From IMG/VR virus record IMGVR_UViG_3300037493_003491, positions 1 through 27,623 of that record: DNA of 27,623 nucleotides. One strand, written 5' to 3'. Below the pieces are notes generated by a model. That model ran no database searches and was not told the origin of the DNA. It saw only the letters and a list, made by a program, of their open reading frames with translations. The position numbers were made by a program, and so were the translations under genes. Shown here piece after piece: positions 1 through 27,623 of this stretch. The DNA is from a virus. The stretch's first letter is position 1. Every line of letters begins with the position of its first letter.

Positions 1-5
1 CCGCC

Positions 6-41
6 AAAGAAAAAACCAGAAACCCCTTTTAAGATTTCTGG
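6..41 (-). terminator. Rho-independent terminator of the leftmost minus-strand unit
   Basis: A perfect 7-bp inverted repeat (CCAGAAA at 16-22, TTTCTGG at 35-41) is followed, reading the minus strand, by TTTTTTCTTT (complement of 6-15). This is the layout of an intrinsic terminator. It lies about 50 bp past the HNH gene stop and would end the transcript that begins near 1440. Confidence 0.7.
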
Positions 42-90
42 TCGCAGCATGTGCTTTAGTTATTTGACCAAAAAATAATCATTAATAGCT

Positions 91-399
91 TCAATTTTTC
101 TTCTGATATTTTCCTCTTTGCTTGTTCAACATATCGGCAGTGTTGTCTTTTGGAGTGCCAAGAAATAAATGCTCTGGATTAACGCAAGAAGTGTTGTCGC
201 ATTTATGACAAACCAGAAGTCCTTTAGGACAGGATACAAACATAGCGTATGATACCCTATGTGCATAATGCCGCATAAATTTTCCGTATCCTTTTTTATT
301 CTTATATCTAGTCCAAATCCAACATCCAGAAGAATGAGGCTCAAAATGTGTCAGGAATACTTTCTTGCGGCTTAACAGTTTATAGGGTATCTCTTTCAT
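91..399 (-). CDS. HNH endonuclease (homing-type)
   Basis: The 102-aa protein has the layout of stand-alone phage HNH nucleases: CWIW at 26-29, GYG at 37-39, AHRVSY at 46-51, then the ββα-metal core [19 protein letters not shown] (64-82), with DN at 85-86 and R95 near the end. The cysteines of the core probably bind structural zinc and the His residues the catalytic metal, so it should nick or cut DNA. Such genes are usually selfish homing elements, although some HNH proteins help terminases. Its position at the end of a minus-strand unit, far from the terminase, favours the homing type. The start has AAGGAG about 8 nt upstream, and that site sits inside a hairpin (400-435). Family call is secure; target site and role are unknown. 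Confidence 0.9.
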
Positions 400-435
400 A
401 ATACATTCTCCTTAGTGGTTTAAAGAGAATGTATT
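400..435 (-). promoter_or_regulatory. Hairpin sequestering the HNH ribosome binding site
   Basis: AATACATTCTC (400-410) and GAGAATGTATT (425-435) form a perfect 11-bp inverted repeat with a 14-nt loop. In the minus-strand mRNA the 3' arm ends directly at the HNH start codon and contains the GAG of the AAGGAG ribosome site, so the folded form should hide the ribosome site. On the plus strand the same hairpin is followed by T6 (434-439) and could terminate plus transcription, but no plus gene lies upstream in view. Confidence 0.6.
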
Positions 436-453
436 TTTTATTGTTAAAATTGT

Positions 454-1212
454 CTATTTATTATGTGCTCTGTTCCAAATACGCTCTCCAATATGTGGGG
501 CTATTCGTCCGTCCATCGTAGTTTCTGCGTAGCCAGATATGAAACCACACACATATGCGACCATGCCCATTCCAGATGTACCCATGGTACATGCTGTATT
601 AACAACCCAATAAGTTACTGTTCCACTTACGCCTGCGTGCTCCCAAAAGAAACCCCATATAAGGTGTCCAGAGAATGCGTCCAGGTAATCTTTTAGGTTA
701 TGATCTTCAGGATTTAAAATCGTAGGAATACCGTAGTTCAAAACGTGAATCGAATGGAGATGAAAATGTTTGCACAAGAATAGCCCAATAGAATTTTCGA
801 TAGTTTCATGGACTTCAACAAGCCATCTGGATAAAGGTTTTCCATCGCCGATTTCTTTAGTTCTAATACCACCGTCAAGGAATATTCCAACGTACGCCGT
901 TTTGTAGTCCTTTTCATACTCGGCTCTAATCTTGGTGGCCTCGCGCCCGTATCCGTAGTGTTCCATAACGTTTGCGGCTTGGTTAATAAGCGCTGCCATG
1001 GCTTGATCGGTGTACACTGCCGACATAAAATCCTCAGCCTCAAAGCTGGCGGCCACCCTCCTAGATATACCGACATCATCGGTTTGCGCCTCATGACGCT
1101 TTCGCAAGCTTTTAACAGACTCCTCATTAAGTCCAAAGTCTGCAAGGTCAGCCATTGGCGGGATCTCGGCAAATGCACCGGTAGACAATAAAAGCAAAAT
1201 AATTAATCGCAT
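454..1212 (-). CDS. Secreted or periplasmic protein of unknown function
   Basis: The 252-aa protein begins with a clear signal peptide: MR, then a LIILLLLSTG hydrophobic core and an AFA|E cleavage site near residue 15. The middle (about 65-140) looks soluble and helical. A histidine-rich patch follows (CKHFHLHSIH), and then hydrophobic stretches (HLIWGFFWEHAG and GMGMVAYVCGFISGYA) that could insert in or pack on a membrane. I do not recognise a family. The start overlaps the end of the upstream 67-aa membrane protein by 10 nt and has AAGGGG about 5 nt upstream, so the two are co-translated. Candidate roles include lysis accessory, superinfection exclusion or envelope modification, but nothing in the sequence decides. 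Export to the cell envelope is the only firm inference. Confidence 0.75.
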   Translation of the reverse strand: MRLIILLLLSTGAFAEIPPMADLADFGLNEESVKSLRKRHEAQTDDVGISRRVAASFEAEDFMSAVYTDQAMAALINQAANVMEHYGYGREATKIRAEYEKDYKTAYVGIFLDGGIRTKEIGDGKPLSRWLVEVHETIENSIGLFLCKHFHLHSIHVLNYGIPTILNPEDHNLKDYLDAFSGHLIWGFFWEHAGVSGTVTYWVVNTACTMGTSGMGMVAYVCGFISGYAETTMDGRIAPHIGERIWNRAHNK

Positions 1213-1406
1213 TTTGACCCCTTACTCATTTTCTCAATGAGTGCGTTTAGTTTGGTTACATCACCGGACGCCCTTGCGTTAGCAATTTCAGTGCTACATT
1301 GTTTGATTTGGTCGGTGTTGTTCGTTCTGTAAATGTCAGCAAGCAATTTAACAAGCTCAACGACTGCAGAGATAATTGTTGGAACAATAGTTAACCACGC
1401 CGGCAT
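1203..1406 (-). CDS. Small single-span membrane protein (possible holin-like)
   Basis: This 67-aa protein has one N-terminal hydrophobic helix (PAWLTIVPTIISAVVELVKLLA, broken here only by position: residues 2-23) followed by a charged, soluble tail with two cysteines. I chose the ATG at 1406 because AGGGGG lies about 5 nt upstream; the GTG six bases earlier would overlap that ribosome site. It is the first gene after an extended -10 promoter and overlaps the signal-peptide gene by 10 nt. Size and topology would fit a class III-type holin or a pinholin-like protein, but there is no sequence signature for that and the endolysin is elsewhere, so function is left open. Confidence 0.7.
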   Translation of the reverse strand: MPAWLTIVPTIISAVVELVKLLADIYRTNNTDQIKQCSTEIANARASGDVTKLNALIEKMSKGSKCD

Positions 1407-1443
1407 AACCACCCCCTATATATTTGTTTGTTTGAATAAATAT

Positions 1444-1452
1444 ATTATACCA
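1444..1452 (-). promoter_or_regulatory. Extended -10 promoter for the 67-aa/252-aa/HNH unit
   Basis: The minus strand reads TGGTATAAT here: a perfect TATAAT with the TG of an extended -10 element. The region 17 nt upstream is the U-tract of the preceding terminator and has no good -35, which extended -10 promoters tolerate. It lies about 38 nt upstream of the 67-aa gene and just after the terminator of the recombination operon, so it restarts transcription. Confidence 0.65.
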
Positions 1453-1462
1453 CAATTTAAAC

Positions 1463-1489
1463 AAAAAAAAACTCACTGATAAAAGTGAG
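1463..1489 (-). terminator. Rho-independent terminator of the recombination operon
   Basis: CTCACT (1472-1477) and AGTGAG (1484-1489) form a 6-bp stem with a 6-nt loop. On the minus strand the stem is followed by nine T (complement of 1463-1471). It lies 12 bp past the stop of the 79-aa gene and closes the operon that starts near 3820. Confidence 0.85.
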
Positions 1490-1501
1490 CTTTCTTGATG
1501 A

Positions 1502-1741
1502 TTAAACTTTGTATCGTTCAAGCCAATAGCTACTGCCCTCCGGCCTAATATCTCCGTCACGGTCAATCCAACCTGAGAGATACGCGGCGTTCCGACTTTT
1601 GATTTCGGCGTTAGGAAAGTATTTATACAAACACTGAACGAGCGAATGATTTTTGTTGCGACCAACGACGTACATCTCCAAGTCTTGAAATGTTCTAATC
1701 GTTTTAATTTGGCCATTTTCTTTTAAATAATAGTTTAAAAT
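1502..1741 (-). CDS. 79-aa conserved-looking phage protein with probable ATT start
   Basis: This frame has no ATG, GTG or TTG before residue 21, but it reads as a well-formed protein: LNYYLKENGQIKTIRTF, then DLEMYVVGRNKNHSLVQ, LYKYFPNAEIKSRNAAYLSGWI, ending in SSYWLERYKV. The terminator follows 12 bp after its stop. An ATT at 1741-1739 overlaps the last codons of ssb and has GGAG exactly 7 nt upstream, ideal spacing. A competing frame with an ATG at 1716 runs through the terminator and the next promoter and has unnatural composition, so I reject it. Alternatives are a TTG start at 1681 (no ribosome site) or an ATG at 1675. Function is unknown; co-transcription with ssb suggests DNA metabolism. 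The frame is convincing, the exact start less so. Confidence 0.65.
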   Translation of the reverse strand: MLNYYLKENGQIKTIRTFQDLEMYVVGRNKNHSLVQCLYKYFPNAEIKSRNAAYLSGWIDRDGDIRPEGSSYWLERYKV

Positions 1742-2118
1742 GGGATATCTCCGTCAAATATTGGAGGAGAATATTGCGAATCATCTGCTTTTATGCCAGC
1801 GGTTTTTATGATTTGCACTTCGTTACAAAGCAGACTGACGTCTACCATTGCCTCATTTGTTTTTTTACCAATGTAGCAGCCAACGTCAATTTTTCCGCTA
1901 ACATATACACTAGAACCTTTTGACACGCGTTCAAGCATGCGCTCGCCAAGCTTTCCAAAACACAGGCATTTGATCCACATTGTTTTCGGATGACTGGATG
2001 AGCCAGTTGAAACGCCGATACTAAATTCGGTCCATTGTTTACTGCCGTCCTTCGATGATTTTTGTTCCGCATCGCGCCCGACATTGCCAAAAAAATTACA
2101 TTGATTTAAAAAAGCCAT
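1735..2118 (-). CDS. ssb: Single-stranded DNA-binding protein
   Basis: The 127-aa protein has an SSB OB-fold layout: LNQCNFFGNVGRDAE at the N-terminus, WTEFSIGVS, then MWIKCLCFGKLGERM and SSVYVSGKIDV. It ends in the acidic tail FDGDIPF, which matches the bacterial SSB tail (DDDIPF) that recruits partner proteins. It coats ssDNA during replication and ERF-mediated annealing. The ATG at 2118 is chosen because GGAG lies 7 nt upstream and the protein begins correctly at MAFLNQ; a longer in-frame form would add 12 residues with no homology value. It follows the 37-aa membrane ORF by one base and its last 7 bases overlap the 79-aa gene. Confidence 0.93.
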   Translation of the reverse strand: MAFLNQCNFFGNVGRDAEQKSSKDGSKQWTEFSIGVSTGSSSHPKTMWIKCLCFGKLGERMLERVSKGSSVYVSGKIDVGCYIGKKTNEAMVDVSLLCNEVQIIKTAGIKADDSQYSPPIFDGDIPF

Positions 2119-2119
2119 T

Positions 2120-2233
2120 TTAATCTCCAATATTAGTGATGTGATAGGCCACAATGATTGCAGTCCCGATTGTAATTACAAAACTTATGGTTGTTAAAAC
2201 CATAAATATATCGCCCATTAAATCGTTTTTCAT
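2120..2233 (-). CDS. 37-aa single-span membrane microprotein
   Basis: A short frame encodes MKNDLMGDIF, then a continuous hydrophobic helix of about 20 residues (MVLTTISFVITIGTAIIVAY) and HITNIGD. Its ATG overlaps the stop of the 62-aa gene in an ATGA junction, and it stops one base before the ssb start, so it fills the gap exactly. GGAG for ssb lies in its last codons. The tight coupling and the clean membrane helix argue that it is real. No function is assigned. Confidence 0.6.
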   Translation of the reverse strand: MKNDLMGDIFMVLTTISFVITIGTAIIVAYHITNIGD

Positions 2234-2418
2234 TCTTTCCAGCTCCTCAACAATTCGCGTGCGTGTTCTAATATTCTAATCACGTTATCGGGATTGTCTC
2301 CGTGTTTCAAACATGACCTCAAATAATTATCAGCGTCGGTTATTGCCTGAAAATATTTGACCCCGTTCAACGCTTCTATTGCCTCTTCTTCATGCTCGAA
2401 TTCAATTGTTATTTTCAT
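2230..2418 (-). CDS. Small conserved phage protein, unknown function
   Basis: The 62-aa acidic, helical protein starts MKITIEFEHEEEAIEALNG and ends in ILEHARELLRSWKE. The N-terminal β-strand plus EEA helix pattern is common in small proteins found beside phage recombination genes, but I know no function. It overlaps both neighbours by 4 nt (ATGA): the ERF stop upstream and the 37-aa ORF downstream. It is therefore translated as part of the recombination operon. Confidence 0.75.
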   Translation of the reverse strand: MKITIEFEHEEEAIEALNGVKYFQAITDADNYLRSCLKHGDNPDNVIRILEHARELLRSWKE

Positions 2419-3074
2419 TTGTTAACTACTCCAAACGCGGCGTTAATGTTTGTTTGTGTAAATTCTTTCCCGACCAATTGTTCACACATTGCGTCTAGCA
2501 TATTGACTCGGTCTTTCACTTTCAGAAAGCCGCTCAGCTGCAAGATTTGCGTCGCGTTGCCTCTAACGAACGCATTATTAACGGTAGGTTTTTCGTTATT
2601 TTCAGCGGCTTTTTGAACCACAAGAGGCCGAGTAACCGGCGAAGAAACGATTTTTGAGGCGGTAGTTGCAACATAGCTTGTTCCTTTATTGCTGGCTTGA
2701 TTGCCGTCGTCCTCGTCCGGCGCAACACCGACTACGGACTGCAATGAATACCGTCGCAGGTAGGTCGCGCATGAACCAAACGCTTGTGGAGTGTTCTGTT
2801 GAGGCGTCATTGAGAACCCAGAGCGTATCCACTGCCCGCTGACGTGTAGCAACATAGTATCACAGCTGACACGCCCATCGTCGTTCCCAAGCGACTGGAT
2901 AACGCTCAGACCGTTATCTGTGAGAGGCTTGCGGCAAGCGTCCCAGACAGAGGCAAGGTCTGCATACTTGCTCTTGAAGTGAGGATTTACGCTATCTTTT
3001 TTTGCGTTCTCAATTGCGCCTTGAGCTTTGGCCAGTGCTGGCGCGAGCTTGTCGAGATTTTCTGTGTGAATCAT
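2415..3074 (-). CDS. erf: ERF-superfamily single-strand annealing protein
   Basis: The 219-aa protein carries the ERF core: NPHFKSKYADLASVWDACRKPL (31-52), then GLSVIQS, TMLLHVSGQWIRS, and the hallmark PQAFGSCATYLRRYSLQSVVGV with an acidic PDEDDGN end (about 96-125). ERF proteins bind ssDNA and anneal complementary strands in phage recombination and circularisation. The C-terminal third is more variable, as usual. AAGGAG lies 6 nt upstream of the ATG. It sits between a Gp157-like gene and ssb, with 4-nt overlaps, a combination often seen in siphophages. No exonuclease partner is visible in this window. Confidence 0.92.
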   Translation of the reverse strand: MIHTENLDKLAPALAKAQGAIENAKKDSVNPHFKSKYADLASVWDACRKPLTDNGLSVIQSLGNDDGRVSCDTMLLHVSGQWIRSGFSMTPQQNTPQAFGSCATYLRRYSLQSVVGVAPDEDDGNQASNKGTSYVATTASKIVSSPVTRPLVVQKAAENNEKPTVNNAFVRGNATQILQLSGFLKVKDRVNMLDAMCEQLVGKEFTQTNINAAFGVVNK

Positions 3075-3616
3075 GGCGACTCCTTAAATTTAATTTGCAA
3101 AGATTCTTTACGTTCATTGTGAGCAAACGTCAGCTCAATGCCGGCTTTTAAGTCCTCACGAACAACGTCTGTTTTCAAGACCCAGATCGTTTTTTGTTCA
3201 AGATATCGCTCAGGGACGACGCCGAGATATTCAACAGGAATGCAATTAGCGGAACTAAAAGCCTTTCTAATTTGGCAAACAAGGCTCGGAGCATTTATTT
3301 TTAAATGCATTTGTTTTTCTCGACCCCTGTAGCTGACGTGCGGTGTCGATTTTATCAAAAACAAACAATAGTTTTTGAGGCTCTCAACGCGTCGCTCCCA
3401 TTTTTGCGCTTGATGTTTGTACTCCTGGGCGCGAGCATCGAACTCTGCAGCGCGCATTTTGCATGAGTCCATGTACCCGATCAGGCTGTCAACCTTTACA
3501 TCAATTTCTTTCAGCGCCTCAAAATGTTGATGACAAGCCTCTTGTGTAATGTCCGGCATGTCATCGATTTCAGTTTCAAGCACGTTCAAGCCTTTCAACA
3601 AATCAAATAGACTCAT
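3071..3616 (-). CDS. Siphovirus Gp157-like protein
   Basis: The 181-aa protein begins MSLFDL and has a long helical, probably coiled-coil part (about 15-85) rich in Glu, Lys and Gln, followed by a compact C-terminal half with PVEYLGVVPERYLEQKTIWVLKTDVVREDLKAG. The V-P-x-Y/E followed by K-x-x-V-x-x-x-L-K-x-G pattern is typical of the Siphovirus Gp157 family. That family was named for a Streptococcus phage resistance-related protein and its biochemical role is not firmly known; it regularly sits beside ERF or RecT genes, as here. Start and stop both form ATGA overlaps with neighbours. Confidence 0.85.
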   Translation of the reverse strand: MSLFDLLKGLNVLETEIDDMPDITQEACHQHFEALKEIDVKVDSLIGYMDSCKMRAAEFDARAQEYKHQAQKWERRVESLKNYCLFLIKSTPHVSYRGREKQMHLKINAPSLVCQIRKAFSSANCIPVEYLGVVPERYLEQKTIWVLKTDVVREDLKAGIELTFAHNERKESLQIKFKESP

Positions 3617-3777
3617 GAAACCACCAGTCCTCTCTTTGCAAAAAACTCTTTAAGCGCTTGTCGAACGACGCTTGTTAGCGTGTATCCGTTTTTTTCGGCC
3701 CAATCGATAATGACTTTTTTCTGAGCTTTTGGAACGATTGTGACTAACCTGTGATATTCTGTTATGTGAGCACTCAT
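3613..3777 (-). CDS. Small ribbon-helix-helix-like protein
   Basis: The 54-aa protein reads RLVTIVPKAQKKVIIDWAEKNGYTLTSVVRQALKEFFAKRG: a β-strand, a first helix, a GYTLTSV turn and a second helix. This is the pattern of Arc/MetJ (RHH) DNA-binding proteins. The ATG at 3777 is preferred because AAAGG lies 6-8 nt upstream; a longer frame to 3855 would run into the endolysin gene. It is the first gene of the minus operon, next to divergent promoters, so autoregulation of the 3778-3829 intergenic region is a reasonable inference. It overlaps the Gp157 gene by 4 nt. Confidence 0.65.
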   Translation of the reverse strand: MSAHITEYHRLVTIVPKAQKKVIIDWAEKNGYTLTSVVRQALKEFFAKRGLVVS

Positions 3778-3826
3778 TGATAACCTTTCTGAAACATTGT
3801 TAATAAACGCACAATTATGGGGTGTA

Positions 3827-3855
3827 TTTATGTCACAAAGAGTCGAATTAGCCAA
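3827..3855 (-). promoter_or_regulatory. Candidate promoter of the recombination operon
   Basis: On the minus strand TTGGCT (3855-3850) is separated by 17 nt from CATAAA (3832-3827), which is preceded by TGA, giving a weak extended -10. It overlaps the start codon of the divergent endolysin gene, so the two transcription units share this control region. The match is only 4/6 in each box. Confidence 0.35.
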
Positions 3856-4279
3856 CAGAAATATTGCAGATTTGGCACCTTTTTTTGCACAAAGATTGAC
3901 CTTGGCCTTGGAGGATTGCGTTGCCGACGGCTATTTCATTAGAATGTTCGAGGGATATCGCACCAGAGCGCGACAGGATTGGTTATATGCGCAAGGGCGA
4001 ACGCGCACTGGCAAAACAGTGACCAACGCTAGAGCCGGTCAAAGCTGGCATCAAATGTGCGTTGCCAGCGATGTGGTCGGGTATATAGACGGGCACTGGG
4101 ATTGGAGTATCAACTACGATAAAGTAGATGTGATCTTTCATGACCACGGCTTTGAAAGCTTAAAATTCGAAAGGCCTCACTATCAAATTAGAGGCGGACT
4201 CACTATTGCAAGGGCCAATGATATTGTTTTAAAGCAAGGGCTATTGGGCCTATGGTCAATAATTGAACATTCGCTTTGA
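3830..4279 (+). CDS. M15-type peptidoglycan peptidase (endolysin)
   Basis: The 149-aa protein has the layout of phage L-alanyl-D-glutamate peptidases and VanY-like M15 enzymes: FEGYRTRARQDWLYAQGRT (40-58), the zinc-ligand motif SWHQMCVASDVV with H74 and D81, a WDWS stretch, and ERPHYQI with H117 as third ligand. It would cut the stem peptide of peptidoglycan at lysis. Length fits the family (T5 endolysin is about 137 aa). The ATG at 3830 is chosen because GGGGTG lies 6-8 nt upstream; a TTG further left would overlap the control region. It is the first plus-strand gene, upstream of replication genes rather than among the late genes. There is no signal peptide, so a separate holin is expected. 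Confidence 0.88.
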   Translation: MSQRVELANRNIADLAPFFAQRLTLALEDCVADGYFIRMFEGYRTRARQDWLYAQGRTRTGKTVTNARAGQSWHQMCVASDVVGYIDGHWDWSINYDKVDVIFHDHGFESLKFERPHYQIRGGLTIARANDIVLKQGLLGLWSIIEHSL

Positions 4280-4319
4280 AGTTGGCAATTTATGCGTTTT
4301 GTGCTTATGATGAGACTTC

Positions 4320-4360
4320 AAAAAAGAAAGCGGATCGGAGCCTAATCCTCTCCAATCCGC
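4320..4360 (-). terminator. Rho-independent terminator on the antisense strand
   Basis: GCGGAT-C-GGAG (4330-4340) pairs with CTCC-A-ATCCGC (4350-4360). In minus-strand RNA the central position is a G-U wobble, giving an 11-bp GC-rich stem with a 9-nt loop, and the next bases are TTTCTTTTTT. On the plus strand there is a C-A mismatch and no T-tract. It therefore acts on minus transcripts, although no minus gene lies immediately to its right. Confidence 0.75.
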
Positions 4361-4393
4361 AACACTATGAGAGATTTCGAAGCACTCATAGCT
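4322..4393 (-). ncRNA. Candidate small antisense RNA (oop-like)
   Basis: A predicted minus-strand transcript of about 70-75 nt starts just after the -10 box at 4400-4405 and ends at the terminator 4320-4360. It would fold as two hairpins: CTATGAG/CTCATAG (4365-4371 with 4385-4391, 13-nt loop holding TTCGAA) and the terminator stem. Position, size and orientation recall lambda oop RNA, which lies beside the replication genes on the opposite strand. A 22-codon plus-strand frame (4367-4435, MRDFEALIAE...) overlaps it and is an alternative explanation for conservation, but it lacks a ribosome site. Confidence 0.45.
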
Positions 4394-4399
4394 GAAACA

Positions 4400-4405
4400 A
4401 TTATA
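4400..4405 (-). promoter_or_regulatory. Perfect -10 box for the candidate antisense RNA
   Basis: The minus strand reads TATAAT. A TTGTAT lies 20 nt upstream, longer than ideal, so the -35 is uncertain. The sequence GCTGAA (4391-4396) is inverted as TTCAGC (4419-4424) around the box and could be an operator. Confidence 0.4.
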
Positions 4406-4447
4406 CAACATCGTCAGCTTCAGCGATACAACTAAAAGGGTTTTGCT

Positions 4448-5314
4448 ATGGCTCGTTTTGACGGTGGGTGGATTAAACTTCACAGAAAATTATTAAACGA
4501 AGAATGGTCGGAGTTGCTGGACATTCTTGCTAAAGGGTTGTTCCTTGAGCTGTTACTGATGGCAAATTATAAGGCATCGCGCTATTTAGAAGCGGGTGTT
4601 GTTCAAATATTGAACAGAGGTCAGGTGTTAACTAGCATAGTCGAGTTAAGTGCAAAAGCGAAAATGGAACGACCTGCCGTGAAAAAACGTTTAGACATTT
4701 TGGTTAAAACTGGAACAATTACCTACAAATCAAACAACCATGGAACGATCATAACTATCGTTAATTATTGCAAATATCAGAGTGACGATACAGCACACGA
4801 TACAGCACACGATACAGCACACGATACAGCACACGATACAGCACACGATACAGCACACGATACAGCACACGATACACATAGTGAAGAAGTAAAGAATCTA
4901 AAGAAGGTAAAGAAAGAAAAGAAGGTAATAACTATACCCTCGCTTGCGCTCGCGAGTGAGTGGTTAAATTTAGGTCAGTCATGGCTTGATTTCGCTTTGG
5001 GTGAAATGCCTTGGCAATCGAAGCAATCAAATTGGAATGCCGATTCTTTTGGCAGGGAGCTTGAACGCATCGGCAAGGTAATGGGCATTCAACCCAGTGG
5101 CCTATCGGAGATTTTGCAAAAGGTACGCACTGATGATTTTTGGCGCAGCAACGCGGCATCACCGTTTGGCCTTTTGAAAAGAAGTCATAAAAGCGGACTC
5201 AGAAAAATTGATAACATCATCGTTCGAATGAAAACCAAAAGCGACAGGGAGGCCCAAGGGCTTGCTGATCTTGTTAACAGCGGATATACGGGCGAGAATT
5301 TTATACCATTTTGA
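4448..5314 (+). CDS. Replication initiator (O-like, winged-helix)
   Basis: The 288-aa protein starts FDGGWIKLHRKLLNEEW, as in phage replisome-organiser/initiator proteins with an N-terminal winged-helix domain (about 1-110; AKMERPAVKKRLDILVKTGTI looks like the recognition part). Residues 114-141 are seven DTAH repeats encoded by 12-bp iterons, then a Lys/Glu-rich linker (about 145-160) and a C-terminal helical domain ending SGYTGENFIPF that may contact the helicase or its loader. By analogy with lambda O, the protein would bind the iterons inside its own gene to open the origin. AAGGG lies 8 nt upstream. It is followed by the probable helicase loader with a 16-bp gap. Confidence 0.8.
   Translation: MARFDGGWIKLHRKLLNEEWSELLDILAKGLFLELLLMANYKASRYLEAGVVQILNRGQVLTSIVELSAKAKMERPAVKKRLDILVKTGTITYKSNNHGTIITIVNYCKYQSDDTAHDTAHDTAHDTAHDTAHDTAHDTAHDTHSEEVKNLKKVKKEKKVITIPSLALASEWLNLGQSWLDFALGEMPWQSKQSNWNADSFGRELERIGKVMGIQPSGLSEILQKVRTDDFWRSNAASPFGLLKRSHKSGLRKIDNIIVRMKTKSDREAQGLADLVNSGYTGENFIPF
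4787..4876 (+). repeat. Seven 12-bp tandem iterons, probable replication origin
   Basis: GATACAGCACAC is repeated seven times without change from 4787 to 4870, followed by a half copy to 4876. The unit length is a multiple of three and keeps the initiator frame open (DTAH per repeat). Immediately downstream (about 4880-4930) is an A/G-rich, strand-asymmetric tract. Iterons within the initiator gene followed by an easily melted tract is the architecture of lambda-type origins. Confidence 0.8.
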
Positions 5315-5330
5315 ACATTGGAGTTCTTTG

Positions 5331-5984
5331 ATGAAAACGACATTCGGACAATTTACTAGCTTTATGACTAACCTAAAAAAGACTTTACCAAAATATGCGC
5401 CAGAGCTGGAACAAAGCACAGTTGCTTTATGGTTCGACGCTCTGAACCAAATCGAGGTTGAAGAACTGAGATATATTTATAAGCATTGCATCGATAACCT
5501 CGATGCCTTCCCTTCGATCAAACAAATTAGAGAATTGTCTCAGCGTAACGTGAATGACGGCTTGCCTAAAGACCCCTTGAGGGCGCTGATTGAATCAGCC
5601 AGTAGAAACCCTATGGACATACATCCGAGCGTCAATGATTTGGCCGAGCGCCTTGGAGGATGGAAGGTGATTGGTCAATGGCCCATCGACAGCTACGATT
5701 ATAAACGCAAGCACGTCAATGAGATGTGGGAAAAAATTAGATATGAAATTTCAATTGGCACCAAGCCAACCGTGATTGACAGAATACAATTCGCACCATC
5801 AAAAATTCCTGAGCGCAACGGCGATATAGCTGCAACGCTTTTGTTGGAAACAGAAAATGCCGAAAAAGGTATTGAAACGGTTTTAGATTTTCAAGAGCCA
5901 ATGAATCGCACTGATGAGGGCATGAATAAAATTAGAGCAGAGCTTGCTCAGTTGCGTGCAAGCATTCGAGTGTATAAAAAATGA
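5331..5984 (+). CDS. Probable replicative helicase loader
   Basis: The 217-aa protein starts MKTTFGQF and has LEQSTVALWFDALNQIEVEELRYIY followed by FPSIKQIRELSQ at about 28-70. The pattern (W-x-x-L ... E-E-L ... F-P-x-I-x-x-I) is that of the N-terminal domain of G39P/DnaI/P-like loaders that bring DnaB-type helicase to the origin. The rest is helical and lacks a Walker A motif, so it is not a DnaC-type AAA+ loader. GGAG lies 8 nt upstream of the ATG at 5331. Position directly after the initiator supports the call. A short ATGA-coupled 11-codon frame follows (5981-6016) and is probably meaningless. Confidence 0.6.
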   Translation: MKTTFGQFTSFMTNLKKTLPKYAPELEQSTVALWFDALNQIEVEELRYIYKHCIDNLDAFPSIKQIRELSQRNVNDGLPKDPLRALIESASRNPMDIHPSVNDLAERLGGWKVIGQWPIDSYDYKRKHVNEMWEKIRYEISIGTKPTVIDRIQFAPSKIPERNGDIAATLLLETENAEKGIETVLDFQEPMNRTDEGMNKIRAELAQLRASIRVYKK

Positions 5985-6203
5985 ATAGCGGTTTGCTTAA
6001 CGACTTAGCTAAGTAGCAACACAGAGTAATTTGGGATACGCGTATACGCGATGAAAATTAATAATTTTCGATTCAAATAGCAAAGATTAGTTACGATGAG
6101 TTACCAATTAATTTTTATATTAAATGTAATTTTCATTGTAGTTAGCAACAATTGATGGTAGTATGCGCTAGCAATACCGCTTTTGATCGTGCATAGGAGA
6201 TAA
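5985..6203. other. Gene-free control region with three palindromes
   Basis: This 219-bp AT-rich stretch has no convincing gene. It holds the perfect palindromes CTTAGCTAAG (6004-6013) and CGCGTATACGCG (6039-6050) and the inverted repeat GAAAATT-AAT-AATTTTC (6054-6070). They lie 65-130 bp upstream of a predicted promoter. They look like protein-binding sites; none is followed by a T-tract, so they are unlikely to be terminators. Confidence 0.55.
6136..6164 (+). promoter_or_regulatory. Promoter of the small-protein/PAPS-reductase operon
   Basis: TTGTAG (6136-6141), a 17-nt spacer, and TAGTAT (6159-6164) preceded by TGG form an extended -10 promoter, about 40 bp upstream of the 99-aa gene. Each box matches 4/6 of consensus. 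Confidence 0.5.
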
Positions 6204-6503
6204 ATGTTTAAAAACATAACAGCCGAAGAAAGAAAAGCCTTTAAGGAAAAAAAAGAGGCTGAGTTTAAAAAAATAGAGGATCAATTTTTATCAACGGCCA
6301 AAATTGGGGTAGTTAATTTTTATAAATTAATACCCATGAGATACAAAAGAAATTGGTTGAAGGCTCATCTTGGCATTGCATCAAAGAAACAAGCCATTGC
6401 CGCGCAGTGTGCAAATTGCGTTGGATATTCTGATGTTCAAAGTGAAGTGGCAACTTGCACGGCTTATAATTGCGCTCTTTATTTCTATAGGAGTTACAAA
6501 TGA
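6204..6503 (+). CDS. Small cysteine-rich phage protein (zinc-binding)
   Basis: The 99-aa protein has a charged N-terminal helix (ITAEERKAFKEKKEAEFKK) and a C-terminal module: AAQCANCVGY, then VATCTAYNCALYFYRSY. Two CxxC-like pairs (C-x2-C and C-x4-C) followed by L-Y-x-Y-R-x-Y match a family of small phage proteins with a C-x2-C-x-G-Y ... C-x-x-x-x-C-x-L-x-x-Y-R signature, usually annotated only as conserved. It probably binds one zinc ion and may contact nucleic acid. GGAG lies about 5 nt upstream. It overlaps the next gene by 4 nt. Confidence 0.75.
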   Translation: MFKNITAEERKAFKEKKEAEFKKIEDQFLSTAKIGVVNFYKLIPMRYKRNWLKAHLGIASKKQAIAAQCANCVGYSDVQSEVATCTAYNCALYFYRSYK

Positions 6504-6709
6504 CAACACACACAAATTGGAAGCATCAAGCCAAGCCAAGCTTCAATGCGAAACGAAATGATCCAGAAAAATATTCTAAAATTTGTCCCGAGTGCTCAAT
6601 GCGATTTGGTCAACCGGACGTTCTAGGCTGGATCGACATTAGAATATGCGCGCCTTGCGCATTGACAAGAGCAAAAAAAACTAAGGTCGCTCGCGAGCGT
6701 GGCCATTGA
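6500..6709 (+). CDS. Small zinc-ribbon-like protein
   Basis: The 69-aa basic protein contains CPEC (about 30-33) and CAPC (about 51-54), the two halves of a zinc ribbon, and a Lys/Arg-rich tail. It starts in the ATGA overlap with the preceding gene and shares its last bases with the next ORF, so the three are translationally coupled. I do not recognise a named family; nucleic-acid binding is an inference from the zinc ribbon and charge. Confidence 0.7.
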   Translation: MTTHTNWKHQAKPSFNAKRNDPEKYSKICPECSMRFGQPDVLGWIDIRICAPCALTRAKKTKVARERGH

Positions 6710-6876
6710 AATATATTTTATTTTGCGCCAGTTTCTTTGCAGGATTTTATGTGTCTAAAAATATATACGCCGATAAAACTTCATGTGACAACGGCGTTGT
6801 GATTACGACGTGCATCGATCCAGATGCCGTGGCATTAGGTAGAAAACATCGTCGGGCGCTTTGGACTAATCAATAG
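6706..6876 (+). CDS. 56-aa membrane-anchored or secreted small protein, TTG start
   Basis: The frame starts with TTG in a TTGA overlap with the preceding stop. It begins MKYILFCASFFAGFYVSKNIYA, a hydrophobic segment that could be an anchor or a signal peptide, followed by a soluble part with two cysteines (TSCDNG and TTCID) that could form a disulfide outside the cytoplasm, and a basic end. The continuous coupling in the operon and the sensible hydrophobic profile support it. Start codon is inferred; function is unknown. Confidence 0.5.
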   Translation: MKYILFCASFFAGFYVSKNIYADKTSCDNGVVITTCIDPDAVALGRKHRRALWTNQ

Positions 6877-6887
6877 AAAGAAATAAA

Positions 6888-6950
6888 ATGATTGACTTAG
6901 AGAATATACTTAAACTTGACGACGCAATAGACGAAGCGAGGCAGGGATGA
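6888..6950 (+). CDS. 20-aa micro-ORF coupled to the PAPS-reductase-like gene
   Basis: ATG at 6888 opens MIDLENILKL followed by DDAIDEARQG and a stop in an ATGA junction with the next gene. AAAGAAA lies upstream. It may be a small protein or simply a leader that delivers ribosomes to the next start, whose own ribosome site (AGGCAGGG) lies in its last codons. Confidence 0.35.
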   Translation: MIDLENILKLDDAIDEARQG

Positions 6951-7702
6951 TTGACAAAGATACTATAGTTGTGTGGTTTTCATGTGGCGCTGCCAGTGCT
7001 GTGGCGGCAAAAAAAACTATAGAGGTTTACGGTAATGATTATTTTATCAAAATTGTAAACAATCCAGTAAGCGAAGAACACCACGACAATCAAAGGTTTT
7101 TAAAGGACGTTGAAAAGTGGATCGGCGTATCGATTGAATCTTGTTACAATCCGAAGTATCCGCATAACTCGGCTCATGAAGTCTGGCAATCTCGCAAATA
7201 TATGTCTGGCATCAAAGGTGCGCCGTGTACTTTGGAACTAAAGAAAAAGGCTCGGCAACATTGGGAGGCAAACAATAAGTTTGATTTTCTTGTGTTGGGA
7301 TTTACGTTTGATGAGATAAAAAGGCATCAAAAGTTTATCCAGACTGAAAAATCTAACGTGTTACCAGTGTTGATAGATTTAAAACTAACAAAAAATGATT
7401 GCTTCGATATTTTATTGCGTGAAGGTTTAAAACTGCCAGAAATTTACAACCTTGGATATCCTAACGCCAATTGTATAGGTTGCGTTAAAGCAACGTCACC
7501 GACATATTGGAACCACGTTAGACGCCAGCACCCAGAACAATATGAGCAAAGATCAACACTAAGCCGAGAGTTAAATGTCAGACTCGTTAGGCATAAAGGC
7601 AAAAGAATTTTTTTAGATGAGTTGCCAGCAGACGCAATTGGATTGCCCATGAAAAATTTAAAGTCAGTTGAGTGCGGTATCTTTTGCGAAGAAAAGAAAT
7701 AA
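6947..7702 (+). CDS. PAPS-reductase-like ATP-pyrophosphatase family protein
   Basis: The 251-aa protein opens with VVWFSCGAASAVAA (8-21), a variant of the PP-loop that binds ATP in the adenine-nucleotide alpha-hydrolase fold. Further family marks are GAPCTLELKKKA (91-102), LVLGFTFDE (115-123) and GYPNANCIGCVKA (170-182). Four cysteines, C176, C179, C243 and C247, could hold a metal or Fe-S cluster. Such phage proteins are annotated as phosphoadenosine phosphosulfate reductases, but sulfate assimilation is not proven; relatives activate substrates by adenylation in tRNA or DNA thiolation. It is the last gene of the operon and its stop lies 5 bp from the stop of the convergent metallopeptidase gene. 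Confidence 0.8.
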   Translation: MIDKDTIVVWFSCGAASAVAAKKTIEVYGNDYFIKIVNNPVSEEHHDNQRFLKDVEKWIGVSIESCYNPKYPHNSAHEVWQSRKYMSGIKGAPCTLELKKKARQHWEANNKFDFLVLGFTFDEIKRHQKFIQTEKSNVLPVLIDLKLTKNDCFDILLREGLKLPEIYNLGYPNANCIGCVKATSPTYWNHVRRQHPEQYEQRSTLSRELNVRLVRHKGKRIFLDELPADAIGLPMKNLKSVECGIFCEEKK

Positions 7703-7707
7703 TTAAA

Positions 7708-8010
7708 TCAAGTAAAAAAGTGCGATAAACCTGTCTCAATTGCCAAGCAAATTTGCTCCTCTTTAGAAGCAGAGAGGCCTTGACTGGCACCACTGTAATA
7801 TAAAATTCCATGCGTCATTTCGTGCAACAAAACGGACTTCCAATCGCAGCCTTTTAAAAGATATATTTCTTTGCTCTCTGGATTAAAAGCTCCGAGCAAT
7901 TCTTGTTCATCATCCTCTAAATAGGGAACCACCCTCACGGAAATCTTTTGGCCTAAAATATCTACCGCGCGCGGCGGGTGCAAACGGTTAAACGGAGATC
8001 GCTTTGCCAT
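7708..8010 (-). CDS. Small HExxH zinc metallopeptidase-like protein
   Basis: The 100-aa protein carries LLHEMTHGILYYSG, with the HEMTH zinc motif at 63-67 and a downstream acidic stretch (EEQICLAIETGL) that could give the third ligand. The N-terminal half has β-strands (ILGQKISVRVVPYL and SKEIYLL). Small minimal zincin-like proteins of this kind are frequent in phages and have no known substrate. GGGAGGG lies 9-10 nt upstream of the ATG. Its start overlaps the phosphoesterase gene by 23 nt, so both are made from one transcript. Confidence 0.8.
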   Translation of the reverse strand: MAKRSPFNRLHPPRAVDILGQKISVRVVPYLEDDEQELLGAFNPESKEIYLLKGCDWKSVLLHEMTHGILYYSGASQGLSASKEEQICLAIETGLSHFFT

Positions 8011-8725
8011 ATACGATTACCCTCCCATTGACGATTGGCAACACATCGACAAATGTTTTGCCGTAGTTGTCGACGTGCAAGATAGCCAGCGCCTTCGTCC
8101 ATCCGGTCGGCGTTGGCTGATGAGCCGTTTGTTTTTCATCACTAACATGGCCGAGGCTAATAGCGTAATTAGTACCGTCAAACACATGTTGTACCCTGTG
8201 TGTGTGGCCGCTAATAGTGTTGCGTCGATACTTAGCCAGGTTAGTCGTGGCAACGTGCTGGTTGAAATAAAAACCGTGCATCAAAGTACAATCGCCAATG
8301 ACGCAAGAATCCCATTTTGTATACTTATGCCACACCCATTTTTTATTTGTTGTCTCGTTTCTTATCTTGATTTTTAACAGCGTTGGCCAGTCTGGAACTA
8401 GACCATGCAACTCTCGGCAATTGCGAGAAATGTATCTGCTCAATCTATATTCATGATTGCCTTCTAACAAATGGACCTGTGCGCCTGATTTCAAATGACT
8501 TGCCCAAATCGTTAGAATCTTATTCCAATCATCGATATCGTCAGACAACATATTCTTGCGCTCTGGATCTTTATCGTAACTAGATATCTGAAAACAATCT
8601 AACCCATCGCCCAACTGCACTAAGCCGTCGGGGTTTATTTCTTTGATGATTTTGGTGATTAGTTTGGTTGTTGTAACACAGTGGAATGGAATATGCACAT
8701 CAGGAATCACAAGGTAAGTTTTCAA
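7988..8725 (-). CDS. Calcineurin-like metallophosphoesterase
   Basis: The 245-aa protein has the full set of metal-binding motifs in order: PDVH (8-11), GDGLD (39-43), GNHE (89-92), LMHG (148-151) and GHTH (173-176). It would hydrolyse a phosphoester with two metal ions; the substrate (nucleotide, DNA end or protein) cannot be told. I chose the TTG at 8725 because GGAGGT lies 7 nt upstream and the protein begins right at the first β-strand, MKTYLVIPDVH; an upstream TTG at 8743 would place the ribosome site inside the gene. With the metallopeptidase it forms a two-gene minus island flanked by plus-strand operons. Confidence 0.88.
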   Translation of the reverse strand: MKTYLVIPDVHIPFHCVTTTKLITKIIKEINPDGLVQLGDGLDCFQISSYDKDPERKNMLSDDIDDWNKILTIWASHLKSGAQVHLLEGNHEYRLSRYISRNCRELHGLVPDWPTLLKIKIRNETTNKKWVWHKYTKWDSCVIGDCTLMHGFYFNQHVATTNLAKYRRNTISGHTHRVQHVFDGTNYAISLGHVSDEKQTAHQPTPTGWTKALAILHVDNYGKTFVDVLPIVNGRVIVYGKAISV

Positions 8726-8755
8726 TCGGTCACCTCCAAGCAATGTGTTTTATCA

Positions 8756-8764
8756 ATTTTACCA
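8756..8764 (-). promoter_or_regulatory. Extended -10 promoter of the phosphoesterase unit
   Basis: The minus strand reads TGGTAAAAT, with TTAACG 18 nt upstream of TAAAAT as a 4/6 -35. It lies about 30 nt upstream of the phosphoesterase start and is divergent from the packaging promoter. Confidence 0.5.
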
Positions 8765-8793
8765 CATAAATTTTGCAAGCGTTAATGTCGGCC

Positions 8794-8822
8794 TTGTGCG
8801 ACTAAGCAAATCTTGGTATTAT
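8794..8822 (+). promoter_or_regulatory. Promoter of the packaging/late operon
   Basis: TTGTGC (8794-8799), a 17-nt spacer, and TATTAT (8817-8822) preceded by TGG form an extended -10 promoter about 77 bp upstream of the small terminase gene. Confidence 0.55.
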
Positions 8823-8898
8823 AGTATTATTATTAAAATCATCGCGCCTGTTGTGCAGGCAATCATTGGTCGTTGAGCGACGAAGGATGGATGTTCAC

Positions 8899-9330
8899 AT
8901 GAAGCAAAAAGGCGGCGTCAGAGAAGGCGCAGGTCGACCCGTAAAGGTGTTCGACTGGGAAAAAATCAAGCAATATGCCTACATTCAATGTACGCAAGTT
9001 GAAATCACTTACCTGTTAGATTGCGATATGAATACGCTCAATGCCGCTTGCAAAAGAGAACAAGGCGTTGATTTTTCAGATTTTTATAAAATTAATGCCG
9101 AGGGAGGCAAAGCGTCGTTACGTCGTCAGATGTTTAAAACGGCGATGAGCGGCAGCGTTCCCATGATGATTTGGTTGTCAAAAAACTACATGAACATGAA
9201 AGAAAATTGGTTGTTGCCTGAAAGCATCGCGCCGATCGTCATGGCCTACACTCCCAACGTCAAAACGTTGCCCGTCGACGACGACGCAGCGAACGATTCA
9301 AACACTATAACCATCGAGAGTGAGCCGTGA
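8899..9330 (+). CDS. terS: Terminase small subunit
   Basis: The 143-aa protein starts MKQKGGVREGAGRPVKVFDWEK. The GGxREGAGRP motif at the N-terminus is typical of phage small terminase subunits, followed by a helix-turn-helix-like region (VEITYLLDCDMNTLNAACKREQG) that would bind the packaging site, and an oligomerisation helix. AAGGATGG lies about 8 nt upstream of the ATG at 8899; an ATG at 8887 has its ribosome site too close. Its last codons (from about 9240) already show the GACG/CGTC-rich composition of the following genes. It overlaps the ParB-like gene by 4 nt (GTGA). Confidence 0.82.
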   Translation: MKQKGGVREGAGRPVKVFDWEKIKQYAYIQCTQVEITYLLDCDMNTLNAACKREQGVDFSDFYKINAEGGKASLRRQMFKTAMSGSVPMMIWLSKNYMNMKENWLLPESIAPIVMAYTPNVKTLPVDDDAANDSNTITIESEP

Positions 9331-9863
9331 GCAAGATGATAGACACGACAAAAAAATATCGCGACATAGACACGTTGAAGTTTGACCCTGCGAACGCACG
9401 CGTGCACGATGAACGCAACATTCAAGCGATCGTCGACAGTCTAACGATGAACGGACAACGTAAACCAGTGGTCATATACTCGGACATGATCGTCGCTGGC
9501 AACGGAACAGTGGCGGCGGCGAAACGTCTCGGTTGGACCGAAATATGGGTCAACGACGACCCGTTCGACTCGTTAGACGCTGCGAAAGCGTACGCCGTTC
9601 AAGACAATCAAACTGCGGCTCTCGCGTCGTGGAACGACGATCAATTGGACGACACGTTGACCGATTTAGTGGAAAAAGGTTGGATTTTGAAAAGCCTCGG
9701 TTTCGACAAAATGCCAGGCGCCCTCGAACCTGATGAAAACGAAGACAAAAAGGTCAAAGAATTAGACGAATTTTGCATGTACGTTACGTGTGCAAACGAA
9801 ACTGATTTGCGTGATTTGTTCGAAGAATTAACGTCACGAGGCATAGAGGTTAAATTGACATGA
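9327..9863 (+). CDS. ParB-like (ParB/Srx fold) protein
   Basis: The 178-aa protein has the N-terminal ParB-type domain: LKFDPANARVHDERNIQAI (17-35), NGQRKPVVIY (42-51), AGNGTVAAAKRLGW (57-70) and AYAVQDNQTA. In true ParB this fold binds CTP; stand-alone phage versions lie beside DNA methylases and other DNA-modifying enzymes and near terminases. There is no obvious partition-type HTH, and the acidic C-terminus (about 125-178) is of unknown function. It starts with GTG in a GTGA overlap with terS and overlaps the ABC-GNAT gene in ATGA, forming a tight cassette. The whole gene lies in the GACG/CGTC-rich island. Confidence 0.82.
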   Translation: MSKMIDTTKKYRDIDTLKFDPANARVHDERNIQAIVDSLTMNGQRKPVVIYSDMIVAGNGTVAAAKRLGWTEIWVNDDPFDSLDAAKAYAVQDNQTAALASWNDDQLDDTLTDLVEKGWILKSLGFDKMPGALEPDENEDKKVKELDEFCMYVTCANETDLRDLFEELTSRGIEVKLT

Positions 9864-10975
9864 TGAAAACGTACACAGTTCATTTGAAATCAGACCCGTC
9901 AACAACGTTCATGTCGACCAAAGCAGCGCAGTCGATGGACATCGACGTGACGAAAAAACTTGCACACGATTTGTCCGTCACAGCAGACGTCGTAACGTCG
10001 TACAACGTCGGGTTAATTGTCGGCAATTCGGGGTCAGGTAAAACGACGTTAACACGTCAAATATACGGTGACGATTGTTTCACGTCGTCGTTAGACGCGA
10101 CACGACCGATCATAGACCAGTTTCCTGACGACATGACGTACGACGACCGCGCGAACATATTGAACGCGATCGGGTTGAGTCAGGTCGTGTGTTGGATACG
10201 CCCTGTCGCGACGTTGTCCAACGGTCAGAAGTTTCGTGCCGAGGCAGCCCTGAAAATAGCGCACGCTCGCGACGGCGAAACCATTTGCATCGACGAATGG
10301 ACGTCCGTGGTCGACCGCACCGTTGCAAAAGTCATGTCGCACGCATTGCAAAAATCAGCACGTAAATTCAACAAACGTTTCGTTTTGTGTTCGTGTCACG
10401 ACGACGTTATCGAGTGGTTACAACCTGATTGGGTGATCGATTGTAATAAACAAACGTACGACGACCGGAGGTCGCTTCGGCGCGAGCGCACGGAACGACT
10501 CGACTTCGAAATCAGGGAAGTCCACCGATCGACGTGGCGCATGTTTGCACGTTATCACTATTTGAGCGATCGACTGCCAGGCGGAACGTTGCACACGTTC
10601 GGTTTGTTTCACGACGACCAACAGATAGGGTTTCAATGTTTCGCCAATTACGTGCCAACGAAAAAGGGTTCGAAGAACATGATCTATCACTCAAACCGTA
10701 CGGTCATCCATCCTGACTACGTCGGTTTGGGGTTAGGCATAAAAATCATCGACGAAACGTCGAAGTTGATGAAAAAAATGCACACTTTTAGAATCATGGC
10801 TAAATTCAGCAGTTTGCCTGTTTACAAATCGATGATTAAAAATTCGTCATGGAAGTTGTTGAACGCTCAAACAGAAACAAGCAAACCAACAGGCACGCTT
10901 AGACGCTCGCGTAACGCGACGACACGTAACAAAGTCAAATGGTATTCGTTTGAATACGTCGACGTGTCGTCGTGA
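9860..10975 (+). CDS. ABC-type ATPase fused to a GNAT-like domain
   Basis: The 371-aa protein has two parts. Residues 1-200 are an ABC ATPase: Walker A GNSGSGKT (55-62), signature LSNGQ (119-123) followed by FRAEAALKIA, Walker B TICIDEW (141-147) and switch His in CSCH (H180). It is soluble, without membrane helices. Residues about 215-371 resemble a GNAT acyltransferase: STWRMFARYHYLSDRLPGG (224-242), β-strands THTFGLF and IGFQCF, then RTVIHPDYVGLGLG (280-293), which matches the acyl-CoA pyrophosphate-binding motif A. Phage Mu Mom, which modifies adenine in DNA, has a GNAT fold, so a Mom-like role powered or targeted by the ATPase is possible; this is inference. It overlaps ParB (ATGA) and terL (GTGA). 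Confidence 0.78.
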   Translation: MMKTYTVHLKSDPSTTFMSTKAAQSMDIDVTKKLAHDLSVTADVVTSYNVGLIVGNSGSGKTTLTRQIYGDDCFTSSLDATRPIIDQFPDDMTYDDRANILNAIGLSQVVCWIRPVATLSNGQKFRAEAALKIAHARDGETICIDEWTSVVDRTVAKVMSHALQKSARKFNKRFVLCSCHDDVIEWLQPDWVIDCNKQTYDDRRSLRRERTERLDFEIREVHRSTWRMFARYHYLSDRLPGGTLHTFGLFHDDQQIGFQCFANYVPTKKGSKNMIYHSNRTVIHPDYVGLGLGIKIIDETSKLMKKMHTFRIMAKFSSLPVYKSMIKNSSWKLLNAQTETSKPTGTLRRSRNATTRNKVKWYSFEYVDVSS

Positions 10976-12327
10976 TAGGATCGACGCCCACGCTCGCTGA
11001 GTTCAATCCTAACATCATACCGTTTCAATCGCGTGTGATAAACGACCTGACGACGTACGACTACAGTTTGGGGTCACACGAGGTTCTCCTAAGTGGGTCA
11101 GTCGGAAGCGCAAAATCTATACTCATGGCACATATTATAATCAGGCATTGTTTGGAAAACAATCGTGCACGTTTTTTAATCGGTCGTCGCGCTCTCCCAG
11201 ATTTAAAAGACACGTTGTACGCCAAGATACTGGAACACCTCGAATCGGTCGACTCACGTTATTATCGCGTGTGGGCTAACACGGGAAAAATATGGTTCGT
11301 CAACGGTTCGGAAATCATATCTAAGTCGTGGGCAGATAAACGATACAGCAAACTTAGATCGCTTGAATTGTCGGGCGCAGCTATCGAGGAGTTGACGGAA
11401 AACAAAGGCGACGACGAACAAGCGTACCACGAAATCAAGATGCGCGTCGGTCGACTACCGCACGTCAAGTGTCCGATCATGATATCTGCGACGAACCCCG
11501 ACAGTCCGTCTCATTGGGCTTATAAACATTTCATCACGCCGAACAGTGGCGGAGAAAAACACGCGACTCGTCATGTTTATTATTCGCGCACTGAAGACAA
11601 TCCTTTTCTGCCGCCTCAATATATTCAACAACTTAAAAACGACCTCGATCCGAAACGTGCAAAAAGAATGCTGTACGGAGAATGGATCGAGATACAAGAC
11701 GAAGTTATCTATTACGCATATGATAGTGCGCTTCAATACTCTAAGAAACCATGGACGCCTCGCCCTGAAACACCTATCATGATTAGCTTTGACTTTAACA
11801 TCGGTGACGGCAAGCCATTGAGCGCCTGTGCTATTGCTTATGAGGATGGAATATTTCACGTCTTTGCTGAGGTCATTATCGAAGGCGCAAGAACAGAAGA
11901 GGCTTGTCAGGAATTTTATGACCGAGGTATCATCGTCCCAGGCAAGCACTATGAGCTATACGGTGACGCCTCTGGCAAGGCTAGGCATACATCGTCCACA
12001 AGGTCAGACTATGAAATCATCAAAGAATCATTTGACCGCAACGGGATCAGCTACAGGTATTGCGTCCCGCTGGCCAACCCTGCAATTAGGACACGCCACA
12101 ATACCATCAACGCCTACTCTCGCAACGCTCTCGGACAAACCAGACTGTTTATCCACAACTGCCCAACAATTGATGAAGCCTTGAGGCTGACAGCTTTTAA
12201 AAAAGGTGGTAACATAATCGAAGATGATTCAAAAAAATATCAGCACGTTGGGACAGCGCTAGGCTATTGTCTGGTTAGAAAATTAGCCGATCAAGAACGC
12301 GGGGTAACTCGTTCTATTATATTGTAA
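10972..12327 (+). CDS. terL: Terminase large subunit
   Basis: The 451-aa protein has the packaging ATPase with Walker A SGSVGSAKS (41-49), Walker B AAIEE (136-140) and coupling motif SATNPD (172-177). The RNase H-like nuclease follows, with FDFN (D274), YGDASG (D332) and a C-terminal YQHVGTALGY region. It drives DNA into the prohead and cuts concatemers. It starts with GTG in an overlap with the ABC-GNAT gene; length is normal. Base composition changes inside the gene near 11600 (codon ~210), between the ATPase and nuclease domains, which suggests a recombinant gene. The portal follows after 10 bp. Confidence 0.95.
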   Translation: MIGSTPTLAEFNPNIIPFQSRVINDLTTYDYSLGSHEVLLSGSVGSAKSILMAHIIIRHCLENNRARFLIGRRALPDLKDTLYAKILEHLESVDSRYYRVWANTGKIWFVNGSEIISKSWADKRYSKLRSLELSGAAIEELTENKGDDEQAYHEIKMRVGRLPHVKCPIMISATNPDSPSHWAYKHFITPNSGGEKHATRHVYYSRTEDNPFLPPQYIQQLKNDLDPKRAKRMLYGEWIEIQDEVIYYAYDSALQYSKKPWTPRPETPIMISFDFNIGDGKPLSACAIAYEDGIFHVFAEVIIEGARTEEACQEFYDRGIIVPGKHYELYGDASGKARHTSSTRSDYEIIKESFDRNGISYRYCVPLANPAIRTRHNTINAYSRNALGQTRLFIHNCPTIDEALRLTAFKKGGNIIEDDSKKYQHVGTALGYCLVRKLADQERGVTRSIIL

Positions 12328-12337
12328 AGGGATTACA

Positions 12338-13762
12338 ATGATAAATATTAAGTACGCTCTTAAATGTGTCAGCCACCAATCGAGTGACCTTCAAACCAAC
12401 TACAAAATGCTTGATATTCTCGAGGGCAATCTTGAGCCTTACTTGCTTAATGGCCTGACTCGTTTACTGTCGCCAAGGGTATTACAATACGCCGTGGAAC
12501 GATTGGTGCCGATCAACATCATCCCAAGATACATTGATAAGCTTTCAACAATTTATCAAACTGGCGTACTTCGCGAGGTTGCCGACGGCACTCCTTCGGA
12601 CGCCGATTTGCTATCGTGGTACGAGGATGAATTAGACATCGATATCGTCCTACATCAATCAAATCGACTGTACAACGCATGCCGCGCCACACTGATTCAC
12701 CCGTACATGGGAGATGATGGCCCGGAGTTGCGCATCATACCAAACGATAGGTTTGTTGTTTGCAGTGATAACCCCATAGAGCCAACCAAGCCGACAATGG
12801 TGATATTGCTTGCTGGCGGCGATATGCAAGGCCGCAAAATTTACTGGGTGTATACTGCTACAGAATTTTTGGTTATTAAATCGGACGAAACTATTGACTA
12901 CTCGGCAATGGAAGCTATGGGCATTCCAGACGGCGTAAACCCTTACGGCGTGTTGCCTTTCATCTATGTAAACGCTAGCAATTTGCGCTTGTGTCCTTAC
13001 CCAGATAAAGACTCGATTCGCATGGCTGAGTATGTTCCCAGTGCGTTGACTGATTTAAACTTAGCGGCACTCTTTGCATCATTCTCAATCACGTATATTA
13101 TGAACGGCGAAGTGTCCGACCCGACTTACGCGCCCAATGCCCTGTGGTTCCTGAAAGCCGACGATCCCGAAAAGGACGTTAAAGTCGGCACAATCAAGCC
13201 TGAAGTGAGCTACAATGACGTGCTCAACCTGATTCAAACCGAGCTATCCCTGTGGCTCGGCTCAAAGGGTATTAAGACTGGCAGCGTCGGCTCTTTGAAC
13301 GCAGATAGCGCAGCCTCTGGCATTGCAAAAGTAATTGATGAGGCTGATACGTTCGACGTGAGACAAGCGCAAGCGTTGAAGTTTCAATGTGCCGAGCATG
13401 AACTATGGGAATTGATTTTAGAGTACATGCACCCAGTTTGGGTAGCACAGGGGTTGGTTGAAAACAGGGCGTCATTTACAGCCGGTGCCAGTGTTTCAAC
13501 TAAGTTTGCTATTGTCCCAGTCGGAACTCAACGCAGCGCTTTGATTCAAGAGCAACGCGACGAATACGCCGCAGGGTTTACTACTCGAACCCGTGCAATC
13601 TCTATGCTCAATCCTCAAATGAGCCTTACTCAAGTTCAAGATTTGGAAGCTGAAATAGACTTCAAGCGATACCCTGTGGAAAAACCACAGCCGTCGGCAA
13701 ACGTTAGTAATGACGACCAAATTGCAGAGGTTAATAATGAAGACGAAATGGCAGCGCTTTAA
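12338..13762 (+). CDS. Portal protein
   Basis: The 474-aa protein directly follows terL and has the composition of portal proteins: an N-terminal LVPINIIPRYIDKLSTIYQ clip/wing segment, YNACRATLIHPYMG and LRIIPNDRFVVCSDNP (about 107-150), and a C-terminal helical barrel region after about 330 with Gln/Ala-rich helices (DTFDVRQAQALKFQCAEHELWELI). It forms the dodecameric ring through which DNA enters. AAAGGGATTACA precedes the ATG. Its last 26 bases overlap the next gene. The call rests on position, length and layout more than on a single motif. Confidence 0.85.
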   Translation: MINIKYALKCVSHQSSDLQTNYKMLDILEGNLEPYLLNGLTRLLSPRVLQYAVERLVPINIIPRYIDKLSTIYQTGVLREVADGTPSDADLLSWYEDELDIDIVLHQSNRLYNACRATLIHPYMGDDGPELRIIPNDRFVVCSDNPIEPTKPTMVILLAGGDMQGRKIYWVYTATEFLVIKSDETIDYSAMEAMGIPDGVNPYGVLPFIYVNASNLRLCPYPDKDSIRMAEYVPSALTDLNLAALFASFSITYIMNGEVSDPTYAPNALWFLKADDPEKDVKVGTIKPEVSYNDVLNLIQTELSLWLGSKGIKTGSVGSLNADSAASGIAKVIDEADTFDVRQAQALKFQCAEHELWELILEYMHPVWVAQGLVENRASFTAGASVSTKFAIVPVGTQRSALIQEQRDEYAAGFTTRTRAISMLNPQMSLTQVQDLEAEIDFKRYPVEKPQPSANVSNDDQIAEVNNEDEMAAL

Positions 13763-14198
13763 TGTCGATTTGCGTGATTTTGGCCTGACTAAAGATCAAA
13801 AGTCCGAGGTTGGCGACCTCATTGTTGAGCGTATTGTTGCCCGTACCGACAAGGGCATTGACGTTGACGGAGAGAAATTTGTTGGCTACTCAAAAGCGTA
13901 TCAAGATAGCCTCAACTTTAAAATTGCTGGTAAATCTAAAGGCAATGTAAATTTGCAATTGTCCGGAGATATGTTAGCAGCATTGCAAGTCCTGAAACAG
14001 GACGGCAACAAATTGACGATTGGTTTTGAACGCGGGACCGAAGAAAATGCTAAGGCCGACGGTAATATCAGGGGAACATATGGCCAACAAAAGGCCAATT
14101 CATTTAAGTCTCGCGATTTTTTAGGTATCAGTGACACCGAGTTGGTTAAAATTGTGAAAACAATTAAGCGCGGCACTCCAAAAGGTAACGCAATATAA
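13737..14198 (+). CDS. Head-tail connector/tail-completion-like protein 1
   Basis: The 153-aa basic protein contains DGEKFVGYSKAYQDS (about 44-58), then NVNLQLSGDMLAAL (about 70-83). The pattern 'DG-x-x-F-x-x-Y-S-x-x-Y ... L-x-x-(T/S)-G-x-M-L-x-x-L' is common in phage virion-morphogenesis and tail-completion proteins. The ATG at 13737 has AGAGG about 7 nt upstream and lies inside the portal gene's end. It shares a one-base TAATG overlap with the next gene, which carries the same motif. Confidence 0.6.
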   Translation: MKTKWQRFNVDLRDFGLTKDQKSEVGDLIVERIVARTDKGIDVDGEKFVGYSKAYQDSLNFKIAGKSKGNVNLQLSGDMLAALQVLKQDGNKLTIGFERGTEENAKADGNIRGTYGQQKANSFKSRDFLGISDTELVKIVKTIKRGTPKGNAI

Positions 14199-14704
14199 TG
14201 GCGAACAAAAACCCAGTCATACAATTTAAAAGTATAATCACTAAATTAAACAAAGTGTTGCAAGCAAGTGTTAAGCCACAGGCTCTTAAACCAACGGCAA
14301 CATTTGCGCGTGACTTGGTAGTGAAACGAACACGCTTAGGCTACGGTGTTGCCATATCTGGCGGCTCTAAAGAGACTTTGAAAAAACTGTCGCCGAATTA
14401 CGTCAAGCAGCGCAAAATGTTTGCAGGATTGCATTCATTGACAAGGCCAAACAAATCAAACTTAACGCGCACGGGACAAATGCTCGACTCACTAAGTGCC
14501 GACACAAAAACGGGATCGATTATAATCAAGCCCACGGGCACCAGACGCGACGGTGAAACCAATTACAACATTGCAAAATACAATGAGGACGGCGGCAAGG
14601 GTCGGCCACGCAGAATATTTATGAATATTTCTGAGCTTGAATTTAACCAAATCAAAAGATTTTATAGAAAAATGTTTGGTGACTTGGTAAAGTCTAGAAA
14701 ATAA
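14198..14704 (+). CDS. Head-tail connector/tail-completion-like protein 2
   Basis: The 168-aa very basic protein has LSPNYVKQRKMF and SNLTRTGQMLDSL, the same sequence pattern as its upstream neighbour (Y-S-x-x-Y ... L-x-x-x-G-x-M-L-x-x-L), and a C-terminal RRIFMNISELEFNQIKRF segment resembling the end of virion-morphogenesis proteins (R-x-F-(L/M)-x-l-s). The two adjacent genes may be diverged duplicates or partners in the neck. A promoter for the scaffold and capsid genes overlaps its 3' end. Confidence 0.6.
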   Translation: MANKNPVIQFKSIITKLNKVLQASVKPQALKPTATFARDLVVKRTRLGYGVAISGGSKETLKKLSPNYVKQRKMFAGLHSLTRPNKSNLTRTGQMLDSLSADTKTGSIIIKPTGTRRDGETNYNIAKYNEDGGKGRPRRIFMNISELEFNQIKRFYRKMFGDLVKSRK

Positions 14705-14713
14705 TGATACAAT
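14684..14713 (+). promoter_or_regulatory. Candidate promoter for scaffold and capsid genes
   Basis: TTGGTA (14684-14689), an 18-nt spacer, and TACAAT (14708-14713) preceded by TGA form an extended -10 promoter 22 bp before the scaffold start. It would boost production of the abundant scaffold and capsid proteins up to the terminator at 16220. Confidence 0.5.
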
Positions 14714-14735
14714 AATAACAATCAGGAGAATTAAT

Positions 14736-15320
14736 ATGATACTTGAAGTTGCACCTGTGGTGCCACAATTAGAGGTTGCGCCTGTGGTGCCACCAGAACC
14801 GCAAATGATTAGTTATGAATCACACCGCAAATTGTTAGATGAAAAAAAGAAAGTTCAAGGTGAGCTTTCTATTTTGTTAGCTGACAAGAAAGCAAGAGAC
14901 GAATCGGAAGCGGTCAGACGTGGTGATTTTGAATCACTGTTAAAATCGCGGGATGAAGAGCTTGCAAAGGAACGCGGCGAACGTCAACAACTGCAGAACA
15001 GAATCACAACTGGATTAAAAATGAACGCGGTAATCGACTCACTAGGCGGGAACATTGATCCCAAGTGGTATCAGTTGATTGACACCTCAGAAGTAGTTCA
15101 AAGTGAGACTGGCGAGCTTGATCCGATGACTGTTGCGAGAGTGTCTGAGGCACTTAAAAAGCAATGGCCAGAGATGGTTAAGACTGCTAGCAAGCTACCA
15201 ACGGCGGCACCGCAAGGTCTAATCGCAGGTGGTACTAAAATCGCTGAATCAGAGTGGAAAAATTTAACGGGTAAACAACAGGCATTGTATGGTTTGAATG
15301 ATGTAATTTGGGGTTATTAA
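14736..15320 (+). CDS. Capsid scaffolding protein
   Basis: The 194-aa protein has a short proline-rich N-terminus with a duplicated LEVAPVVP unit, then a long charged coiled coil (about 25-95: SHRKLLDEKKKVQGELSIL ... KSRDEELAKERGERQQLQNRI) and a compact C-terminal end (LNDVIWGY). This layout and its place between portal/connector and the major capsid gene are typical of phage scaffolds, which guide capsid assembly and are then removed. AGGAG lies about 8 nt upstream. No protease gene or motif is seen nearby. Confidence 0.8.
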   Translation: MILEVAPVVPQLEVAPVVPPEPQMISYESHRKLLDEKKKVQGELSILLADKKARDESEAVRRGDFESLLKSRDEELAKERGERQQLQNRITTGLKMNAVIDSLGGNIDPKWYQLIDTSEVVQSETGELDPMTVARVSEALKKQWPEMVKTASKLPTAAPQGLIAGGTKIAESEWKNLTGKQQALYGLNDVIWGY

Positions 15321-15343
15321 ACTAATTTATAAAGGAATATAAA

Positions 15344-16213
15344 ATGGCATCTATTAATATTGGCGATAACGCGAGTCAGGTAATTAAATATTGGTCACAA
15401 CGCGCAACTACTCAGTTGCGTGAAAAACTGCTTATGGGCGGCTTGGTAAACAAAGACTACCAAGGCGAAATCAAGGCAATGGGCGACACCGTTAAGATTT
15501 ACTCTGTAGCAGCTCCTACGGCTACTGTAAACACTATCGGTACATCTAACAGCAACGTGTTTACCGGCTCGGCAGTATCCACAACCTCTGTTGATTTAGT
15601 TGTTAACAAAATTGCTACTGCAGCATTCGAATTTTCATCTGAAAATGAAATGTTGTCGATGCTAAACAGCAAAAACAGCGAGTGCATGTCCTCTTTAGTT
15701 TTCTCCGTTGAGAAGGCTATCAACAGTCACTTGTACTCTGTAATGGTGCCTTCAACTACGGCTCCCGACCACACTGTTGGCTCGGTTGCTACTTTTGACG
15801 CAGCGGCATTTTTGGCTGTCAGACTGTTGGCGGCAACCGCTAAGTGGGACACAAACAAGCCTTGGTACGCTTTGCTGGATCCTCTTTACTACAGCCAACA
15901 ATTGGCGCTTACAACTAACGTTTCGTCGGACTTCGTTGGAGATCGTCCGGTTGTGTCGGGCCTAATTGGTTCTCCTCGATACGGCTTCACTATGTACGAA
16001 GACAACAGCCAAGCACCAGCGACGGCTGGCCAAGGTTATTTCTTCCACCCAGACGCAGTAAACTTTGCAATGGCGTCAAGCCTAGAAGTTAAAATGTCTG
16101 ACCTTCACCCGACTGGAAAGCACGGCGTCATGCTTTCGGTTTCATGTTTGTACGGAGCCGCTCTCGGCATCGCGGGCGCAACAAAATGTATCAAAGTTAC
16201 TGCTGCAGCGTAA
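15344..16213 (+). CDS. Major capsid protein
   Basis: The 289-aa protein follows the scaffold by 23 bp and is followed by a strong terminator, as expected for the most abundant virion protein. It begins MASINIGDNASQVIKYWSQ and contains MGDTVKIYSVAAPTA (about 46-60), a helix-rich middle with SSLVFSVEKAINSHLY (spine-helix like), FDAAAFLAVRLLAATAKWDTN, and a β-rich end with LHPTGKHGVMLSVSCLYGAA. This fits an HK97-fold coat protein without a long prodomain. AAAGGAATATAAA precedes the ATG. Confidence 0.85.
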   Translation: MASINIGDNASQVIKYWSQRATTQLREKLLMGGLVNKDYQGEIKAMGDTVKIYSVAAPTATVNTIGTSNSNVFTGSAVSTTSVDLVVNKIATAAFEFSSENEMLSMLNSKNSECMSSLVFSVEKAINSHLYSVMVPSTTAPDHTVGSVATFDAAAFLAVRLLAATAKWDTNKPWYALLDPLYYSQQLALTTNVSSDFVGDRPVVSGLIGSPRYGFTMYEDNSQAPATAGQGYFFHPDAVNFAMASSLEVKMSDLHPTGKHGVMLSVSCLYGAALGIAGATKCIKVTAAA

Positions 16214-16219
16214 TGTAGC

Positions 16220-16251
16220 GAGGGGGGGTGTAAAAACCCCCTCTTTTATTT
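16220..16251 (+). terminator. Rho-independent terminator after the capsid gene
   Basis: GAGGGGG (16220-16226) pairs with CCCCCTC (16237-16243), followed by TTTTATTT. It probably gives partial termination, since the next virion genes have no clear promoter of their own immediately downstream. Confidence 0.85.
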
Positions 16252-16261
16252 GGAGTTTTCT

Positions 16262-16495
16262 ATGCTCGCCTTTGATTCCACTAATCCGTATGACTCACTT
16301 GGAGTTTTGATTGCCGACAACCCAGACGCTCTGGTAGAGTTAATCAGAAAAATACGGACACCAATTAAAATTCATTTCATTGTTCCATTTGGACAACGAC
16401 AGGCCGCCTATTACACGGGCGATTTGAATGCGAGAAGGGTCACATCTGATGCCACTTTCACCAGCGTTAAACGACCGCGAGTTTCAAAAATTTGA
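16262..16495 (+). CDS. Small virion-region protein, unknown function
   Basis: The 77-aa protein reads LAFDSTNPYDSLGVLIADNPDALVELIRKI and then IKIHFIVPFGQRQAAYYTGDLNARR. GGAG lies 6 nt upstream of the ATG. The residues after about 60 are basic. It overlaps the next gene by 47 nt in a different frame. I do not recognise it; position right after the coat protein would suit a decoration protein or assembly factor, but that is only context. Confidence 0.6.
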   Translation: MLAFDSTNPYDSLGVLIADNPDALVELIRKIRTPIKIHFIVPFGQRQAAYYTGDLNARRVTSDATFTSVKRPRVSKI

Positions 16496-16895
16496 AGTCG
16501 GGCCTGATGATGAAACTAGGGTAAAGACTTCAGGCTATACGTTCATTGATGCCAACGGCGCACTTGTATACCCGCAATTAGACGCCGACGGCTCGTTGCC
16601 TTCGAGCATGGTGCCTTCGGGCCTCAAGATTGCGGGACGCATTACTGAGGTGGTAATAAACGCCACAACGTGGACGGCATTACCTGCGACGCCACTTGCT
16701 AGTAGAAAATCAATGGCCATTCAAAATTTTAGTGGCCAATTAATAAAATTAAACTATGGACCATCAACGCCAGGACTCACAGGCGTGTATGTTATGGACC
16801 AAAACGAGCGTTTCTATGACATATCTGACACAATTTTAATTTACGCAAAATCAACATCTGGCACTTGCACAATAGTGACAGAAGAAATTTCATAA
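16449..16895 (+). CDS. Virion structural protein, unknown function
   Basis: The 148-aa protein is β-rich, with polar segments and small residues (SGYTFIDANGALVYPQLDA, ITEVVINATTWTALPATPL, AIQNFSGQLIKLNYGP, GTCTIVTEEIS). This is the look of a structural or decoration protein with a β-sandwich. GAAGGG lies 9 nt upstream of the ATG. It shares one base with the next gene (TAATG). No family is named. Confidence 0.6.
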   Translation: MPLSPALNDREFQKFEVGPDDETRVKTSGYTFIDANGALVYPQLDADGSLPSSMVPSGLKIAGRITEVVINATTWTALPATPLASRKSMAIQNFSGQLIKLNYGPSTPGLTGVYVMDQNERFYDISDTILIYAKSTSGTCTIVTEEIS

Positions 16896-17233
16896 TGACA
16901 GTCATTGCCGCAAAAAATGGGACAGTGCTGCTTGCGCCGATATATAATGTATTAGTCCCTGCGAATACTACTGTAGAAATCGATAGTGTATTAAAATCAT
17001 CATTCTCAGTAATAGATTATTTAATGAGTTTTTCTAACGGAACAAATCTAAGAACTAATCGTTTGATGATTAGAAATAATGGCGTCACGGTTAGTGATCA
17101 AATGTATGGCAGAAGTGGATATTCATTTGCTATCAGTGTACAATCGACAATATCCGGCACAGATTTTAAATTGAGTGTTATCAATAACGAGAGTTTTTCA
17201 GTGCTTGCCAGATTTTCTAAAACAATAGTTTAG
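16895..17233 (+). CDS. Virion structural protein, unknown function
   Basis: The 112-aa protein is also β-rich (VIAAKNGTVLLAPIYNVLVPANTTVEI, split by turns; RLMIRNNGVTVSDQMYG; FKLSVINNESFSVLARFS). The ATG at 16895 overlaps the stop of the preceding gene by one base and is better than an upstream frame extension. Size and composition resemble the preceding protein, and together they may be accessory head proteins. No motif allows a function. Confidence 0.55.
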   Translation: MTVIAAKNGTVLLAPIYNVLVPANTTVEIDSVLKSSFSVIDYLMSFSNGTNLRTNRLMIRNNGVTVSDQMYGRSGYSFAISVQSTISGTDFKLSVINNESFSVLARFSKTIV

Positions 17234-17243
17234 GGAGGTTTAC

Positions 17244-18389
17244 ATGGCTAGAGATTTATTTGGTGTAGAAATTGGCGTGTCTATTTTCGAGGAAAATGGC
17301 GCAAACTTATCTAACATTATTTCCGGCACGGCAAGCCCTGACGGGGTTTCGGGAGCACAGGGAGCTTCGCCGATCGGAAGTTTATATCTACGCTCTGGTA
17401 CTAGCCAGTTGTTCCAAAAGACCGCAAACGTTGGAGCCGCGGGCGACTGGACAATATTCTTGTCGGGTATGGGCAAGTGGCGCCGTGAGAAATTAACTGC
17501 CGTTACTAACGACACAGTCTCTGTTGGCTCTCGAAACTTGTCGACAACACCGTTTGCAGATGACCAAGCGCCTCTGTTAACCGCCGCTGATTTTGTCGCG
17601 GGTGATTTTATTATCGCCGATGCCGACGGCACTCCTGTGTTGCTTGAAGTTACAGCGGTTTCATCGCCTTCGATTACGCTAGCGGCGGCTCAGTTTGCAT
17701 TAGTTGCGGAGGATACATTTGTTTGTATCAACTATCTGCCAGATGTAGCGGGTGGCGAAAACAGAGCGGTAGTAAATTACAACGGCTCTATTGTCGTAAA
17801 AATTGCTGATATCGATTGGTCAATTGCGACTGGCATCAATCTAAGCTCCGGTTACGTTGCGGCATCCGGTAACGTTGCGGCAAATGACACTGTTGAGGCT
17901 GCAATTGCTAAGCTTGACGGCGTAAACGACAACCAAGACACGTTGTCCGGCGTTGCTCAGGGCAGCACAGACCTCGGCAGTTGGACCTCTCCTGTCGATC
18001 TTTTGTTTTCGGCGACTAGCACCGTCAAAGCGTTGTTTCAGCGTATTGGCGTACTCCTTATGCAACTTCGTGGCGTACAAACCGCGTCGTTCACTACTGC
18101 AATCACGGCTGACAGTGTACCAACCGCGAGCGTTCTCGCTGTAAAATGGCTAGTGTATGCGTATGTCACGGGCACGCCCGCAAACGCGCAAGCCTTTGAA
18201 GTTTACGGGATGACTAACGGAACACTTGTGGACGACACAGTTTCAAGTATTCTAAACGTTGGTTCCACGTTCAACCTGTCGCGTGTTGTTGACATAAGCG
18301 GCGGTGATATGCGCCTTCGCTTGTCTACATCTGGCTCGGCTGTAACGGCAATCATTCGCCGAATTGAAGTCGTCAAAACTGTATTGTAA
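17244..18389 (+). CDS. Fibre-like virion protein
   Basis: The 381-aa protein contains PIGSLYLRSGTSQLFQKTAN followed by AGDWTIF (about 43-73). This 'GSLYLR-x-(G/D)-x-x-x-x-x-K ... W' motif occurs in many phage head-fibre and tail-fibre proteins and recurs in the next gene. The rest is a low-cysteine, Ala/Ser/Thr/Val-rich β-structure with a helical segment near 215-270 and a GYVAASGNVAA repeat. GGGAGG lies about 8 nt upstream. It sits between capsid and neck genes, so a head fibre or head decoration is likely, but a tail location cannot be excluded. Confidence 0.65.
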   Translation: MARDLFGVEIGVSIFEENGANLSNIISGTASPDGVSGAQGASPIGSLYLRSGTSQLFQKTANVGAAGDWTIFLSGMGKWRREKLTAVTNDTVSVGSRNLSTTPFADDQAPLLTAADFVAGDFIIADADGTPVLLEVTAVSSPSITLAAAQFALVAEDTFVCINYLPDVAGGENRAVVNYNGSIVVKIADIDWSIATGINLSSGYVAASGNVAANDTVEAAIAKLDGVNDNQDTLSGVAQGSTDLGSWTSPVDLLFSATSTVKALFQRIGVLLMQLRGVQTASFTTAITADSVPTASVLAVKWLVYAYVTGTPANAQAFEVYGMTNGTLVDDTVSSILNVGSTFNLSRVVDISGGDMRLRLSTSGSAVTAIIRRIEVVKTVL

Positions 18390-18401
18390 TTTGAGGTTAA
18401 C

Positions 18402-19892
18402 GTGACTGATTCTACGAGATCATTAGTAGTTCAAGACGGGGTAGTAATGGAAGGCGGCGCGGGGGTATTTTCCGGCGCTGACTCTCCTGTTTTTGATGCT
18501 CCTGTCGGCAGTCTATATTTGAAAACGGATACCGCACGTTTCGTCAAAATATTGGCGGGGGCTGGCGGTGAAAACTGGCAGCAAGAGATTTTTACTGCAA
18601 GCGTAGCCGACCGGTTGACGACGACAGTTTATAACAATTCAGGCGCTACCATAATAAAAGGCTCGGTCATTTACATTGACGGCTCGCACGGTTTTTTGCC
18701 TACGATTGCGCTATCGCAGGGTAATAGTGATGCCGCGAGTGCTCGGACTTACGGACTAGTTGTCAGCGATATAAACGACCAAGGAAGTGGCACTGTAGTT
18801 CACGCGGGACTTTTAGATAATTTAGACACGCATTTATTGACTGAAGGCAACATTCTATATCTAAGCCCGACAGTGGCGGGCAACATTACAATGACGAAGC
18901 CTGTGCCTCCTCAGCACATTGTATTTGTCGGCGTGTGCACTCGTTCACACCCGACATTCGGCACAATTGAAGTCTCGATTCAAAACGGTTACGAGCTTGC
19001 GGAATTGCATGACGTTGTGGCCCTGACTCCCACCGATAAGGACGTTATACGTTACGAGACTTCAACTCAAACCTGGCGTACATCTCCGACATTAACGACG
19101 TTAGAAACAACCGTAGCGGCTCTATTTGACGTTGCAGTAACGTTTTATCTGTTGCCTGGAGATCACGGCCACACTGTTTATTTGACTTGGGCTGAGGCAA
19201 GCTCACTAATGCTAGGCACAGTTGCAAGTGTAGTTCGAAATAGTTCCGCAACATCGTCAGGTACGGCACACGTCCACTCGGTTACAATAACATGGGACAC
19301 AACCTGCTACAATTTTGTGGCAACGTCCGCCACGGCGCTTGCGCACGGTCACGGTTTCACGTCTAGTTCGCCATCATCGTCGTGGCAGATATTAGGCCGC
19401 ACACAATTGACCGTTGCGGCCAACGCAACTTCTATATTGACGATACCGCCGCGGACTTTGCTTAGATTAACCGCGATTGTGACAGGATATTCGGGCAATG
19501 GGATTGCTAGTTTCAGATTTGGTGGCACGGCGGGTGCCGTAGATAGCGGCAACAATTATAACACTCGTTTTTTGCGTATAAACTCTGGAGGCAACAACAA
19601 CTTTACGGACGTTTCAACGACGAGCACTAGCTATTTGCGAATGGCTTCGCAAGGGGTAGTTTTAGGGCGTCAATACGTTGCCAACGTGACCAATTTTACA
19701 ACAAAAAGAAAGATGGTTAGTATCAACACCGCGACCGAGGCTGGCGCTGTTGGAACGGCTGCAAACATCGACGTTGGGCAAGGCATGTGGGCTAACACAA
19801 CGCAGCAAATTGTCAGCGTTCAATTGATTTCGAATAATAACAACCTTTCAATCGGAAGCGGGTTTATTGTTGAAGGGATGAATCTCGTATGA
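18402..19892 (+). CDS. Large fibre-like virion protein with His-rich motifs
   Basis: The 496-aa protein shares with its neighbour the PVGSLYLKTDTARFVKI motif (about 35-51). A middle domain (VIYIDGSHGFLPTIALSQG, then AARTYGLVVSDI-like and AGLLDNLDTHLL) resembles trimeric phage fibre modules. Then come two His motifs, GDHGHTVYLTW and AHVHSVTITW, and ALAHGHGF, and a β-rich C-terminal domain (about 330-496) with Asn/Ser-rich loops as in receptor-binding tips. It starts with GTG; GAGG lies 6 nt upstream. It overlaps the next gene by 4 nt. A role in host or surface binding is inferred. Confidence 0.65.
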   Translation: MTDSTRSLVVQDGVVMEGGAGVFSGADSPVFDAPVGSLYLKTDTARFVKILAGAGGENWQQEIFTASVADRLTTTVYNNSGATIIKGSVIYIDGSHGFLPTIALSQGNSDAASARTYGLVVSDINDQGSGTVVHAGLLDNLDTHLLTEGNILYLSPTVAGNITMTKPVPPQHIVFVGVCTRSHPTFGTIEVSIQNGYELAELHDVVALTPTDKDVIRYETSTQTWRTSPTLTTLETTVAALFDVAVTFYLLPGDHGHTVYLTWAEASSLMLGTVASVVRNSSATSSGTAHVHSVTITWDTTCYNFVATSATALAHGHGFTSSSPSSSWQILGRTQLTVAANATSILTIPPRTLLRLTAIVTGYSGNGIASFRFGGTAGAVDSGNNYNTRFLRINSGGNNNFTDVSTTSTSYLRMASQGVVLGRQYVANVTNFTTKRKMVSINTATEAGAVGTAANIDVGQGMWANTTQQIVSVQLISNNNNLSIGSGFIVEGMNLV

Positions 19893-20326
19893 AAATATGT
19901 TTCAACTTACAATCTCAAAATGAAAATAAAAGTCCTCTGTTGGACGGTAATTATCCATTTATTGTCTATGAAGTTGACGATGATTTTCAATGCCCACAAT
20001 ATTTTTCAGAAATGACGGTAGAAAATTTTACAGCCTACAAAAATTCATTTGATATCACGGCTTATCTAGCCAGTATTGAGCCACCGATTGAACCCGTTAC
20101 CGCACGTCAAATCAGGCTAGCATTGTTCCAATACGGGATAACAGAGTCGATGATTGACGCGTCAATTGCGGCAATGGATGAGCCGCAACGTAGCACTACA
20201 ATGATAGGCTGGAAGTACGCTGGGTCATTTGATCGAGTAAACCAATTTGTAGACTTGATCGGTAGTGATATGGGCATGACTCCTCAGCAGATTGATCAGC
20301 TTTGGGAATTAGCTAAAACTTTATAG
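19889..20326 (+). CDS. Fibre-associated small protein (assembly factor-like)
   Basis: The 145-aa acidic protein has PPIEPVTARQIRLALFQYGITESMIDASIAAM (about 72-103) and a C-terminal MGMTPQQIDQLWELAKTL helix. The 'V-T-A-R-Q-I-R-L-A-L' helix is seen in small proteins encoded next to phage fibre genes. It starts in an ATGA overlap with the fibre-like gene, which fits a chaperone or attached subunit. Function is inferred from context only. Confidence 0.55.
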   Translation: MKICFNLQSQNENKSPLLDGNYPFIVYEVDDDFQCPQYFSEMTVENFTAYKNSFDITAYLASIEPPIEPVTARQIRLALFQYGITESMIDASIAAMDEPQRSTTMIGWKYAGSFDRVNQFVDLIGSDMGMTPQQIDQLWELAKTL

Positions 20327-20338
20327 AAAGGCAACAAC

Positions 20339-21154
20339 ATGACTACAAGCTTAATAACTCAAAGAGTTTTGCATCAAACAACCGATGTTTCAATTGCCAT
20401 GGGTGACTATCGGGCGGGCGTCTATGCAATGACATATGTTGCCGGACAAAAATTGTACGTCGGCACTAGCGCTCCGATGAACAATTTATGGATTGAAATT
20501 TCAACCGCCGCGGTAATAGCAACTGGCGCGCCCGTAGTCGAAGTTTGGTACAACCAATCTTGGGTTAATGTAGTCGATATTATTGACGAAACATCGGCAA
20601 TGACAGTATCAGGCCGCCTTTCTTGGACGCTAGACTTGTTTAAGAGTTGGGACTATGAGCAATTATCAACAACTGTTGGTATAGCAAACACCTCGATTTT
20701 TAATAGATATTGGTTGCGTATTTCATGGCCAAACAATTTTTCAGCAACAATTGGTTTTATCGGTCAAAAATTTTCCAACGATCTCAGCTTTGCAAGTACA
20801 TATCCAGACCTCATGCAATCAGCAATTTTGACCGGCTTCAAAGCTGGGAAAACAAACTGGAACGAGCAACATTTCATGGCTGCAGAGTTTATTGTAAAGG
20901 ACTTGCGCCGCCGCAATATTATACTAAAACCTGGCCAAATAATGGACTGGACCGTGTTTGAGGAGGCTTCAAATCACAAGGTTTCAGAATTGGTATACCA
21001 AGCTTTCGGTGCCGCCTACAAAGATCAGGCAATTGAATCGAGAAAAAAATATGAAATTGAAATGAGCACTCGGACTTATGTTATTGACCTAAATATAGAC
21101 GGTCACATTTCAGAGGACGAAGCACAAAACAAATCAGGCTGGATGACAAGATGA
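20339..21154 (+). CDS. Virion protein with head-tail adaptor-like C-terminus
   Basis: The 271-aa protein has a β-rich N-terminal half (about 1-145: LYVGTSAPMNNLWIEIS, VEVWYNQSWVNVVDI, SWTLDLFKSWDYEQL), which looks like a structural β-sandwich. The helical C-terminal half (HFMAAEFIVKDLRRRNII, SELVYQAFGAAYKDQAIESRKKYE) is followed by YVIDLNIDGHISEDE and looks like adaptor proteins that sit under the portal. It overlaps the putative tail terminator gene by 4 nt. The adaptor call is tentative. Confidence 0.5.
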   Translation: MTTSLITQRVLHQTTDVSIAMGDYRAGVYAMTYVAGQKLYVGTSAPMNNLWIEISTAAVIATGAPVVEVWYNQSWVNVVDIIDETSAMTVSGRLSWTLDLFKSWDYEQLSTTVGIANTSIFNRYWLRISWPNNFSATIGFIGQKFSNDLSFASTYPDLMQSAILTGFKAGKTNWNEQHFMAAEFIVKDLRRRNIILKPGQIMDWTVFEEASNHKVSELVYQAFGAAYKDQAIESRKKYEIEMSTRTYVIDLNIDGHISEDEAQNKSGWMTR

Positions 21155-21594
21155 CAAAAATTGCAGACATTTACAACGCTATCGTCGTGAAAATCGAGAC
21201 AGCCTTACCTACATTTACACGGTTGCCTAATCCGTATGCCCTCGATGAGAATACGGCACTCCTAATGCGAAACTCGTATGGTATTGCCATTGGAGGGGGT
21301 ACAAACACCGAAAAATATGTCAGTTGCCTAACCTCATGGCGTCGTGACTACACAATCGGGCTTGTCAGCCAAGTGGTTAACACCGAAAATGACACCTTGG
21401 GCAAGGCAATCGTGGAAAAAAACATGATCGACAATCACCGCGCTATATTTCAAGCGTTTGAAATTGATTCTACGTTGTCAGGCATATGCACCAAGGCCGT
21501 CGTCGTTTCGGACACGGGGATTGAGTACATAGCAGGTAATCTGAGCAAGTTCATTGCGATTGAGATTAATATTAGTGTAGACTATCAAGAGTAA
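21151..21594 (+). CDS. Putative tail terminator/neck protein
   Basis: The 147-aa protein starts IADIYNAIVVKIETALPTFTRLPNPY, continues with an α/β mix (YTIGLVSQVVN) and ends in FIAIEINISVDYQE. An N-terminal helix followed by a final β-strand, with the size and the place just before the tail-tube gene, is what is expected of tail terminator proteins that cap the tube and join it to the head. It starts in an ATGA overlap. No diagnostic motif is visible, so the call rests on synteny. Confidence 0.55.
   Translation: MTKIADIYNAIVVKIETALPTFTRLPNPYALDENTALLMRNSYGIAIGGGTNTEKYVSCLTSWRRDYTIGLVSQVVNTENDTLGKAIVEKNMIDNHRAIFQAFEIDSTLSGICTKAVVVSDTGIEYIAGNLSKFIAIEINISVDYQE
21560..21588 (+). promoter_or_regulatory. 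Weak candidate promoter upstream of the tail-tube gene
   Basis: TTGAGA (21560-21565; 5/6 match), a 17-nt spacer and TATCAA (21583-21588; 4/6) lie 50 bp before the major tail protein start. The tail-tube protein is needed in large amounts, which makes an internal promoter plausible. Confidence 0.3.
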
Positions 21595-21638
21595 AATATT
21601 ATTAAAATTATCTAGCAACATTATTAGGAGCATACCTC

Positions 21639-23123
21639 ATGGCGTCAATTCAAACACGTAGCAGTGTTCTAGCTATCAAAAAAGAAATTACCGAAGGCAC
21701 ACCCGTATTACCTACCGTCGCAACTGATTACGTTGCGTTGCAAGATACGTTTGCAATGGAAGGCGGTTTTGCTTTGCTTGATAACGCAGAAATGAAATCA
21801 TCGATCGGCATGTCAAAAAAAATCATTGGAGCCGAAGCACCCACCGCAAGTTTAGATCATTACTTGCGTCATAGCGGCGTTGAAGGCCAAGCGCCAAATT
21901 ACGGCGTTCTCCTCGAAGCTGCTTTGGGTGCGGTATCGATAGCCTCAACAGAATATCCGACCGTTGCCGCTTCGACTACATCGGTAATCAAAGTCAATAC
22001 AGGAATTGGCGCATCCTTTGAACGAGGCGAAGCGCTTTTAATTAAAGACGCTACAAATGGATACCGCATCCGTTGTATCGAATCGGTGGCAGGTGATAAC
22101 TTAACAATCGGTTTTCAAGTCCCAGTAGCTCCCGCTGTAAGTGTTAACCTTGGAAAGTGCGTACTCTATAAACCAGCAAACACTGGGCACCCAACGCTTA
22201 GTCTGTTTCACTATCTCGGTAATGGCGGCGCAACTCAAGCACTCGCTGGCGGTCGCGTTACATCTGCAGCAATCAGCATTAGCGCTGGCGAGTTGATTAA
22301 CGCTTCCTATTCGATCGAAGGCGTTAGCTATTATTTTGATCCGATTGAGGTTGTCACCGGCGCGAGCATCATTAATTTCAATGACGGCGCGCCAAAGACT
22401 GCATCTATTCCATTAAAACTATACAAGTCACCTATTGAATTAGCCGACGCTATTGCCCTAGCGATGACAGCCTCTCATGGCGCTGCAGTTGCTTGCACGT
22501 ATTCTAGCACCACTGGAAAATTTACAGTGTCTCAAGTCGCATCGATCGCAATCACTTGGCTCACAGGCGCTAACAGTATCGGGGCCACTTTAGGCTTCAC
22601 CGCTGACGTGTCGGCAATTGTTACCAGCACTTCAAACGTAGCCATCTCGTTTGCTAGTCCTCAAACGCCGTCATTTGATAACAGTGATCCACTGGCGGCC
22701 AAAGACAATGAAGTGATGTTAGGAATCGGCTCCGATGTTGCATGTTTCGCGGCTAGTACCGTTACCTATACAATCGATACGCCAAAAGCTGACATTATGT
22801 CGGTTTGTTCAGTCTCTGGAAAACAGGGTTCCGTTATTCAAAGTCGCGCCTGTACAATTGCAGTAAACGCTCTCTTAGATAAATATGACGCAAGCGAATT
22901 TGAGCGCTTTCGTGTCGGTACAGAAATAAAATTTCAGTATTCTTTCGGCGTCAAATCGGCAGGGAATTGGGTCGCTGGCAAATCGGGAGCTTTGTTTGCT
23001 CCAACAGCAAGTATCAGCAAATTTGTAATAGCTGATAATAATGGATTGGTTGAACTACAATTAGAACTAACAGCCTTTGTTAACAATGCTGGTAGCGGTG
23101 AAGTATTTATTTCGTTCGTCTAA
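21639..23123 (+). CDS. Major tail (tube) protein with an inserted module
   Basis: The 494-aa protein starts SIQTRSSVLAIKKEITEGTPVLPT, the typical beginning of tail-tube proteins, and ends with a β-rich LVELQLELTAFVNN. Tube proteins are usually shorter (about 200-350 aa). The excess is at least partly a module at about 243-327 (IINFNDGAPKTASIPL, then SPIELADAIALAM, TTGKFTVSQ, GATLGFTADVS) that looks like one in the distal tail gene at 26084. Such insertions project from the tail surface. AGGAGCATACCTC precedes the ATG. It is followed by the frameshifted chaperone gene. Confidence 0.8.
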   Translation: MASIQTRSSVLAIKKEITEGTPVLPTVATDYVALQDTFAMEGGFALLDNAEMKSSIGMSKKIIGAEAPTASLDHYLRHSGVEGQAPNYGVLLEAALGAVSIASTEYPTVAASTTSVIKVNTGIGASFERGEALLIKDATNGYRIRCIESVAGDNLTIGFQVPVAPAVSVNLGKCVLYKPANTGHPTLSLFHYLGNGGATQALAGGRVTSAAISISAGELINASYSIEGVSYYFDPIEVVTGASIINFNDGAPKTASIPLKLYKSPIELADAIALAMTASHGAAVACTYSSTTGKFTVSQVASIAITWLTGANSIGATLGFTADVSAIVTSTSNVAISFASPQTPSFDNSDPLAAKDNEVMLGIGSDVACFAASTVTYTIDTPKADIMSVCSVSGKQGSVIQSRACTIAVNALLDKYDASEFERFRVGTEIKFQYSFGVKSAGNWVAGKSGALFAPTASISKFVIADNNGLVELQLELTAFVNNAGSGEVFISFV

Positions 23124-23132
23124 GGAGTGTTT

Positions 23133-23480
23133 GTGAAAACTGTAAAATACGTCCCAGAAATTTGCAAGGTTGAGGGTTCAAGTTGGAGCGGCTTTATCAT
23201 GTTAAAGCTCCCAACTTTCGATCAAAAGTGCGAATATATTGACCAAATCCAGTCATTGATGGAAGAGTATTCGGGCCTCGATGAAACCAAGAAAAACATG
23301 CGCATTGCGCGTGCAATGGTGAAAATGAGCGCCGAGCACTATGAATCATGCGAGTTGGTTCATACTGATGGGACCGTGGTTAAATCATTCGATGATTTGC
23401 AATATGTGGAGTCCTTGCACGGTACGCTTGTCGAAGTTTCGGGCCTAATGGCCCAAGGCTTCAAAGTGGGAAACGTCTGA
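23133..23480 (+). CDS. Tail assembly chaperone, short form (G-like)
   Basis: The 115-aa protein lies between the tail tube and tape measure, where all siphophages encode the chaperone that coats the tape measure during assembly. It has SGFIMLKLPTFDQKCEYIDQI, a helical middle and an end FKVGNV. GTG at 23133 is chosen because AAGGAG lies 5 nt upstream; the GTG at 23127 overlaps that site. Near its end is the slippery heptamer GGGAAAC, which gives the longer GT-type product. Confidence 0.85.
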   Translation: MKTVKYVPEICKVEGSSWSGFIMLKLPTFDQKCEYIDQIQSLMEEYSGLDETKKNMRIARAMVKMSAEHYESCELVHTDGTVVKSFDDLQYVESLHGTLVEVSGLMAQGFKVGNV

Positions 23481-23707
23481 GGGCGGCTATTGTCATGCAA
23501 ACTAGGGCCAGCTATCGCGGCTCTAAAATGCAAAATGAAGCCGCCCATTACGTGGCCGAGTATTCGCAGCGCAAGCGTCTGGCCGCGCTCGGGTACACAA
23601 CAAATATTTCTGAGCTGTCCGCGCTAAAAGCTGAAATTTTTGGTATAATTGATTGCGAGATTGATAGTTGTCAAAACTCAGCGGGAGCAAAAAATGGCCG
23701 ACGATAA
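23133..23707 (+). CDS. Tail assembly chaperone, frameshifted long form (GT-like)
   Basis: A -1 shift at GGGAAAC (23468-23474) would join the first 114 residues to 77 residues in the -1 frame (RLRAAIVMQTRASYRGSKMQ ... AAHYVAEYSQRKRLAALGY), giving 191 aa. The -1 frame is open through the site and to 23707, and overlaps the tape measure start by 14 nt. In lambda the T extension links the chaperone to the tail tube. An ATG at 23495 could start the extension alone but has no ribosome site, so frameshifting is the better explanation. Confidence 0.82.
23468..23546 (+). promoter_or_regulatory. Programmed -1 frameshift signal
   Basis: The heptamer G-GGA-AAC is in the zero frame of the chaperone gene, three codons before... 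its stop (AAC, GTC, TGA). Six bases later GGGCGGCT (23481-23488) begins; it is complementary to AGCCGCCC (23539-23546), a perfect 8-bp long-range stem with a 50-nt loop that can hold smaller stems. Heptamer, spacer and structure form the standard signal. Confidence 0.85.
23641..23649 (+). promoter_or_regulatory. Extended -10 element upstream of the tape measure gene
   Basis: TGGTATAAT matches the extended -10 consensus fully and lies 45 bp upstream of the tape measure start, inside the T-extension frame. There is no good -35. It is identical to the element at 1444-1452 on the minus strand. Confidence 0.4.
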
Positions 23708-26087
23708 AGTTGAAATTATCATTAGTGTCGATGCCGATCAAGCCGCGGCAGCGCTCAAGAATTTTGAGCAATCAAGCGTCAAGTCATTAACAAAAGTACA
23801 AAACACATCTGCTAGCACATCAAAAGCGGCGGCCTCTGGATTTGATGCTATAAAAGGCTCGATTACTGGGCTTTTGCCTGTAATGGGACCAGTTGCCATT
23901 GCGATTGCTGTAGCTTCGGCAGCGTACCAAGCATTTACAAAAGCGATGAATGAGGCTGCAGAGGCTACTAAGCTCAACTTGCAGATTAATGCTGCGTTAA
24001 TCGCTACTGATGAAGCGGGTGTTGGCGCAACTGAGTCAATTCTAGCTTATGCCGAGTCACTTAGTTCTTTGACTGGTGTTAATGACGACGCAATAGCGAC
24101 TAGCTTTATTTTAGCTAAGTCATTTGGTTTGACTACAGAGCAATCAAAGAAATTAACAACCGCGGCACTCGATTTATCTGCGGCCACTGGGCAAGACCTT
24201 GACACCGCAACGCGCCTATTGGCTCAAACTTTCGATGGGACAATTGGGAAGGCTGGCAATCTCGGCTCCGAGTTTAGGAATTTAACCGAAGCGCAATTAA
24301 AATCAGGCGCGGCTATTGACCTCGTTACTCAAAAATATGCTGGCGCTGGCGCCGCCGCACTTAATACTTATGAAGGTCAAGCAAACCGCCTGTCGAATTC
24401 CATTGACGACTTATATAAAGCGTTGGGACGCAGCACTACAATTGATGACGGAAGCGGCGTAAAATCATTCTTGGCCGGTGTTGCGGAAGGCATTGCAAAC
24501 ATAATAAACAAGGGTAAAGACGCTGAGCAAACGCGCAATGCATTGCAACGTATTGCCTCGATTGACTTCAATCCAATCGGAGAACAGAGCAAGGAACTAT
24601 CTACAATTGTCTCAGAATTGGCTGCAGAAGCTGATAATTCGGCCAAGAAAATTAGTTCTATTGGACTTGGCGCGGACTACTCTTTCACTCAAATGTTATC
24701 AGCAATACAGCCCGTTAAAAAGTCTTTAGAATTGACGGGTAAAGCTCTTGAGGACGCCACCAAAAAAGCAAAAGACTTGTTCGAATCGGGACAAAAATTT
24801 AAGGACTCGATACTCTCAAGTTTTGGGGATCAGACTGCTACCGAAGCAAACAAAGCTAGCCAAGCTATTTTAGGTGTTGAAAAGGCGTTTCGTGAGGGCT
24901 TAATAAAAACCCAAAAGGACGCATACGATTTAAAATTAACGATAGTAAAAAGCTTTAACGATAAGCAAGCACAGCTTCAAAAGACAAGCAATGAAAAGGA
25001 ACTTTCCGAGGCTGAAAAACAAGCCAAAGATTTGGCAGATATTGCTGCAAAAGAGCAGACAAGAATTACCGCTTTGTTTGCAAATCCTTTCAAATTTGAA
25101 ATAAAAACGAACATTGAGGGCGGTATTGATTGGAAGGCAGCGGGTAAAGATTTTGGAATTGCGGCTGCAGGAATGATTGCGTTGGCAGGTAAAGGTAAAG
25201 AGGGCGCAAAATCAGCCGTCGCATTGGGTGCCGGAGCGGTTGCAAGCGCTTATTTGGGACCCACGGCAGGGCCAATTGTTGAACAAATAGTATTGCTACT
25301 ATCAAACGGTAAAGTCATGGGGGCAATAGTAAAAGAATTTGTCAAGGCATTGCCGGAGGTGTTCATTGCCATTGCCGAGGCCATACCAGAAATTATGGCT
25401 GCAATTATTGAAACTGTTTTTACACCAGAATTTTTAATTCGTTTAGGCTTTGCGATCGGTAAAGCTTTTATCTCAGTAGTCACCCTCGGATTACTAAATT
25501 TTGCGCCTGAATGGGGACGTAAAATTGGCGAATATCTTACGCAATCTTTTGACGGTTCGGGTGTTGCCGAGCAATTGGCTAATGCAGGTGCTGAAATTGC
25601 TCAATTTTTTCAAGGGTTTGCTACGGCTTTAGCCGAAGCATTTAAACCAATCACTGATCCCATTGAAAGACTAATCAAGGCTATTGACGCGGCTTCGGGA
25701 AAGGGTGGCGGGCGTGGTATAGTTGCGGAAGCGGGCGGTAAAGGTGGCGGGCGTGGTGTAGCGACCGAAACACTTGACAAAATTATGGGTTTCGCAAAAG
25801 GCGGCATGGTAAAACCATTTTATTTTGCAAACGGTACGGACACAGTTCCGGCAATGTTGACACCAGGTGAGATGGTTATTCCGCGCGACATGGTGGGAGC
25901 ACTCGGAGCTTTCTTGTCGCAAGCTAATTCTAATCCTGAGACGTCAAATGATACAGCAATCCTCGCAGCAATCTTGGTAGCATTACAAACGCCAATGACC
26001 GTAAATGCCGAGGCAAAAGTCAATCAATCGGCATTCGCTGATATTATTCTTCAATTAAACCGACAGAACTTGAGGCTGCAGGCATGA
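23694..26087 (+). CDS. Tape measure protein
   Basis: The 797-aa protein is by far the largest in the window and follows the chaperone genes. It starts with DKVEIIISVDADQAAAALKNFEQS, typical of tape measures, has a hydrophobic helix (LLPVMGPVAIAIAVASAAY, about 55-75), long Ala/Gln/Lys helical parts, a second hydrophobic zone (about 500-570) and a C-terminal KGGMVKPFYFANGTDTVPAM followed by LTPGEMVIPRDMV, the usual tape measure ending. A Gly/Arg repeat lies at about 670-690. At about 0.15 nm per residue the tail would be near 120 nm. The ATG at 23694 has GGGAG 6 nt upstream. It overlaps the next gene by 4 nt. Confidence 0.93.
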   Translation: MADDKVEIIISVDADQAAAALKNFEQSSVKSLTKVQNTSASTSKAAASGFDAIKGSITGLLPVMGPVAIAIAVASAAYQAFTKAMNEAAEATKLNLQINAALIATDEAGVGATESILAYAESLSSLTGVNDDAIATSFILAKSFGLTTEQSKKLTTAALDLSAATGQDLDTATRLLAQTFDGTIGKAGNLGSEFRNLTEAQLKSGAAIDLVTQKYAGAGAAALNTYEGQANRLSNSIDDLYKALGRSTTIDDGSGVKSFLAGVAEGIANIINKGKDAEQTRNALQRIASIDFNPIGEQSKELSTIVSELAAEADNSAKKISSIGLGADYSFTQMLSAIQPVKKSLELTGKALEDATKKAKDLFESGQKFKDSILSSFGDQTATEANKASQAILGVEKAFREGLIKTQKDAYDLKLTIVKSFNDKQAQLQKTSNEKELSEAEKQAKDLADIAAKEQTRITALFANPFKFEIKTNIEGGIDWKAAGKDFGIAAAGMIALAGKGKEGAKSAVALGAGAVASAYLGPTAGPIVEQIVLLLSNGKVMGAIVKEFVKALPEVFIAIAEAIPEIMAAIIETVFTPEFLIRLGFAIGKAFISVVTLGLLNFAPEWGRKIGEYLTQSFDGSGVAEQLANAGAEIAQFFQGFATALAEAFKPITDPIERLIKAIDAASGKGGGRGIVAEAGGKGGGRGVATETLDKIMGFAKGGMVKPFYFANGTDTVPAMLTPGEMVIPRDMVGALGAFLSQANSNPETSNDTAILAAILVALQTPMTVNAEAKVNQSAFADIILQLNRQNLRLQA
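25704..25757 (+). repeat. 15-bp direct repeat in the tape measure gene
   Basis: GGTGGCGGGCGTGGT occurs at 25704-25718 and 25743-25757, 39 bp apart. Each copy encodes GGGRG, and the 13-residue unit is duplicated (GKGGGRGIVAEAG and GKGGGRGVATETL). It looks like a short in-frame duplication forming a flexible linker. Confidence 0.8.
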
Positions 26088-27151
26088 CCTTTGAAAATAC
26101 TAACGCAAGATTTTGCTCAAACAACTATTTCGATGTCGGGCTTTCGGCGTCTAGTTCTATGCCGGATTACCCTGCGAGCAATCTTGTTTCTACGATTAGA
26201 AGTCGGCTATGGAAACCGGCGGGTATATTCGAGGTTTCGGCATCGACGAACAAGGTTTATATTAATGGCACAACGTACACAATACCCGTTGCAACGTACA
26301 CTCTAGCCACGTTGATTACAGCATTCAATACAGCAACAAGCCAAACACTATCGCGCAACGCACTGGGCCGCTTTGTAATCACTTTAGGCGCCTCAGGTAC
26401 TCTTAACTTGTCTAGCACAACTAATGCGATTTGGGACGTTCTGGGTTTTTTAGGGACGACCGATATTGTGGCCTCCGGTTTCACAGGCGATGAGCGCAGA
26501 TATTCAACAGGCGAATGGATCAAAGTTGATATGGGCATAGCTCAAATGGCGGACTTTGCAGCTTTGATCATGCCAGCAAACGACAAATTTTCGGCACCCA
26601 CGGCTGTTATAAAGCTTCAAGGAAACAACCTCGACGTGTGGTCATCTCCTCCTGTCAATTTAACCATGGCGATATCGGGCGACGGAGCTTTCATTGCGCC
26701 ACCAAGCACAACACAAGCTTGTCGGTTTTGGCGCATATTGATCACAGACAGAACTAATAACAGCCTATCGTTTGCAGTAGCTCATGTGGGCAACGCTATG
26801 ACGCTGACCAATACTAATATCGCGACTGGGTTTAGCCGTAACCGCGAGGATCAAAGTGTGAATATGTACTCTGAATCGGGTCAATTATATGTTGACCGTA
26901 GGCCAAAAGTGACCAAGATTTCATCGGTTCAAGTCCAAATGTTAAAACAATCCGAATTGATTGAAGTAGAACAATTGTTTTATGATCTCGGCAACAATGT
27001 TCCATTCTTTTTGTGCCTTGATCCAACACTTGCGGTATCATCTAATTTATCGCAGATGACACACTACGTTTCAGTCGTGGGTGGTTTTAATATGAGCCAC
27101 GTTATTGCAAGTTATTATAATTTGTCTTTAGAATTGAGAGAATATTTATGA
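26084..27151 (+). CDS. Distal tail/baseplate-region protein with a module shared with the tail tube
   Basis: The 355-aa protein starts with CSNNYFDVGL and MPDYPASNLVSTIRSRLWKP (about 25-44), a pattern common in tail-tip proteins with a galactose-binding-like β-sandwich (strands LIMPANDKF, AVIKLQGNN, FWRILITD). Between them, residues about 56-140 (NKVYINGTTYTIPVATYTL, then LGRFVITLGASGTLNL, WDVLGFLGTTDI) resemble the insertion in the major tail protein. It follows the tape measure with a 4-nt overlap, where the distal tail protein is expected. The call rests on position and fold pattern. Confidence 0.6.
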   Translation: MTFENTNARFCSNNYFDVGLSASSSMPDYPASNLVSTIRSRLWKPAGIFEVSASTNKVYINGTTYTIPVATYTLATLITAFNTATSQTLSRNALGRFVITLGASGTLNLSSTTNAIWDVLGFLGTTDIVASGFTGDERRYSTGEWIKVDMGIAQMADFAALIMPANDKFSAPTAVIKLQGNNLDVWSSPPVNLTMAISGDGAFIAPPSTTQACRFWRILITDRTNNSLSFAVAHVGNAMTLTNTNIATGFSRNREDQSVNMYSESGQLYVDRRPKVTKISSVQVQMLKQSELIEVEQLFYDLGNNVPFFLCLDPTLAVSSNLSQMTHYVSVVGGFNMSHVIASYYNLSLELREYL

Positions 27152-27606
27152 GCATTGATTTTTATCCCAAAAATTCATACTGGCTTGTGGCCGGTGGTAG
27201 TACGGTGCAACTTGGAGCGTATACCAATGCAACTTGGGGTGATTTTGCGTTGGCTCAAATCAGAGTTTATAATAAAAATGTTAGTGCCTACAGCTATCAA
27301 ATGAGAATTGTTGTGTCGGCTAGTCTAAACGGCACGTCATTAGCAGCCAGCGAATACTTTACCTTTAGCAATGCGTCTACCGGCCAGACAACTTCGGAGT
27401 GGCTCGGTGATGTTACCTTTGACATTGCGCCATACAATTTTATTAACACAGAAGTTTACTACGCAAGATTAGAATTGATCGGATACACACGTGCTGCGAG
27501 GCCGTTAGGCAACACCCAATATCTGGCAGTTTGGTGCGATTGGATGCAGCCACTAGGCACAAACAACACAGGCGCGGCAAGAATCGCAATGGGTGTTAAC
27601 CGATGA
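27148..27606 (+). CDS. Tail-region structural protein, unknown function
   Basis: The 152-aa protein is a predicted all-β protein rich in Tyr, Asn, Ser and Thr (YWLVAGGSTVQLGAY, FALAQIRVYNKNVSAYSY, MRIVVSASLNG, YYARLELIGYTR). It looks like a small jelly-roll or carbohydrate-binding-type sandwich, but I recognise no family. Both ends overlap neighbours by 4 nt (ATGA), so it belongs to the tail-tip operon. Confidence 0.65.
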   Translation: MSIDFYPKNSYWLVAGGSTVQLGAYTNATWGDFALAQIRVYNKNVSAYSYQMRIVVSASLNGTSLAASEYFTFSNASTGQTTSEWLGDVTFDIAPYNFINTEVYYARLELIGYTRAARPLGNTQYLAVWCDWMQPLGTNNTGAARIAMGVNR

Positions 27607-27623
27607 CATTTGCTACAGAAGCA
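27603..27623 (+). CDS. Start of a further tail gene, cut by the window end
   Basis: An ATG in an ATGA overlap with the preceding stop opens MTFATEA and runs to the window edge. Only seven codons are visible, so no product can be named; its presence follows the chain of coupled tail genes. Confidence 0.5.

Follow-up and report, generated by a model that had tools for sequence, protein, structure and literature searches.

Phage proteins that combine an ABC ATPase with a GNAT domain are known as the "ABC ATPase-GNAT" family, with QAX98348.1 as the exemplar; acylation of a DNA base has been predicted for them (PMC7824862, citing Iyer et al. 2013). No biochemical test of the predicted DNA acylation was found for this family in the literature searched. 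The examined text of PMC7824862 assigns QAX98348.1 to Tenacibaculum phage pT24; the accession is gene 2 of Aeromonas phage AsFcp_2. For dnaX, the accessible text of PMC5009743 describes transcript slippage that makes the short product in Thermus, as well as a reversal of the polarity of the frameshift. Frame transitions of ABC transporters are listed as translational coupling in the accessible text of PMC3711429.

The window (the whole stretch of DNA that was analysed; 27,623-base virus record IMGVR_UViG_3300037493_003491) encodes a member of the ABC ATPase-GNAT family, as judged by its homology to QAX98348.1 across both domains (31% identity, E=2e-29, residues 43–371, 89% of the length); the domain order is the same. 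Because of this homology, the DNA modification suggested in the original prediction is the one already published for the family. The new form of anti-restriction system that it envisaged is, as a gene pair, of a familiar kind: acylation was predicted before, according to the examined part of PMC7824862, and a ParB-like ORF lies directly upstream of the ABC-GNAT gene in 162 of 192 testable non-redundant loci. What is apparently new here is the recoding signal in the ABC-GNAT gene, which the original prediction had overlooked. The examined text of PMC7824862 mentions neither a ParB partner nor a frameshift, and the ABC-GNAT frameshift is also absent from the searchable text of PMC5009743 and PMC3711429; an earlier mention in Iyer et al. 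2013 is possible.

Homologues were found in 72 phage records, and candidates numbered at least 595 among viral and 469 among genome sequences, which is far beyond a chance match. Among isolates, Pasteurella phage Pmp13 (51%) and Leptospira phages LE3/LE4 (47%) come closest. Several variants were observed within the family. In Tenacibaculum phage pT24, a single in-frame TGA inside the GNAT domain (positions 4730–4732 of the locus) breaks the ABC-GNAT frame, which is annotated as two genes in the record; the copy may be dead, the stop may be an error, or it may be read through. A similar single stop is present in one further locus (L099). In a Porphyromonas phage and a Pseudomonas phage (L052, 4119–4592, and L057, 4074–4691), the end of ABC-GNAT overlaps with a gene for a PurN-like formyltransferase, a hint that the modification involves a formyl group or an additional step. 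Pseudomonas phage Nican01 (2312–4842) carries ParB, ABC, and then a separate GNAT-like gene annotated as ABC ATP-binding, and some Klebsiella phages gave ABC-only matches with a ParB neighbour.

Gene order and the ParB-like partner

Four genes on the plus strand of the window form a chain of 4-nt overlaps, as read from the sequence. These are a TerS-like gene (small terminase; 8851–9330; phrog_309, E=6.7e-6), a ParB/Srx-like gene of 178 aa with a GTG start (9327–9863; phrog_620, E=1.3e-24), the ABC ATPase-GNAT fusion gene with a zero-frame product of 371 aa (9860–10975; phrog_11143, E=3.5e-76, along with alignment and an AlphaFold2 model), and TerL (large terminase; 10972–12327; PF04466, E=9.3e-18). 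The TerS-like and ParB-like genes overlap by GTGA, and so do the fusion gene and TerL. Both ORFs between the terminase genes are real and sandwiched by 4-nt overlaps, as had been noticed initially, with the TerS call itself being weak. Homologues of the TerS-like ORF sit downstream of ABC-GNAT in relatives, where the order is ParB, ABC-GNAT, TerS, and TerL, or the pair lies far from the terminase. Among the relatives compared, no second locus with TerS upstream of the ParB gene was found. The terminase-operon position was dropped as a functional clue, the TerS-ParB order being unique to the window in this comparison. The earlier suggestion that the pair acts during packaging does not agree with relatives that carry it upstream of TerS-TerL or far away, and we regard such packaging-linked action as improbable.

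Just ahead of the terminase region, on the opposite strand, the window carries a PAPS-reductase-like gene (6947–7702; phrog_424, E=1e-43) and a metallophosphoesterase gene (7988–8743). An Erf-like annealing protein and a Mu Gam-like end-protection gene are encoded on the minus strand at 2415–3616.

On a ParB/Srx assignment of the gene at 9327–9863, the models disagree: its protein matched PHROG ParB-like families (E=1e-24), but scored 12.3 bits against Pfam ParB_N, under the cut-off of 26.3. The protein also matched phrog_498 (DNA methyltransferase N-terminal domain; E=3.1e-24) and the N-terminal region of PADLOC MTase_II (E=1.6e-9); its ParB domain is of the type that phage DNA methyltransferases carry N-terminally. 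The commonest overlap between the ParB-like gene, the usual partner, and ABC-GNAT among relatives is 22 nt. The ParB-like protein may act as a specificity or loading protein which positions ABC-GNAT on DNA. In Microbacterium phage Appa (1969–3121 of locus L302), a ParB-like gene and a Mom gene overlap over 8 nt; phage acyltransferases that modify bases may thus have ParB partners in general.

Some GNATs are toxins, and a two-gene overlapping operon would also suit a toxin–antitoxin pair with the GNAT as the toxin and the ParB-like protein as the antitoxin. We find this hardly credible, since the GNAT is fused to an ABC ATPase, its near-universal partner has a ParB fold rather than that of an antitoxin, lytic and temperate phages alike carry the pair next to late or replication genes, and no toxin match was obtained in PADLOC.

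The two domains and the probable substrate

The ABC ATPase domain occupies about residues 1–200 (9860–10459, plus strand), as defined by alignment, AlphaFold2, and Foldseek. It contains Walker A (55–62), the signature (119–123), Walker B (141–146), the D-loop (149–152), and the H-loop (H180). The residues G55–K61, LSNGQ (119–123), D145–E146, D152, and H180 show little or no variation in 47 relatives; with the matching fold, these motifs identify an ABC ATPase and confirm that the complete set named at the outset is present in one protein. The GNAT acyltransferase domain spans about residues 213–369 (10496–10966, plus strand; alignment, AlphaFold2, Foldseek, and Pfam) and contains YHYL (232–235), R280, the acyl-CoA motif PDYVGLGLG (285–293), and W331. 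It belongs to the GNAT superfamily by its fold and by this motif, which corresponds to (Q/R)xxGxG/A.

AlphaFold2 modelled the whole 371-aa protein with pLDDT 91 and pTM 0.85. The GNAT domain was also modelled and searched alone (pLDDT 89, pTM 0.82) because the whole-chain Foldseek search was swamped by ABC transporters. The N-terminal half resembled ABC ATPases, and the GNAT half matched solved GNATs with E of about 3e-6. The Pfam family Acetyltransf_7 was matched by 63 of 78 relatives. Structure prediction thus bore out the GNAT-like C-terminal domain that had been suspected from the sequence.

The original prediction also compared this domain with Mom, the DNA modifier of phage Mu. Profile comparison with Mom by hhalign gave a probability of 33%, and the score against the Mom family PF25680 was 15.9 bits with a cut-off of 27.1; this family was touched weakly by only 8 of 78 relatives. 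When the GNAT domain was compared with PDB structures in Foldseek, the 50 best matches did not include the Mom crystal structure 8bv8. Mom homology was abandoned as direct proof, since none of BLASTP, hhalign, Pfam, and Foldseek assigned the domain to the Mom family. It is a canonical GNAT by sequence and fold and not a Mom-family member. Mom and the window protein share a GNAT fold, the HY motif, and an Arg in the beta-4 region; Mom also occupies the equivalent locus in sister phages and can pair with ParB. Unlike Mom, the window GNAT is fused to an ABC ATPase and has an acyl-CoA loop, PDYxGxGxG, that is missing from Mom.

The slot between the DNA polymerase and lysis genes of Enterococcus phages contains Mom in fHoEfa04 and ABC-GNAT in 9184. 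Behind two tail genes of Porphyromonas phages, Mom is found in 381OKJP and ABC-GNAT in KCOM2797. These swaps, together with the ParB-Mom pair of Appa, support a Mom-type function. With the published prediction, they favour the acyltransferase part of the Mom-like modifier proposed earlier; membership in the Mom family is the part that failed. As judged from sequence comparisons, the GNAT domain is at present best read as a DNA-modifying acyltransferase, and a DNA base as its substrate is moderately probable. As predicted for the family, ABC-GNAT would acylate a base in phage DNA and so allow escape from host restriction.

Acetylation of a protein, such as the host RNA polymerase, a nucleoid protein, a restriction enzyme, or a virion protein, with ParB and ABC steering the enzyme and DNA not being the substrate, is possible but rather unlikely. 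The best fold matches in Foldseek were protein N-acetyltransferases such as RimI, NAA60, and Ard1, the acyl-CoA motif is canonical, and the examined text of PMC7824862 reports phage GNATs acetylating host RNA polymerase. The constant ParB partner, however, is of a type also fused to DNA methyltransferases, and Mom occupies equivalent loci in sister phages, both of which speak for DNA. Foldseek also matched the tRNA cytidine acetyltransferase TmcA (PDB 2zpa), which likewise carries a P-loop ATPase and a GNAT in one chain and targets a nucleobase. Its ATPase is, however, of the helicase type and its substrate is RNA; its resemblance to the window protein is that of a fold match.

The interdomain linker and the shifted reading frame

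Pairing of a Shine-Dalgarno (SD) sequence behind a CUU codon in the P site promotes +1 slippage. The ABC/GNAT linker of the window reads CGG AGG TCG CTT CGG (10466–10480). An internal SD, CGGAGG, lies in frame as the codons CGG AGG (10466–10471, plus strand) in the same layout as AGGGGG of E. coli prfB, and a CTT codon (10475–10477) follows it by exactly 3 nt, where a +1 slip to TTC with one base skipped is predicted. The in-frame SD located exactly 3 nt 5' of CUU (10466–10477) is that of an RF2-type cassette. The UGA of such cassettes is absent from the A site, CTT being followed by CGG; since this is a sense codon, the slippage efficiency may be low. The pattern GGAGGNNNCTT occurs once within the window, at the linker, which proves nothing by itself because 0.47 occurrences are expected over 27 kb.

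Among the fused members, CGG AGG TNN CTT in the linker is near-universal in the clade of the window. In-frame NGG AGG was present in 116 of 189 non-redundant fused loci, with CTT 3 nt later in 84 and GTT in 22; CTT accounts for 11% of leucine codons elsewhere in ABC-GNAT genes. The linkers of 97 of 188 non-redundant fused relatives contained GGRGG-N3-CTT vs. an expectation of 0.14 based on the remainder of the loci, and 120 of 188 contained GGRGG-N3 with CTT or GTT vs. 0.34 expected; these counts and the frame counts below ignore the kinship of the relatives, which overstates significance, and are to be read as effect sizes. The SD-N3-CTT motif was in frame every time and encoded 51 different pentapeptides, which indicates that the nucleotides are conserved and not the protein. 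No stable RNA fold beyond that of shuffled sequences was found downstream of the shift site in the window (z=0.67); to our knowledge, the RF2 frameshift needs no downstream RNA structure. An internal translation start at the SD was rejected, as ATG or GTG was located 4–12 nt downstream in only 2 of 120 SD loci and a TTG past the SD was in the wrong frame wherever present.

Slippage at CTT would join 206 ABC residues to a +1-frame tail of 28 aa, GASARNDSTSKSGKSTDRRGACLHVITI (10479–10562, plus strand), which overlaps the start of the GNAT domain. A TGA in the +1 frame, inside the YHYL-S codons (10563–10565), would end the predicted product at 234 aa.

From the start of the GNAT domain to HYL, the +1 frame was open in 185 of 185 fused loci vs. 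111 expected, and the -1 frame was open over this stretch in 38 vs. 54 expected, where the expectation was obtained by redrawing codons synonymously from each gene's own usage. In a later-fetched set of 58 loci, at most 85% identical to any earlier locus, the +1 frame was open in all 58 (35.9 expected), and SD-N3-CTT/GTT was found in 45. When 18-codon windows were moved along the gene, the +1 frame was open in about 30–60% of loci, climbing near the linker, and reached 100% only between the linker and HYL. The +1 stop was found at a fixed place, formed by the Leu codon that follows HY together with its successor, in 186 of 188 relatives vs. 72.3 expected. Past the shift site, the +1 frame is kept by selection, as in RF2-type cassettes, and both frames of this stretch are under selection.

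The motif could instead only pause ribosomes so that ABC folds before GNAT, with the frameshift product unused. SD sequences within genes can pause ribosomes, the motif is located exactly at the domain boundary, and the A-site codon is a sense one. Pausing leaves unexplained, however, the open +1 frame with its selected stop in 186 of 188 relatives, as well as the A10/T10 runs and the 38 loci described below, in which GNAT is reached by a -1 shift alone; we consider it doubtful. In the frameshifting that we favour, most ribosomes would read through and make the 371-aa fusion, and some, held by the SD at CGGAGG with peptidyl-tRNA-Leu on CUU 3 nt downstream, would slip by +1 and make the 234-aa ABC-only protein ending at 10563–10565. 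Programmed decoding of the window gene into two products is likely on this evidence.

Frame changes in other lineages and comparison with known recoding systems

The first clue to recoding came from several relatives in which ABC and GNAT are encoded in different frames. According to domain models over 299 loci, 239 were fused, 55 had GNAT at -1, and one was a +1 case; the break in this single case lay inside the ABC domain and not in the linker. After the removal of near-copies, the -1 class comprised 38 loci, with no +1 at the linker; its prevalence is biased because one scan was seeded with -1 members. A canonical in-frame X XXY YYZ heptamer (T7, T9, A9, or AAATTTT) was present in the linker of 27 of the 38 loci, and 28 of the 38 had no ATG, GTG, or TTG able to start the whole GNAT. 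The class includes the Firmicute isolates P335, Javan, Oenococcus, and Enterococcus 9184.

Several breaks fall in A9/T9 runs of metagenome contigs, as would be expected if they were homopolymer sequencing or assembly errors and the split members were pseudogenes. This explanation is very unlikely: GNAT is at -1 in every linker break and never at +1, isolates of several hosts (P335, Javan prophages, Oenococcus, and Enterococcus 9184) break without long runs, and the GNAT reading frames are intact and conserved.

Slippery runs of constant length were found in two further clades. In one of them, all 25 members carry a run of exactly ten A; a -1 slip there would meet a stop after one codon in 24 of the 25, and a +1 slip would meet the HYL stop in all 25. 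In the other, the run is exactly ten T in all 8 members. Such runs are similar to what the accessible text of PMC5009743 describes for Thermus dnaX. One locus (L032, 5580–5603) is near-identical to another (L033), but has a zero-frame TAA just ahead of the A run, which should block a -1 shift; it may be an inactive copy. A FastTree phylogeny of the ABC domains indicated about 10 polarity changes, at least four of them on well-supported branches.

Programmed decoding into two products is thus very probable for the ABC-GNAT family as a whole, to the extent that comparative data can indicate it, and the family apparently makes both ABC-only and ABC-GNAT proteins, like dnaX. The ABC-only protein would join the fusion in mixed ABC assemblies in which only some subunits carry the transferase, likened to those of tau and gamma of dnaX. 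With the dimerisation surface of ABC present in both products, they could combine into mixed complexes in which the number of transferase arms is fixed. That the ParB/ABC-GNAT pair acylates DNA and is decoded in two ways, into the fusion and an ABC-only protein, appears reasonably probable. Slightly favoured, with less confidence, is the broader proposal that frameshifting at one domain boundary sets the ratio of ABC-only to ABC-acyltransferase protein throughout the family, that the RF2-type cassette was swapped more than once for A10/T10 runs or -1 sites with both products kept, and that the products form a ParB-loaded mixed clamp.

If true, such a clamp with few acyltransferase arms would be a new design of a nucleobase-modifying machine, and the family would offer a large collection of natural RF2-like +1 sites in genes other than prfB, together with evolutionary swaps between ribosomal frameshifting and slippage. 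The frameshift accounts for the many members whose annotation shows split genes, or an "ABC transporter" together with a "hypothetical" protein; it further predicts that ATPase and acyltransferase form a heteromeric complex. The "hypothetical" pair of hundreds of phages and prophages becomes a testable system, for which the frameshift offers a precise molecular handle in the form of a few synonymous codon choices. The pair points phage biologists to an uncharacterised, predicted DNA base modification.

Among known recoding systems, the register of the window cassette matches that of prfB (RF2), in which the E. coli sequence AGG GGG TAT CTT TGA shows the SD 3 nt 5' of CUU. In prfB, however, CUU is followed by UGA and the slip makes the only functional product, whereas here a sense codon follows, and the slip would give a shorter product, one of two. 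The resemblance to dnaX tau/gamma, as given in the accessible text of PMC5009743, lies in one gene that encodes two forms of an ATPase, of which only one has the C-terminal module, in reversible polarity, in ribosomal or transcriptional slippage depending on the lineage, and in an A run accompanied by stops in the other frames. Unlike in dnaX, as far as that text describes it, the main signal of the ABC-GNAT genes is of the RF2-type +1 kind, and the genes are unrelated beyond the ATPase.
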